Part shown: one piece after another, positions 1 through 64,000 of the stretch
Numbering within the stretch: the first letter of the stretch is position 1
Layout: every line of letters begins with the position of its first letter
Assembly (NCBI GenBank): GCA_025210485.1
Contig: JAOARN010000121.1
Coordinates: forward strand, 1-64,000
From: Marinifilaceae bacterium
GTDB taxonomy: Bacteria > Bacteroidota > Bacteroidia > Bacteroidales > Marinifilaceae
DNA length: 64,000 nucleotides
Direction of reading: 5' to 3'
Notes under the pieces: model-generated
What the model was told of the DNA's origin: nothing
What the model saw: the letters and a program-made list of their open reading frames with translations, nothing else
The model's database searches: none
Program-made: the position numbers and the translations under genes

Positions 1-327
1 AAAATAATTAACATCTTTAACCCTATAAGAGACTGAGATATGAATGAGACTCCAAATCTAAGAAATAATGTCATCGTTAATGGTGGGTAAAATATAATCC
101 ATCAATATTATGATTATAAAAGATATCCAAACAAATTAAAAATCAATAAAATAAGACCTTTCAATACGAAATACAAAAACCTACAATATTATGTTCATTG
201 AATTTAAAGAGTCACACACATCTGCTTATATGCTGATAATCCAAACTATAAAAAACCTGAAATGTTAACAGAAAGAAATACCAACCACAAAAGGTGACAT
301 TATTTTGAAGCTGATTCTACTATTAAG
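1..327. other. Intergenic, no gene seen
   Basis: AT-rich sequence at the window edge, beyond the 3' end of the lipid kinase gene. I see no convincing reading frame, tRNA or clear terminator on either strand. A gene fragment entering from outside the window cannot be excluded, but nothing reads like a protein. Confidence 0.4.
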
Positions 328-1203
328 TTATCTATTCATTATCTTCAGTGAATGTTTTAAAATTTTTATTTTTATTTTATCATTTAATTCAATTGGATCA
401 CCATCTATATGCGCAAATATTTTATCGACTTTTATTTCTGCTTTCTTACAAACAATCTCCTTATACAATTTTGATTTATTTATCTTATTTAGGAACAAAA
501 GAATTATCAAAATTGGAATTTGATATAATTTAGGTTTTCTCAATATAATTAAATTCATATAACCATCATCTATGAGTGCCTGAGGGGCAATAGAGGCATT
601 ATTTCCAAATTGAGATGAATTTGCAATTGAAATCATCATTGCTTTTTCTTTAGAATTAAATTCATCATAATTTATAAAATAATTCTGCTCTTTATAATTA
701 AAAAAGCATTTCACACAAGCTTTCATATATGATAGAAGTCCCCTATTGTTCATTTTATCGAATTCGTGACTTATGAGTCCATCAAAACCAAGACCAGAGA
801 CATTAAAAGATAGTTTATTTTCAATATTCATCGAATCTATAAACATGAATTCAGATTCATTAAGATGGAGTATTGCTTTTTTAACATTCAAAGGAATGCC
901 TAAATGTCTAGCCAAACCATTACCTGAGCCACAGGCAATTATTCCTAATCCAACATCAGTTCCATTTATAGATCTAGCTATTTCATTAATTGTACCATCT
1001 CCTCCTATAGCTATTACAAGCTCATATCTTTCTTCAATTGCCTGTTTTGCTATAATATCGCCATGACCTCTATACTCGGTAAATTTAATATTATATTCAA
1101 ATTTATCTTTATTAATATATTTTTCTATTTTCTCACCAATATTATTTTGTTTACCCGTACCAGAAATAGGATTTATAATTATAAGAGTTTTATATTTTTT
1201 CAT
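328..1203 (-). CDS. Diacylglycerol kinase family lipid kinase (YegS/DgkB-like)
   Basis: About 291 residues, the usual size of this family. It probably phosphorylates diacylglycerol or a related lipid with ATP. The N-terminus starts with MKKYKTLIIINPISGTGKQN, the typical nucleotide-binding strand-loop of the DAGK catalytic fold, followed by the signature GGDGTINE and later GSGNGLARHLG. The reading frame extends 24 codons further upstream, but the ATG at 1203 is preferred because the protein family begins there and because the upstream gene stops at 1211, leaving 7 nt. Tight linkage to the LtaS-like phosphoglycerol transferase suggests that the kinase recycles diacylglycerol released by that enzyme (inference). 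Substrate is not determined from sequence. Confidence 0.88.
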   Translation of the reverse strand: MKKYKTLIIINPISGTGKQNNIGEKIEKYINKDKFEYNIKFTEYRGHGDIIAKQAIEERYELVIAIGGDGTINEIARSINGTDVGLGIIACGSGNGLARHLGIPLNVKKAILHLNESEFMFIDSMNIENKLSFNVSGLGFDGLISHEFDKMNNRGLLSYMKACVKCFFNYKEQNYFINYDEFNSKEKAMMISIANSSQFGNNASIAPQALIDDGYMNLIILRKPKLYQIPILIILLFLNKINKSKLYKEIVCKKAEIKVDKIFAHIDGDPIELNDKIKIKILKHSLKIMNR

Positions 1204-1210
1204 TTTTAGC

Positions 1211-3118
1211 TTAATTGAAATTATAGCGCTTATTCCTAAATAAATAACTTGCAGATTGATAATAACTAATGGCATCTACCAAGACGTGATTATTTATTTT
1301 TGTTAATTGTTGATTATAATTTATCACCTTGTAATTTTTACACTTTGCTACAGGCATCTGTATAGTTAACATATTATTTTCATACAAGGCTATTTTCTGG
1401 TAAGTCCCAAACAAAGCCCTATTTGGATTTTCCACTAGAATATCTTTACCGAAAAATTTTGACACATAATCCATCTTCAAAATACCTAAAATTGTAGGTG
1501 CAAAATCTATCTGACAAGACAAGTAATTAATCTCTTTAGCTTGAATTATCGATGGAGCATATACAATAAGTGGGATATGATATTTTTCAACAGGCAAATC
1601 CGTTTTACCAGCACTAGATGCACAATGATCTGCAACAATAACAAATATAGTATTTTTGAACCATTCTTTTGCTTTCGCCTTTTTTATAAATTGACCAATT
1701 GCGTAATCTGTATATTTCACAGCTCCTTTTCTTCCAGTATGAGAAGGGATATCTATTTTTCCATCAGGGTAAGTATAGGGTCTATGATTCGATGTTGTCA
1801 TAATGAAGTTATGAAATGAATTTCCATTTGCAAAAGACTCATCTGCAGCTTTTATTGCTTTCGAAAATAAATCTTCGTCACACACACCCCAAGCATTTTC
1901 AAAGCTTATTTCATCTTCTTCAAAATCTGATTTATCAATTATACTATAGCCATTATTGCTAAAAAAATAATTCATATTATCAAAATAGCCATTCCCAGCA
2001 TAAATAAAATTATTCTCATACCCCTTTGATTTTAGGACATTTCCCAAACTAAACATATTTTCATTCTTTGGTCTTTTAACAATAGAGTAACCAGGAGTTG
2101 GAGGTAAAGACAGACTCAAAGCTTCCATACCTCGGACAGTTCTGGTTCCTGTTGCATAGAAGTTATTAAAAAATAATGATTGTTTTATCAAGCTATCTAA
2201 ATTAGGAGTGATACTATATTTACTACCAAAACGTGAGAGAAATGATGCACTTAAACTTTCTACAGTTATCATCATTATATTATAATGCTTTTCTGGTTCA
2301 TTATAGCTTATCTTTCTCCTAATATCAAAAACAGTGTCTATCAGGTAATTAGAATTTTTAGTCTTTATTAATTTTCTCAAATTCGAGAATGCTTTTTTGT
2401 CAGAAATTGACATATAAAATTTCTTATAGTCTAATTCATTGTTTCTAAATGCTGCAAATATTTGATATATACCATTGTGAGCTAATTCATTTGAATAATT
2501 ATTCCGTTCAATATTTAATGTATCCTTATCTACATAAAAAAAGGAAAGAACAGGAATCGTTAAAAGTAACAAAGATATTTCAAGTCTAAATATAAATTGT
2601 GTTTTAGATACCATACTAGCATCAAAGTATTTTTTTAGACATAAAAATATAAGCATTGAGACTATCAACATCCCAATAATAATAATTGGCATTGGGTAAG
2701 ATTCTCGAATATTTGCAATCACCTCATGTGTATATACTAAATAATCAACAGCTATAAAATTATATCTTACTCCAAACTCCTCCCAAAAAAAATATTCCCC
2801 AATCGAAGAAAAAATTAGTATACCAATACATAATATAAAAAACAAGTAGGAAATATACTGATGAATTTTTGAATTGAATATTCTATTTGGAATAATTAGA
2901 AGATAAATTAAAAATGGACTAATAAAATAGGACAAGGCAATGATATCATAGAAAATTCCATATGTATATAATTTTAGTATAAGAATTAAACTAAAATCAA
3001 TTTCTGAAAATTCTAAAATTAGCAATAAACTTCTAACAAGAAATGATATTACGATAAACAATAAGCTAAATAGAATGACAGCACCAAATCTATTATTGAA
3101 TATTTTTTTTGATTCCAT
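1211..3118 (-). CDS. LTA synthase/sulfatase-family phosphoglycerol transferase
   Basis: A 635-residue membrane enzyme: five hydrophobic segments in the first ~200 residues, then an alkaline-phosphatase/sulfatase-fold domain facing the periplasm. Visible catalytic features are Glu287 in MITVES, the GTRTVRG nucleophile loop at about 324-330 (a Thr is the acceptor in LtaS-type enzymes), and metal-binding Asp497-His498 in VADHCASSAG. The family transfers phosphoglycerol or similar head groups from phospholipids to glycans or lipids and releases diacylglycerol. The next gene in the operon is a DAG kinase, consistent with recycling of that product. Bacteroidetes homologues are mostly uncharacterised, so the acceptor molecule is unknown. 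It could instead transfer phosphoethanolamine, but the GTRT loop favours the LtaS/OpgB side. Confidence 0.85.
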   Translation of the reverse strand: MESKKIFNNRFGAVILFSLLFIVISFLVRSLLLILEFSEIDFSLILILKLYTYGIFYDIIALSYFISPFLIYLLIIPNRIFNSKIHQYISYLFFILCIGILIFSSIGEYFFWEEFGVRYNFIAVDYLVYTHEVIANIRESYPMPIIIIGMLIVSMLIFLCLKKYFDASMVSKTQFIFRLEISLLLLTIPVLSFFYVDKDTLNIERNNYSNELAHNGIYQIFAAFRNNELDYKKFYMSISDKKAFSNLRKLIKTKNSNYLIDTVFDIRRKISYNEPEKHYNIMMITVESLSASFLSRFGSKYSITPNLDSLIKQSLFFNNFYATGTRTVRGMEALSLSLPPTPGYSIVKRPKNENMFSLGNVLKSKGYENNFIYAGNGYFDNMNYFFSNNGYSIIDKSDFEEDEISFENAWGVCDEDLFSKAIKAADESFANGNSFHNFIMTTSNHRPYTYPDGKIDIPSHTGRKGAVKYTDYAIGQFIKKAKAKEWFKNTIFVIVADHCASSAGKTDLPVEKYHIPLIVYAPSIIQAKEINYLSCQIDFAPTILGILKMDYVSKFFGKDILVENPNRALFGTYQKIALYENNMLTIQMPVAKCKNYKVINYNQQLTKINNHVLVDAISYYQSASYLFRNKRYNFN

Positions 3119-3267
3119 ATTTTAGATCTTTTGAAATTAGTGAATTCAAAAGAAGGAATGAAATCTAACAAAATTCTAACATGGATTTTATATTTATGCA
3201 GAATTACAGATTATATCACCGCTTTTCAAAAATTATTCAAATAATCGGAGGTTTCAAAATTAAAAAA

Positions 3268-4527
3268 TTAAGGAGTTTCTATTTTATTAAAATAAAATAT
3301 ATGTTTCTTATCATCAAATCTATAATTAGACTCTAAGCCATACAAATCTGCTATTTTTTTTACCATAGCAAGACCTATTCCTGATGATTCTTTATTTTCT
3401 GATTCTTTGTACAAAAAATCAAAAACAGAATCTGGTCTCACCAATGATTTTAAACCTGAATTTGAGATAGAGAAATAGTTATCACTTATCAATATTTCCA
3501 TTTTTTTACCTCCTTCAATATGCTTAATAGAATTACCAATTAAATTATTAACAAATAATTCTGCCAAACGCAAATCCATTAAACAAACAAACTCCCCTTT
3601 CTCAACAATGCTAATTTCAAGCTCATTATAAGATATGATATCATTTAGCTTTTTAAGTTTACTCTTAATTAGATCATTTACAGAAACATTTGACATTTTA
3701 TTAAATAAATCATTATCTATTTTGGAAAGCGTTAAAAGTGAGTTTATTGTATACGATAGCTTTTGCGAACTTGTATATATATTTCTTATTTCTATTATAT
3801 CATCTTCTTTCATAGTTTGTTTTGAAAAAAGATTTTCACATTTGCTCTGAATTACGGCCAAAGGAGTCCTCAACTCATGAGCTACATTTGCTGAAAACTC
3901 TACTGAATCGGAATATTCCCTTCGCAACCTATTTGACATCTCTTCTAAAACAGAATTAAGAAAATCAAATTCATAAATATTTGTCTTTTTCAGCTTCAAC
4001 TCCTGCCTTGAATTAAATGTAAAAGTTTTGAGGTGAATTAAATTATCATTAAAATCTCTCCATATAACAAGATTCATTCTATTGGTAAAAACTAGAACAA
4101 AAACAAATAAGAAAAATAAAGATATGCTGATAAAGCTAGAAAATATAGCAAATACATCATCATATTCCATCTTCATTATACGAGTTGTAATCAGATAATA
4201 TCTACCATGAATTTCTTGAACTTCTGAGTATTCACGGAAAGGAGTATCCTGTTGCTCTGCATAGGTATAAATTACAGTATCCTTATGTTCAAATTTATGC
4301 GGAATACATTCGTCTATTTGCATAGATATATCCGTTGGGTAAATATTAGTAAAAGTTCCGTGTTTCTTTATATGACTACTAATCTCATTTACTTTCAAAC
4401 TCAATTGCTGATCTAATTCATCCTGGATAAAATAATCACCAATAAAAATGATTATAAAATCTGTAAGTATAAATATTACCAAACCATAAATTAAAAAAGT
4501 TTTATTAATCTTAGAAATTAGCTTCAT
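3268..4527 (-). CDS. Sensor histidine kinase
   Basis: 419 residues. Transmembrane segments at about 10-31 and 128-148 flank a ~95-residue sensor region presumably in the periplasm. The HisKA box FSANVAHELRTPLA places the phospho-acceptor at His217. The HATPase domain follows, with an N-box around NNLIGNSIKHI and a G-box SGIGLAMVKKI. It is the partner of the response regulator immediately upstream (stop-to-start gap 6 nt), so the pair forms one operon with regulator first. The signal is unknown; the sensor region has no domain I recognise. Location next to the LtaS-like/lipid-kinase operon may hint at envelope stress, but a 149-bp gap separates them. Confidence 0.9.
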   Translation of the reverse strand: MKLISKINKTFLIYGLVIFILTDFIIIFIGDYFIQDELDQQLSLKVNEISSHIKKHGTFTNIYPTDISMQIDECIPHKFEHKDTVIYTYAEQQDTPFREYSEVQEIHGRYYLITTRIMKMEYDDVFAIFSSFISISLFFLFVFVLVFTNRMNLVIWRDFNDNLIHLKTFTFNSRQELKLKKTNIYEFDFLNSVLEEMSNRLRREYSDSVEFSANVAHELRTPLAVIQSKCENLFSKQTMKEDDIIEIRNIYTSSQKLSYTINSLLTLSKIDNDLFNKMSNVSVNDLIKSKLKKLNDIISYNELEISIVEKGEFVCLMDLRLAELFVNNLIGNSIKHIEGGKKMEILISDNYFSISNSGLKSLVRPDSVFDFLYKESENKESSGIGLAMVKKIADLYGLESNYRFDDKKHIFYFNKIETP

Positions 4528-4533
4528 AAAGTA

Positions 4534-5214
4534 TCATTGTTTTAATTGATAACCAAACCCATAAATAGTTTTTATATAATCTTTGGAAGTATATTTTTTT
4601 AATTTCCTTCTCAATCGTGTTATTTGAGTATAAATAAAATCGGAATGATCCATAAATACAGAATTTTCACCCCAAACATATTCAAATAAATTCTCTTTTG
4701 TAATAACTCTATTTTTATTTTCAAGAAAAAAAACTAATATTTCATACTCTTTCTTCGTGAATTCTATATCTATATTGTTTATTTTCACAAGTTTCCGAGA
4801 TGTATTTACAATAATTTCACCAAATTCAATTGTTTTATCTACTTTTTTAAAGTTACGCCTAAGCAAAGCATTAATCCTAGCATTCAACTCTGAAAGATGA
4901 AAAGGTTTGACTAAGTAATCATCTGCACCCAAATCTAATCCATCGACTCTATCCTCCAATTTTTCGCGAGCCGAAATAATAATTATACCTGTTTTTTCCC
5001 ATAATGATTTAATAATAGGAATTACAGAAAGTCCATCGCCATCCGGCATACCTAAATCAAGTAGAACTATTGGGAATAATTTTCGCTCAAACTTTTGTTT
5101 TGCTTCCTTTAAGCTATGTGCTATTACGCATTTAAAATTTAAACTTTCCAAATATTCTGACATAGAAGATTGCAACTCACAATCATCTTCTACTATTAAG
5201 ATTTCAATCTTCAT
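4534..5214 (-). CDS. OmpR/PhoB-family response regulator
   Basis: 226 residues. The receiver domain (about 1-120) has the acidic pair near Glu9-Asp10-Asp11, phospho-acceptor Asp53 in VLLDLGMPDGDG and Lys103-like switch residue in YLVKPFHLSEL. The C-terminal winged-helix DNA-binding domain (about 128-226) carries the family pattern FTKKEYEILVFFLENK and ends in KTIYGFGYQLK. It is co-transcribed with the histidine kinase that follows 6 nt downstream. Target genes cannot be read from the sequence. Confidence 0.93.
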   Translation of the reverse strand: MKIEILIVEDDCELQSSMSEYLESLNFKCVIAHSLKEAKQKFERKLFPIVLLDLGMPDGDGLSVIPIIKSLWEKTGIIIISAREKLEDRVDGLDLGADDYLVKPFHLSELNARINALLRRNFKKVDKTIEFGEIIVNTSRKLVKINNIDIEFTKKEYEILVFFLENKNRVITKENLFEYVWGENSVFMDHSDFIYTQITRLRRKLKKYTSKDYIKTIYGFGYQLKQ

Positions 5215-5739
5215 TTCTTATTATATTTAGTTTTAAGAGATTATTTAGTAACGAAATCTTTGTAGGTTTTATTCTTTTGACAAATATTATTACAAATACA
5301 AATATCATATAATTTCTAAATTTATATTACTTGTTTGACAACTAATTAGACAGAAAAAACAAAGAGCGCATAATATATTCAAATCTACCTCTTAATAAGA
5401 GATGATTAAATAAAAGTTTTGCTTTAGCTATATAATCCACTTTAATCAAATCTAAAAAATACAAGAATACCTAAATTTTGAATATTAAAACTAAAATTAT
5501 ATTTCATAATAATTTAAAATATCCTTGTAAACTCATTCTTCTCTATTGTAATAAAAGTATTCAAATCTGTGTCTTCTTAAAAAACTTTTTATTCACTACT
5601 TTTTTGAATATTTGATTTTATAAATGTAACCTTCTATCCAAAGCTAGCGTCAAAATATCTGAAAACAATTTTGTACAAAATGAATTGATTAAGCCCCTTT
5701 TTTTAATTTTATTATTCACATTTTTAAAAGATATTGATT
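5215..5739. other. Divergent intergenic region
   Basis: 525 bp between the regulator gene (minus) and a small membrane-protein gene (plus). Very AT-rich. It must hold the two divergent promoters, but I find no clear TTTG-N19-TAnnTTTG promoter, hairpin, RNA gene or reading frame worth naming. Confidence 0.4.
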
Positions 5740-6081
5740 ATGGATATTGAGGCAATATTTGGTATGATAAGTGTATTTGGAGTAGGTCCATTAATATTAT
5801 ATATAATTTATAAACACCGTGAAAAAATGGCGTTAATAAAGAATAATATGCATTTGGATGATGCTCCCGAAAAGAAAAGTAACAAATTTCAGCATCTTAG
5901 ATATGGAATTTTATTAATTGGAATGGCCATTGGATTGATTGTTGGAAATTACCTATACCTTAAGGATATATTTAGCGAAGAAGTTAGTTATATTTCAATG
6001 ATTGCTCTATTTTTAGGTTTCGCTTTTCTTGTTAATTATTTTCTTATGGACAAATTAAATAAAGATGATGATTTAGTCTGA
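5740..6081 (+). CDS. Small membrane protein (DUF6249-like)
   Basis: 113 residues from the ATG at 5740 (a TTG two codons upstream is in frame but less likely). One hydrophobic helix at the N-terminus is followed by a charged loop with HREKMALIKNN, then two more helices and a short acidic tail ending in KDDDLV. The short segment 'Y-I-I-Y-K-H-R-E-K-M-A-L-I' is typical of small Bacteroidetes inner-membrane proteins of the DUF6249 type. Function is unknown. It ends at a bidirectional terminator shared with the convergent cytochrome oxidase operon. Confidence 0.7.
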   Translation: MDIEAIFGMISVFGVGPLILYIIYKHREKMALIKNNMHLDDAPEKKSNKFQHLRYGILLIGMAIGLIVGNYLYLKDIFSEEVSYISMIALFLGFAFLVNYFLMDKLNKDDDLV

Positions 6082-6102
6082 ACATTATCATATAATAAAA
6101 TA

Positions 6103-6147
6103 GAAAAAGCTCAGAAATTTTGAATAATTTCAAAATTCTGAGCTTTT
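6103..6147. terminator. Bidirectional terminator
   Basis: Long inverted repeat: AAAAGCTCAGAA ... TTCTGAGCTTTT with an A/T-rich inner stem (TTTTGAA/TTTCAAAA). It sits between the converging small membrane-protein gene and coxB-like gene, with U-rich ends in both directions. Confidence 0.8.
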
Positions 6148-6164
6148 CTAATTAAGATATATGA

Positions 6165-7109
6165 CTAATCTGTAAGGGTTTTTAAATACTTTATAATTTC
6201 TGAAATATCTTCTGGTTTTAACTCATTTTTATATGATAACATCAAGCCCTTACTATAACCATCAACAATCTCATCATTAGGGTAATAAATCGACTTTACT
6301 ATATAGGCACTATCTGCTATTTGCTCTATTTTTTTTCCTTTCACTTTAAGTTTTCTATTACCACCATACAGACCTTTCCAACTAGGTCCTACTAATTTGG
6401 AACCATCCACAGAATGGCAAACTAAACATCCATTTTTCTTTGCTATTTGAAAGCCCAAAGCTCCTGGCTTGTCAGATTTTGCAATTCGTACGGCTGTTGT
6501 ATCTACATACCAATTATAAAAATCAGCACTATCCAATACCTTGACAGAAGTAAGCATACTCGAATGCCTAAGCCCACAATACTCAGTACAAAAAAGCTCA
6601 TAATCTCCTTTTCTACTTGGTCGAAACCACATAAAATCAGTTTTCCCAGGAACCATATCTTGTTTAATTCGAAAAGCTGGAATGTATAAACTATGAATAA
6701 CATCCAAGGCTTTAAGATCAAGTTTTATATTCCTATTTAATGGAACAAGCAAGGTATCTGTTGATTTACCATTAGGATAGTTAAATTTCCACGACCACAT
6801 TCTTCCAACAGCCTCAATATTAAAACTATCATCAGGAGCATCTTTCATAGGCCTGTAACCCATCCAACCATAATAAAACATTACCATCACCAATGCTAAT
6901 GGTATAATTGTCCATATTATTTCAAGTATCACACTCCCTTTTATCTGAGTAGCCTTAGGATTACGAGTTTTTCGATATTTAAATACAAATAATATTAATA
7001 CAAATGTGATTGCCACAAGAAAGAAGGAAATGATACCCAAAATAACATAAAATGAAGTATCGACAATGTCAACAAAATTAGAAGCGTCTGAAATATTACA
7101 AGTTATCAT
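6165..7109 (-). CDS. coxB: Cytochrome c oxidase subunit II with fused cytochrome c domain
   Basis: 314 residues. Two transmembrane helices (about 20-44 and 60-81) precede the cupredoxin domain. CuA ligands are visible: His139 and the C-T-E-Y-C-G-L-R-H-S-S-M cluster (Cys174, Cys178, His182, Met185). A C-terminal cytochrome c domain contains the heme-binding C-L-V-C-H at 228-232, making this a caa3-like subunit that passes electrons from an external donor through heme c to CuA. It is the last gene of the oxidase operon and follows subunit IV by about 1 nt. Confidence 0.95.
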   Translation of the reverse strand: MITCNISDASNFVDIVDTSFYVILGIISFFLVAITFVLILFVFKYRKTRNPKATQIKGSVILEIIWTIIPLALVMVMFYYGWMGYRPMKDAPDDSFNIEAVGRMWSWKFNYPNGKSTDTLLVPLNRNIKLDLKALDVIHSLYIPAFRIKQDMVPGKTDFMWFRPSRKGDYELFCTEYCGLRHSSMLTSVKVLDSADFYNWYVDTTAVRIAKSDKPGALGFQIAKKNGCLVCHSVDGSKLVGPSWKGLYGGNRKLKVKGKKIEQIADSAYIVKSIYYPNDEIVDGYSKGLMLSYKNELKPEDISEIIKYLKTLTD

Positions 7110-7110
7110 A

Positions 7111-7389
7111 TCATCTGTATAAATAGTCCAAAAAAGTTATAATAGTAACAGCAGTAAAAAGAATAAATACGCTGGCTACCATAAAAACAAAAAATTTTTT
7201 CTCAAATTTTAAATGCATAAAATACATCAGTACCAATAAGGATTTTGCTGAAGCCAAAATTAAAGCCCCAGCAACAGTATATTCATCCAAATCGATATAT
7301 GTAATTGCTACAGACAGAATAGTTAAAATCAGTAAAACAATTAAAACTCCAACATAGCTTTTGTATTCTGTTATATGTTTTGGTGACAT
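7111..7389 (-). CDS. Cytochrome c oxidase subunit IV-type protein
   Basis: 92 residues from the ATG at 7389 (MSPKHITEYKSYVGVL). An ATG 15 codons upstream would overlap the subunit III gene by about 40 nt, whereas 7389 lies 5 nt after the subunit III stop, so I prefer it. Three transmembrane segments and the conserved core 'ILASAKSLLVLMYFMHLKFEKK' around residues 40-60 match the prokaryotic COX4 family, a small structural subunit of the oxidase. Operon position between subunits III and II supports the call. Confidence 0.88.
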   Translation of the reverse strand: MSPKHITEYKSYVGVLIVLLILTILSVAITYIDLDEYTVAGALILASAKSLLVLMYFMHLKFEKKFFVFMVASVFILFTAVTIITFLDYLYR

Positions 7390-7394
7390 AGCTT

Positions 7395-8003
7395 TTAATG
7401 TATTAAGTAAAACAGAGGAAATAGAAAAATCCAAATCAAATCGACTAGATGCCAGTATAATCCAACATTCTCAAGCAAAACATTATCATCATGAACCAAT
7501 TTATCTTTGAATATCATATAAACTGCATATACTATCAATGCCATTCCAATTATAATATGAAGAGCATGTAAACCTGTCATTGCATAATACAAAGCAAAAT
7601 ATAGAATTTCACCTCTACTAGCCTCATGTAAAATAGGAGAACCAAGATACAAACCTTGGGATATTTTGCCTGACCACTCAAAGTATTTGTTTATCATAAA
7701 AAAACCAGCTAACAACAATGTCGCTAATAAAAGTAAAATACAGAAACTTTTATTCTTTGTCTTTATTGCTGTTATACTCATAGCAGCTGTCATTGAACTT
7801 ATTAGTAAAACAACAGTATTCAGAAAACCCACAGAAATAGATAATTGCATAGACGCAAGTCTAAACTCATCTGGATGAAGATATCTATATACAGAATAAC
7901 AAATAAATAGGCCGCCAAAAAGCAAAAGTTCTGTAAATATAAATATCCACATTCCAATCTTATCACCTTCGTCATCTCGGTGTATATGTGGAGTACTAGT
8001 CAT
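7395..8003 (-). CDS. coxC: Cytochrome c oxidase subunit III
   Basis: About 202 residues and five predicted transmembrane helices, the short form of subunit III. Family features seen are the N-terminal DEGDKIGMWIFIFTELLLFGG and the GLHALHIIIGM helix motif. Three ATGs lie close together (8012, 8006, 8003); all overlap the end of the subunit I gene, and the one at 8003 gives MTSTPHIHRD and the smallest overlap (8 nt). It belongs to the oxidase operon. Confidence 0.94.
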   Translation of the reverse strand: MTSTPHIHRDDEGDKIGMWIFIFTELLLFGGLFICYSVYRYLHPDEFRLASMQLSISVGFLNTVVLLISSMTAAMSITAIKTKNKSFCILLLLATLLLAGFFMINKYFEWSGKISQGLYLGSPILHEASRGEILYFALYYAMTGLHALHIIIGMALIVYAVYMIFKDKLVHDDNVLLENVGLYWHLVDLIWIFLFPLFYLIH

Positions 8004-9597
8004 CATAATCATAAGGATGTTTTTTTACATTAGGAATTTCATCAAAATTTTCAAGACTTGGCGGACTTGGTATTGTCCATTCTAGTGTTTTCCCTTTCCA
8101 AGGATCTGCATGAGCAATCTCTCCATTTTTAGCAGATCTGAACAAGTTGATAATAATAATTAGTAAACCTGCAGCTAAAAATAAAGCACCAAAACTTGAT
8201 ATAATATTTGGAGAATGATACTCTTCTAAATAATCATAATATCGCCTAGGCATTCCCATCATACCCATATAAAACATGGGTAGATATAGACAATTAAAAC
8301 CTACAAAAAATATTGCCAAACCAGTATTAGCCCAATACTTGTCATACATTCTTCCATATATTTTTGGAAACCAATAATGCAAAGCACCAAAGAATGCAAA
8401 CCCCGTTCCACCAAATACAATATAATGAAAGTGCCCAACTACAAAAGCTGTATCATGCAAATAAATATTAGCTGAAAGAGCTCCCAATACCATACCTGAC
8501 AAACCTCCAATCATAAACACAAAAAGGAAACATAATGACCATATAAATGGAGTTTCAAGAATTATAGAACTCTTATGCAATGTGGCAACCCAATTAAATA
8601 TCTTAATTGCACTAGGTATGGCTACAAAGAAAGTCAATATCGAAAATGTATAAAGTGCTGTACCACTCATTCCTGCAGTAAACATATGATGTCCCCAAAC
8701 AAAATATCCAACAAAAGCAATGGCAAGAGTTGAAATAACTATTGCATTGTAACCAAAGATAGTTTTTCGTGCGAAGGTTGGTATTATTTCAGATATAACC
8801 CCCATCGCAGGTAGTATCATAATATAAACAGCAGGGTGAGAATAAATCCAAAATAAATGTTGATATAAGACTGGATCACCTCCCAATGCAGGATCAAAAA
8901 AACCAGCATTAAACAGTCTCTCCAAAACTACCAACAAAAGAGTTATGCCTACAATTGGAGTTGCTAATACTTGAATCCATGCAGTCCCATATAAAGCCCA
9001 GGGAAACAATGGCATTTTCATCCAACGCATTCCAGGAGCACGAAGCCTATGAACTGTAACAATGAAATTGATACCTGTGGCAATAGATGAGAAACCTAGA
9101 ATAAAAGCTCCCAAAACGGCTGGTAACATATTAGTGGCAGTCTTAAAACTATATGGAGCATAAAATGTCCATCCTGTATCTGGGGGGCCATCTCCCATAA
9201 ACTGAGAACTAATTGCTACAATTGCCCCAAATACATATATCCACCATGACAACAAATTTAACTTAGGAAAGGCAACATCTTTTGCTCCAATCATTATGGG
9301 AAGAAAAAAATTACCAAAAACAGCTGGTAAACCTGGAACAACAATAAGAAAAATCATTGTTATTCCATGTAGGGTAAAGAAACTATTGTAAGTTTGAGCA
9401 CCAAAAATAGTTTTTCCTGGAGCTATCAATTCTATCTTCATTAAAAGTCCAAGTACTACGCCTAAACTAAATAGCAGAAGCATGCTATACAAGTACAATA
9501 GACCTATTCGCTTGTGATCGGTTGAGAAAATCCATGATGCTAAACCCTTGAACTTAGTCTGGTGATCGAGGTAGCTGATATGATTAGATGTTTGCAT
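7996..9597 (-). CDS. coxA: Cytochrome c oxidase subunit I (heme-copper oxidase, A2-type)
   Basis: 533 residues, twelve transmembrane helices, the catalytic subunit reducing O2 to water. Ligands visible: His77 and His391 for low-spin heme a, His389 for heme a3, and His254 plus His303-His304 for CuB; Tyr258 is the cross-linked tyrosine. The helix VI motif reads Y-S-H-P-A-V-Y (252-258): the usual glutamate of HPEVY is alanine and is replaced by the Tyr-Ser pair that defines A2-type oxidases. N-terminal WIFSTDHKRIG is the family hallmark. It is followed by subunits III, IV and II, and preceded by the SCO1 gene 21 nt upstream. Confidence 0.97.
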   Translation of the reverse strand: MQTSNHISYLDHQTKFKGLASWIFSTDHKRIGLLYLYSMLLLFSLGVVLGLLMKIELIAPGKTIFGAQTYNSFFTLHGITMIFLIVVPGLPAVFGNFFLPIMIGAKDVAFPKLNLLSWWIYVFGAIVAISSQFMGDGPPDTGWTFYAPYSFKTATNMLPAVLGAFILGFSSIATGINFIVTVHRLRAPGMRWMKMPLFPWALYGTAWIQVLATPIVGITLLLVVLERLFNAGFFDPALGGDPVLYQHLFWIYSHPAVYIMILPAMGVISEIIPTFARKTIFGYNAIVISTLAIAFVGYFVWGHHMFTAGMSGTALYTFSILTFFVAIPSAIKIFNWVATLHKSSIILETPFIWSLCFLFVFMIGGLSGMVLGALSANIYLHDTAFVVGHFHYIVFGGTGFAFFGALHYWFPKIYGRMYDKYWANTGLAIFFVGFNCLYLPMFYMGMMGMPRRYYDYLEEYHSPNIISSFGALFLAAGLLIIIINLFRSAKNGEIAHADPWKGKTLEWTIPSPPSLENFDEIPNVKKHPYDYDD

Positions 9598-9618
9598 GTT
9601 TTTTATGAGGTTATATAT

Positions 9619-10377
9619 TTAAGCTTTACGCCTGAAAACAAGAAATAAAAATGCCAGTAAAGAAATAAATATTATTATACTTCCTGTTACCTTTGTTATA
9701 CTAAGGACATAGGTTTTACCCTGAGGATCATAAGAATAACAAAATTCGAGAAGCCTATTAACTGTAGGACCTATCTTACCCTCAGCTGCATCAATCAGAC
9801 TCATCTTAAACTCAAATGGTAGAAAATACACTCCATTTAGATATCTGGTAATTTTAGCCTCTTTACTCGTAATCATAATACATCCAGGATGCAAATAATC
9901 ATTCCCCATCTTTTTATATCTAAAGCCTAAGGCTTGAGTGATTGCTCGACAGTTTATACTATCCGATGCAAAAAACTTCCATCCATCTGTGTTTGTTTGA
10001 TTTGTTATTAAATTACGGTAATTTATAGATTTACGTTTTGCTAAATCGGCTCCTTCTCTATAATCGAAACTTATTGTTAAAACTTGATAATCTTCGGTAA
10101 GTTTTAAATCAGATTTATTAACAACTTCAACTACTCCATCTAATAATGGACTGCAAATCCCTGGACATCTATAATACACCATCATAATAACGGTAGGCTT
10201 ATCTATCTGATCTACCAATCTCACCGTATCGCCTTTTATATTAATTACCATCAATGAATCCGACAAATGATTTCCTAATTTTTCAATCAAACCTACCTCT
10301 AAATCATTTTGAGCCTTTAACCCAAATATCAGAAACAGACAAATAAAAGCTGTACATAATTTTTGAAATAATCTCAT
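9619..10377 (-). CDS. SCO1/SenC copper chaperone
   Basis: 252 residues with an N-terminal hydrophobic signal or anchor (about 7-22), a thioredoxin-fold domain and a C-terminal transmembrane helix. The copper-binding C-P-G-I-C is at 71-75 (YYRCPGICSPLL), and the conserved histidine is in DYLHPGC at about 161. SCO proteins deliver copper to the CuA site of subunit II, which fits its place as first gene of the oxidase operon. Upstream, 370 bp separate it from the divergent mscS-like gene. Confidence 0.92.
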   Translation of the reverse strand: MRLFQKLCTAFICLFLIFGLKAQNDLEVGLIEKLGNHLSDSLMVINIKGDTVRLVDQIDKPTVIMMVYYRCPGICSPLLDGVVEVVNKSDLKLTEDYQVLTISFDYREGADLAKRKSINYRNLITNQTNTDGWKFFASDSINCRAITQALGFRYKKMGNDYLHPGCIMITSKEAKITRYLNGVYFLPFEFKMSLIDAAEGKIGPTVNRLLEFCYSYDPQGKTYVLSITKVTGSIIIFISLLAFLFLVFRRKA

Positions 10378-10456
10378 TTTACAGTTTGTTTATTTAAACT
10401 TAATATCATTTATGATTTTGTAATCTTTTCTAGATTATAAAAATGAAGAATAACAA

Positions 10457-10493
10457 AATAATCTATTAGGCTTAAAGGGTATAATAGATTATT
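10457..10493. repeat. Perfect 11-bp inverted repeat in a divergent promoter region
   Basis: AATAATCTATT and its exact reverse complement AATAGATTATT are separated by 15 nt. The site lies between the SCO1/oxidase operon (minus) and the MscS-type channel gene (plus). Without a U-tract it is more like an operator or structured leader than a terminator; function is unproven. The rest of the 370-bp gap shows no other feature. Confidence 0.35.
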
Positions 10494-10747
10494 AACTATC
10501 TAATTTTTGACTGGTGGAGTATATATAAATTTAATAAAAAAAAATTTATTTCACCAAAAGGAAATTTGAGATTGGAAGATTATTAACAATAATTTTTAGA
10601 TAGAATCAATTTACTTTCAGCTAATTTGATAACTATTATGCTATAACCAACATACTAGACTTAATATCTTTTTTTGGGGCTAAATAGGTTTATAAATAAC
10701 TTGGGTAAGTTGATTCGACTATTCATATAATGATTAAAGGATAAATA

Positions 10748-11923
10748 ATGAAAGATTACATAATCGATTATTTTGAGCATTTGCTTAAATATTTTGGACA
10801 TAGCATTGAAACCCCAATAATTGTAGATCTTATTCAATTTATTTCTACTATAATAATTGCAATATTAATGATTCCATTATTTAAAATACTTTTTAATTTT
10901 ATAATAAGAAGTATCTTAAAATCAAATAGAAAAAATTGGAATAAAATAATAAAAGAAAGAAAAATAGCTAATCAATTAGCAATTATCTTTTCTATTATAC
11001 TAATAAACTACTCCTATTGCAATATGGCTAAATCTTTTGAAATTTATACAGTTTATAAAATAATCAAACTTTGCTATAGTACAATGATTGTAAGCATAAT
11101 ACTAAAATCTATATTAATATTTGATAGTATTTATTCTCTATACCCAAACTCCAAGAAAAAACCAATAAAGAGCTATACTGAACTTTTAAGATTATTGGTT
11201 CTTGTATTTGGTATTATCTATACAATTGGAATTCTGGTAAATTTTGGATTAAAAGAGATATTTACAAGCATCGCAGCACTTTCAGCAATACTTATGATAA
11301 TTTTCAAGGATTCAATATCAGGCTTGGCAGCATCATTGCAGTTAAGTATAAACAATATGATTCAAATAGATGATTGGATAGAGATTCCATCTCAAAAGAT
11401 AATTGGTAAGGTGGTAGAAATAAAATTAAATCTAGTTAAAATAATCAATTCTGAAAATAAAGAAATTTGCCTTCCAATTTCAAGCTTATTATCAAACAGC
11501 TTTATCAATAACAGAAGTTTTGCAAATACTACAGACCGATTAATTTCTAAAACTCTGAGTTTTGAAATAGAAAATATAAAATTTATCAACAATTCCGAAT
11601 ACAAGTTAATAATTGAAAAAGAACAACTTAAACGATTAAAGCTTAATGTTTTTAAGAACAACAGCTCCAAACTTATAAATTCTTCTAGCACTAATTTAGA
11701 TCTCTACTTAATTTTCATGGATTTTTATATTAAACAACACAAGCTACTAAAGAGCTGTAATGATTTTGTTATTGAATACATAGGATTTCAAAGCACAAAA
11801 ATCAGCATAAATTTAAATTTTCATATAAAGGCTGAAAACAGTTTGCAAAAATTGGAAATTGAGAGACAGATAATTCAGGAGTTTATTCTTATTGCGAAAG
11901 AATTTGAACTTAAGATTTCCTAG
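10748..11923 (+). CDS. MscS-type mechanosensitive channel
   Basis: 391 residues. About five hydrophobic segments lead into the conserved pore helix and beta domain: SIAALSAILMIIFKDSISGLAASLQLSI (about 175-200), then the DDWIEIP and GKVVEIKLN signatures of the MscS middle domain, and a mixed C-terminal domain. It should open under membrane tension and release solutes. The arrangement resembles the YbdG-like subgroup. The stop codon overlaps that of the converging barrel-protein gene. Confidence 0.88.
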   Translation: MKDYIIDYFEHLLKYFGHSIETPIIVDLIQFISTIIIAILMIPLFKILFNFIIRSILKSNRKNWNKIIKERKIANQLAIIFSIILINYSYCNMAKSFEIYTVYKIIKLCYSTMIVSIILKSILIFDSIYSLYPNSKKKPIKSYTELLRLLVLVFGIIYTIGILVNFGLKEIFTSIAALSAILMIIFKDSISGLAASLQLSINNMIQIDDWIEIPSQKIIGKVVEIKLNLVKIINSENKEICLPISSLLSNSFINNRSFANTTDRLISKTLSFEIENIKFINNSEYKLIIEKEQLKRLKLNVFKNNSSKLINSSSTNLDLYLIFMDFYIKQHKLLKSCNDFVIEYIGFQSTKISINLNFHIKAENSLQKLEIERQIIQEFILIAKEFELKIS

Positions 11924-12636
11924 AATAGTCTATTTAATCTATAATAAAAACCTATATTAAAACTTAAACTTTGGTAAATCTCAAATCCCGTTTTATAATC
12001 ATCTACTGTATAGTACTTATATGATTTGTCGATCACATTCGTACGTTCAATTTTAACACTCGTTGTTTCAGGAAAACCTGCAATATAATTCAGTTTCAGA
12101 TTGGTATGAAAGCAAAATCTTTTATTTATCATATATATAAATCCCAATGATGGATTGACACCAAATTTATTATGTTTGATTTTATATAACTGCGATGGAT
12201 AAGCCGAATTACTTGGATATGGATTAGTGTTTGCTGAATCAAAGTCCACTCTATTCTTAAAAAAAAAGTATCCGAAAGCTAATGAAATATATGGCTTAAA
12301 ATCACGATCGAGGGTCTCAAAAAAATAACTACCCGAAAATAAAACAGGTAGGATTTCGAATTTAACATTATATTCTCCAAATTTAGATCCATCCCAAAAT
12401 TCGTCATCTCCTCCTAATCTCTGATAACCTGTCTCAAATCCGACTGCAATTCTCTTATTTATAAAGGTTTTGAAATCAAATCGTGCATCATAACCTAATT
12501 TTGAAATTTTACTTAAATCTCCAAAGGGATATGCTATACCAAAATTAGCTCCAACTAGGAATTTATCATTTCTATATTGTGTGAATGCATATTTAATCAC
12601 GAATATTAGTAGCATTGATAAAAATATTTTTTTCAT
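11920..12636 (-). CDS. Outer-membrane beta-barrel protein
   Basis: 238 residues with a signal peptide (MKKIFLSMLLIFVIKYAFTQ) and amphipathic strands throughout, starting FLVGANFGIAYPFGDLSKI and ending with aromatic YYRLNRLF, as in 8-stranded porin-like proteins. No precise family is recognised, and no enzyme motif is visible. It overlaps the stop codon of the MscS-type gene on the other strand. Confidence 0.75.
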   Translation of the reverse strand: MKKIFLSMLLIFVIKYAFTQYRNDKFLVGANFGIAYPFGDLSKISKLGYDARFDFKTFINKRIAVGFETGYQRLGGDDEFWDGSKFGEYNVKFEILPVLFSGSYFFETLDRDFKPYISLAFGYFFFKNRVDFDSANTNPYPSNSAYPSQLYKIKHNKFGVNPSLGFIYMINKRFCFHTNLKLNYIAGFPETTSVKIERTNVIDKSYKYYTVDDYKTGFEIYQSLSFNIGFYYRLNRLF

Positions 12637-13013
12637 AATATCTAATTTACGATTGTGTTATAGAGAGTGTAAAAGACTAAGATAGTGAGCCATACAAAAG
12701 TTTAATTCAATTTTTAAGTGTCTAAAACAAATACCTGCCTTATAATAAAAAAATTCAATTTACAGATTTATTATGTTACTTCAAATTTTCTTTTATTTCG
12801 AAATAAATTAATGTATTTATCTAAAATGTAAGATTAAAATCTTATCAATACTTCATCTTTAACATATATGATTCGACTTTTTCATGAAAGAATATATAAT
12901 CGACAAGTAAAGTACTCAATATCTGAACAAAACTAGATTTTCAACTTCTTAATTGGAAAGAATATAAATATTAAAATTTCACAAATATTACTAGAATAGT
13001 TAATATTTGATTT
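12637..13013. other. Intergenic region with no gene
   Basis: About 380 bp of AT-rich DNA upstream of the barrel-protein gene (minus) and of the candidate small RNA (plus). It presumably contains the barrel gene's promoter; nothing definite is visible. Confidence 0.35.
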
Positions 13014-13021
13014 TATCTTTG
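13014..13021 (+). promoter_or_regulatory. Candidate -7 element of a small RNA
   Basis: TATCTTTG matches the Bacteroidetes primary sigma factor -7 consensus TAnnTTTG. No matching TTTG is present 19 nt upstream, so support comes mainly from the structured, terminated segment that follows. Confidence 0.4.
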
Positions 13022-13025
13022 TGGC

Positions 13026-13116
13026 TCGGAGAATAATTTTTTGCGATTCTTCTCCTTGATTAAAAATTTTGGTTAATAGTTAGATGAAAGGGCGGAGGTG
13101 GTTACCGCCCTTTTTA
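13026..13116 (+). ncRNA. Candidate small RNA ending in a rho-independent terminator
   Basis: Downstream of the TATCTTTG element is a ~90-nt non-coding segment with two hairpins. The first pairs GGAGAA (13028-13033) with TTCTCC (13049-13054). The second is a strong terminator, AAAGGGCGG/CCGCCCTTT (13087-13113), followed directly by a T-run on the plus strand. No gene lies upstream on the plus strand for this terminator to serve, which argues for an independent transcript. The same hairpin could also end the helicase mRNA on the minus strand, the main alternative. Confidence 0.4.
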
Positions 13117-13123
13117 CTTTTTC

Positions 13124-15229
13124 TTAATTTTTATCGATATTCATCTCAGAAATATAATTATTTACCATTCGACATAATTCAACAGAATACCTATCAGCTT
13201 TAACTTTTCCAAATCCTTTTATCGCAATCAACTCTTTTCTATTAACAGGTAAATTATTTGATATATTTATCAAATCGGAATTTGAGAGAATTGCAGAAAT
13301 AGAAATATTGCTTTCCTTCGATAATAATTCTCTCCAATTTCTCAATCTTATATACAATTCCTTATTTTCAAGTTTTCTAATTATATTTTTAGGTTTCGAA
13401 TTTTTTACATTTGGTGCCTCCAATAAGGCCTTTGATCTAGTTTCAATATATATATCTATATCAAAACCAGAGGATATTAATTTTAGACATGTATTTTTAA
13501 CATATAATAATTCATTTATAATCTTAACTTGAGTTTTCATTTTCTTTTCGAGCGTAAGTCTCTCACTTTCAATCTCGGCACTCAACACAGAATCAAGTAT
13601 CTCAGGTACTTTTTCTAAAAAATAATTCGCACCACTTTTTAGTTTTTTATCTATCTCATCAACTCCCTCAAATTTACCATACTGCTGAAATGTTTGATAC
13701 AACCAATTTATAAATCGATTACCTACAATAACAATTTGATTTTCAAATTCAACAATCACTTCGCTCACCAATTTATAATACTCTGCACTTACACTATTTA
13801 TGCTCCTCTGCATCATTCTTTGCATTTCTGATAGTTCATATAAACAAGCATCAAAGTCAAACAAACTTTTTAATAAATCTAATGAATATCTATTTCGATG
13901 AATATCAAAAACATCCCAATCAGCCTGATTATCTTGAATCTTTTTGTTGAAATCAACTACTTTTGAATCACAAATAATATTTTCTTTATACACTTTTGAC
14001 CCTAATACCAATCCATCCAAACTGCGACATCGACTTAAAGCAACATAAGCTTGACCATGACTCCATGCCTGACTTATATTTATATATGCTTGATCAAAAC
14101 TCAATCCTTGACTTTTATGAATTGTTATCGCCCAAGCCAATTTTAAAGGATATTGAGTAAAACTTCCCACAACCTCCTCCTCCATTTCCATTGTTTCTTC
14201 ATTGAGCTTATATACGATATTTTCCCATCTTTCAGGATGCACTATTATTTCTAAATTATCCTCTTTACACTTAACTACTATTTCCTTTTCGTTTATTCCT
14301 GTAATTATACCTATTTTACCATTATAGTATTTTTTTTCTTCCGAACTATCATTTCTTAAAAACATCACCTGTGCTCCTTTTTTAAAAGATAACTGCCTGG
14401 CTGTTGGAAAAATATGTTCAGGAAATGAATCTTCTACATTTGCATCAAAAGAGAATGCTTTAGAGGAAATTTTCTCTAGATTACTATAATTAATCTCGTC
14501 AGCTGAAGAATTATGAGTAGTAAGGCAAATCATCTCACTATCTATTTCATTATCATACGATTCAATATACTGCTGGTTAAGTAATTTGAGTATTTCGAAG
14601 TTGGTATTATTATCTCTTACGGCATTTAGTATCTTTACAAAATCCTCATCTTTTTGTCGAAAAACTTTGTCTAATTCAACACAAACATAACCTGAGTCTT
14701 TTAATGCTTTACTCTCAAAAAAATACATTGATTTATAATAATTCTTAAGAATATCCCACTCCTCATCCTTTACGATAGGCGGCAACTGCTGCAAATCTCC
14801 AACCATTAAAACCTGCACCCCACCAAAAACCTGCTTAGATTTACGAACAGTTCTTAAAATTTTATCAATCCCATCAAGCACATCAGCTCTCACCATACTT
14901 ATCTCATCAATAATAAGCAAATCAAGAGTCTTAATGATTTTGATTTTGGACTTTCGCATTTTAGAACTACTTGCAGACAATTCGTCATCGGGCTCAATCG
15001 GACCAAATGGAAGCTGAAACATGGAATGAATAGTTACACCACCAGCGTTTAGTGCCGCAACTCCTGTCGGTGCTACTATTATCTTTCTCTTTATGGGCAG
15101 ATCTATTATCTCTTTTACAAGAGTTGTTTTGCCAGTACCTGCTTTCCCTGTCAAGAAAATACTGGTATTGGTATCAGTTATAAACTTTTTAGCTAAACTT
15201 ATTTTTTCTGTTACTTGTTTATCTGCCAT
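13124..15229 (-). CDS. PIF1/RecD-like superfamily 1 helicase with HRDC domain
   Basis: 701 residues from the ATG at 15229 (MADKQVTEKISLAKKF); the frame is open 15 codons further but this start gives the family N-terminus. Walker A is TGKAGTGKTT at about 27-36, Walker B LLIIDEISM at about 101-109. The late helicase motif WAITIHKSQGLSFDQAY and ALSRCRS follow around 380-415, typical of PIF1/RecD2. The C-terminal ~70 residues (LRNWRELLSKE ... IKGFGKVKADRYSVELC) form an HRDC nucleic-acid-binding domain. It probably unwinds DNA or DNA-RNA structures. It is a single gene, with the tandem repeats starting about 100 bp upstream. Confidence 0.9.
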   Translation of the reverse strand: MADKQVTEKISLAKKFITDTNTSIFLTGKAGTGKTTLVKEIIDLPIKRKIIVAPTGVAALNAGGVTIHSMFQLPFGPIEPDDELSASSSKMRKSKIKIIKTLDLLIIDEISMVRADVLDGIDKILRTVRKSKQVFGGVQVLMVGDLQQLPPIVKDEEWDILKNYYKSMYFFESKALKDSGYVCVELDKVFRQKDEDFVKILNAVRDNNTNFEILKLLNQQYIESYDNEIDSEMICLTTHNSSADEINYSNLEKISSKAFSFDANVEDSFPEHIFPTARQLSFKKGAQVMFLRNDSSEEKKYYNGKIGIITGINEKEIVVKCKEDNLEIIVHPERWENIVYKLNEETMEMEEEVVGSFTQYPLKLAWAITIHKSQGLSFDQAYINISQAWSHGQAYVALSRCRSLDGLVLGSKVYKENIICDSKVVDFNKKIQDNQADWDVFDIHRNRYSLDLLKSLFDFDACLYELSEMQRMMQRSINSVSAEYYKLVSEVIVEFENQIVIVGNRFINWLYQTFQQYGKFEGVDEIDKKLKSGANYFLEKVPEILDSVLSAEIESERLTLEKKMKTQVKIINELLYVKNTCLKLISSGFDIDIYIETRSKALLEAPNVKNSKPKNIIRKLENKELYIRLRNWRELLSKESNISISAILSNSDLINISNNLPVNRKELIAIKGFGKVKADRYSVELCRMVNNYISEMNIDKN

Positions 15230-15334
15230 CTTTTTCTGAAAAGTATAATTAAAATTCCACGTAAATATTTGCAATTTTTTAGATATTTATCAAATGTAGA
15301 ATATAAAATATAATTTTTAAATATTTGAATATAC

Positions 15335-16156
15335 TTTTATTATTCATTAAAAATCAGATCACCATAATAAAAGGCATAATTAACTATTCAAACTGTTTTG
15401 ATATGATTTGTTAGTCTTATTTTCTGCAGAATGAATTTGATGTCACCGTTTATGGTTGGTAAATTATACTCAGATATATTAGTATGCCAAACGCCCAACA
15501 CCTTACAAATAGTATCGTTTAATTTGCAATACGATTTTGTAAAGAAATCTGTAAACGCTAGAAAACCAAATTTTAATAACCGAAGAAGTATCTGCATATA
15601 ATTTTATTATTCATTAAAAATCAGATCACCATAATAAAAGGCATAATTAACTATTCAAACTGTTTTGATATGATTTGTTATTCTTATTTTCTGCAGAATG
15701 AATTTGATGTCACCGTTTATGGTTGGTAAATTATACTCAGATATATTAGTATGCCAAACGCCCAATACCTTACAAATAGTATCGTTTAATTTGCAATACG
15801 ATTTTGTAAAGAAATCTGTAAACGCTAGAAAACCAAATTCTAATAAACGAAGAAGGATTTTCATATACTTTTATTATTTATTAAAAATCAGATCACCATA
15901 ATAAAAGGCATAATAAACTATTCAAACTGTTTGATATGATTTGTTAGTCATATTTTCTGCAGAATGAATTTGATGTCACCGTTTATGGTTGGTAAATCAT
16001 ACTCAGATATATTAGTAATCCAAACTAGCAATACCTAACAAATACTATCGTTTAATTTGCAATACGATTTTGTAAAGAAATCGGTAGACCTTAGAAAACC
16101 AAATTTTAATAACCGAAGAAGTATCTGCATATAATTTTATTATTCATTAAAAATCA
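15335..16156. repeat. Three tandem copies of a 267-bp unit
   Basis: Units begin at 15335, 15602 and 15869 and a fourth begins at 16135 but stops after ~22 bp. Copies 1 and 2 are nearly identical; copy 3 is more diverged, with indels. All start with TTTTATTATTCATT (TTTATT in copy 3). On the minus strand, copies 1 and 2 each hold an open 69-codon frame (15388-15597 and 15655-15864) beginning M-[QK]-ILLRLL and ending HIKTV-stop; copy 3 has lost it. Nothing identifies the peptide. The repeat period is a multiple of three (89 codons), but a TGA separates the copies. It may be an expanded gene fragment or a non-coding satellite-like unit. Confidence 0.85.
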
Positions 16157-16368
16157 CATGGTGCCAAGTAACTTAAGCTTTAGATTCTATTAAACAATAA
16201 CTAACTATACATCAATTATTTTCGTACAAGGTATTTAAATTCACGGTATATTTTACATAAAAATAAGAAAAAGAAGGTGTTTTGGTATGTTTATTGTTAA
16301 GTAGCATTTAGCGTTTTTTAATTAATTTTAAAAAACACTTAGTTTAAAATAAAACTTAATTATAAATT
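16157..16368. other. Leader region before lipoprotein gene
   Basis: About 210 bp between the partial fourth repeat and the lipoprotein start. AT-rich, presumably carrying the lipoprotein promoter; no clear consensus promoter or structure found. Confidence 0.3.
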
Positions 16369-17253
16369 ATGAAAAAAACTTTACGCTTTTCCAAATTTGG
16401 AAAATTATCATTAGTGGCTGCTGTTGCCTTTAGTTCTTTATTTGTTTCATGTAGTGATGACGATGATGATACGGTAGATATGACAAAGGTGAATTTATTA
16501 ACAAAATCACCATGGTATCAGCAAGGTTCAGTAACTAAAGCTGGAGGAGAAAGCACTACTGACGACCTAACTGACTGCGAATTAGATGATGAGTATAATT
16601 TCAAAGATAATTACACATATGAATTTACTAATGGTAAGATTGTGTGTGACGATGACGATTTAAATTCTGAATCTACAGGAACATGGAAGTTTACAAGTAA
16701 TAATACAAAAATTGAAGGTAAATCTAAATCAGGTGAAAAAAGCCAGTTCGAAATTGTAAGTCTAACAGAAACTGAATTGAAACTTAAAATAGAAACCTCT
16801 TTCTTAGGTCAAAAATTCGAAATTATTACAACATATGCTCATAGCATAAAAGGTGAAGTAAAACCATCAGATAGTGAAGTTGCAAAGAAACTGACAAGTG
16901 GTACTTGGTATATCATAAAAGAGGAAGAAACTATAGATGGAGATACTCAGAATATACTTAAATCTCATATGTTTGACGATGAATATATATTATCAGCAGA
17001 TGGAAATTACAGTCTTACAGACGGAAAAATAAAAGATGAAAATGATAAAACACGTGCTGACAATGGAGTGTGGTCATTATCAGATAACGATACAAAATTA
17101 ACAATGACTTCAAAAACCACTGGTGAAACAGTACTTGAAATAATATCATTAACAGAAACCGAATGTAAATTGAGAACTACTATTACATTGGAGAGTGGTA
17201 AACAAGCTATATTCAATATGACTTTGAATAAAACGCCACTTCAAGTAGTATAA
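16369..17253 (+). CDS. Surface lipoprotein with two lipocalin-like repeats
   Basis: 294 residues. Signal peptide with lipobox LFVSC, the lipidated Cys at residue 28, followed by S-D-D-D-D-D. An acidic stretch right after the lipidated cysteine is the Bacteroidetes lipoprotein export signal, so surface exposure is likely. The mature part contains two homologous ~110-residue domains (about 40-150 and 165-285), each with L-T-[SK]-[GS]-x-W-Y near the start, DDEY, GxW in the middle, and SLTETE-[LC]-K-L near the end, as in lipocalin-like/DUF domains. Ligand and role are unknown. It is followed by its own terminator. Confidence 0.8.
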   Translation: MKKTLRFSKFGKLSLVAAVAFSSLFVSCSDDDDDTVDMTKVNLLTKSPWYQQGSVTKAGGESTTDDLTDCELDDEYNFKDNYTYEFTNGKIVCDDDDLNSESTGTWKFTSNNTKIEGKSKSGEKSQFEIVSLTETELKLKIETSFLGQKFEIITTYAHSIKGEVKPSDSEVAKKLTSGTWYIIKEEETIDGDTQNILKSHMFDDEYILSADGNYSLTDGKIKDENDKTRADNGVWSLSDNDTKLTMTSKTTGETVLEIISLTETECKLRTTITLESGKQAIFNMTLNKTPLQVV

Positions 17254-17273
17254 TCAACAATATGAATACTTAG

Positions 17274-17306
17274 AAAAAGGGAGCCTGGATTTTCAGCTCC
17301 CTTTTT
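17274..17306 (+). terminator. Rho-independent terminator
   Basis: AAAAAGGGAGC ... GCTCCCTTTTT, an 11-bp stem with an 11-nt loop and a T-run, 20 nt after the lipoprotein gene stop. Confidence 0.85.
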
Positions 17307-17351
17307 GCATATAATTAAATTGGATTATATTTATTTCAAAATTCAGATAAA

Positions 17352-18011
17352 ATGGAAATAGAAATATCTAATAATTTAAAAGAACTTTATTCGACCATAA
17401 ATCTAGCTGTCGTTGAAGCGGATGTAACTATACAACCATCAAAGCAAGATTTTATAGCTGAATTCAATAAATATGCTGATGAATTTAAAGCTAAGAATAA
17501 GATTGAAGATATAGCAAAGATACCTGCGATATACAACACTAGGTTAGCCTACAAAGCTTTTGGGAAACAACCTGCAAGATACAGAGTATCATCAGAAGCT
17601 ATGCTGCGAAGAATTGTTCAAGGCAAAGGTTTGTATTATATTAACAATATTGTTGATGTAAATAATTATGTTTCCGTAAAAACAGGATATGGAATTTGTT
17701 GTTTTGATAAGGAAAAAATAATTGGAGATAATATAGAATTCTGTTTATCTCCAGAGGGAGAATCATACAAAGGAATAGGTAAAAATGATATCAATATTAG
17801 TAAATTACCTGTTTTTAAAGATTCGTTGGGTTATTTTGGGAGTCCAACAAGTGATTCACAGCGAACAATGATTACAAATGACACAAAGAGTATTTTGTTT
17901 GTTATAGTTTCTTTTAGTGAAAAAACTTCTCTTGGCAATGCTTTGAATTTGTCATTAGCTTGTTTGGAAAAATTCGCAAATGCTAATATAAAAAAGAGCA
18001 GTATTTTGTAG
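17352..18011 (+). CDS. B3/4 tRNA-binding-domain protein
   Basis: 219 residues matching the stand-alone B3/B4 domain related to the beta subunit of phenylalanyl-tRNA synthetase. Typical segments are NTRLAYKAFGKQPARYRVSSEAMLRRIVQG (about 64-93) and the following YINNIVDVNNYVSVKTG. In the synthetase this domain edits misacylated tRNA; stand-alone proteins are little studied, possibly trans-editing or amino-acid binding (inference). Starts 45 nt after the lipoprotein terminator, converges on glyS. Confidence 0.85.
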   Translation: MEIEISNNLKELYSTINLAVVEADVTIQPSKQDFIAEFNKYADEFKAKNKIEDIAKIPAIYNTRLAYKAFGKQPARYRVSSEAMLRRIVQGKGLYYINNIVDVNNYVSVKTGYGICCFDKEKIIGDNIEFCLSPEGESYKGIGKNDINISKLPVFKDSLGYFGSPTSDSQRTMITNDTKSILFVIVSFSEKTSLGNALNLSLACLEKFANANIKKSSIL

Positions 18012-18028
18012 TTTATTTTCGAGGTAGA

Positions 18029-18063
18029 GACAAAGGATTATATTAAAATTACAATCCTTTGTC
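18029..18063. terminator. Bidirectional terminator
   Basis: GACAAAGGATT ... AATCCTTTGTC, an 11-bp perfect inverted repeat with a 13-nt loop between the converging B3/4 and glyS genes. Confidence 0.65.
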
Positions 18064-18077
18064 TTGAGTTTATTTTT

Positions 18078-19631
18078 TTACTTTAATTTTTTAAATAAAG
18101 TTTTAAGTGCTACTTCTTCTTTCAATATATCGTACAAATCAGAGATATTAACCCTCTCCTGTTTCATTGTATCTCTATATCTTATCGTAACTTTGTTGTC
18201 ATCAAGACTATCATGATCAATTGTTATACAGAAAGGTGTACCAATTGCATCTTGTCTTCTGTATCTTTTACCAATAGAATCTTTCTCATCGTACTGACAG
18301 TTAAAATCAAATTTTAACTCATCAATAATCTCACGAGCTTTTTCTGGTAGTCCATCTTTTTTTACTAAAGGTAGAACCGCTAATTTTACTGGCGCAAGAG
18401 CTGCTGGTAGTTTCAACACAACTCTTTTGTCTTCTTTACCATCGTCTTTTTTAATCGTTTCCTCGCAATATGCTTCTGAAATAATTTGTAAAAACATTCT
18501 GTCTACACCTATTGAGGTTTCAACAACATATGGTGTATAATTCTTATTTAACTCTGGATCGAAGTATTGTATTTTTTTACCAGAGAATTCTTGGTGCTTG
18601 GTTAAATCGAAATCAGTCCTAGAGTGTATACCTTCCACCTCCTTAAATCCAAATGGGAATTTAAATTCAATATCTGTCGCTGCATTAGCATAATGTGCTA
18701 ATTTTTCGTGATCATGGAATCTGTATTTGTCATCGCTAAAACCTAAAGCTTTATGCCAGCTCATTCTGGTTTCTTTCCATTTATCAAACCATTTGATTTC
18801 ATCTCCAGGACGAACAAAGAATTGCATTTCCATTTGTTCAAATTCTCTCATTCTGAAGATAAATTGTCTAGCAACAATTTCGTTTCTAAATGCTTTACCT
18901 ATTTGAGCTATACCAAATGGAAGTTTCATTCTACCAGTTTTTTGAACGTTCAGGTAGTTTACAAAAATTCCTTGGGCTGTTTCTGGTCTTAGATATATCT
19001 TACTGCTACCTTCAGCCGTAGATCCCATTTCTGTAGAGAACATAAGATTGAATTGTCTTACATCAGTCCAGTTTTTTGTTCCAGATACAGGGCAGGCAAT
19101 TCCATTGTCAATGATTATTTGTTTCAATTCATCAAGATCATTATCTTCAAGAGCTTTTACAAATCTATCATTTAATTCTTTCTTCTTTTTTAAATTTGAC
19201 AAAACTCTTGGGTTTGTTTCCATAAATTGAGTTTTATCAAAACTATCGCCAAATTTCTTTTCAGCTTTTTTTACTTCTTTCTCTATTTTTGTATCATATT
19301 TTGCGATACAGTCTTCTATTAAAACGTCAGCGCGATATCTTTTTTTTGAATCTTTATTATCAATCAAAGGATCACTGAATGCATCTACGTGCCCTGAAGC
19401 TTTCCATGTAGTAGGATGCATAAATATAGCAGAATCGATACCAACAACATTTTCATGCAGCAAGACCATTGAATCCCACCAATATTTTTTTATGTTGTTT
19501 TTCAGCTCAACACCCATTTGAGCATAATCATAAACTGCGCTCAAACCATCATATATTTCAGATGATTGAAATACAAAACCGTACTCTTTGCAGTGAGCAA
19601 CTAGCTTTTTGAATATATCTTCTTGTGCCAT
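18078..19631 (-). CDS. glyS: Glycyl-tRNA synthetase (alpha2 type)
   Basis: 517 residues, a class II synthetase of the single-chain dimeric kind rather than the alpha/beta tetramer. It charges tRNA-Gly. Visible are the N-terminal YGFVFQSSEIYDGLSAVYDYAQMG, the class II motif 2 area (KAFRNEIVARQFIFRMREFEQMEMQFF, about 243-270), motif 3 with GVDR, and a C-terminal anticodon-binding domain containing PLVKKDGLPEKA. It is preceded by a DUF4834 gene with a 38-bp gap, probably one transcript. Confidence 0.97.
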   Translation of the reverse strand: MAQEDIFKKLVAHCKEYGFVFQSSEIYDGLSAVYDYAQMGVELKNNIKKYWWDSMVLLHENVVGIDSAIFMHPTTWKASGHVDAFSDPLIDNKDSKKRYRADVLIEDCIAKYDTKIEKEVKKAEKKFGDSFDKTQFMETNPRVLSNLKKKKELNDRFVKALEDNDLDELKQIIIDNGIACPVSGTKNWTDVRQFNLMFSTEMGSTAEGSSKIYLRPETAQGIFVNYLNVQKTGRMKLPFGIAQIGKAFRNEIVARQFIFRMREFEQMEMQFFVRPGDEIKWFDKWKETRMSWHKALGFSDDKYRFHDHEKLAHYANAATDIEFKFPFGFKEVEGIHSRTDFDLTKHQEFSGKKIQYFDPELNKNYTPYVVETSIGVDRMFLQIISEAYCEETIKKDDGKEDKRVVLKLPAALAPVKLAVLPLVKKDGLPEKAREIIDELKFDFNCQYDEKDSIGKRYRRQDAIGTPFCITIDHDSLDDNKVTIRYRDTMKQERVNISDLYDILKEEVALKTLFKKLK

Positions 19632-19669
19632 ATATTTATTTGTTTTTATTTTTCGGTATTATAAAATTA

Positions 19670-19897
19670 TTAATCCACATCTTCAAAGTCAATATAATCA
19701 CCTATGTTTTTTGATCTGTTTTTCTTGTTGGGTGAGTCAACTATAGTAACTTCTCCATCTTTTTTTTCATTCTTTTGAGCTCTGTAATTGTTCTTGTTCT
19801 GATTCTTCATGCCTCTTCCTATCATGTATAGTCTAAAAACAACTTTAAAAATTAAATAAAAAATATAGAGAAGTAATAATGTAAAAATGAGTTTCAT
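19670..19897 (-). CDS. DUF4834 family small membrane protein
   Basis: 75 residues from ATG at 19897 (MKLIFTLLLLYIFYLIFKVVF), an N-terminal transmembrane helix followed by a basic, Asn/Lys-rich linker and an acidic end ...IGDYIDFEDVD. This architecture is the DUF4834 family of Bacteroidetes, function unknown. It lies directly upstream of glyS in the same orientation, and a -7 element is at 19920-19927, just before the start. Confidence 0.78.
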   Translation of the reverse strand: MKLIFTLLLLYIFYLIFKVVFRLYMIGRGMKNQNKNNYRAQKNEKKDGEVTIVDSPNKKNRSKNIGDYIDFEDVD

Positions 19898-19919
19898 AAT
19901 CTTAACATTTTTAAGCAAG

Positions 19920-19927
19920 CAAATATA
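19920..19927 (-). promoter_or_regulatory. Candidate -7 promoter element for DUF4834-glyS
   Basis: On the minus strand the site reads TATATTTG, a match to TAnnTTTG, ending 22 nt before the DUF4834 ATG. A -33 TTTG at the expected spacing is not evident. Confidence 0.45.
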
Positions 19928-20192
19928 AGTCGAATAATTTTAAATTGTGTAGGAATACAAAATGATATTATGTAATTTTTTGTTTTGACATTGATGTTTT
20001 TTTAGGACAAAACCATTCTTATATAATTTTTTTCCTAATTGTGTTTTTTTGATTCCTCATAGACAATTATAATGAAAAAAAATAATCGTAACTAATATTT
20101 TAAATATTCTTATGATTTGATGTATTATCAAACAATCATAAAGTCCACTCTGTTTTCAAAGGGGTACCTCTACATAAAATACACCAATACCT

Positions 20193-20251
20193 AAACCACC
20201 CCCTAGAAAACCAAGGGTGGTTTGCTATAAAAATATTTTTATTGTACTTTC
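20193..20251 (+). promoter_or_regulatory. Inverted repeat and possible promoter upstream of glnN
   Basis: AAACCACCC (20193-20201) and GGGTGGTTT (20215-20223) form a perfect 9-bp inverted repeat with a 13-nt loop. Its right arm runs into TTTG at 20221-20224, which is 20 nt before TACTTTC (20245-20251), an imperfect -7 match. The dyad could therefore be an operator overlapping the -33 region or an independent terminator; there is no T-run directly after it. The rest of the gap from 19928 to 20300 shows no gene. Confidence 0.35.
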
Positions 20252-20300
20252 ACCCTCGATTTTAATAAGCATGATAGCAATTTTATAATATTCTTAAGAT

Positions 20301-22490
20301 ATGTCAACAATTCGATTTAGAGCACTGGGTGAATTATTATCAAGAAACCCAATTTCTGTTTCTTTACCTAGTAAAAAAGTAACTGAATACTATGGTGAGT
20401 TGGTTTTTAATATTGACGCAATGCGTCAATACTTATCCTCAGAAGTGTTTAGAGCTGTTAAGGAAGCAAACACTTCAGGTAGTCCAATAGAAAGAAAGAT
20501 AGCTGACGGTGTTGCAGCTGGTATGAAAGCATGGGCAACAGAAAGAGGTGCAACTCATTATACGCATTGGTTTCAGCCTTTAACAGACGGAACAGCGGAA
20601 AAACACGATGGCTTTATTGAATTTAGAGATGGTGAAAATTTAGTTGAGAATTTTTCAGGTAAGCTACTTGCACAACAAGAACCTGATGCATCATCTTTCC
20701 CTTCGGGAGGAATCAGACAAACTTTTGAAGCAAGGGGTTACACTGCTTGGGATGTTTCTTCTCCGGCATTTATTGTTGGAACTACATTGTGTATCCCAAC
20801 TGTTTTTATATCATATACAGGCGAGGCTTTAGATTATAAAACCCCTTTATTAAAGGCTCTTGCAGCTGTGGATGAAGCATCAGTTGAAGTTTGTCAATAT
20901 TTTGACAAGAATGTAACTAAAGTAAATGCCAACCTAGGCTGGGAACAAGAATATTTCCTAATTGATGAATCTTTATATCAAGCAAGACCAGATTTGTCGC
21001 TTACAGGACGAACTCTTATGGGACATTCATCATCAAAAGACCAACAGTTGGATGATCACTATTTTGGGTCAATCCCTGAGAGGGTAACTAATTATATGAT
21101 AGAATTAGAATACGAATGTCATAGATTGGGTATTCCAGTAAAGACAAGACACAATGAGGTTGCTCCTAGTCAATTTGAATTGGCGCCTATATTTGAAGAA
21201 GCAAATTTGGCAAATGACCATAACCAGCTCTTGATGGATATAATGAAAAAAGTTGCACGGAGACATAAATTTAGAGTTTTGCTTCATGAGAAACCTTTCG
21301 CGGGAATAAATGGCTCTGGTAAACACAACAACTGGTCTTTAAGCACTGATACGGGTGTAGTTCTGATGGCTCCAGGTAAAAATCCGAAAGGAAATATGCA
21401 GTTCTTGACTTATGTTGTAAATACTTTAATGATGGTTTATAAAAACCAGGATTTATTACGTGCCTCAATTCTAACTGAATCAAATAGCCATAGACTAGGT
21501 GCTAACGAGGCTCCTCCTTCTATTATATCTGTATTTCTGGGAGATGAAGTATCACGAATGCTGAAAAAGATAGTAGAAGAAGTTGGCGAAAGAAAAATGA
21601 CCCCTGAAGAGAAAACTGCTTTAAAACTTGGAATAGGTCGAATTCCAGAGATTATTTTAGACAATACAGATAGAAACAGAACATCTCCTTTTGCTTTTAC
21701 AGGAAACAGGTTTGAATTTAGAGCTGTTGGCTCTTCTGTTAACAATGCAGCAGCAATGACTGCAATTAATGCAGCTATGGCAGTTCAATTAAAGGAATTT
21801 AAATCAAAGGTTGATAGACTGATTGAGGGTGGCATTAAAAAAGATGAAGCAATATTTCAGATATTAAAGAAATTCATAATCGAAAGTAGACCTATCAGAT
21901 TTAATGGAGATGGATATTCTGACGACTGGATTATTGAAGCCGAAAAACGAGGTTTGACTAATATTACAAGTGTGCCCGAATCTCTATCAAGATATTTGAG
22001 TGAACAGTCCAAAAAATCATTGATTGGAAGTGGAGTAATGACAGAGAAGGAATTGGAAGCCAGAGTTGATGTGGAGATGGATAAATTCACAATGAAGGTT
22101 CAGATAGAATCTAGAGTATTGGGTGACTTAGCTATTAATCATATTGTTCCTACCGCAGTAGCATATCAAACAAAACTGATTACTAACGTTCAAGGCTTAA
22201 GAGATATTTTCGATAAAGAAGAATTTGAAACTCTTGCAGGAGCTAGGAAATCCTTAATTAAAGATATTTCAGAACATGTGTCTTCAATAAAAGCTAAAGT
22301 AAAAGATATGATTGACGCTCGAAAAGAATGCAATATAATTAAAGACCACACCGAAAAGGCATTCGCATACGACTCAAAGGTTTTCCCTTATCTGAATGAT
22401 ATTCGATACCATATTGATAAACTAGAACTTATCGTTGATAATGAAATGTGGCCATTACCAAAGTACAGAGAACTTTTATTTAACAATTAA
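20301..22490 (+). CDS. glnN: Glutamine synthetase type III
   Basis: 729 residues, the large dodecameric GSIII form common in Bacteroidetes. It makes glutamine from glutamate, ammonia and ATP. The N-terminal STIRFRALGELLSRNPISVSLP is characteristic. The catalytic core shows NLGWEQEYFLID, VAPSQFELAPIFE, GSGKHNNWS (ATP and metal-binding) and ESNSHRLGANEAPPSII, ending in EMWPLPKYRELLF. Stands alone; no amtB/glnK alongside. The upstream dyad may be regulatory. Confidence 0.97.
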   Translation: MSTIRFRALGELLSRNPISVSLPSKKVTEYYGELVFNIDAMRQYLSSEVFRAVKEANTSGSPIERKIADGVAAGMKAWATERGATHYTHWFQPLTDGTAEKHDGFIEFRDGENLVENFSGKLLAQQEPDASSFPSGGIRQTFEARGYTAWDVSSPAFIVGTTLCIPTVFISYTGEALDYKTPLLKALAAVDEASVEVCQYFDKNVTKVNANLGWEQEYFLIDESLYQARPDLSLTGRTLMGHSSSKDQQLDDHYFGSIPERVTNYMIELEYECHRLGIPVKTRHNEVAPSQFELAPIFEEANLANDHNQLLMDIMKKVARRHKFRVLLHEKPFAGINGSGKHNNWSLSTDTGVVLMAPGKNPKGNMQFLTYVVNTLMMVYKNQDLLRASILTESNSHRLGANEAPPSIISVFLGDEVSRMLKKIVEEVGERKMTPEEKTALKLGIGRIPEIILDNTDRNRTSPFAFTGNRFEFRAVGSSVNNAAAMTAINAAMAVQLKEFKSKVDRLIEGGIKKDEAIFQILKKFIIESRPIRFNGDGYSDDWIIEAEKRGLTNITSVPESLSRYLSEQSKKSLIGSGVMTEKELEARVDVEMDKFTMKVQIESRVLGDLAINHIVPTAVAYQTKLITNVQGLRDIFDKEEFETLAGARKSLIKDISEHVSSIKAKVKDMIDARKECNIIKDHTEKAFAYDSKVFPYLNDIRYHIDKLELIVDNEMWPLPKYRELLFNN

Positions 22491-22532
22491 TCTATATCAG
22501 TTTATTTAAACATAACAAATTGCATAAAACCT

Positions 22533-22566
22533 AAAAAACCTGTCTAAATTTAGACAGGTTTTTTTT
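22533..22566. terminator. Bidirectional terminator
   Basis: A perfect palindrome in which AAAAAACCTGTCTAAA is followed directly by its complement, between converging glnN and leuS. T-rich in both directions. Confidence 0.85.
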
Positions 22567-22584
22567 ATAAACATATGCAAACTA

Positions 22585-25347
22585 CTATATTACAATGTTT
22601 ACAATTTTTTTAGGAACAACAATAATTTTCTTAGGCGTTTTGCCATCAAGCCATTTTGCTGCAAGTTCTGATTCTAATACTATTTTTTCAATTTCTTCTT
22701 TAGAAAAGCTAGCATCAATATCTATTTTAAATCTCATTTTACCATTGAAAGAAACAGGATAAGTATGAGAATTTTCTTTTGTAAATTCTTCGTTATATAC
22801 TGGGAAGCTTGCTTTAGTAATACTTTCTGTATTTCCCGTTTTAGCCCATAACTCCTCAGTGATATGAGGTGCAAAAGGAGCCAATAATAATAATAGATTT
22901 TCAAGAATCGATTTATTATTACATTTCAAAGAGTTTAATTCATTAACACAAATCATAAATGCAGAAATAGAAGTATTAAAAGAAAATCTTTCAATATCAT
23001 CTTGAATTTTTTTGATTGTTTTATGAAGTACTTTTAGTTCTTCTTTAGAAGCTTCTTTGTCAGAAATATTGAATTCATTATTTTTATCAAAGAATAAATT
23101 CCAAAGTTTTTTAAGGAATTTATGAACACCATCAATACCATTAGTATCCCATGGCTTATGAGCCTCAAGTGGACCTAAGAACATCTCATATAATCGTAAA
23201 GTGTCTGCGCCATACTCCTCTACAATAATGTCTGGATTTACAACATTATACAATGACTTCGACATTTTCTCAACAGCGTGTCCGCAAATATATTTACCAT
23301 CTTCTAATTCAAATTCCGCATCTTTAAATTCAGGTCTCCATGCTTTAAACGCCTCCATATCAAGGATGTCATTTCTAACAATATTAACATCAACATGAAT
23401 TGGAGTAGTGTCAAAATTCTTTCTAAGACCAAACGAAACAAATTTATTTGTGTTTTTTATTCTATAAACAAAATTTGATCTACCTTGAATCATTCCTTGA
23501 TTAATTAGTTTTTGGAATGGTTCGTCTTTACAAACCTCATTGATATCATAAAGGAATTTGTTCCAAAATCTAGAATAAATAAGGTGTCCAGTAGCGTGTT
23601 CCGTACCTCCAATATACAGGTCTACATCTTGCCAGTATTCGTTTGCTTCATTTGATACAAGTTTATCGTTATTACGAGGATCCATGTATCTTAGGTAATA
23701 TGCAGACGAACCAGCAAAACCAGGCATAGTATTTAATTCAATAGGATAACCCTCTTCGGTTTTCCATTCTTTAGCTCTTCCCAAAGGAGGTTCACCACTT
23801 TCAGTAGGAAGATATTTGTCAATTTCAGGTAGTTCGAGAGGTAATTTTTCAAGATCCATCATTTGAGGCATATCATCTACAAAGTAAACTGGGAATGGTT
23901 CTCCCCAATATCTTTGGCGACTAAAAATAGCATCTCTAAGACGATAATTGATTTTCTTTTTACCTAATCCCCTATTTTCGATTTCATCATTTGCTTTAAC
24001 TATAGCATCTTTAACTTCAAGTCCATTTAGAAAATCAGAATTAATTGATTTTCCATCTTTTGCATCATACGACTCTTCTGTGATATCACCGCCAGAAACT
24101 ACTTGAATGATTGGAATATTGAATTGCTTAGCAAAAGCATAGTCGCGACTATCATGAGCTGGAACAGCCATAATAGCACCAGTTCCATATCCAGCTAATA
24201 CATAATCACTAACCCAAATTGGAATTTCCTCTCCTGAAAATGGATGTATTGCGTATGCGCCTGTAAATTCACCACTAACAGTTTTTACATCCGACATACG
24301 TTCACGCTCACTTCTTTTCTTAGTTTGCTCAAGATAGTTATCAATCTTTTCCTTGTATTCTGGTTTTGTAAGTTGTTGTACCAACTCACTTTCAGGAGCT
24401 AAAACCATAAATGTAACACCAAAGATAGTATCGGGTCTCGTTGTGAATATTTCCATGTTCACATCGCTATCTTTAACTTTGAAGTTTACTTCAGCGCCAA
24501 CCGAACGACCAATCCAGTTTTTTTGAATTTCTTTTAGCGAATCAGTCCATTCTAGATTATCCATTCCATCCAACAATCTTTGAGCATATGCTGATACCCT
24601 CAACGACCACTGTCTCATTTTTTTCTGCTCAACAGGATGACCACCCCTTACAGAAAGTCCATCTTTCACTTCATCATTAGCAAGAACAGTTCCTAGTTCA
24701 GAACACCAATTAACCATCGTGTCTGCTAAATATGCTAATCTGTAGTTTAATAAAACAAGCTGCTTTTCTTTATCGCTATAATTATTCCATTCATCCGCAC
24801 TGAAAATATCTTGCTGAGAACAAGCTGCATTTACTTTTTTATTTCCTTCTTTTTCAAAAGTCTCAACCAAAGACTCAATTGATTCAGCTTTCTGAGAATC
24901 ATTATTAAAGTAATGGTTGAACATTTGTATAAATGCCCATTGAGTCCATTTGTAGTATTCAGGATCAGCTGTTCTTATTTCCCTACTCCAATCGTATGAA
25001 AATCCAATTTTATCTAGCTGTTGTCTGTATCTATTTATATTAGTCTCTGTTGTAATTGCAGGATGTTGTCCAGTTTGAATTGCATATTGTTCCGCTGGCA
25101 GACCATAAGCATCATAACCCATTGGGTGGAGTACATTAAAACCTTTAAGTTTTTTATACCTAGAGTATATATCAGAAGCTATATATCCAAGAGGATGCCC
25201 AACATGCAAACCTGCACCCGAAGGATAAGGAAACATATCAAGTACGTAAAATTTTGGCTTTGAGTTATCTATATCAACTTTATAAGTGTTGTTTTTAACC
25301 CAATAATCTTGCCACTTTTTTTCAATGTCTTTAAAATTGTACTCCAT
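22585..25347 (-). CDS. leuS: Leucyl-tRNA synthetase
   Basis: 920 residues, class I synthetase. The HIGH-like motif is HVGHPLGY (about 47-54) and the KMSKS loop EKMSKSLYN is at about 690. An editing (CP1) domain lies between, with [18 protein letters not shown] and [14 protein letters not shown]. The size and the ~70-residue insertion after the first Rossmann half ([19 protein letters not shown]...) are usual in Bacteroidetes enzymes. Stand-alone gene. Confidence 0.97.
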
Positions 25348-25397
25348 AGTGGGTATTTTATATTTTTAGTTAAATTCTATATTTATTTTAAGATTTG

Positions 25398-25405
25398 CAA
25401 AGTTA
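25398..25405 (-). promoter_or_regulatory. Candidate -7 promoter element for leuS
   Basis: Minus strand TAACTTTG, a match to TAnnTTTG, 50 nt before the leuS ATG. The -33 half is not clear. Confidence 0.4.
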
Positions 25406-25746
25406 ATAAACTTTTGAAAAAAAAAAGATTAGAGATAATTAGTTAATCCATCTAAATAAAAACTATTTGGTTATTGTTCTTAAATTTTTCATAAGTTGCA
25501 AAAAATGTTTGGATGGATTCATATAGTATGATTTAGCATATGAATTATTCAGGTTCGATTTAGATGGAATACTACAATAAAAAGACTTACAATATAGTTT
25601 CTTTAAAATAAGATTATTAACAACAATCATCTGTTTAAGCTTTATTTATAGGTATTACAAGATGCCTTTATTCTTTAAAAATAGTTAAATTAAAAAATAT
25701 GTTTAAAAAATTATTTACTTAAACTAAAAACATTGAGGATTATAAC
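25406..25746. other. Divergent leuS/upp intergenic region
   Basis: About 340 bp of AT-rich DNA between the leuS and upp promoters. A short imperfect dyad (ATTCATAT ... ATATGAAT near 25518-25546) is the only structure noted; no RNA gene or reading frame is supported. Confidence 0.3.
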
Positions 25747-25754
25747 TATATTTG
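25747..25754 (+). promoter_or_regulatory. Candidate -7 promoter element for upp-tsaB
   Basis: TATATTTG, a match to TAnnTTTG, 27 nt before the upp ATG. A TTG occurs only 11 nt upstream, so the -33 element is uncertain. Confidence 0.45.
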
Positions 25755-25781
25755 CACTCAGCTTAATAAAAAATAGATATC

Positions 25782-26435
25782 ATGTTGTATTGTGCAGAAG
25801 AAAATCATTCTTTGATTAACCAATTTATAGCTGAAATTAGAAATGTAGAGGTACAAAACGATCCTCTTAGATTCAGAAGAAATCTTGAACGTATTGGTGA
25901 GATTTTTGCCTACGAAATTAGTAAAACACTAGAATATAGTGTAAAACCTATCACAACTCCTCTTGGAACTTCAAACATACCTTTACAAGACGATACTGTA
26001 GTAGTAGCTTCAATACTTCGTGCAGGTTTGCCATTGCATACAGGTATATTAAATTATTTTGACAGAGGTGAAAATGCTTTTATTTCAGCTTACAGAAAAC
26101 ATATTAAAGATGGAGAGTTTAAAATAAACTTCGAATATATGTCATCTCCTTCAGTAGATGGAAAAGTTGTTATTTTGGCAGACCCAATGTTAGCTACAGG
26201 TTCTTCAATGGAAGTTGCTTATAGAGCTATTCTTGAAAAAGGTACTCCAAAACATGTTCATATTGTTTCTGTTTTGGCAAGTAAACAAGGTATTGAATAT
26301 ATTAAAAAAGTATTACCTAACGAGAATATTTCACTTTGGATGGGAGCTATCGACCCTGAATTAAACTCAAAATCATATATTGTTCCTGGTTGCGGTGATG
26401 CTGGAGATCTTGCTTTTGGTGAGAAACTAGGTTAA
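25782..26435 (+). CDS. upp: Uracil phosphoribosyltransferase
   Basis: 217 residues. Converts uracil and PRPP to UMP in pyrimidine salvage. The PRPP-binding loop is VVILADPMLATGSSM (about 127-141), preceded by VASILRAGLPLHTGILNYF and followed by the uracil-binding C-terminus with YIVPGCGDAGDLAFGEK. tsaB starts 23 nt later, probably on the same transcript. Confidence 0.95.
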   Translation: MLYCAEENHSLINQFIAEIRNVEVQNDPLRFRRNLERIGEIFAYEISKTLEYSVKPITTPLGTSNIPLQDDTVVVASILRAGLPLHTGILNYFDRGENAFISAYRKHIKDGEFKINFEYMSSPSVDGKVVILADPMLATGSSMEVAYRAILEKGTPKHVHIVSVLASKQGIEYIKKVLPNENISLWMGAIDPELNSKSYIVPGCGDAGDLAFGEKLG

Positions 26436-26458
26436 TTTAAATAATATCTTTAAAATAT

Positions 26459-27172
26459 ATGATGGATTATATTTTACATATAGATACTTCGACAGCAGTT
26501 TGTTCGGTATGTTTGAGTAAGAATGGTGAGTTAATTGACGCTATCGAAGATAAGCAGGGAATGAAACATGCTAGCCATTTAACTGTTTTTATTGATGAAA
26601 TCTTGAAAAAGAATTCTATAGAAGCAACTGATTTAGTTGCAGTGTCAATAAATAAAGGACCTGGTTCATACACAGGTTTACGAATCGGCGTGTCAACAGC
26701 TAAAGGTATTGCATTTGGAGCAAATATTCCAGTTGTAACTGTGAGCACCTTGTATTCTTTGTTTGAATTATGCAAGTCTAACAAAGTGGACTTAATTGAC
26801 GAAAAAACTTTGTTTTGCCCAATGATTGACGCTCGCAGAATGGAAGTTTATAATGCTGTATACGATATAAATGGAAATTCTATTCAGAAAATTCAGGCAA
26901 CTATTGTAGATGAAAATTCTTTTTCGGATTTACTAGAAAATAATAAGATTATCTTTTTTGGTGATGGAGCATCCAAATGTAAAAATACGATAAAATCTAC
27001 TAATGCTGTTTTTATTGATGATATTCTTTGCTCCTCAATAGGAAGCATTAATAAGTCATATCAGAAATATAAGAATCAAGATTTTGAAGATACTGCATAT
27101 TTTGAACCCTATTATTTAAAAGATTTTGTAACTACTGTTTCAAAAAAAGATTTATTAGGGAGAAATAAGTAA
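26459..27172 (+). CDS. tsaB: tRNA threonylcarbamoyladenosine biosynthesis protein TsaB
   Basis: 237 residues; adjacent ATGs at 26459 and 26462 are both possible. An ASKHA-fold partner of TsaD/TsaE in making t6A37 on ANN-decoding tRNAs. Seen are the N-terminal ILHIDTSTAVCSVCLS and the family signature NKGPGSYTGLRIGVSTAKGIAFG (about 66-88), then FCPMIDARRMEVYNA. tsaD and tsaE are not in this window. Confidence 0.93.
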   Translation: MMDYILHIDTSTAVCSVCLSKNGELIDAIEDKQGMKHASHLTVFIDEILKKNSIEATDLVAVSINKGPGSYTGLRIGVSTAKGIAFGANIPVVTVSTLYSLFELCKSNKVDLIDEKTLFCPMIDARRMEVYNAVYDINGNSIQKIQATIVDENSFSDLLENNKIIFFGDGASKCKNTIKSTNAVFIDDILCSSIGSINKSYQKYKNQDFEDTAYFEPYYLKDFVTTVSKKDLLGRNK

Positions 27173-27193
27173 TCCAAACAAACATATATATAG

Positions 27194-27230
27194 AGAGCTA
27201 TTTGATATTAATCATATAGCTCTTTTTTTA
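27194..27230 (+). terminator. Rho-independent terminator after tsaB
   Basis: AGAGCTAT ... ATAGCTCT hairpin followed by seven T, 20 nt past the tsaB stop. Confidence 0.8.
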
Positions 27231-27235
27231 TTTCA

Positions 27236-27270
27236 AAAAAGAGCACTATAAGTTTATATTATAGTGCTTT
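27236..27270 (-). terminator. Terminator after clpX
   Basis: AGCACTATAA ... TTATAGTGCT, a 10-bp stem; on the minus strand it is followed by CTTTTTTG. It serves clpX, back to back with the tsaB terminator. Confidence 0.75.
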
Positions 27271-27285
27271 CTTACGTTCTTTTAT

Positions 27286-28500
27286 TTAAGCTGCTTTAAG
27301 CTTTTTAAGATCAATTTTCTCGAATTTATCTTTCGCATATTCAAGATCAACTGTTAGATTTTTTGTATCAGTACTTGGAAGATCAAACATCGCATCCATC
27401 ATAATTCCCTCACAAATAGACCTAAGACCACGAGCACCTAATTTGAATTCTATAGCCTTATCAACAATATATTCAAGAGCAGAATCTTCGAATTTTAGTT
27501 CGATGTCATCCATTCCAAATAACTTCCTATATTGTTTTGTAATTGAATTTTTAGGCTCAGTAAGAATATTTCTTAAAGCTTCTCGGTCAAGAGGTTTTAA
27601 ATATGTAAGAATAGGAAGACGGCCTATTATCTCAGGAATAAGACCAAAAGATTTTAGATCTTGTGGAGCAATATATTGCAAGAAATTACTTTGATCAATG
27701 GTTTCTCTAGTTTTTCCAGCATTAAAACCTACTACCTGAGTATTAAGTCGTTGAGCTATCTTTCGGTCAATTCCGTCAAAAGCTCCACCACAAACAAAAA
27801 GTATGTTTTTGGTATTAACTTGAATCATTTTTTGATCAGGATGTTTACGTCCACCCTGAGGAGGAACATTAATAATTGATCCTTCAAGTAGTTTTAATAA
27901 ACCTTGTTGAACTCCTTCACCCGAGACGTCTCTGGTAATTGAAGGATTATCAGATTTTCTTGCAATTTTATCGATTTCGTCAATAAAAACAATTCCTTTT
28001 TCAGCAGCTTCGACATTATAATCGGCTTCCTGCAACAGTCTAGTCAGAATAGATTCAATATCTTCACCAACATATCCAGCTTCGGTAAGAACTGTTGCAT
28101 CAACAATAGTAAAAGGAACTTGTAGCATTTTAGCAATAGTACGTGCTAAAAGAGTTTTCCCAGTACCAGTTTCCCCTACTAATATGATATTTGATTTCTC
28201 AATTTCAATATCATCATTATCTTTCTTTTGTTTCAATCTTTTGTAGTGATTGTAAACAGCAACTGAAAGATTTTTCTTTGCATCGTCCTGACCAATTACA
28301 TATTGATCTAAGAAATCTTTCATTTCTCTAGGTTTCAAGAGATTTAATTCAGAAAGATCTATATCGTTGTGTATTTTATTTTCTTCTTGAACAATAGCGT
28401 AGGCTTGTTCAGCACAGCTGTCACAAATATGACCATCCAATCCAGAAACCAGTATAAGAGTTTCGCTTTTCAGTCTACCGCAAAATGAGCATTTATCCAT
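27286..28500 (-). CDS. clpX: ATP-dependent Clp protease ATP-binding subunit ClpX
   Basis: 404 residues. The N-terminal zinc-binding domain has C-S-F-C and C-D-S-C. Walker A is GETGTGKT, Walker [10 protein letters not shown], and the conserved pore/sensor segment is [18 protein letters not shown]. It unfolds substrates and feeds them to ClpP, whose gene lies 334 bp upstream on the same strand. Separate -7 element at 28523-28530 suggests its own promoter. Confidence 0.97.
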
Positions 28501-28522
28501 AAAACTTTTAATTTTAGGTCAG

Positions 28523-28530
28523 CAAAATTA
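28523..28530 (-). promoter_or_regulatory. Candidate -7 promoter element for clpX
   Basis: Minus strand TAATTTTG, matching TAnnTTTG, 22 nt before the clpX ATG. Confidence 0.45.
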
Positions 28531-28789
28531 GTAATAATTTTATACAGAAAAAATCGTTAAATCAGTTTATTAGAGCATTAACTTTTCGTTTATATGTATT
28601 TTGAGAAATAAGTGGCAATATAATAAACAAAATTGCTAACTATTTCAACAATAAAATAACTTGAAATTCCTGTGAGATTAAAATGAATACTATTTTTAAA
28701 AAATAAGATACTTTATAATTAAACCTATAGAATTTAGCTATACAAATAAACTGATGAGATGTTTTCTAAAAAAGTTGGATTTGAAATTA
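28531..28789. other. Intergenic region between clpX and clpP
   Basis: Together with the flanking promoter and terminator it makes a 334-bp gap separating clpX from clpP, which in many bacteria are one operon. No gene or conserved structure is seen here. Confidence 0.35.
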
Positions 28790-28822
28790 AAAAATACGAA
28801 GTATACCTAACTTCGTATTTTT
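28790..28822. terminator. Terminator after clpP
   Basis: AAAATACGAAG ... CTTCGTATTTT stem of at least 11 bp with a short loop; T-rich downstream on either strand. It lies 13 nt past the clpP stop, so clpP and clpX are probably separate transcripts. Confidence 0.8.
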
Positions 28823-28834
28823 TTATTGTGTAGT

Positions 28835-29512
28835 TTATTTTCTTTCTCTAAGTAAAATTTCATCAATCATACCATATTCAAGAGCCTCTTGAGAAGTCAT
28901 CCAATAATCTCTATCTGAGTCTTTTTCAACTTTATCAAAAGCTTTTCCTGAATGATCTGAGAGAATAGTATACAATTCTTTTTTCAGTTTTTGAATTTCT
29001 CTGGCTGTTATCTCAATATCAGAAGCTTGTCCTTGAGCTCCACCCATAGGTTGATGTATCATAACTCGAGAGTGTTTTAAAGCTGATCTTTTACCATGAG
29101 CACCAGCAGCAAGCAAAACAGCACCCATTGAAGCTGCCATTCCAGTACATATAGTAGCTACATCACATTTGATATACTGCATAGTATCATATATTCCAAG
29201 TCCAGCATATACTGATCCACCAGGAGTATTGAAATAAATCTGAATATCTTTTTCTGGATCAGTTGATTCTAAAAATAATAATTGAGCCATAATTATATTA
29301 GCTACATAATCATCAATAGGAACCCCAAGAAAGATAATTCTATCCATCATTAATCTAGAGAAGACATCCATAGAAGCTACATTAAGTTGTCTTTCCTCAA
29401 TAATGGTTGGTGAAATATAACTATTTGTAACAGAAGTATACTTGTCAAGACTTAGGCTGCTAATACCCATATGACCTTTAGCAAATTTTTCAAATTCATT
29501 ATTTGATCTCAT
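28835..29512 (-). CDS. clpP: ATP-dependent Clp protease proteolytic subunit
   Basis: 225 residues. Serine protease with nucleophile Ser128 in GMAASMGAVL, catalytic His153 in MIHQPMGGAQG and Asp in the later SDRDYW segment (about 203). The N-terminal extension of ~35 residues before IEERQL is likely processed. Partner of ClpX. Confidence 0.97.
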   Translation of the reverse strand: MRSNNEFEKFAKGHMGISSLSLDKYTSVTNSYISPTIIEERQLNVASMDVFSRLMMDRIIFLGVPIDDYVANIIMAQLLFLESTDPEKDIQIYFNTPGGSVYAGLGIYDTMQYIKCDVATICTGMAASMGAVLLAAGAHGKRSALKHSRVMIHQPMGGAQGQASDIEITAREIQKLKKELYTILSDHSGKAFDKVEKDSDRDYWMTSQEALEYGMIDEILLRERK

Positions 29513-29575
29513 CTTATTTTAGTTTTTGTTATATACAGGTTTAAATTTTATTAATTTGCGAATTAATCCTATTAC

Positions 29576-29583
29576 CAAATTTA
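29576..29583 (-). promoter_or_regulatory. Candidate -7 promoter element for clpP
   Basis: Minus strand TAAATTTG, a match to TAnnTTTG, 63 nt before the clpP ATG. Confidence 0.4.
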
Positions 29584-29925
29584 CTATTTATTTGGTTTAT
29601 AGTAATAAATATATTTTATATATACGATAAAAAAAAACAGTGTTTTAAAATTGGATTATATAAAAATCAGAAATATAGATTGATATAATGGTCGGTTGCG
29701 AATAATATATATGCAAAAGTTTACAATCTTTTCATCCTCAAATATAATATTTATTAACACATTTCATGAAATTAAAATATTAAATATCTTTTATTGATTT
29801 TTTTTATTTCCAGATTGTATTCTACGATGATTCTTAAATTACAACACAAATACTTGATTTACAGAAATAAGCAATAATACAATTAGTCAATATTAAAAAA
29901 AACTTCCCAACTGAATCATGAAAAT
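29584..29925. other. Divergent clpP/dnaE intergenic region
   Basis: About 340 bp of AT-rich DNA between the two promoters. No gene, hairpin or RNA is visible. Confidence 0.35.
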
Positions 29926-29956
29926 TTTGTGATACTTATTCATTGCATTATTTTTG
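29926..29956 (+). promoter_or_regulatory. Consensus Bacteroidetes promoter for dnaE
   Basis: TTTG (29926-29929), 19-nt spacer, TATTTTTG (29949-29956): a perfect match to the TTTG-N19-TAnnTTTG promoter used by the primary sigma factor of Bacteroidetes. Expected transcription start about 5 nt further, giving a leader of ~24 nt before the ATG at 29985. This also argues against using the in-frame ATG at 29943, which lies inside the promoter. Confidence 0.7.
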
Positions 29957-29984
29957 TCAGTCAATTCTAATCAATCTAGTTTTC

Positions 29985-32900
29985 ATGAGTTCATTCGTAC
30001 ACTTACATGTTCATTCGCAATATTCAATATTAGATGGAGCCACAAGCATATCAGGTCTAATCAATAAAGCAATATCTGAAAAAATGCCAGCAATAGCACT
30101 AACCGATCATGGTAATATGTTTGGAGCCAAACACTTTCACGATGAAGCTACAAAGAAAGGCATAAAACCAATTATTGGAATAGAAGCTTATGTTGCTCGA
30201 AGAGATAGATTTCAAAAATCATCGAAGGAAGATAGAGCTGGTTATCACCTTATAATATTGGCGAAAAACAAGCAAGGTTACCACAACTTAATGAAACTTG
30301 CTTCTTTTGCTTATATTGATGGATTTTACTATAAACCAAGAATTGATCGCGAACTATTAGAAAAATATAGCGAAGGCTTAATAATAAGTTCAGCTTGTCT
30401 GGGTGGAGAAATTCCACAAAACATTATGTCGGGAAATATAGAAGCGGCTAAAGAGGCTATCACATGGTATAAGAATATATTCAAGGACGACTTCTATTTG
30501 GAAGTAATGAGACATAAAACGAATGACCCTATCATGAATGCAAACATTTATGATAATCAAGAATTGTGTAACAAAAAGATATTAGAATTAGCAGAGGAAT
30601 TTAATCTAAAAGTAATTGCAACAAACGACACCCACTTTTTGAATAAAGAAGATGCTGACGCCCACGATTTACTTATATGCCTTAATACAGGAAAAGATTT
30701 GGATGACCCCTCTCGTATGAGATATACAAAACAAGAATATGTAAAGTCTGTTGAAGAAATGCAAGACTTGTTTTCGGATATGCCAAATGTAGTAGAAAAT
30801 ACACTTGAAATCGCAGAAAAGGTCGAGGAATATAAATTAAATATAGAACCATTGATGCCTGATTTCCCCCTACCTGAAGGCTTTGATGATCCAGATGATT
30901 ATCTGAAACACCTAACATATGAAGGTGCAAAGGATAGATGGGGAGATGATTTAACTCCAGAGATTCAAGAGCGTCTAGACTTTGAATTGGAAACAATAAG
31001 GAAGATGGGCTTTCCTGGCTACTTTTTAATAGTTTGGGATTTTATAAAAGCAGCCCGTGATATGGGAGTAATTGTAGGTCCAGGTCGTGGATCCGCAGCA
31101 GGCTCAGCCGTTGCATATTGCATAAAGATTACAAATATAGACCCAATTAAATACGATCTTCTTTTTGAGCGTTTCTTGAATCCTGATCGTATTTCTATGC
31201 CCGATGTGGATATTGACTTTGATGATGATGGTAGACAACAAGTTCTTGACTGGGTAACCGAAAAATATGGTCACGAAAGAGTATCCCATATTGTTACTTT
31301 TGGGACAATGGCTGCAAAAATGGCAATTAGAGACGTTGCACGAGTACTAAAATTACCTCTACAAGATGCAGATCATTTGGCTAAACTAGTGCCCGAAGGA
31401 CCAAAAGTTAGTTTGAGTAAAGCTTTTGCAGAAGAGCCAGAATTAGCAGAAGCAAAAAATTCTCCAAATCAATTAATTGCACAAACATTAAAATTTGCAG
31501 AAACCTTAGAAGGTTCAGTACGCCAAACAGGAGTTCATGCTTGTGGTGTAATTATTGGTAAAGATAGTCTTACAGAACACATACCAGTAATGAGAGCCAA
31601 CGACTACCATTTACTTATAACTCAATACGATGGTAGATTTGTTGAGCCTGTAGGAATGTTAAAGATGGATTTCCTAGGGTTGAAAACTTTATCTATAATA
31701 AAGGATACAATAGCTAATATAAAACTATCAAGAGGTATAGATGTAGATATAGACAAGGTAGAACTTGCAGACAAAAAAACATTTGATCTTTTTTCAAGAG
31801 GCGAAACAACAGGTATATTCCAGTTTGAATCCCCTGGTATGAAGAAACATCTTAGAGCACTAAAACCAAATAGATTTGAGGATTTGGTTGCTATGAATGC
31901 CCTTTACCGACCTGGACCAATGGAGTACATCCCTTCATTTATTAAAAGGAAACATGGTCAAGAAGATATAGTATATGATCATCCACTAATGGAAAATTAC
32001 CTCAAAGACACCTATGGCATTACAGTTTACCAAGAACAGGTAATGCTTCAATCGAGGCTTTTGGGAGGATTTACAAGAGGTATGTCCGACTCATTGAGAA
32101 AAGCTATGGGTAAGAAGGTAAAAGAAATGATGGATGAACTGAAAGTCAAATTCGTTGATGGATGTCATAATAATCCAGAATTCATGGAGCCATGCGGAAA
32201 TGACATAGAAAAAGCAGATGTAATTATAGAAAAAATATGGAAAGACTGGGAAGCTTTCGCAAAATATGCATTTAATAAATCACACTCGGTATGTTATGCC
32301 TATATCGCATATCAAACAGGATTTTTAAAAGCACATTATCCTGCCGAATTTATGGCAGCAGTTTTAAGTCGTAACCTTTCAGATATAACCAAGGTCACCA
32401 TTTTTATGGATGAATGTAAGCGAATGGGTTTAAAAGTACTTGGTCCTGATGTTAATGAATCGCATGCAAGATTTACGGTAAATAAAGACGGTGCTATTCG
32501 ATTTGGATTAGCCGCAGTAAAGGGAGTTGGAGAAAGTGCAGTAGAAAACTTGATAAAGACAAGAGAACAAGGCTCGTTTAAAGATATCTTTGATTTCGTA
32601 GAAAGAGTAAGCCTAAAAACTCTTAACAAACGAACAATGGAAAATATTGCAATGGCTGGAGGTTTTGATAGTTTCGAACTTAATAGAAGTCAATATTTTG
32701 CCTTGGATGATACGGATAAAATATTTATAGAGAGATTGAGCAAATATGGTAGCAAAGTTCAAAATGAAAAAAATACAATTCAAGCAAGTTTATTTAGTAA
32801 CATGGATGAATTCCAGATTGAACATCCCAAAATACCTCAGTGCGAGGACTGGAATAAACTAGAGAAACTAAATAAAGAAAAATCACTTATTGGAATATAT

Positions 32901-33506
32901 CTATCAGCACATCCATTGGATGATTATAAATTAGATATAGAATCATTTTGTAATGCACGATTATCTGAATTAAACAATAATTTAGAGCAATTTAAAGATA
33001 AGGATGTATCAATTGCAGGTATGGTAACATCGGTGCGAAGAGGCACCACAAAGACTGGCAATCCATTTGCAATCATACACATAGAAGATTTTTCAGACTC
33101 ATTTGAACTTGCCTTTTTTGGACGAGATTACATAGATTTTGGCAACTTTCTAATTGAGGATTTGTCTATTTTTATAGATGGTAGAGTTCAGAAACGAAGC
33201 TGGCCAAAAGATTCAGAAGAATTAGAATTTAAAATAAAATCAATATCTTTGTTGAATGAGGTTCGTGATAATAAATTAAAAGAGATAACCCTTGATATTT
33301 CAGTTGAAGATTTAACGGAGAAGTTAGTAGTAGAACTCGCTAACTTTTTTGAAGAGAATAAAGGTAATGTAAAACTAAATTTTAATATATTTGACAAAGA
33401 AAACGTCAAGGTGAAGATGTTCTCTAGATCCTGCAAGATTAATATCACAGATGATGTTCTTAATTTCTTTAGAGAAACAGCGGGTGTGGAATTTAAAATT
33501 AATTAA
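29985..33506 (+). CDS. dnaE: DNA polymerase III subunit alpha
   Basis: 1173 residues from ATG 29985 (MSSFVHLHVHSQYSILDGA). The N-terminal PHP domain shows HLHVHSQYS and LTDHGNMFG. The polymerase core carries GPGRGSAAGS and the catalytic aspartates in PDVDIDFDDDGRQ, followed by the Tudor-like AMGKK and fingers segments. The C-terminal part has HhH and OB-fold (VSIAGMVTSVRRGTTKTGNPFAIIHIED) domains. It is the replicative polymerase, DnaE1-type. The downstream trxA begins 48 nt later. Confidence 0.97.
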   Translation: MSSFVHLHVHSQYSILDGATSISGLINKAISEKMPAIALTDHGNMFGAKHFHDEATKKGIKPIIGIEAYVARRDRFQKSSKEDRAGYHLIILAKNKQGYHNLMKLASFAYIDGFYYKPRIDRELLEKYSEGLIISSACLGGEIPQNIMSGNIEAAKEAITWYKNIFKDDFYLEVMRHKTNDPIMNANIYDNQELCNKKILELAEEFNLKVIATNDTHFLNKEDADAHDLLICLNTGKDLDDPSRMRYTKQEYVKSVEEMQDLFSDMPNVVENTLEIAEKVEEYKLNIEPLMPDFPLPEGFDDPDDYLKHLTYEGAKDRWGDDLTPEIQERLDFELETIRKMGFPGYFLIVWDFIKAARDMGVIVGPGRGSAAGSAVAYCIKITNIDPIKYDLLFERFLNPDRISMPDVDIDFDDDGRQQVLDWVTEKYGHERVSHIVTFGTMAAKMAIRDVARVLKLPLQDADHLAKLVPEGPKVSLSKAFAEEPELAEAKNSPNQLIAQTLKFAETLEGSVRQTGVHACGVIIGKDSLTEHIPVMRANDYHLLITQYDGRFVEPVGMLKMDFLGLKTLSIIKDTIANIKLSRGIDVDIDKVELADKKTFDLFSRGETTGIFQFESPGMKKHLRALKPNRFEDLVAMNALYRPGPMEYIPSFIKRKHGQEDIVYDHPLMENYLKDTYGITVYQEQVMLQSRLLGGFTRGMSDSLRKAMGKKVKEMMDELKVKFVDGCHNNPEFMEPCGNDIEKADVIIEKIWKDWEAFAKYAFNKSHSVCYAYIAYQTGFLKAHYPAEFMAAVLSRNLSDITKVTIFMDECKRMGLKVLGPDVNESHARFTVNKDGAIRFGLAAVKGVGESAVENLIKTREQGSFKDIFDFVERVSLKTLNKRTMENIAMAGGFDSFELNRSQYFALDDTDKIFIERLSKYGSKVQNEKNTIQASLFSNMDEFQIEHPKIPQCEDWNKLEKLNKEKSLIGIYLSAHPLDDYKLDIESFCNARLSELNNNLEQFKDKDVSIAGMVTSVRRGTTKTGNPFAIIHIEDFSDSFELAFFGRDYIDFGNFLIEDLSIFIDGRVQKRSWPKDSEELEFKIKSISLLNEVRDNKLKEITLDISVEDLTEKLVVELANFFEENKGNVKLNFNIFDKENVKVKMFSRSCKINITDDVLNFFRETAGVEFKIN

Positions 33507-33554
33507 TTTGCAATATAAAATATTTAAACAAACAATACTTAAAATTAGATTATT

Positions 33555-33929
33555 ATGAGTGATAATGTTAAAGCAATTGAAGGAACTGATGCTAATATTG
33601 AAGAAATTCTAGCTGCAGGAGAACCTGTCCTTATTGATTTTTGGGCTGAGTGGTGTGGACCATGTAGAATGTTAAGTCCTGTTGTGGATGAGTTAGTAGA
33701 AGATTATCAAGGAAGAGTTAAAATCGTAAAAGTTGACGTAGATGCTAATCCTGCTATAGCTGCTAAATATGGAATCAGAAATATTCCTACAATATTATTT
33801 TTGAAAAATAATGAAATTGTAGATAAACAAGTTGGTGCGGCTGCAAAACAAGCACTTCAAGAAAAGTTGAACGCTATTATTGCCGGAAATTCAGCAACTG
33901 ATGCAGCAGCTAGTCCAGCAACTGAATAA
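33555..33929 (+). CDS. trxA: Thioredoxin
   Basis: 124 residues with redox-active W-C-G-P-C (Cys34, Cys37) in DFWAEWCGPCRML and the cis-proline loop RNIPTILFLK. General disulfide reductant. The C-terminal Ala/Thr-rich tail (NSATDAAASPATE) is a short extension beyond the usual ~105-110 residues. Followed by a strong terminator. Confidence 0.96.
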   Translation: MSDNVKAIEGTDANIEEILAAGEPVLIDFWAEWCGPCRMLSPVVDELVEDYQGRVKIVKVDVDANPAIAAKYGIRNIPTILFLKNNEIVDKQVGAAAKQALQEKLNAIIAGNSATDAAASPATE

Positions 33930-33985
33930 TATTAAAATATAAATTTGTAATTGAATAAAATTCACTTATAAATTTTACTATATAT

Positions 33986-34020
33986 AAAAATACCCAGTGA
34001 AAAGTCACTGGGTATTTTTA
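33986..34020 (+). terminator. Rho-independent terminator after trxA
   Basis: AAAAATACCCAGTGA ... TCACTGGGTATTTTT, a long perfect stem with a 4-5 nt loop and a T-run. Confidence 0.88.
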
Positions 34021-34047
34021 TATGTAAATTCTTAAGCTAATAAATTT

Positions 34048-34887
34048 ATGAAAATATATAATATAGAAACAGGAAATTTTAAATGTGATGGTGGTGCTAT
34101 GTTTGGCGTAGTGCCTAAATTTATGTGGTCAAATAAATATGAGGCTGATGATGAGAATTTATGTAAATGTTCCTTGAGAAGTCTTTTAATAGAAAAGGAT
34201 AATCGACTAATACTTATAGACACAGGAACAGGAGATAAGCAAAGCGATAAGTTTTTTAAATCACAACATTTATTTGGGGATGATAATTTAATAAAGTCCT
34301 TAAAAAATATAGGATATAAGCCTCAACAAATAACTGATGTTATATTTACTCATTTGCATTTTGATCACTGTGGAGGTGCTGTAAAATATGATGACAATAA
34401 TGAATTAATTCCTGTCTTTGAGAATGCAAATCATTGGCTAAGTAAATCTCAGTGGGAAAACTATATAAAACCAAATAACAGAGAAGCCGATTCATATTTT
34501 AAAGAAAATATCATGCCTTTATATGAAAGAGGGATGTTGAAATTTGTAGAAGAGGATATTGAAATAATTGAAGGCATAAGACTAAATCATTTTTATGGAC
34601 ATAGCTCAGGTTTACTAGCATCCTACATTGATTATAATGGAAAAACTATAGTTTTTACTAGCGATTTTATACCTACAGCAGCAAATATGAATCCTAAATG
34701 GATTTCAGCATATGATACTCAGCCTATTGTAAGTTTAAAAGAAAAAGAAGATTTCTTACAGGAAGCTTTTGAAAATGATTACATCATTGTTTTTCAGCAC
34801 GATTACTATAATCAATGTGGTAAAGTCAAGAAAACAGATAGAGGTATTAAGTTTGACAAAGGTTTTAACTTGAGTGAAGTTCTCTAA
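34048..34887 (+). CDS. MBL-fold metallohydrolase
   Basis: 279 residues. The zinc-binding motif is T-H-L-H-F-D-H-C-G-G (about 104-113); further metal ligands are HFYGHSSG (about 194) and VFTSDFIP, and the late FQHDYY. Similar enzymes hydrolyse lactones, thioesters or phosphate esters; the substrate cannot be read. It begins just after the trxA terminator, probably as its own unit. Confidence 0.85.
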   Translation: MKIYNIETGNFKCDGGAMFGVVPKFMWSNKYEADDENLCKCSLRSLLIEKDNRLILIDTGTGDKQSDKFFKSQHLFGDDNLIKSLKNIGYKPQQITDVIFTHLHFDHCGGAVKYDDNNELIPVFENANHWLSKSQWENYIKPNNREADSYFKENIMPLYERGMLKFVEEDIEIIEGIRLNHFYGHSSGLLASYIDYNGKTIVFTSDFIPTAANMNPKWISAYDTQPIVSLKEKEDFLQEAFENDYIIVFQHDYYNQCGKVKKTDRGIKFDKGFNLSEVL

Positions 34888-35199
34888 TAGCCAACATATC
34901 TTTATGTTTAATATTTAAAGATTTAGGAGTTAATTATCATAAATTTATTTTAATTCTTAAATCTTATTTTATTCTATACTGTAAAATAAATATTAATCTT
35001 TCTTGTATTTATATTTGTTGTATATTATTTGACAGTACTATATTCCATTAATTTAAATATTCGTTAAGATATAACAAACATAGATATAACATTATAATTT
35101 CCTAATTTAAGTTCAATATCTTTATCTAGAAGCTAATTAATTTTGTGTTTTTTCATTTTATTATGCTAAATTTATAAAAGTGATTCAAGCTTAGTTAAA
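34888..35199. other. Intergenic region, no gene
   Basis: AT-rich gap of ~310 bp between two same-strand genes. It marks a unit boundary; neither a terminator nor a consensus promoter with both halves is clear. Confidence 0.35.
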
Positions 35200-35210
35200 T
35201 ATATTTGCAT

Positions 35211-36824
35211 ATGGGAAAAAAGATAGGGGTAATTATTGGGGCAGGTCCAGCTGGCCTCAGTCTAGCCTATGAATTAATCACGAGAACAGATATAAAACCT
35301 ATTGTAATTGAGAAAAGCTCCTATATGGGAGGTATATCTAGAACAGTAGATTACAAAGGAAATAAAATTGATATTGGAGGTCATCGTTTTTATTCAAAGT
35401 CAGAACGTGTAGTAGAATGGTGGTCAAATATTTTGCCAAAGCAATCAAAAATAAGCATAGAGGATAAAATTCTAAAAGAAATTTATCCCGAATACCTCCA
35501 CAATAAAAACCTAGCTCCTAATGGAGCCGATCCAGAAAAAACTAATAAACTTTTTCTTATTAGAAATAGATTATCGCGCATATTATTTCTCTCTAAACTT
35601 TTTAATTATCCAATAAGTCTAAGTTGGAACCTATTTGTAAACATTGGACCTGTACGAATATTAAACATCTTAATTTCGTACTTATATAGAAAAATATATC
35701 CGTTAAAAGTAAAATCATTAGAGGATTTTTTTAAAAATAATTTTGGGGATGTTTTATATAAAATATTTTTTAAAGATTATACAGAGAAAGTATGGGGTGT
35801 ACCATGCTCTGAAATTCCTCCCGAATGGGGAAATCAAAGAGTAAAGCAGCTTTCAGTTATGGAAAGCTTAAAACATGCGCTTAAAAAATGGAAAAACGGA
35901 AGCCTAGAAAACAAAAATACTGTTACAAGTCTAATTGGAGAGTTTCTTTATCCAAAGTATGGACCAGGAATGCTTTGGGAAGAAGTTGCTAGATTAATTA
36001 AAGAAAAAGGTGGGGAAATATATATAAATTCAGAATGTATCGATATTAAATTAGATTCAGAAAGAGTTAGTTCTATCTCTTATATTGATTCAACAGGTCT
36101 TCAGCATCTATCAGCTAACTATGTATTTTCAACCATGCCAATATCTGAATTATTTAATGCAATAGGCAAAAACAACCTACCCGAGCCCATTTATAACATA
36201 TCTCAAAATCTTCAATACAGATCATTCATAACCGTTGGTTTATTATTAAATAAATTAAAATTAAAGAATCAGTCTGGTTTAAAAACAGTTAATAATGTAA
36301 TTCCAGACAATTGGATTTATATACAAGAAAAGAACATAAAATGTGGAAGGGTTCAGATATTCAACAATTGGTCTCCCTATATGGTTAAAGATATAAATAA
36401 AGTTTGGATTGGCTTGGAGTATTTTTGTGACGAAAACGATGACCTATGGTCAATGAGCGAAACGGAAATGAAAAACTTTGCTATATCTGAAATGCACCAG
36501 ATTCAATTTATTGAAAAACAGGATATCATTGATTCTGTGGTAATTTCTTATCCTAAAACTTATCCATCTTATTTTGGAGAAGCATATAAGCACATTGATG
36601 AGATAATTGAATATGTAAATAAGATTCCAAATTTATTTTTATTAGGGCGAAACGGCATGCATAAATATAACAATATGGATCATAGTGTTTTATGCGCAAT
36701 GACAATTGTCGATAATCTATTATCTAATATCACCACCAAAGATAATTTATGGAAATTAGATACGGAAAAAATTCAATACGAATATCAAGAAACAAAAAAA
36801 GATGAAACTATTGCAAGCTTTTAA
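35211..36824 (+). CDS. FAD-dependent oxidoreductase (UDP-galactopyranose mutase/HemY-like superfamily)
   Basis: 537 residues from the ATG at 35211. The Rossmann FAD motif is [15 protein letters not shown] (about 8-22) and the [18 protein letters not shown] segment is shared by a group of FAD proteins found in polysaccharide loci. The C-terminal [20 protein letters not shown] is the second FAD-binding part. It overlaps the next gene, a membrane glycosyltransferase, by 23 nt, so they act together, probably in cell-surface glycan or lipid-linked sugar modification (inference). True substrate unknown. A TATATTTG at 35200-35207 lies only 3 nt before the start codon. Confidence 0.8.
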
Positions 36825-38388
36825 GTCAAATCATAATCTATTTTATCTAATTCCTATATTATTATTATACCTTATTGTTCAAATTAATGTCTTCGACAAA
36901 AGAGTTGATCCCAATGGTGATAATATTCGTTATTTCAACATGGCTAAATCCATTTCCAAAGGTTATGGATATTCTAACATGTTAACTGCAGATAAAAAGC
37001 CTATAAGTACTGCAAGTCCAGCATACCCTTTGATAATGGCAGTTCCAATGCTGTTTACTAATTCTGTAATAGTTCAAAAGGTAATGAACAGTATATTCCT
37101 TGGAATATCAATAATTCTGTTATATTATTTACTCTTGTATTATATAGATAATAAAATAATTATTACCATAAGCCTGATTCTTTTATCGGTGAATGACATT
37201 GTATTAGCTTTTACAAACAAAATGATGACCGAACCATCATATATACTTTTTTCCATAATTATAATATATCTATTTCATAAATTTTGCTATCGAAAGACAA
37301 GTCCAATTATATACAAGGATAGTATCTTCTTAGCTCTGATTTTATTGTCTTCTTTCATATTTCATATAAGATTTCAGTCCATAGCTCTTGTATTAGCAAT
37401 TCTTTTATGTCTTATATTACTAAAAAAAAATAGGCATGCTATATTATATTTTTCTGTATTTTGCATCTCTTCATTACCCTGGATTATACGGAATAAAATA
37501 TACAATCTTAATTCCGTAAGTTATTTTGATAAAATAATGGCTAAAAATATGTGGCGAGTGGAAGAAGGGCGGTTAGATTTTATAGAATTTATTGTAAGGT
37601 TTTTTAAAAATATAAATATGCTTATATCTAGAGCTATTCCTGATTCTATTATCCCTTCATATAATCCAAGTTATCAAGTAGACTATCGATTTTGGGAATT
37701 TATTATTGGTTATTCTGTCCTTGCTATAATAATATTTGGCTTGTGGGTAATACTTAAGAAAAAGGCAATATTTATTTTAAGCTATATTTTTATTACCCTT
37801 TCCATAATATCATCATGGTCAGCACCTAGCGAAGATAGATATCTAGTAGGTATTGTTCCAGTACTAATCATTTTTTTTATTAGTGGTATATCATTTATAC
37901 TTAAAAAAACAATATCGGTTAGATTTGATATTCCTAATAAGAAATATTTATCAATCATAATGATCGGTATATTGTTACTGTCTTCAAAGAATATAATTTC
38001 TGATATTGGATATAGGGATAAAAAAATGGAGAAATCTTACAAGTGGGTTTATACCAATTATATAAAAATAGCCAATATGTTTAAATCTAAATATCCTAAA
38101 GGCAAAATTATTGTTGCAACCCGAAAACCAACTGTCTTTAACCTTTATTCTGACTGTTATAGTATCAGATACCCGATGACCGATAACCCAAAGGAGGTAC
38201 TAGAAAAATTAGTAGAAGATAAAGTAGACTACCTTGTTGTAAGTACTGTATATAACTCTGTGAATTATATTTTGAAAACCTGTAAAAGATATGAAAACCT
38301 ATTTCACTTGGTTTATATGGAAAAAAAGCCAGATATTTTTGTAATTAAGTTTGATAAATTAAAAGCAAAATATTATTTGGACAATTAG
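36802..38388 (+). CDS. Multi-pass membrane glycosyltransferase (GT39/ArnT-like)
   Basis: 528 residues with about eleven transmembrane helices, and the first large loop [24 protein letters not shown] typical of the GT-C superfamily (acidic residues plus the Y/F-G-Y-S region). GT-C enzymes use polyprenyl-phosphate sugars as donors. The C-terminal ~110 residues form a soluble tail without a recognised motif. Starts within the end of the FAD gene. It is followed by a decayed insertion sequence. Confidence 0.78.
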
Positions 38389-38479
38389 CTGTTTTTTGTT
38401 TCAAATCGCACCAATATTGCTTTGTAAGAGTCAAGCTATGCATTTGTTCTTTCTATAACAGATATTTATTGGTATAACA

Positions 38480-39115
38480 ACTCATCTAGTAATGAAATTT
38501 CATCTTAATATTACGTTTATTATTATCAATACTCCTAGAATTTCATGTTTGAAAAGAGAATTACAAAATTTAACTGTATCAAAACCAGCGTCATCTTTAA
38601 GGCAAAGACATCTACACAGATATTGGATTTTTTAAAAAATTCAATCATATCTTCAAAGTTTTCTATTGGTTCAAATGCATCATTATGATTTCCTGATATG
38701 GCTTCACTACGATCTATTGGTATACCATCACTATCATATGCAATTAACATATTACTTGTTTTATTCTTTTTCCTTCCTTGATAAGGTACTGCTTCTCCCC
38801 CACCTTATGCAGCTGTGTGAGTTCCATCTACCTGAACAGATAACATATCTAATGTCGATTTATGGTTTTCCAATAGTCTCTGCCATATTATATCCCAACT
38901 ACCATCTTTACAACATTTACGGTAATGGGTGTAAATACTATTCCAACTATATTTAACTCTTAAAAATTGTTTTATGGTATCTCACACCACTGACAGCCCG
39001 TTTTAAAACGATATCTGATGGACTTTACAAGCTCATAGAGTTTAACTTTACTATTATTCCATGTATTAACAAAGGCTAAATATGGCATATATATTTGTTA
39101 TTGTTTTAATTTCTA
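38480..39115 (-). pseudogene. Decayed IS5-family transposase
   Basis: Pieces of a DDE transposase are readable in all three minus frames: an N-terminal part PYLAFVNTWNNSKVKLYELVK, then RYRFKTGCQWCEIP with a frameshift near 38968, then IKQFLRVKYSWNSIYTHYRK, the first acidic motif VQVDGTHTAA followed by an in-frame TAA, GGGEAVPYQGRKKNKTSNML, and SGNHNDAFEPI. A second frameshift near 38617 splits the DDAGFDT motif; the end (NKRN) is lost. So at least two frameshifts, one stop and a 3' truncation. No terminal inverted repeats recognised. The flanks 38389-38479 and 39116-39293 hold nothing else. Confidence 0.85.
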
Positions 39116-39293
39116 ACATTCGCCATATCTTTATTAAGCATAATAATCATATAACTAAACTTAATCATACAAACGATTTAATTATATGTAATTTATGACT
39201 TTAAACAACTTCAACATATAAATAAACATTCAACTTAATATATTTGTTGTTTTGAACGTTATTTTTTTTCTTTTAAAAATAAGTTAAATAATA

Positions 39294-39325
39294 TTTGAAT
39301 AATTCATTTTATTAATATTAATTTG
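39294..39325 (+). promoter_or_regulatory. Candidate promoter of the thi operon
   Basis: TTTG at 39294-39297, 20 nt, then TTAATTTG at 39318-39325: one mismatch to TAnnTTTG. The predicted start (~39330) lies just before the riboswitch, which supports it. Confidence 0.45.
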
Positions 39326-39341
39326 CCAGTATATAATAAAC

Positions 39342-39412
39342 AAGGGGTGCCTTACGGCTGAGATCATACCCTCCGAACCTGAGCAGGTAATGCTGTTAAG
39401 GAATGTGAGACC
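39342..39412 (+). promoter_or_regulatory. TPP riboswitch (THI element)
   Basis: Conserved THI-box segments are present in order: GGGGTGCC, GGCTGAGAT, ACCCTCCGAACCTGA, GCAGGTAATGCTG and AAGGAA. This aptamer binds thiamin pyrophosphate and switches off thiamin genes. It precedes thiS and the rest of the thi operon. Confidence 0.95.
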
Positions 39413-39414
39413 AT

Positions 39415-39433
39415 AATTGTGCTCCCCACAATT
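39415..39433 (+). promoter_or_regulatory. Hairpin after the TPP aptamer, likely expression platform
   Basis: AATTGTG-CTCCC-CACAATT: a perfect 7-bp stem and 5-nt loop between aptamer and the thiS ATG at 39444, followed by the A/U-rich TAATTATT. It could act as a weak terminator or block translation initiation; which one is unproven. Confidence 0.4.
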
Positions 39434-39443
39434 TAATTATTCA

Positions 39444-39644
39444 ATGAACATTATTCTTAATGGTAATCAATTAGAAATTACCAACAATAGTCTGATAAAC
39501 TTACTTAAATCAAATTCAATTGCTATAAAGCAAGGAATAGCCGTCGCTGTTAATAATAGAATCGTGCGCTTTAGTGATATTCCTGAATTTTCTCTAAAGG
39601 AAAATGATAATATTTTAATAATTTCTGCTACTAGCGGAGGGTAA
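39444..39644 (+). CDS. thiS: Sulfur carrier protein ThiS
   Basis: 66 residues from ATG 39444 (MNIILNGNQLEI); an upstream start would run into the riboswitch hairpin. Ubiquitin-like fold, ending in the required Gly-Gly (ISATSGG), which is adenylated and thiocarboxylated to give sulfur for the thiazole. First gene of the operon; a 266-bp gap with no recognisable feature separates it from thiC. Confidence 0.93.
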   Translation: MNIILNGNQLEITNNSLINLLKSNSIAIKQGIAVAVNNRIVRFSDIPEFSLKENDNILIISATSGG

Positions 39645-39904
39645 TTAAAAGATAGTTAAGGTTTATAAGTTTAGTTAGTACATTTTTATTAATTAGATTA
39701 TCATTGTTAAAAAATATCTAATTAACAAAAGATATATTTATTTAATACTTTTTATTCGATTAAATATCAAAATAAAGATGAACTTATAGTTTTATTATAG
39801 TTTGTCGACTTCAATCTTTATTCGAGCTAAACCACAAATGTCTCATTATTAATTCTTTACAACAACACAATTCTTGTATCAAAAAAAATCCTAATCTAAA
39901 ATAA

Positions 39905-41707
<1,803 letters not shown>

Positions 41708-41710
41708 AAT

Positions 41711-42307
41711 ATGGAAATAAGAATAATTAGTTTTCCTCAGTATTTTAGTAATGAAGGAATTATAATAAATAATATTTTAGCAAATTATCCAATAAAACTA
41801 CATTTAAGAAAACCTCAATCTAGCAGAGATGAGTATATGAAATTTATTCATAGTATAAATGAAAAATATTGGGAAAAGCTAGTTATTCACAACTATCATG
41901 AAGATTTCAATAATATTACTAGCTTAAAAAACTTCCACTTTAACACCTATAGTCGGAATAAAGCGAATAAATTTGAAGGAGCAATAAAATCAACATCCTG
42001 TCACTCTTTTACAGAAATACTTAGCTGCCAATCCGACTTTAACACCATGTTTATAAGTCCAATATTTGATAGTATTTCAAAAATAGATTATAAATCGAAT
42101 TTCGAATCTAAGGAAATAGTAGAATTTATAGATAAGAATCCCCTATCAAAAATTGTTGCATTAGGTGGCATAACTGCGGAAAATATGAAATTGGTTCAAT
42201 TATGGGGATTTAAAGCAATCGCAGTTTTAGGTTACATCTGGAACATCGAGACAATTAAAAATACAAATTTAATATTTGAAAGAATTGATAAATTATTTGA
42301 AGTATAA
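41711..42307 (+). CDS. ThiE/TenI-like protein
   Basis: 198 residues with a TIM-barrel thiamin phosphate synthase-like pattern: STSCHSFTEI, MFISPIFDSISK and VALGGITAENM. It lacks the H-L-G motif and several residues of its ThiE neighbour, so it may be a TenI-like or divergent paralogue rather than the main synthase. TenI aromatises the thiazole in Bacillus; here the role is inferred only. Placed between thiC and thiE, 2 nt before thiE. Confidence 0.75.
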   Translation: MEIRIISFPQYFSNEGIIINNILANYPIKLHLRKPQSSRDEYMKFIHSINEKYWEKLVIHNYHEDFNNITSLKNFHFNTYSRNKANKFEGAIKSTSCHSFTEILSCQSDFNTMFISPIFDSISKIDYKSNFESKEIVEFIDKNPLSKIVALGGITAENMKLVQLWGFKAIAVLGYIWNIETIKNTNLIFERIDKLFEV

Positions 42308-42309
42308 AT

Positions 42310-42921
42310 ATGAAGAAACCCTACTTACAATATATAAGTCAAGATAATAAAAACATTAGTCATTCAATGCAAGCCAAATTAGTATTTGAAAGAGGTATTG
42401 AATGGGTGCAAATACGAATGAAGAACAAATCAGAATCAGATATTTGTATAGAACTAGAAAAAGCGATGAAATATGCCCAACAATATGATGGAAAAATTAT
42501 TATAAATGATAATGTAAAACTTGCAAAACAGTTTAAAACCCATGGTTTACATCTAGGAATGAAAGATACCCCGGTTGATAAGGCACGACAGATTCTTTCC
42601 CAAGATATAATTATCGGAGGTACAGCAAATAACCTAGATGATGTTAAACTCCAAATAGAGAGAGGTGCAGATTATATCGGATTAGGTCCATACAGGTATA
42701 CAAAAACAAAAAAAAACCTAAGTCCAATCATTCAGCCTAGTCAATATAATGAAATAGTTGACTACATGAATTTCAATAACTATGAAGTTCCATTGATTGC
42801 AGTTGGAGGAATAAACTATGATGATATTACTCAGATTATAAATATCGGTTTATCAGGAGCGGCTATATCTGGTTATATTTTGAAAAAAATAGAAAACACA
42901 CTTAAAACTAAAATATCATAA
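42310..42921 (+). CDS. thiE: Thiamin phosphate synthase ThiE
   Basis: 203 residues. Joins HMP-PP and thiazole phosphate. Visible: VQIRMKNKSE, IINDNVKLAKQFKTHGLHLGMKD, IIGGTANNLDD, ADYIGLGPYRYTKTKKNLSP and AVGGINYDDI. The 'GPYRYTKTKKNLSP' variant is common in Bacteroidetes. Member of the thi operon, 41 nt before thiG. Confidence 0.93.
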   Translation: MKKPYLQYISQDNKNISHSMQAKLVFERGIEWVQIRMKNKSESDICIELEKAMKYAQQYDGKIIINDNVKLAKQFKTHGLHLGMKDTPVDKARQILSQDIIIGGTANNLDDVKLQIERGADYIGLGPYRYTKTKKNLSPIIQPSQYNEIVDYMNFNNYEVPLIAVGGINYDDITQIINIGLSGAAISGYILKKIENTLKTKIS

Positions 42922-42962
42922 TATAAATACTCTTGAAAGAATATTATTAAAAATTTAAATAC

Positions 42963-43739
42963 ATGAAAAACTTAATAATAGCAAACAAAGAATTTGAATC
43001 CAGATTATTCTTAGGAACAGGAAAATTTGGCTCTAATGATTTAATGGAAAAGGCTATCAAATCTGCAGAAACAGAAATGGTAACAGTGGCTCTTAAGCGA
43101 GTTGATATTAATAATAAAAATGATGATGTTTTAAATCATATTAATCCCGATAAAATAAACTTACTTCCAAATACATCTGGTGTCAGAACAGCAAAAGAAG
43201 CTGTTTTTGCGGCAGAACTTGCAAGAGAAGCATTACAAACTAATTGGTTGAAATTGGAGATTCATCCAGATCCAAAATATCTTTTACCAGATAGTGAAGA
43301 AACATTAAAGGCTACTAAAGAATTGGTTAAACTAGGATTTATTGTTTTGCCATATATTCAAGCCGACCCAGTGTTATGTAAAAAACTTGAAGATGTGGGA
43401 ACTGCAGCTGTAATGCCATTAGGTTCTCCTATAGGTTCAAATAATGGACTCCAGACAATAGACTTTTTGAAAATAATAATCGAACAGTCAAATGTACCTG
43501 TAGTTGTTGATGCAGGTATAGGTGCTCCATCGCATGCTGCGTATGCAATGGAAATAGGTGCTGATGCAGTTCTTGTAAATACAGCCATAGCCGCTTCAAA
43601 AAACCCTATAGAAATGGCTGAAGCTTTCAAGCTAGCTGTTAAATCGGGACGTATGGCGTATAAAGCAAAATTAGCAGAAGCATCATATTCTGCTAATGCC
43701 AGTAGTCCTATTATTAATTTTCTTGAAGGATTAGAATAA
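42963..43739 (+). CDS. thiG: Thiazole synthase ThiG
   Basis: 258 residues. TIM barrel that makes the thiazole from DXP, dehydroglycine and ThiS thiocarboxylate. Features are the N-terminal [19 protein letters not shown] (Schiff-base lysine region), [35 protein letters not shown] and [28 protein letters not shown]. Stop overlaps the thiH start (TAATG). Confidence 0.96.
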
Positions 43740-44860
43740 TGAAAAAAAGTTTTTACGATATACTTAAGAGTCATGATTGGAATGAAATGACTAAAAGTAT
43801 ATATTCTAAAAGAGATGAAGATGTTGAAAAAGCTTTATCTAAGACAAGTCTAAATTTGGAAGATTTTAAAGCCTTAATTTCTCCTTCTGCAGAAAAATAT
43901 TTAGCTCAAATGATTGAGAAAAGTATGTATCTCAGTCAAAAACGTTTTGGAAAAACCATTCAATTTTACATACCTCTATATCTATCTAATTCTTGCAACA
44001 ATAATTGTGTTTACTGTGGTTTCAATCATTCTAATAAATTTGACAGAACTATCTTAAATACAAACCAAGCAATCGAAGAAGCAAATGTTATAAAAAAGAT
44101 GGGGTTTGAACATATTCTTCTTGTAACAGGCGAGGATTCGAAAAATTGTGGAGTGAATTATCTTAAAGATATTATGTCCGAACTGAAAAAAATATTCGCA
44201 CACATATCTATCGAAGTTCAGCCAATGGAAACTGATGAATATATGAGCCTAGTAAAAGAAAATTTAAATACAGTTTATGTTTATCAGGAAACCTATAGAG
44301 AAGAAACCTACAAATCCTATCATCCTAAAGGGAAAAAATCGAATTTCAAGTATCGACTAGAAACTCCAGACAGATTGGGTATAGCGGGTGTACATAAAAT
44401 AGGAATTGGATGTTTGTTGGGACTCGAAGATTGGAGAACGGATAGTTTTTGTACTGCAATGCACTTAGATTATTTGGAACGTAACTACTGGAAAACCAAA
44501 TACTCTCTATCTTTTCCTAGGCTAAGACCTCATGCTGGAAGTTTTCAACCAAATCATAAAACAAATCAACGAAACTTGGTTCAATTAATATGTGCTTATC
44601 GTTTATTTAAAGAATCTGTCGAAATTTCCTTATCTACTCGTGAAGAAGCTAGTTTTAGAGATAAGATGATAAAATATGGAGTTACCTCTTATAGTGCTGG
44701 ATCAAAAACAAACCCTGGTGGATATACAGAAGATACAAATAGTTTAGAACAGTTTTCAGTTGATGATTCTCGGACTCCTGAAGAAATAGAAACTGCTATA
44801 AAAAATACTGGATATGAAGTAATCTGGAAAGATTGGGACAGTTTTATGCAAACTTTATAA
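43739..44860 (+). CDS. thiH: 2-iminoacetate synthase ThiH
   Basis: 373 residues. Radical SAM protein with C-N-N-N-C-V-Y-C at about 84-91; cleaves tyrosine to dehydroglycine. Its use instead of ThiO glycine oxidase fits anaerobic ability. Related to HydG, but length and operon place it as ThiH. It is the last gene before a hairpin; thiF and thiD are not in this window. Confidence 0.95.
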   Translation: MKKSFYDILKSHDWNEMTKSIYSKRDEDVEKALSKTSLNLEDFKALISPSAEKYLAQMIEKSMYLSQKRFGKTIQFYIPLYLSNSCNNNCVYCGFNHSNKFDRTILNTNQAIEEANVIKKMGFEHILLVTGEDSKNCGVNYLKDIMSELKKIFAHISIEVQPMETDEYMSLVKENLNTVYVYQETYREETYKSYHPKGKKSNFKYRLETPDRLGIAGVHKIGIGCLLGLEDWRTDSFCTAMHLDYLERNYWKTKYSLSFPRLRPHAGSFQPNHKTNQRNLVQLICAYRLFKESVEISLSTREEASFRDKMIKYGVTSYSAGSKTNPGGYTEDTNSLEQFSVDDSRTPEEIETAIKNTGYEVIWKDWDSFMQTL

Positions 44861-44885
44861 ATATCTATACAAACTGTTAATTATC

Positions 44886-44928
44886 TATTATAAAGAGCTG
44901 TATCCGATATTTACTGCTCTTTATAATA
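44886..44928. terminator. Terminator after thiH
   Basis: TATTATAAAGAGC ... GCTCTTTATAATA, a 13-bp perfect stem with 17-nt loop; no long T-run beyond the stem itself. Confidence 0.6.
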
Positions 44929-45015
44929 GTGTAATTATATCAATGTGATTTACTTCATTCGTAGTAACTTAAATTATGATTCCATACACAACTAGTTCTT
45001 TTGATTATATAAACT

Positions 45016-46326
45016 TTACATATCATCTAAAGACAAGCCTATGTATTCTATTTCATATTCTCTAAATTTATTTACAATTGAAGAGGATTTATTCTTTAAA
45101 ATTTCCAAATTTATTCGATCTTTATTTCGTTTTACTTCTATAAAGGCTATTTTATTGTCAGTTTCATTGAGCGCTACAATATCTATTTCATTCTTATTTC
45201 CTCTTTCCCAATATGTTCCAATAGTACCATAATATCTATCTTGAATTATCTTATTAAAAAAATATTTTTCTAATATTATTCCTGAATATGTATTATAATC
45301 TCGTTCAACAATATTTTTCAGATATTTAATATTGCCTATTTCAACGGCACCTCTATACTTATAAACAAATCTAAACCAAAAATTCAAGAAATTATCTTTT
45401 ATTCTATACTTTACTGATCTACTATTTGGCTTAGAAAAGATTGGCTTTACTTTTTCTATTAAACTATAATCCTTTTCAAGTCTATCTAAAAAACCACCAA
45501 TATTCTTTTCAAGTATGGACTCCATTTCTACCCTTGATGTTTTAGAAGATGCAATTAATGAAAGAATTGAAAAATAGTTACCATACTCCTTTCCAAATTC
45601 CTCTATTAAGACATTTTTACCTTCATCTAGGAATAAGGAATTTTCTGCAAATACATAATCTAAAATACTCTCTTTTGTAAAACACTCTTCTTCCACTAAA
45701 AGTTCAACATATTTTGCTACACCTCCTGTAACTAAATAAAAAGCAAGAAGATCTTCATTTGTATATTCAGGGTAATAATCATTTAAAATTTCCTTAAGTG
45801 TATCTATTGTAAATGCCTGTAGATGAATCCTTGCTGTAGCTCTACCAAAAAGAGGTTCTTTAGAATTTTCGAACAATTCAATTAGTAAAGAATATACAGA
45901 GCCACAAATCAATAAATTAATAGATGATTTATTCTTTTTTGAGTCCCAAATATTCTGCATTTCGCTATACACAGCAGGGTTAATAAAATTGAATTCTTGA
46001 AATTCATCTATAATAAGAGTAAAATGTTCCTTAGTAGATAAATCCATCAAAAAACCAAAAACCTCTTTGAAACTACTTAGTTTTCCATAAACCTCAACTT
46101 TAAGCTTATCTTTTATTTCATTCACAAATTCCTCACATAAAAGAGGTTCACTCTTCTTTGAAATAAAAAAATACAGAGACCTTGAGTTTTGAACTGATTT
46201 ATTAAGTAAGCTTGTTTTTCCAATACGCCTCCTACCTAACATAAATGTCATTTGTGCGGATTTCTTTGATTTATTCTCGTATTTTTTTAGTAATGCAAGC
46301 TCTTTTTCTCGATTATAAAACTTCAT
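45016..46326 (-). CDS. AAA ATPase with C-terminal PD-(D/E)xK-like domain (COG1672/DUF234 type)
   Basis: 436 residues. Walker A GRRRIGKTSLL (31-41), Walker B FTLIIDEFQEF (103-113), then LLICGSVYSLL and GRATARIHLQAF as in the archaeal-type ATPase_2 family. The C-terminus has a nuclease-like motif: YWERGNKNEIDIVAL ... IAFIEVKRN (D then E-x-K), matching DUF234. Members are scattered across Archaea, Thermotogae and Bacteroidetes with unknown function. It is a lone gene whose start codon is preceded, 18-23 nt upstream, by the first 15-bp palindrome array. The flanking mobile remnant suggests an accessory island. Confidence 0.85.
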   Translation of the reverse strand: MKFYNREKELALLKKYENKSKKSAQMTFMLGRRRIGKTSLLNKSVQNSRSLYFFISKKSEPLLCEEFVNEIKDKLKVEVYGKLSSFKEVFGFLMDLSTKEHFTLIIDEFQEFNFINPAVYSEMQNIWDSKKNKSSINLLICGSVYSLLIELFENSKEPLFGRATARIHLQAFTIDTLKEILNDYYPEYTNEDLLAFYLVTGGVAKYVELLVEEECFTKESILDYVFAENSLFLDEGKNVLIEEFGKEYGNYFSILSLIASSKTSRVEMESILEKNIGGFLDRLEKDYSLIEKVKPIFSKPNSRSVKYRIKDNFLNFWFRFVYKYRGAVEIGNIKYLKNIVERDYNTYSGIILEKYFFNKIIQDRYYGTIGTYWERGNKNEIDIVALNETDNKIAFIEVKRNKDRINLEILKNKSSSIVNKFREYEIEYIGLSLDDM

Positions 46327-46343
46327 GTTTCTAATATTTAAAA

Positions 46344-46462
46344 GTATTTTATAGTAATGCAGGTTACTGTAATTTGGGTTACTATAATGACAAAGGTACT
46401 ATATTTTTTTGTTATTTAATAACGCAACCTTTGTTACGATAACTCCTGTTACTATAAAATAC
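46344..46462. repeat. Palindrome arrays A and B, forming a 119-bp inverted element
   Basis: Outer arms are the perfect 14-bp inverted pair GTATTTTATAGTAA (46344-46357) and TTACTATAAAATAC (46449-46462). Inside, array A has cores TTATAGTAA, TTACTGTAA, TTACTATAA at 46349, 46364, 46379, and array B has TTACGATAA and TTACTATAA at 46434 and 46449: all 15 bp apart within an array. The centre also has CAAAGG/CCTTTG. The element is just upstream of the ATPase ATG, so it could be its operator, or a MITE-like unit. Confidence 0.75.
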
Positions 46463-46640
46463 AACTTGTAATCCTTACTATATGGCTATTATAACTTGAA
46501 TTTGATTTCCAAATATTTATTTGAAAGTTAATAATTAAAGAATATCTACAGAGTAATATATCAGATGTTTTTATAAGCTCAAGTAATCCACTAGCTGACA
46601 ATAAATTATTTACTTCTATAATATTCAATCGTAAATAAAC

Positions 46641-46723
46641 TTGTAATAACTGACATGTAGTAATTCTCGTTACAGTAACGGGTATTACCATAACAAGAGT
46701 TGCTGTAATTTATATTGTAAATA
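46641..46723 (+). repeat. Palindrome array C
   Basis: Cores at 46655 (ATGTAGTAA), 46670 (TTACAGTAA), 46685 (TTACCATAA), 46700 (TTGCTGTAA) and 46715 (TTGTAAATA), with a degenerate one at 46641. The period is exactly 15 bp, each core followed by a different 6-nt spacer. More degenerate than D and E. Confidence 0.75.
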
Positions 46724-46869
46724 TACAAAGCCTGACAACTTGAAAAATTTAGCTCACTACAATTGATTAAAAAAAACAGAACCTTAGAAAAAAACCCATA
46801 ACACACATAAATATCTGCATAATAACTACATAGCAAATCTAACAATAATTCCACTTATATTAAATCAAA

Positions 46870-46930
46870 TTATAGTAACTATCATTACCGTAACACAGAT
46901 TACTGTAACTTACATTACAATAAAAAATAC
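46870..46930 (+). repeat. Palindrome array D
   Basis: Four cores exactly 15 bp apart: TTATAGTAA (46870), TTACCGTAA (46885), TTACTGTAA (46900), TTACAATAA (46915), ending in AAAATAC. Spacers between cores differ. The same order of cores recurs in array E, 1.3 kb away on the other side of the ISAs1 remnant. Confidence 0.8.
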
Positions 46931-47074
46931 CAACTAGTTCTATACATTTCATGAGCATGGGCTTTCTCATGAGAGCGTAGATCCATATTTAAAACACGTA
47001 AATATTGTTATTTATATTAGTTTTCCGTGTTTCTAAAATTATATTTAATATTATAACGGTGATATAAAACAAGA
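46931..47074. other. Short non-coding stretch before the ISAs1 remnant
   Basis: Contains a 7-bp hairpin TCATGAG ... CTCATGA (46949-46972). No inverted repeat matching the far end of the transposase remnant was found. Confidence 0.35.
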
Positions 47075-48176
47075 ATGAATACAATAAATAAGTATTTTTC
47101 AGAACTAGAGGATTTCAGACGAGCGAAGAGTGTAAAATAAATTTTTGATTAAAATAATATCTCCAACTATTACAGCAAGCATTTGTGGATTTTCAAACCT
47201 GAGGTGATATTTCTAATTTTGGAAACAAAAAAATCAAATGGTTGCGAAAAATTTTCCCATATGAGAATGGCATACCTTCAAAAGATACAACTAGTCGTTT
47301 TTATAATCATATCAGTTTAGAAAAACTAACTAAATATTTTGTGAATTGGGTAAAGTATATATCTAAAATAGCTAAGCGTGAGATTATAAGTATCGATGAA
47401 AGGATTATTAGGGGCGGGGAAAACACAGGGAATAAATCATTGATTCATATTGTTTCAGCATAGGCAAATACAGCCAGAATTTCATTTGATCGATTAAAGT
47501 AGGTGTAGAATAAAACGAAATAACAGCAATTACAATGCTTTTAGATAAACTTGAATTATATAAATGTTTTGAACTATCGATGCAATGGGCTGTCAAACAG
47601 AAATTGCAAAAGATATTGATTTTCTGGACGACACATACATGTTAATAGCAAAGGAAAATCAGAAAGAGTTGTATGAAAATATAAAAGATAGATTTCTCGA
47701 ATGCGATGATAAAATCGAAGATTTTGATTTTGGACATAGTAGAATTGAAACCAGAAAAGCTTCTGTTATTACTGATTTTTAGCACATAGAAAGACCGAAG
47801 CGTTGGCAGAATTTAACTTGTGTTATAAATGTCGAATCAGAAAGATATATAAAGAAAGACGGAACTATTCAAAAATCAGAAAGATACTACATAGCAAATG
47901 GGAACCTGAATCCAAATAAAGCTCGAGAATTATCACTGAAACATTAGGGTGTTGAAAATAATCTGCATTGGCAAATAGATGTCTCTGTTAATCAAGATAA
48001 GCAAAGGAAGATAGAGGGTAATTCTTCTGAGAATATTTCTTTAATAAATAAAAATCACTCTTAGCATATTGAAGAAGGATAAATCTTTTAAGGCCAGTAT
48101 TAGGTCAAAGAGACTTAATGCTATTTTGAATATGGTGTATATTGAAAAACTTTTAAAAACTCATACAGATATCTAA
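47075..48176 (+). pseudogene. Decayed ISAs1-family transposase
   Basis: Readable pieces over three frames match the ISAs1 (H-repeat-associated) family in order: FSELEDFRRAKSVK then stop; PTITASICGFSNLR; GDISNFGNKKIKWLRK with FPYENGIPSKDTTSR; ISIDERIIRGG; HIVSA then stop; MGCQTEIAKDI with AKENQKELYENIKDR; FGHSRIETRKASVITDF then stop; GVENNLHWQIDVSVNQD; and the tail ending KLLKTHTDI with TAA at 48174. At least five stops or frameshifts, so inactive. Array E begins right after the final stop. Confidence 0.9.
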
Positions 48177-48236
48177 TTATAGTAACTCATATTACCGTAA
48201 CCCTAGTTACTGTAAACAACATTGCGATAAAACACA
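48177..48236 (+). repeat. Palindrome array E
   Basis: Cores TTATAGTAA (48177), TTACCGTAA (48192), TTACTGTAA (48207), TTGCGATAA (48222), exactly 15 bp apart and ending in AAACAC. Same core order and direction as array D, different spacers. Confidence 0.8.
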
Positions 48237-48312
48237 AATTAATTTTTAAATATACTATATGAGATAATTTTAATTCAGATAAAGACAACTTAATTGCACA
48301 AAATACATTACA

Positions 48313-48345
48313 AAAAAAGTGTTAACCCTAAAAGGCTAACACTTT
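48313..48345 (-). terminator. Terminator after valS
   Basis: AAAGTGTTA ... TAACACTTT stem; on the minus strand followed by TTTTTTG. It is 24 nt past the valS stop. Confidence 0.75.
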
Positions 48346-48368
48346 ACTCTATTATTTTTAGCTTAACA

Positions 48369-50984
48369 TTATTTTAAACTAGCTAATCTTTCCTCCAAAA
48401 CTTTAATTTTAGCTTCAGCATCTTGTTGTTTTTTCTTCTCAACAGCAACAACTTTTTCTGGTGCATTATTAACAAATCTCTCATTTGAAAGCTTCTTATT
48501 AACACCAATCAAAAATCCTTTAGTATATTTTAATTCTTCTTCAATTTTTGAAATCTCTTCTTCGATATCAACCATGTCTCCTAGAGGAACAAAATATTCT
48601 ACTGAATCAACAATAAAAGAAATTGCACCTTTTTCGCTCTCGTCAACATGTTTGATTTCAGACAAATTAGCCATCTTACTAATCAAAGCATTATATGTTG
48701 AATTATGACTAGTATTTTTATAGTCAAGAACTAAAGATTCTTTGAAAGCAATATTATTTTTCTTTCTGATATTTCTTACATTGGTTATTATTTCTTGTAC
48801 CTTTTCAAACTCAGAAATTAAATTTTGATCATATTTTTTGAATTCAGGTAGAACAGACACCATAATACTTTCTTCATCTTTACGGTCTGAAAGTAATTGC
48901 CAAATCTCCTCAGTAACAAATGGTGTATATGGATGAATTAACTGCATTAATCTTTCTAAAATGGAGATTGTTGATTCATAAGTTAATTTATCAATAGGTT
49001 GTCCATAAGCTGGCTTAACTGATTCCAAATACCATGAAGAAAAATCATCTCTAATCAATGTATAGATAGTCATCAATGCTTCACTAATTCTATATTGAGC
49101 GAATTGTTGTTCTAGTACTTCATATGTTTTTGATAGTTTATCTTCAAACCATTTTACAGCAATTTGTGCATATTCTGGTTGTTCTATCTGCTCAACATTC
49201 CATGATTTAACCAATCGGAATGAATTCCATATTTTAGTGATAAAGTTTCTTCCTTGTTCTGGCAAACTTTCATCAAATAATAAATCTCCACCTGCAGGAG
49301 AACATAGTAACATTCCTACACGTACCCCATCAGCACCATACTTTGCTATCAAATCAAGAGGATCTGGTGAATTACCTAATGATTTAGACATTTTTCTACG
49401 TTGACTATCACGAACTATTCCTGTAAGATATACATTATTAAATGGTTTTTCACCTTTATATTCATAACCAGCAATAATCATTCTAGCTATCCAGAAAAAT
49501 AAAATATCAGGACCACTAACTAAATCATTTGTTGGATAATAATAATTTATATCTTTATTATCTGGATTTCTAATTCCATCAAATACAGATATAGGCCATA
49601 ACCAAGAAGAAAACCAAGTATCTAATACATCTTCATCTTGTTTTAATTCATCTGCAGTATAATCTTTTCCTGTTTTCTCTTTAGCCTTAAGTATTGCTTC
49701 GTCTGAATTTTTAGCTACAATGTGTCCTCCTTCAGGAAGGTAATAAACAGGTATTCTTTGTCCCCACCATAATTGTCTAGAGATACACCAATCTTTCACA
49801 TTCTCCATCCAGTGTTTATAGGTATTTTTAAACTTAGCTGGATGTAATTGGATATCATCATTCATTACATGCTCAAGAGCAGGCTTAGCAAGCTCGGTCA
49901 TTTTTAAGAACCACTGCATACTTAATTTAGGCTCAATTGCTGCATCTGTTCTTTCTGAATAACCTACTTTATTTACGTAGTCTTCTATTTTTTCAAGATT
50001 GCCTGCTTTTTCCAATTCTGGAATAATAGCATCTCTAACCTCAAATCTATCCATTCCAACAAACATCTGAGCTGCTTCACTCAATGTTCCATTATCATTA
50101 AATATATCTATTGATTCGAGATTATGTCTATGCCCTATTTCGTAATCATTAATATCGTGAGCAGGAGTTATTTTCAAAGCACCTGTACCGAATTCCATAT
50201 CCACATATTCATCTTGAATAATTGGAACAGTTCTATTAACAAGAGGTACAATAACTTTTTTACCTTTTAAGTGTTGAAATCGCTCATCTTTTGGATTTAC
50301 ACATACCGCAGTATCTCCAAGTATAGTTTCTGGTCGAGTAGTTGCAATAATTAAATAATTATCCTCACCTTCGATTTGGTATCTCAAATAATATAATTTG
50401 GACTGAACTTCTTTATGAATAACTTCTTCGTCAGAAACAGCAGTTTGAGCAGCTGGATCCCAATTAACCATTCTAACACCTCTGTAAATAAGTCCTTTTT
50501 CATACAAATCAATAAAAGTATCAATCACAGATTCGTATAGAGATTCATCCATAGTAAAACTAGTTCTATCCCAATCACAAGAAGCACCTAATCTTTTTAA
50601 TTGTTCTAGTATTATACCACCATGCTTTTCTTTCCATTCCCAAGCATGTTTCATAAAATCATCTCTAGTTAAATCAGATTTGCTTATCCCCTCTTGTTTT
50701 AGTTTGTTCACAACCTTAGCTTCTGTAGCAATAGAAGCATGATCAGTACCAGGAACCCAACAAGCATTTTTACCCTTAATACGGGCTCTGCGGACCAATA
50801 CATCCTGAATCGTATTATTTAGCATATGTCCCATATGCAAGACACCAGTGACATTTGGTGGTGGAATTACTATTGTATAAGGCTCACGACTATCAGGCTC
50901 TGAGTGGAAAAATCTCTTTTCCATCCAATGCTTATACCATTTTTCTTCCGAATCAGCAGGATTGTACTTAGTTGGAATTTCCAT
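48369..50984 (-). CDS. valS: Valyl-tRNA synthetase
   Basis: 871 residues, class I. HIGH-like motif is HMGHMLNN (about 50-57), KMSKS loop [12 protein letters not shown] (about 531-542). The editing domain has [16 protein letters not shown] and [14 protein letters not shown]. The C-terminus is a coiled coil ([21 protein letters not shown]...), usual for ValRS. Stand-alone gene with candidate promoter ~145 nt upstream. Confidence 0.97.
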
Positions 50985-51130
50985 TTTTTAATTATTTAAA
51001 GATTTGATTATTTATTTCATTAAAATACTTTGACACTATTTTAAAAATTCAACTAGTTAATATATTAGTTTAATCTTTAAAAGAGGGATATTATTGATTT
51101 AATATTTATTAGACCAATAATTAAGGAAGG

Positions 51131-51138
51131 CAAAAGTA
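51131..51138 (-). promoter_or_regulatory. Candidate -7 promoter element for valS
   Basis: Minus strand TACTTTTG, a match to TAnnTTTG, just after the preceding gene's terminator; gives a leader of about 140 nt. Confidence 0.4.
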
Positions 51139-51164
51139 AAAAATAATAGTGTTATATCATAAAT

Positions 51165-51196
51165 AAAAAAGCTCGACTTAATGTCGAGCTTTTTTA
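51165..51196 (-). terminator. Terminator after the GT5-domain gene
   Basis: GCTCGAC-TTAAT-GTCGAGC flanked by A6 and T7; 20 nt past the stop codon on the minus strand. Confidence 0.88.
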
Positions 51197-51215
51197 CTAG
51201 TATATAGGTGTTTTT

Positions 51216-52022
51216 TTATTTAACTAATTCGTCATAAAGATTAGAATAAGCTTCTACATATTCATCTTTATCTTTGTATCCTATAACTGGTTTACCCGAG
51301 GCATAAGCATAATCTTTAACTTCTTGATTGACTTCTGGGCTTCCCATAACTATAGCATCTGCCTGATCAATTGCTAATTTATTAATCGAAGCATATGTTC
51401 TTTCTTTTAATATTTCAACATCACTTGGCTCTACACCTTCAACAATGGCCTTTTCGTGGAAATTTTCGGCAAATTGCGTTGGAAACTCATCATCATAAAC
51501 AGAGAACACAACTTTAGTATCAGTGAATAGAGGATCTTCGTTAAATGCTTTTTTCAAATACAGAGGTAATAAACCAGTAAACCAGCCTTGGCAATGAACT
51601 ACATCTGGAGCCCATCTAAGTTTTTTTACAGTTTCAAGAACACCTCTTGCGAAAAATATTGCTCTTTCATCATTATCTGCAAATCCCTCACCATTATCAT
51701 CTAAAAGAATTTTCTTCCTTTGGAAATAATCTTCATTATCAATAAAGTAAACCTGCATTCTTGCAGCCTGAATTGATGCAACCTTAATTATCAAAGGATG
51801 GTCGGTATCATCAATAATAAGATTCATACCCGACAAACGTATAACTTCGTGCAGTTGGTTTCTTCTCTCATTTATACAACCATAGCGAGGCATAAAAGTC
51901 CTTATTTCCTTACCAGTTTCTTGCACTCCTTGAGGTAGTTGTCTTCCTATTGCTGACATTTCTGTTTCTGGCAAATAAGGCATTATTTCTTGAGAAACAA
52001 ACAATACTTTTGTCTTTTCCAT
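51216..52022 (-). CDS. Glycogen/starch synthase-like protein, N-terminal GT5 domain only
   Basis: 268 residues, about half of a normal ~480-residue glycogen synthase. It has the GT5 N-terminal Rossmann half: VLFVSQEIMPYLPETEMSAIGRQLPQGV, MPRYGCINERR, ERAIFFARGVLETVKKLRWAPDVVHCQGW, but no second GT-B half, so the nucleotide-sugar site is missing. The Lys-x-Gly-Gly motif near the start is not present. Similar short proteins are widespread in Bacteroidetes, so it is not a new truncation; function unknown. It follows porU on the same strand, 267 bp away, with its own -7 element. Confidence 0.82.
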   Translation of the reverse strand: MEKTKVLFVSQEIMPYLPETEMSAIGRQLPQGVQETGKEIRTFMPRYGCINERRNQLHEVIRLSGMNLIIDDTDHPLIIKVASIQAARMQVYFIDNEDYFQRKKILLDDNGEGFADNDERAIFFARGVLETVKKLRWAPDVVHCQGWFTGLLPLYLKKAFNEDPLFTDTKVVFSVYDDEFPTQFAENFHEKAIVEGVEPSDVEILKERTYASINKLAIDQADAIVMGSPEVNQEVKDYAYASGKPVIGYKDKDEYVEAYSNLYDELVK

Positions 52023-52054
52023 ATATATAATATTGTTTTATTACAAATTCGCTG

Positions 52055-52062
52055 CAAAATTA
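52055..52062 (-). promoter_or_regulatory. Candidate -7 promoter element for the GT5-domain gene
   Basis: Minus strand TAATTTTG, a match to TAnnTTTG, 32 nt before the ATG. Confidence 0.42.
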
Positions 52063-52289
52063 ATAAAATTTATTAACTTTTTATAGGTCGATTTAATTAA
52101 AGATTCTTAATTACAGGTCTATTATATTACTATAAATTCTTTTTAATTAAATGAATGCTCGATTTTTCTTATCTACTAGTAGTTTCACAAAACTAAGAAT
52201 TTTTTTCAATTTTAATTAACCATTGTTAAAATTTTATTATTTTTTGATTAATGTTTAAGTTTTTATAACCAACATCAATTTTTTATAAT

Positions 52290-55200
52290 TTATAAGTGAT
52301 ACATCTTCTGCATTTTACTTACTGTATTTCCTTGTGAGTCCCTAACTTTACATCTATAAAAATAAACTCCACGCGCTAACTGATCTCCATATTCATCTTT
52401 TCCATCCCATTCAATAGTTTGAGCTATATTGCCTTGACTTTGTATTTGTCCTGATATTGTTTTTACTATTTTACCTGAAACCGTATAAACCTGAATTAAA
52501 ACATCTAAATTAGAACCTGCCTTATTGTGTTCAAATATAAACTTTGTATTAGTTGTAAATGGATTTGGATAATTTACTAAATTTCGAATAATCAACTTTT
52601 CGTCATTCTCAACCTTAAAACTTAATTCTTCTTGACTTGAATTATTCATATTATCCCATATCTTAAGAGATAATGTATGTTCTCCAGATTCCAAAGATTT
52701 CATTTGGTATCTTATTTCTCCTTTTTTATAATTGTTTAAATCAGAAATATAATAATCATTTAATTTTATTTCTTCTTTATTATCAATTTTCAGAATTATA
52801 TCATGCCCTATAGAATTGCCTATGGTATTTATTCCTGTTTCATCTTCTAATTTTGCAATTAATGTTGGAGAACTACCCGTTAATCCACCATCAACAAAAT
52901 CATAATTATTCATATATAACTGGACTACTGGACCATTATTGTCAATTATTGGATTTGGATTACTCCCTCCTACCTTTAATCCTTGTGTATTACCTATTCG
53001 TTGGTTTTCCGTCCTATCTGCATAATAAATAATTTTACCATCACCTTCTTTATAGCTTATGTCTTTTGGAACAAAAAAACTGTATTCAAATTCGCCCTTT
53101 TCCACTTTTGATTTTCCTCTAAATATAACAGCATCTCTGGATTCATACTCAAATGGATCACCATCATTACCTTTGGTTTCGAGTTGACGCTTCTTATCAT
53201 ACACAACGGGGTAAATATAACCATTGAAATCTTGCAACTTATTGTTTTTTGAGTCTGTAACAACTCCTTGTATATGTTGTTCACTCATAGCCATAAAACT
53301 ATCGCTAAAAGATGCAAGCTCAACATTATTTATTTTTGTGGTTAATATGTTTGGCTTTGGAAGCAAAATTTTCAATGCTGGATCACCAAGTAAAGTGAAA
53401 TTTCTTTTATTGATACCTGTATTAGAATTCACCTTTGTTATTCTCATTAAGTCTCCAATTCGAATATCATCCTCTGATTTTGATAGGTCGCATAATGCAA
53501 TATAGAAGTTCTTATTCAAATCAAAATTTGGAGTAGAATAAACCAACCTTGTTGTTGTCAACATTCCAACAGCTCCTCCATCGGGATTACACATTAATAT
53601 TTCGCCAGCAGATTTTAATTCATGATTATCGAATCGGCTAAATTCACAAGTAGCCGTAACAAAAACAGTTAATTTATTTTTATTTGTCCATGAATTGATA
53701 CTTGGTATATTTATCACTGATTCATGCGATAAGCCATATTCATTACCATGACCAGTGTAATTTACGATTAAACATCCATTATTTATATTATCTGTAATAT
53801 CTGATTTTGCTTGTGGATAAGACTGACCATAAGCCGAACTAAGCTGCTGGTAACTATCAAGAAAAAGGCTTTTTGTATTAATAGATGGATTATTATTCTG
53901 CACATATTCTATTAAAAGATTTGCATCTCGCATATGAATATTTCCATCCTCATCATCAGCTATAAACAATATTTTATTTTGCCATGATCCTGATTCAGAA
54001 TTATAATATTTCTGAATTTTATTCACTATATCTGTTGCTTCAGATTCTGAATTCACAGCTAATCTTCCAACTCCAATATCAACTAATCCTTGGTGTCCAC
54101 CTTCGTCTTCATCCATAAAAACAAAAAAATCATCACTTACGAAACTCTCAACTGGACTTAGTGATTCAAAACTTTGATAACAAGGAATGTCATTGGTTGA
54201 TTTACCTGTGATATTTTTATTATCATATGATGCATCTCCAAATAGAAGCAGATATTTTGGCAATTTGCCTTGTTGTTGACCTCTTGTGTACAACATTCTT
54301 ACGAAATTACGAATAGAACTAATATCTGGACTTCCAGATGAAAATTCATTGTAAATTTGATTTACATCTACCACTATTGATGAAAGATTATCTTTTGATC
54401 TATGTAGATTTGCAAGAGCATTAGCTTGATTTAAATATCTACGGTTGCTAACAATAATTAAATCTACTACAGGGCTAGCATGTAGATTTTGATTTTTCAC
54501 CTCAGACGATAAAAAGACCTCTGGAAAATCTTTACTCAGTGGATTGAAAACAACATATTTCTTTAATTTATTTGGCAAATCAGTAAAACTCGTAATAGAA
54601 TTTGAAAAATTTGATTTCACTAATCTCTGATTTTCACTATCTCCAATCTCCCATATAATATCACTAGTTTTTGTGTTTGTTATATTATACTTCACAGTAC
54701 CAATATATCCAATACTTTCAGAAGATTGAAAACTCAATTGTTCTCCTTTCAGATTAAGAGCACATTTAGCATGTGCAGAAATATAGTCAAGCCAGATTAT
54801 ATCAGAAGGAAAGTCTTTTTCAGCATACATCCCTATATTCACTTGTTCATTATAGGATCCTGCAATCTCATATTTCCCATATTGTAAATTAGCATACCGG
54901 GATGTATATGAACTTAAATTAACCGGATTGAATTGGAGTTTCCCAATTTCTTGAGAATTATAATTAATATTCAAACTTGGATTTCCGCTTGATCGAGCCA
55001 CTGATCGAACCTTTACGTATAAGCTATTTTGTAGTATTCCTGGAAAATTAAACCCAAAAGAGCTTGATTGTTCTATGTCCATCTTTTGTCCTAACCATAA
55101 ACTACCACTATTTAATAAATTATACTTATCTTCTTCGTAGTATTGATTATTATCATAAAAATTAATTTCTTGATTAGATTCAGGGAAATTTATATCTGAA

Positions 55201-56063
55201 TTAGGAAAATTATACTCTCCTAAATCTGAGCTAATAAAATAAAAAGCACTATCTGAGTATATGTTTTTTTGATGTTCATAAATCTTCTCTTCCTTATTAT
55301 AAGTCCAGTTTGTTGGACCATTTGCATAAAACAATATATAGTCGCCCTCATTAAATATATTATCGTCACCTTTATTCATATACATAATATTCAGAGGAAG
55401 ATCATCCTTATCTTCATCCTTATTATACACTGAAAGCATTCCACCTCCGTGTCCATATATTCTAATATTTTTTGGATTTGTAATACCAAACTGAATCAAT
55501 TGCTCGTAACTAATTTTATGGATCCCCGACTTAGTAACGGCTATTTTTTTCCAATTGCCAGAAGATAAAATAGAATACGACTTATAGGTCTTCATTCTTT
55601 TTTTTCTATTCTTTGTTGAATTACTTTCTGATAAAAGTCTTAAATTAAAATCTATTAATTTTGAGTAATCTGACGAAGTTGATTTTCTAATTGGACAAAA
55701 ACTAACCAACAAATACTTTTTATTTCGGGAATGGTATGATTTTACTTTAATATTGAATTGCGATTCGATTTTTGATACATTAATACTATTTAATTCCTCT
55801 TGGTTTAGTTTTTCAAAAATATCGTTCTCTATTCTTATATTGGTATAATTAGTTCCTGTTACTTCAAAACTATAGGAAAATACTGGTAGATTATCAGCAT
55901 AATTGTAATCACAATTATTCTCAAAACATATTATCTTTCTTGACTCAGATTTACTCAACTTTATTTCATCTAATTTCCATTTTAACTTAAAATTATTCTG
56001 TGAGAACAAAATGTTACTATACATAAGAAAAAGTAGTAATATAAGAATAGGCTTTAGCTTCAT
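52290..56063 (-). CDS. porU: Type IX secretion system sortase PorU
   Basis: 1257 residues, C25 (gingipain-like) cysteine peptidase. Signal peptide ends near SNILFSQ. Catalytic His772 is in NYTGHGNEYG and Cys806 in VTATCEFSR. An N-terminal ~500 residues precede the peptidase region. The last ~90 residues (NLVNYPNPFTTNTKF ... GVYFYRCKV) are a type IX C-terminal-domain-like beta-sandwich. PorU cleaves CTD signals from T9SS cargo at the cell surface and attaches them to lipid. It is divergent from gldJ, as in Flavobacterium; porV is not found next to it here. Confidence 0.93.
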   Translation of the reverse strand: MKLKPILILLLFLMYSNILFSQNNFKLKWKLDEIKLSKSESRKIICFENNCDYNYADNLPVFSYSFEVTGTNYTNIRIENDIFEKLNQEELNSINVSKIESQFNIKVKSYHSRNKKYLLVSFCPIRKSTSSDYSKLIDFNLRLLSESNSTKNRKKRMKTYKSYSILSSGNWKKIAVTKSGIHKISYEQLIQFGITNPKNIRIYGHGGGMLSVYNKDEDKDDLPLNIMYMNKGDDNIFNEGDYILFYANGPTNWTYNKEEKIYEHQKNIYSDSAFYFISSDLGEYNFPNSDINFPESNQEINFYDNNQYYEEDKYNLLNSGSLWLGQKMDIEQSSSFGFNFPGILQNSLYVKVRSVARSSGNPSLNINYNSQEIGKLQFNPVNLSSYTSRYANLQYGKYEIAGSYNEQVNIGMYAEKDFPSDIIWLDYISAHAKCALNLKGEQLSFQSSESIGYIGTVKYNITNTKTSDIIWEIGDSENQRLVKSNFSNSITSFTDLPNKLKKYVVFNPLSKDFPEVFLSSEVKNQNLHASPVVDLIIVSNRRYLNQANALANLHRSKDNLSSIVVDVNQIYNEFSSGSPDISSIRNFVRMLYTRGQQQGKLPKYLLLFGDASYDNKNITGKSTNDIPCYQSFESLSPVESFVSDDFFVFMDEDEGGHQGLVDIGVGRLAVNSESEATDIVNKIQKYYNSESGSWQNKILFIADDEDGNIHMRDANLLIEYVQNNNPSINTKSLFLDSYQQLSSAYGQSYPQAKSDITDNINNGCLIVNYTGHGNEYGLSHESVINIPSINSWTNKNKLTVFVTATCEFSRFDNHELKSAGEILMCNPDGGAVGMLTTTRLVYSTPNFDLNKNFYIALCDLSKSEDDIRIGDLMRITKVNSNTGINKRNFTLLGDPALKILLPKPNILTTKINNVELASFSDSFMAMSEQHIQGVVTDSKNNKLQDFNGYIYPVVYDKKRQLETKGNDGDPFEYESRDAVIFRGKSKVEKGEFEYSFFVPKDISYKEGDGKIIYYADRTENQRIGNTQGLKVGGSNPNPIIDNNGPVVQLYMNNYDFVDGGLTGSSPTLIAKLEDETGINTIGNSIGHDIILKIDNKEEIKLNDYYISDLNNYKKGEIRYQMKSLESGEHTLSLKIWDNMNNSSQEELSFKVENDEKLIIRNLVNYPNPFTTNTKFIFEHNKAGSNLDVLIQVYTVSGKIVKTISGQIQSQGNIAQTIEWDGKDEYGDQLARGVYFYRCKVRDSQGNTVSKMQKMYHL

Positions 56064-56663
56064 GATATTCTAAGTGTAATTTTTAAAAAAACCATATTTA
56101 TTTATTATAATAAAGATATTATAATTTTCAATTATGAGAATTAGATAATTAATAAAAAACAAAACTCAAAGTTAACAAAAAGCTTAACCTATTTCACTAT
56201 AATATTTATTATTGAAGAACAGATAAAACCAATATTTGATATAAAATCATGTATTTTAATAATTAAAAATATTTCCACGAATAATATTTAGTGTGTTTTA
56301 TTCGTTATTATGAAAAGGAATATTAATCTTAATAATAAATTAATTATTTTTCAGTATAGCATTTTAGCATACTGTTAAATAAGAGTAAATTAGTGTAAGT
56401 TTTCATAATTTTTTGAAATTAATTGGAAAAAAGTAAAACAGAACACAATAATTTATATCTATATTTAGTTATATTTGTTGAATTAATTATTTTTTGAGAC
56501 GAACAGCATTTATTTAACTATAAATGTGAATATTTTTTTAATTAAGTTGCTTTTAGTTTAGCCATTTGCATATTATCTATAATTAGAGTATAATATATTT
56601 CAATTTAGAAATTAATTTAATTGTATTGCTTGGCAGATGTCTTAGTTTAAAAATTATCTACCT
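56064..56663. other. Divergent porU/gldJ intergenic region
   Basis: 600 bp, extremely AT-rich, between the porU and gldJ start codons. It must contain both promoters. I see no gene, strong hairpin or RNA. Confidence 0.4.
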
Positions 56664-58190
56664 ATGAAATTAAAAACTAACATTTTTGTTGCTATTGCGG
56701 TTGTTTTGTCCGTTTTTACACAATCTTGCTCCAAGATGGGTATTCTAGGAGGTGGGGAAAAATCACCTACTACTGGCATGCCATATAATAGTAAAGAATA
56801 CGGAGGATTTCAGCATAATTCAGGTTATCATCAAGAAACAGGACCAGGTCTTGTATACATTCAAGGTGGTAGCTTCACCATGGGACAAACACAACAAGAT
56901 GTATTATCTGAATGGAATAATGTTCCAAGACGCGTTACTCTTCCATCATACTATATAGATGAGTGCGAAGTAAGAAATGTAGATTATCTTGAATATCTAT
57001 ATTGGTTAAAAAGAGTATATGTATCATATCCTTCTGTGCATAAAAAAGCATTGCCAGACACCTTAGTCTGGAGAAATGAACTAGCATATAACGAACCTTA
57101 TGTCTTAAATTATCTTAGACATCCAGCATATGCTGAATATCCTGTTGTTGGCGTATCATGGGAGCAAGCTGTGGAATATTGCGAATGGAGAACAGACAGA
57201 GTTAACGAACAAATTCTTATTGAAAAAGGTATACTTAATCCTGATCCAAACCAGAAAGATGAAAACAACTTTAACACTGATGCTTATTTAGCTGGTAAAT
57301 ACATCGGTAGCGTCAAAGAAAATCTAGATAATCTTGGACCTGATGGAGAAGATAAAAGACCTGTAAGATGGAATGATGGTATTTTATTACCTAAATACCG
57401 CCTACCGACCGAGGCCGAGTGGGAATATGCTGCTCTAGGACTTGTAGGAAATACTTCGGAAGAAAGAATTACAAGTAGAAGAATATATCCATGGAATGGT
57501 CACTGGGTTAGAAATGAAAACCTAAAAGACAGAGGTAAAATGATGGCCAACTTTGCACGTGGTAGAGGTGATTATATGGGTACTGCTGGTTCATTAAATG
57601 ATGGTGGTGACATTACCATGCCTGTTAAATCTTTTTGGCCTAACGACTATGGATTATATTGTATGTCAGGTAATGTAAACGAATGGGTTGCTGATGTATA
57701 TAGACCTATGTCTTCTCAAGATGTTGCCGAATTTAATCCTTATCGTGGTAACGTGTTTACTACATTGGTTAGAGACTCGGATGGGAATGTAGTTGAAAAA
57801 GACTCTTTAGGTAGATTAAGAAGAAGACTTCAAACAGATGAAGAATTAATTGGTCGTAAAAATTATCATACTGCTGATAACCGTAACTATAAAGATGGTG
57901 ACGTAATGTCTAGTATCGTAGATGATGGACAATGGAATAATCCAGATCATCAGAAAGGTGGCTCGGGCAGAATGTATGTTCATGCCAAAGGAGGTGCCAA
58001 AGGTGAATATTCAAGTCTTGTAACAGATGAAACTAGAGTTTACAAAGGTGGATCATGGAAAGATAGAGCCTATTGGTTGTCTCCAAGTACTAGAAGATAT
58101 TTAGGACAAAGAGAAGCAACTGACGATATAGGTTTTAGATGTGCGATGAGTCATGTAGGGAAACCAAGAAAAGACGAAGTAAAAAAATAA
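56664..58190 (+). CDS. gldJ: Gliding motility/T9SS lipoprotein GldJ
   Basis: 508 residues with lipoprotein signal (FTQSC, Cys22). Formylglycine-generating-enzyme-like (FGE/sulfatase-modifying) fold: GPGLVYIQGGSFTMGQ, YYIDECEVRN, PVVGVSWEQAVEYCEWR, LPTEAEWEYAAL, GNVNEWVADVY and the end RVYKGGSWKDRAYW ... IGFRCAM. GldK/PorK shares this fold; segments such as NVPRRVT and ALPDTLVWRNELAYNEPYV, and the place beside porU, favour GldJ. GldJ stabilises the motor/secretion machinery; not an enzyme. Confidence 0.85.
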   Translation: MKLKTNIFVAIAVVLSVFTQSCSKMGILGGGEKSPTTGMPYNSKEYGGFQHNSGYHQETGPGLVYIQGGSFTMGQTQQDVLSEWNNVPRRVTLPSYYIDECEVRNVDYLEYLYWLKRVYVSYPSVHKKALPDTLVWRNELAYNEPYVLNYLRHPAYAEYPVVGVSWEQAVEYCEWRTDRVNEQILIEKGILNPDPNQKDENNFNTDAYLAGKYIGSVKENLDNLGPDGEDKRPVRWNDGILLPKYRLPTEAEWEYAALGLVGNTSEERITSRRIYPWNGHWVRNENLKDRGKMMANFARGRGDYMGTAGSLNDGGDITMPVKSFWPNDYGLYCMSGNVNEWVADVYRPMSSQDVAEFNPYRGNVFTTLVRDSDGNVVEKDSLGRLRRRLQTDEELIGRKNYHTADNRNYKDGDVMSSIVDDGQWNNPDHQKGGSGRMYVHAKGGAKGEYSSLVTDETRVYKGGSWKDRAYWLSPSTRRYLGQREATDDIGFRCAMSHVGKPRKDEVKK

Positions 58191-58206
58191 GCCAAGCATA
58201 TAACAC

Positions 58207-58241
58207 AAAAAAAGCGATAGTTGTTAACTATCGCTTTTTTT
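58207..58241. terminator. Bidirectional terminator
   Basis: AAAAAAAGCGATAGT-TGTT-AACTATCGCTTTTTTT between the converging gldJ and cstA; a 15-bp stem. Confidence 0.9.
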
Positions 58242-58247
58242 TATACC

Positions 58248-59687
58248 CTAACAATTTCTATTTTTCCAAAACACAGTCATAAAAATATAAAGAAATATAG
58301 AGAAAACTACAGATAAACTGTAAGCCAATAGCGGACTCAAAAACAAGCCTCCAGAAGAGTATGGAGCTACCAGAATATAAGAAGAACATACCAAACTCAT
58401 AAATAAAGCAGGAATACTTAAGTATAAATGATTTTTATTATTTTTCATCAAATAGGCTGAAGCAGTCCATAGCATTATCACGGAAAGTATTTGATTAGAA
58501 ATACCAACATATTTCCATATTGTAGCAAAATCAATTTGAGAAAGAATAAAACCTACAATAAACAAAGGAATGGAAATATATAATCTTGATTTTATATTTG
58601 ATTGATTAATCTTCAATAAATCAGCTAAACTAAGACGAGCACTTCTAAATGCAGTATCTCCAGTAGTTATAGGACAGGCAATCACTCCTATTATTGCAAT
58701 GATAGCACCAGATTTACCTAACCATGTATTACAAATTAGATTTACAATCTGTGCAGGTTTAACCCCTGAATTAATACTTTGATTCAAACCATCTACATCA
58801 CCATAAAAATTCATTGCAGCTGTAGCCCAAATCATAGCAACAATACCCTCAACAATCATAGAGCCATAAAATACTGGTCGTCCATATGATTCTTTGGTCA
58901 TACATCTTGCCATCATAGGTGATTGAGTAGAATGAAAACCCGAAATGGCACCACATGATAACACAATAAACATCATCGGAAATAGAATATTTTTATGAGG
59001 AATACAATGCATATTTTTTAAACTAGATAGACTAATTTCATTAAGACTAAAATCTGAAACCTGAAAATGCATATATATCATCACCACTGCAATGCTAACT
59101 GCCATTATCAACAAAGCAATCCCAAATAAGGGATATATTTTTCCAATAATTTTATTTATTGGCAAGAGGGTTGCTATTAGGTAGTATGCAAAAATAATAT
59201 AAAGCCACCAAGTCATGGAAGTTTTAGTCATAGCTGCGAGTAAGGATGCAGGACCATTAACAAAAGCGACACCTACAAATATTAGAAGCATCAAGGTAAA
59301 AATCGAAACAAGGTATTTTGTAGTATTTCCTAGGTACTTTCCGACTATCTCGGGCATACTTATTCCATTATGTCGTATTGAAATCATACCTGAAAAATAG
59401 TCATGGACAGCACCCATAAAAATACATCCTAACACAATCCAGATATATGAAATCGGTCCATACATAGCCCCTAATATAGCACCAAATATAGGACCTAAAC
59501 CAGCAATATTTAGAAATTGAATAGTAAACATTTTCCACTTCTTCATAGGAATATAATCAACTCCATCCTCTAATTTTATTGCTGGAGTGATTTTAGAATC
59601 ATCAATCGAAAAAAATTTCTCAATAAATTTACCATAGCTAAAATAAGCCAATATCAGAATACTGATAGATATAATAAAAGTTAACAT
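58248..59687 (-). CDS. cstA: Carbon starvation protein CstA-type transporter
   Basis: 479 residues and about thirteen transmembrane helices. Family features: MLTFIISISILILAYFSYGKFIEK, DGVDYIPMKKW, FLNIAGLGPIFGAILGAMYGP and GAVHDYFSGMISIRHNG. It is the shorter form found in many Bacteroidetes and Firmicutes, against ~700 residues in E. coli. CstA-type proteins import peptides or pyruvate; the substrate here is unknown. Confidence 0.92.
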   Translation of the reverse strand: MLTFIISISILILAYFSYGKFIEKFFSIDDSKITPAIKLEDGVDYIPMKKWKMFTIQFLNIAGLGPIFGAILGAMYGPISYIWIVLGCIFMGAVHDYFSGMISIRHNGISMPEIVGKYLGNTTKYLVSIFTLMLLIFVGVAFVNGPASLLAAMTKTSMTWWLYIIFAYYLIATLLPINKIIGKIYPLFGIALLIMAVSIAVVMIYMHFQVSDFSLNEISLSSLKNMHCIPHKNILFPMMFIVLSCGAISGFHSTQSPMMARCMTKESYGRPVFYGSMIVEGIVAMIWATAAMNFYGDVDGLNQSINSGVKPAQIVNLICNTWLGKSGAIIAIIGVIACPITTGDTAFRSARLSLADLLKINQSNIKSRLYISIPLFIVGFILSQIDFATIWKYVGISNQILSVIMLWTASAYLMKNNKNHLYLSIPALFMSLVCSSYILVAPYSSGGLFLSPLLAYSLSVVFSIFLYIFMTVFWKNRNC

Positions 59688-59780
59688 AATTGTATTTTAA
59701 AATTTGCCTAAATGTACTAATTCCATTTTTAAATAGTTCCTCCAACTATATAAATAAAAGCATAATAAAAAAGACAAGAC

Positions 59781-59810
59781 ATGACTCAAATATTAAAATC
59801 ATTGAGTCAT
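59781..59810. repeat. Perfect 9-bp inverted repeat upstream of amn
   Basis: ATGACTCAA and TTGAGTCAT separated by 12 nt, in the divergent cstA/amn gap. Possibly an operator; no T-run. The rest of the 230-bp gap shows no gene. Confidence 0.35.
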
Positions 59811-59917
59811 TATCATTTACAATTATCAATATAATAAGCATTATATTATATTTTTTATTATTTTGGTATTTCTAATTGAATAATGCCATTTAGATTTATT
59901 AAAACCCAAAATAAAAT

Positions 59918-60688
59918 ATGAAAACAAAATTAGAAATTGTCGAGAATTGGCTCCCTAGATATACTGGACGAAAATTATCAGAATTCACATCATATATTTT
60001 ACTTACCAACTTCAACTATTATGTAGAGTTATTTGCGTCTGAATTTCAGGTTGAAATTTCAGGATCAGATAAAGCTATGCCAAATGCATCATTTGAAAAT
60101 ATTACAATCATAAATTTTGGTATGGGAAGCCCAAATGCAGCAACAATAATGGATCTATTAAGTGCAATAAGTCCTAAAGCTGTTATTTTTCTTGGCAAAT
60201 GTGGAGGACTAAAACGAAAAAATAAACTAGGGGACTTTATATTACCCATAGCTGCAATCAGAAGCGAGGGAACATCGGATGATTATCTTCCCCCTGAGGT
60301 TCCTGCCCTGCCAGCATTTAGTATTCAGATGACCTCATCTCAACTTATCTCCGAAATGGGTTTAGATTATTTTACAGGAACTGTATTTACAACGAATAAA
60401 AGAGTATGGGAGTATGATGATAGATTTAAAAAATATCTTAGGAAAACTAGAGCAATGGCAATAGATATGGAGACTGCCACTTTATTCTCTGTAGGCTTCT
60501 ACAATGAAATACCTGTTGGTGCAGTATTATTAGTTACTGACCAACCAATGATATCGGAAGGTGTTAAAACACAGACAAGCGATGAAAAAGTTACAGATAA
60601 TTTCGTAAACTTGCATTTAAAAATAGGAATTGATTCCTTAAAAGAGATTGAGGAGAAACACTTTTCCGTAAAACATTTAAGATTTTAG
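59918..60688 (+). CDS. amn: AMP nucleosidase
   Basis: 256 residues, the short Bacteroidetes form lacking the N-terminal domain of the E. coli enzyme. Nucleoside-phosphorylase fold: INFGMGSPNAATIMDLL, VIFLGKCGGLKRKNKLGDFILPIAAIRSEGTS and AIDMETATLF. Hydrolyses AMP to adenine and ribose-5-phosphate. The holA start follows 6 nt later, a typical Bacteroidetes pairing. Confidence 0.9.
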   Translation: MKTKLEIVENWLPRYTGRKLSEFTSYILLTNFNYYVELFASEFQVEISGSDKAMPNASFENITIINFGMGSPNAATIMDLLSAISPKAVIFLGKCGGLKRKNKLGDFILPIAAIRSEGTSDDYLPPEVPALPAFSIQMTSSQLISEMGLDYFTGTVFTTNKRVWEYDDRFKKYLRKTRAMAIDMETATLFSVGFYNEIPVGAVLLVTDQPMISEGVKTQTSDEKVTDNFVNLHLKIGIDSLKEIEEKHFSVKHLRF

Positions 60689-60694
60689 AGATAG

Positions 60695-61690
60695 ATGTCA
60701 GCACATTTAATTTTATCCAAACTAAAAAACAAAGAATTTGGACCTATATATTTCTTCATGGGAGAAGAAGAATACTTTATTGATCTTTTGACGGACTATA
60801 TGGTTAGCAACTGTATAGATGAAGATGCAAGAGACTTCAACCAAACTATTGTATATGGTAAGGACATTAAGGTCGAAGATTTAATTAATCTTGCTAAGCG
60901 ATTCCCTATGATGTCGGAGAAACAACTTGTACTGGTAAGAGAAGCACAAAGCTTAGCATCTATAGAAAAATTAGCAAATTACGTAAAGTCTCCGAATCCT
61001 TCCTGCATTCTAATTTTAGCATACAAACATAAATCCTTAGATAAAAGAACTGCACTGTATAAAGCTCTTTCAAAAAACGCTGTCCTTTTTGAATCAAAAA
61101 AAATATATGACAATAAAGTTCCTGAGTGGATAATTATGTATTTAAAGGATATGTCTATAAAAATAGACAACAAAGCAGCTCATTTGATTGGAGAGTATTT
61201 AGGTAATGATTTGAAAAAAATCACAAAATCACTTGAAAAGATACTTGTCAACAATATAAAAAACATAAATTCAGATCATGTCGAAAAATATATTGGTATC
61301 TCTAAAGACTTTAATATTTTTGAATTACAGAAAGCTATTGGGATCAGAGACGTTTATAAAGCAAATCAAATTATATATTATTTTATAAATAATGAGAAGA
61401 ACAATCCTTTTCCTTTAGTTTTGACAATGTTGTTTTCTTATTTTTCAAAGTTATTGAAGTTTTACTTTCTACCGAACAAGAACAATGACAAGGAGGTGGC
61501 AAATGAATTAAAAATTAATCCATATTTTGTAAAGGAGTATAAAATTGCAGCAAAGAATTACCCTCCTGTAAAATTGGTGTATATAATTGAAATGATACGA
61601 AAATATGATCTTAAGTATAAGGGGAAGGATAATTTATCTAATTCTTCGGGAGAACTTTTAAAAGAATTTATTTATAAGATTTTACACTGA
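60695..61690 (+). CDS. holA: DNA polymerase III subunit delta
   Basis: 331 residues. Clamp-loader delta: GPIYFFMGEEEYFIDLLTDY at the start, then VREAQSLASIEKLANYVKSPNPSCILILAYKHKSLDKRT and DKTLSNSSGELLKEF-like C-terminus. Low similarity between distant holA genes makes it less obvious, but the order and amn neighbour agree. Confidence 0.9.
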   Translation: MSAHLILSKLKNKEFGPIYFFMGEEEYFIDLLTDYMVSNCIDEDARDFNQTIVYGKDIKVEDLINLAKRFPMMSEKQLVLVREAQSLASIEKLANYVKSPNPSCILILAYKHKSLDKRTALYKALSKNAVLFESKKIYDNKVPEWIIMYLKDMSIKIDNKAAHLIGEYLGNDLKKITKSLEKILVNNIKNINSDHVEKYIGISKDFNIFELQKAIGIRDVYKANQIIYYFINNEKNNPFPLVLTMLFSYFSKLLKFYFLPNKNNDKEVANELKINPYFVKEYKIAAKNYPPVKLVYIIEMIRKYDLKYKGKDNLSNSSGELLKEFIYKILH

Positions 61691-61828
61691 TCTTATAAAT
61701 AAATTCAACTAAAATCAGTTTTGAAAAAGCTGAAGCTGCAGTTATGGCAAAAAGACTACAACCCAACTCTTTCAACTGAACGAAAATATATTAACAAACC
61801 TAATTATTCTTAGTTATCACTGTTAAAA

Positions 61829-61862
61829 CAATGCAATTATCAAAATAATGATAACTGCATTG
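61829..61862. terminator. Likely terminator between holA and the hydrogenase gene
   Basis: CAATGCAATTATCA ... TGATAACTGCATTG, a 14-bp stem with one mismatched pair, between converging genes. No strong T-run. The remainder of the 200-bp gap holds no gene. Confidence 0.5.
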
Positions 61863-61892
61863 ACTGATTTTCTATCTAATTTTTAAACAGTA

Positions 61893-63320
61893 TTACTTAT
61901 TATTCTTTGCAAAATATTTATTACCTATCTTAGGATTAGTAATAATATCAGGACCTGCAATACAACCACCTTCACATGACATTACCTCAATGAAATTAGC
62001 ATTAGGCTTACGCTTATTATACATTTTCATAAGCTTAATTTCTTTCTTGGTAAGACCATTGATAAGCTCAGGTCTATAGTCTGTATCGGCAGAAACGGCA
62101 GATTTAATTGCATTTGCAACACCTCCAGATAAGGCAAAACCTCTACCCTCTTTTGATATATTTTTATTAATTTCTTCAATATCTTCTATGGCACTAACAT
62201 CTACACCATTACTAACAAAAAGAGCACCTAATTCTTCAAATGTAAGTACGTAATTAACATATTCATCATAGAATGCTTCTTGACGTTTTGCAACACAAGG
62301 ACCAACAAAAACAAATATTGAATCTGGATCCTGATCTTTCACTAATTGTGCAGTATAGTGCATTGGAGATCTGGTAGTAGAAACATATGGTTTAAGTTCA
62401 GGTAAATGTTTATTCACAAGATTAACATATGCAGGACAACAAGAAGTAGTCATAAAATCTTGTTCACCCTCTACCACTTCGTGGATAAATTCTTTTGCTT
62501 CATGTTCTGCAGTAATATCAGCACCTTCAGCAACTTCAATAACATCACTAAAACCAATTTTTTTAATTCCTTCAATTATCTGTTCCTTACTTGCGTTAAA
62601 TTGTCCAAATATTGCAGGAGCTATACCAGCAACAACTTTTTTCTTAGCATGGAAGGATTTAAAAATTTCAACCAGATGAGATTTAGCCATGATTGCACCA
62701 AAAGGGCAAGCTGTCATACATTTACCACAATGGATACATTTACTTCTATCGATATGCTCAACACCATCATTGTTTTTAGAAATAGCGCCTACAGGGCATG
62801 ATTCTTCACAAGGAATTGGTTGGTGAATAATAGCATGATAAGGACATTCACGTTGACATATACCACAATTAACACATTTATCAGGATCAATATGTGCTTG
62901 TCCACCAATAAAGCTAATTGCATCTTTCGGACAATTTAGCATACATGGTCTAGCCAAACAACCTTTACACATATTCGTAACGATATAACTCTGATTAACA
63001 CAGGATTTACATGCAATATCAACAACCGTTAATACCTTTTTTGTTAATTCCGGTCTGTTCATTGCCATTCTTACATAATCAGACAATGGAGTTAATTCAT
63101 CTTCCTCTTCACAAATATTGAAACCTAATAATGCCATTAGCTTATATTTTGCCACAGCTCTATCTTTATAGATGCAACATCTTACGCTATCACTATCCTT
63201 AGGTACCATTTCAACGGGGATTCGATCAATTTTGGCTTCCAATTCGCCATTTGCCAAAAGTTCGCAAACCCTCGAAATCATCTCTCTTCTAATTAACTTT
63301 GCATTATTTGTAAAAGCCAT
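61893..63320 (-). CDS. [FeFe]-hydrogenase-like protein (group B-like)
   Basis: 475 residues. N-terminal part has a cysteine-rich segment C-K-S-C ... CKGCLARPCMLNC (about 105-130) and two 4Fe-4S ferredoxin motifs, CVNCGICQRECP and CIHCGKCMTACP. The catalytic domain has the H-cluster motifs: L1 TTSCCPAYV, L2 VGPCVAKRQEA and L3 EVMSCEGGCIAGP. Group A enzymes have TSCCPxW and MPCxxKxxE; the variants here fit the group B class known from Clostridia and Bacteroides, mostly uncharacterised. Maturases hydEFG are not in the window. It is preceded by a [2Fe-2S] protein gene 122 bp upstream. Confidence 0.85.
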   Translation of the reverse strand: MAFTNNAKLIRREMISRVCELLANGELEAKIDRIPVEMVPKDSDSVRCCIYKDRAVAKYKLMALLGFNICEEEDELTPLSDYVRMAMNRPELTKKVLTVVDIACKSCVNQSYIVTNMCKGCLARPCMLNCPKDAISFIGGQAHIDPDKCVNCGICQRECPYHAIIHQPIPCEESCPVGAISKNNDGVEHIDRSKCIHCGKCMTACPFGAIMAKSHLVEIFKSFHAKKKVVAGIAPAIFGQFNASKEQIIEGIKKIGFSDVIEVAEGADITAEHEAKEFIHEVVEGEQDFMTTSCCPAYVNLVNKHLPELKPYVSTTRSPMHYTAQLVKDQDPDSIFVFVGPCVAKRQEAFYDEYVNYVLTFEELGALFVSNGVDVSAIEDIEEINKNISKEGRGFALSGGVANAIKSAVSADTDYRPELINGLTKKEIKLMKMYNKRKPNANFIEVMSCEGGCIAGPDIITNPKIGNKYFAKNNK

Positions 63321-63442
63321 CTCTTGCTATTATATTGGTTTAAAATTATGTTATTTTTCAATTCAGATACCAAAGTATCTCATATTGATGGATGATTAAT
63401 ATTTATTAAAAACCATGTATTAATAAAAACATTAACCATTCT

Positions 63443-63712
63443 TTATTCTGTTTCTATCTTATTTAATTCTTTATTTATAGCTTCTAGCAGTTTGTTAATA
63501 TTTAGGCTATCGTATACCGTTTCACCGACTATAGCTATAGGTGCATTTTTATTTGTTCCTTTTTCGCAATCCTTAGTACAAACTACACCTGATATTTCTA
63601 CTTTATTTTTTAAACTTTCAGGTAATTTCGATTCTAATAATAATAATTCCGAACCGCCCATCACTGTGCAGAAAGTTCCTGTACAAATTTTTACTTCTAG
63701 TTTGTGTTTCAT
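63443..63712 (-). CDS. Thioredoxin-fold [2Fe-2S] ferredoxin (NuoE-like)
   Basis: 89 residues. Cysteines in C-T-G-T-F-C and C-T-K-D-C fit a thioredoxin-like [2Fe-2S] protein related to NuoE C-terminal halves and hydrogenase partner subunits. It likely passes electrons to or from the hydrogenase-like protein encoded just downstream (inference). Confidence 0.8.
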   Translation of the reverse strand: MKHKLEVKICTGTFCTVMGGSELLLLESKLPESLKNKVEISGVVCTKDCEKGTNKNAPIAIVGETVYDSLNINKLLEAINKELNKIETE

Positions 63713-63779
63713 AGTATTAAATTGTTAAATGTGTTAGAATATTTTTTTAAACCATATAATATTTTGATATAATATTAGC

Positions 63780-64000
63780 TTAAATATATTCAACATTTAC
63801 CTTCTTTAAATACTTTTCTTCTAAAAGACACACAATTTTTTTCACTACATTTCTCCTTATCTCCAATTCTACGGGAAGATTAGGATCTTGGTGGGCATCA
63901 TTTATCTTTGTTCCTACCAAAAAATTTATTTCATCATTAAGCAAGAATAAGTCAACTAATCGCCCTGCTGGACTATCTTCAAGCTTATCCTCTTTATTGT
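63780..64000 (-). CDS. C-terminal fragment of an unidentified protein
   Basis: An open minus-strand frame enters from the window edge and ends with TAA at 63780-63782; its last residues read AGRLVDLFLLNDEINFLVG ... VKKIVCLLEEKYLKK and end NVEYI. About 72 residues are visible. The amino-acid content is protein-like and it lies 67 bp upstream of the [2Fe-2S] gene, so it may be in the same operon. I do not recognise the family. Confidence 0.6.
   Translation of the reverse strand, partial: NKEDKLEDSPAGRLVDLFLLNDEINFLVGTKINDAHQDPNLPVELEIRRNVVKKIVCLLEEKYLKKVNVEYI

Follow-up and report, generated by a model that had tools for sequence, protein, structure and literature searches.

Palindrome arrays with a 15-bp period as putative operators of an adjoining PDC-S27-like ATPase gene

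The DNA analysed here, referred to as the window, is a stretch of 64,000 nucleotides in which five arrays of short palindromes lie upstream of a gene for a PDC-S27-like ATPase. The arrays are quite probably operators of this adjoining gene, whose product would bind its own promoter through a winged helix and repress itself. The individual 9-bp palindromes are most likely DNA docking sites with which the ATPase would control its own gene, as judged from sequence comparison. The ATPase is suggested as the binder by the position of the arrays, their exclusivity to its gene, their spread across phyla, and the change of their core words with the protein clade. Binding is proposed to repress the gene, since the array adjoins or overlaps the promoter.

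The arrays are found in the intergenic stretch between the ATPase_2-DUF234 gene and a valS-like gene that begins at 48369 on the minus strand (Table 1). They are composed of 18 TTAC-N-GTAA-like palindromic units, spaced exactly 15 bp from start to start within every array, in agreement with the earlier note on this DNA, which had described about 18 copies at that period. In-phase unit pairs with at most one mismatch number 10 in 46327-48368, and the maximum reached in 2000 mononucleotide shuffles of the same interval is 1. The remainder of the window has 0 such pairs, which bears out the claim that no arrays occur elsewhere in the 64 kb; the isolated exact units at 10013, 32473, and 38917 are not in arrays. 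Pair spacings in the window are concentrated at 15 bp (14 pairs) and 30 bp (8 pairs), with 0-2 pairs at each other spacing from 9 to 29. The earlier listing of arrays needs a correction at array 2, which has three units (46419-46457) instead of two. Array 4 has further in-phase units, degenerate in sequence, at 46840 and 46855. Array 1 is the putative conserved promoter-proximal operator, as orthologues carry the same design at the same position.

Table 1. Features of the ATPase locus and its upstream region, in window coordinates
Feature	Position	Strand	Details
ATPase_2-DUF234 protein, PDC-S27-like	45016..46326	-	436 aa
Array 1	46349..46387	-	3 units: 46349, 46364, 46379; 22 bp from ATPase start codon
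-7 promoter box, Bacteroidota-type	46391..46398	-	TACCTTTG (TAnnTTTG); ends 3 bp before array 1
Array 2	46419..46457	-	3 units: 46419, 46434, 46449; upstream of -7 box
Array 3	46655..46708	.	4 units: 46655, 46670, 46685, 46700
Array 4	46870..46923	.	4 units: 46870, 46885, 46900, 46915
Broken transposase remnant	47150..48130	+	DDE_Tnp_1_assoc, 4.4e-8; between arrays 4 and 5
Array 5	48177..48230	.	4 units: 48177, 48192, 48207, 48222; beyond IS remnant

Homologues of the ATPase were drawn from two sources, 60 genomes of the window's own family and 80 loci in a public collection of genomes, and cover Bacteroidota, Campylobacterota, and a few records labelled Deltaproteobacteria, Desulfobacteraceae, and Lentisphaerae. 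Orthologues at 54-76% identity from several phyla have the same array design 0-58 bp before the ATG, with three units as a rule and rarely four. Among homologues of at least 53% identity with enough upstream sequence, the array ends 0-58 bp before the ATG in 84 of 85, and the remaining one (L056) has a two-unit array at -180. No array was seen at L131, a close homologue outside this set of 85. A blind scan of periods from 10 to 21 returned 15 as the best period in 97/105 upstream regions, 12/105 downstream regions, and 0/105 coding regions.

In the direction of the ATG, 80 three-unit arrays give the consensus TTAT-N-G(T/C)AA-Y-N4-R-TTAC-N-GTAA-Y-N4-R-TT(A/G)C-N-ATAA. The four inner half-sites are GTAA/TTAC, with TTAT and ATAA as the outermost pair, so the whole array forms one dyad. 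The polarity that the arrays were thought to share is actually this dyad symmetry, in which TTAT opens an array and ATAA closes it. Mirroring between unit 1 and unit 3 in the GTAA class reaches 3.02 of 4 positions, against 2.45 expected from other loci. The spacers, described earlier as not conserved, are indeed free in their interior but constrained at their edges, where the first base in relatives is Y (~96-98%) and the last is R (~93-94%). A natural reading of the three-unit array would be two 14-bp sites, GTAA-N6-TTAC, with centres 15 bp apart.

A genome-wide search for TTAC-N-GTAA repeated at 15 bp, the check proposed in the earlier note, finds arrays at this locus alone: the two-unit pattern has no occurrence elsewhere in the 4.52-Mb genome, and when two mismatches are allowed, all matches with 0 or 1 mismatch still fall here. 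The exact three-unit pattern is present in 5 of 60 genomes of the window's family, including the window genome. In the other four the strict array always stands directly before the ATPase gene; the sole exception to this placement is the window's own set of extra arrays. Neither the exact three-unit array nor a reversed control pattern has any match in 395 other Bacteroidota genomes spread over the phylum, and the flanks of 106 homologues (734 kb) contain just 2 additional arrays. The proposed association with COG1672/DUF234 ATPases is therefore upheld by the 84 of 85 close homologues and the 0 of 395 other genomes, and a random scatter with no tie to any gene is contradicted, since the arrays track the ATPase gene from genome to genome. 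The gene itself is patchy, occurring in 7/198 Bacteroidota genomes, the window's own among them. It has no constant neighbour across 80 loci. No other gene family is common to more than 11 of the 80, apart from an ORF cluster apparently antisense to the ATPase, which leaves the ATPase as the only constant partner. The nearest candidate for a fixed partner gene, an AAA_14/DUF4143-like ATPase (named from sequence), is present at 11/80 loci and was rejected. With their repeats and variable spacers the arrays have a likeness to CRISPR arrays, but the units are 9 bp and the spacers 6 bp, where repeats of ~20-50 bp and unique spacers of similar length would be expected, and they stand upstream of one gene family only. 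The earlier judgement that this is not a CRISPR is upheld.

The position of the array relative to the promoter points to a DNA operator. In 26 Bacteroidota loci the array follows the end of a Bacteroidota-type TAnnTTTG box by 0-5 bp, mostly by 0 or 2 bp, and in 7 other Bacteroidota loci the -7 box begins 5-15 bp after the array. The site thus abuts or overlaps the gene's own promoter in 26 and 7 loci, as in an autoregulatory operator. Either placement beside the -7 box would block RNA polymerase, and an array that abuts the box on either side suits an operator in DNA, not a stem in RNA. It is extremely improbable that the repeats act as RNA, in the form of hairpins in the mRNA 5' leader. Some arrays do fold (z -7.0 at L107 and -3.2 at L067), but those of the window fold weakly (z -1.6 and -1.3). 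In the 7 loci with the array upstream of the -7 box, L107 included, the array is probably not part of what is transcribed from that promoter, a point against an RNA role. Moreover, spacer complementarity within arrays is hardly above direct similarity (1.65 vs 1.57). The choice left earlier between protein-binding sites on DNA and pairing RNA stems accordingly falls towards DNA sites, which are strongly supported by the tie to the gene and by promoter position, and away from stems, given the 7 loci and the spacer comparison.

The window ATPase matches ATPase_2 (PF01637) with 63.4 bits and DUF234 (PF03008) with 56.4 bits, both above the Pfam cut-offs, and the PDC-S27 models of PADLOC with 5e-48 and 1.5e-36. 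By these matches it is placed in PDC-S27, as an uncharacterised candidate phage-defence protein. Walker A is GRRRIGKT at residues 31-38 and Walker B runs to D107/E108, while the C-terminus is PD-(D/E)XK-like, with E380, D382, E397, and K399. Among 67 sequences, G31, G36, K37, T38, D107, E108, and K399 are invariant, and E380, D382, and E397 are conserved in at least 90%; both family domains are present in the window protein, with the Walker motifs and PD-(D/E)XK-type residues intact. The AlphaFold2 model is confident (pLDDT 91.5, pTM 0.87). It predicts an AAA+-like ATPase core, a winged helix at ~250-309, and a C-terminal domain that holds the PD-(D/E)XK-type residues. The predicted winged helix, which would supply the encoded DNA-binding domain of an autoregulatory system, has helices at 265-272 and 277-286 and strands at 290-293 and 306-309, with 277-286 as the probable recognition helix. 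In the available part of PMC12988326, PDC-S27 is a PADLOC defence candidate in which an ATPase is fused to a PD-(D/E)XK member, the same ATPase and nuclease-like architecture as the window protein. Unlike the window gene, PDC-S27 is described in that part of PMC12988326 without mention of an upstream operator array.

Arrays are not limited to the GTAA/TTAC words. Diverged paralogues retain the 15- or 16-bp design with TTTC-N-GAAA, GTAAA-N-TTTAC, TTTTTGTAA/TTACAAAAA, or words of the ATTATG type; a Bacteroidales group at 26% identity has ATTATGC / ACATTATGT / GCATAAT with period 16. Arrays also precede homologues of Vibrio, Pseudoalteromonas, Rhizobium, and Cetobacterium. Four haloarchaeal plasmid homologues (L159-L162) have related TCATTATC motifs immediately ahead of the start codon; these are short direct repeats instead of palindromes, 15 bp apart in 3 of the 4 copies. 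Overall, 114 of 139 homologues score above every one of eight shuffles made from their upstream region, where ~15 would be expected by chance; those without a clear array include L131, L030, L028, L166, and L168. On the protein tree, the 16 core words of 114 proteins need 17 changes and the split between GTAA and non-GTAA words needs 5, so that core words follow the protein clade. Being specific to this gene and varying with the protein it encodes, the site is as would be expected of an autoregulatory operator. Winged-helix positions 265, 279, 281, 282, and 303 vary with the core word; position 281 is D/E/N with GTAA, T with GAAA, and K with TTTA. When residues of the whole protein are scanned, those that depend on class show no concentration in the winged helix, because the clades differ throughout. 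The link between winged helix and core word is suggestive. A different, host-encoded regulator of the ATPase gene might be the binder instead, but this is very unlikely. The same array is found wherever the ATPase goes, in several phyla, and is otherwise absent; paralogues within one genome use different core words, as in G013, where several are each preceded by their own; and a neighbouring regulator is not conserved.

In the proposed mechanism of self-repression, the array would serve as a row of GTAAY-N4-RTTAC dyads whose half-site centres are 10 bp apart on the same helix face. Successive dyads are 15 bp apart, and TTAT and ATAA would cap the two ends. The half-sites would be read by the winged helix of the ATPase, within a core of the Orc1/Cdc6-STAND type, and several protomers may sit side by side, presumably with cooperativity. 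Occupancy of an array that adjoins or overlaps the promoter would then repress the gene. Paralogues in one genome, having different core words, would each control only themselves. The ATPase-nuclease may be a defence effector whose level is kept low until a trigger. In a bolder version, which we consider unlikely, PDC-S27 genes would be mutually insulated, self-controlled modules: the effector itself, in place of a separate repressor, would read its own array, the DNA-bound form would also be the resting, sensing state, and occupancy lost during phage attack would be the trigger.

Multi-site autorepressor operators with exact spacing are known from the phage 434 and lambda repressors, MetJ met-box arrays, and toxin-antitoxin operators such as AbiE. 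Short dyads are placed in a row over their own promoter in these systems, as here, and the ACAA-N6-TTGT type of half-site spacing in phage 434 operators resembles the GTAA-N6-TTAC arrays. The binder in those cases is a small dedicated repressor, whereas here it is presumed to be an ATPase-nuclease of 436 aa whose winged helix is internal. Among solved structures, the model comes closest to the archaeal ATPases 2qen and 2fna, and next to Orc1/Cdc6, ORC, and STAND proteins. Orc1/Cdc6 initiators and STAND ATPases have an AAA+-like core and then a winged helix, as predicted for the window protein. Orc1/Cdc6 bind repeated origin sites, in contrast to the arrays here, which belong to a single promoter, that of a gene with a patchy distribution. 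Proteins of these folds assemble on DNA or into oligomers, and the array might instead be an assembly or storage platform, where the ATPase-nuclease would sit inactive and ordered on its own array as a DNA-tethered guard, to be triggered by release during phage attack. The conserved nuclease-type residues are consistent with such a guard, and the five arrays of the window exceed the needs of a simple operator. This reading is nevertheless distinctly unlikely, as the tight coupling of array and promoter is more simply explained by transcription control and a single three-unit array is all that most loci have. In the literature, nothing was found that connects palindromic operators with ATPases of the DUF234 or DUF4143 type. 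Autoregulation through the array would give a common candidate defence family that lacks an established mechanism a handle, consisting of a DNA site, a probable reading domain, and a promoter geometry. The core words offer ready specificity groups for studying the control of these ATPases, and the array can be used to recognise their relatives and decayed copies.

It is highly improbable that the arrays are the ends or recognition sites of a single-gene mobile cassette moved by the nuclease of the ATPase. The patchy distribution of the gene, homologues in 154 plasmid records, one copy at a tmRNA 3' end, and the second array downstream of the gene at L051 would suit a cassette. However, the other side of the gene lacks a matching array in 105 of 106 loci, downstream regions have no period signal, and the tmRNA site of G031, compared with sister genomes, is a variable region with no clean array-bounded insertion (one case). 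Mobile-element ends, which would stand at both ends and in multiple copies, were rejected, since there is a single locus in the genome and no partner in those 105 loci. Among viruses, no relative of the ATPase was found in IMG/VR, and phage records gave 7 weak matches. One record listed as a plasmid, from Fusobacterium (L157, NZ_CP084075.1), is 2.1 Mb long, a size that suggests a chromosome.

The four extra upstream arrays of the window are unusual and have almost no parallel in relatives. They may be auxiliary operators or left-over copies. Beside arrays 2-5, tblastn found no remnant of a further ATPase copy (best E ~0.1), and the genome has one copy only. The transposase remnant between arrays 4 and 5 is probably of the ISAs1 family and probably incidental to the arrays. 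In the relative G030, a copy at the 3' end of a tmRNA (L190, G030:C2:317800-319200) has decayed: of the ATPase gene only a short 3' piece is left, and two array units (TTACCGTAACCTGTGTTACGGTAA) survive, adjoined by an XRE/HipB-like gene. With the gene reduced and two units standing, this copy indicates that gene loss can leave solitary arrays; elsewhere, solitary arrays might be auxiliary operators. A solitary second three-unit array lies at L051:4941-4979, ~560 bp downstream of the ATPase gene. AAA_14/DUF4143-like ATPases are found near this ATPase at L117, L042, L046, L056, L111, and other loci, and some have short palindromes of their own before the start codon in another geometry (ATGTGAT...ATCACAT at L117).
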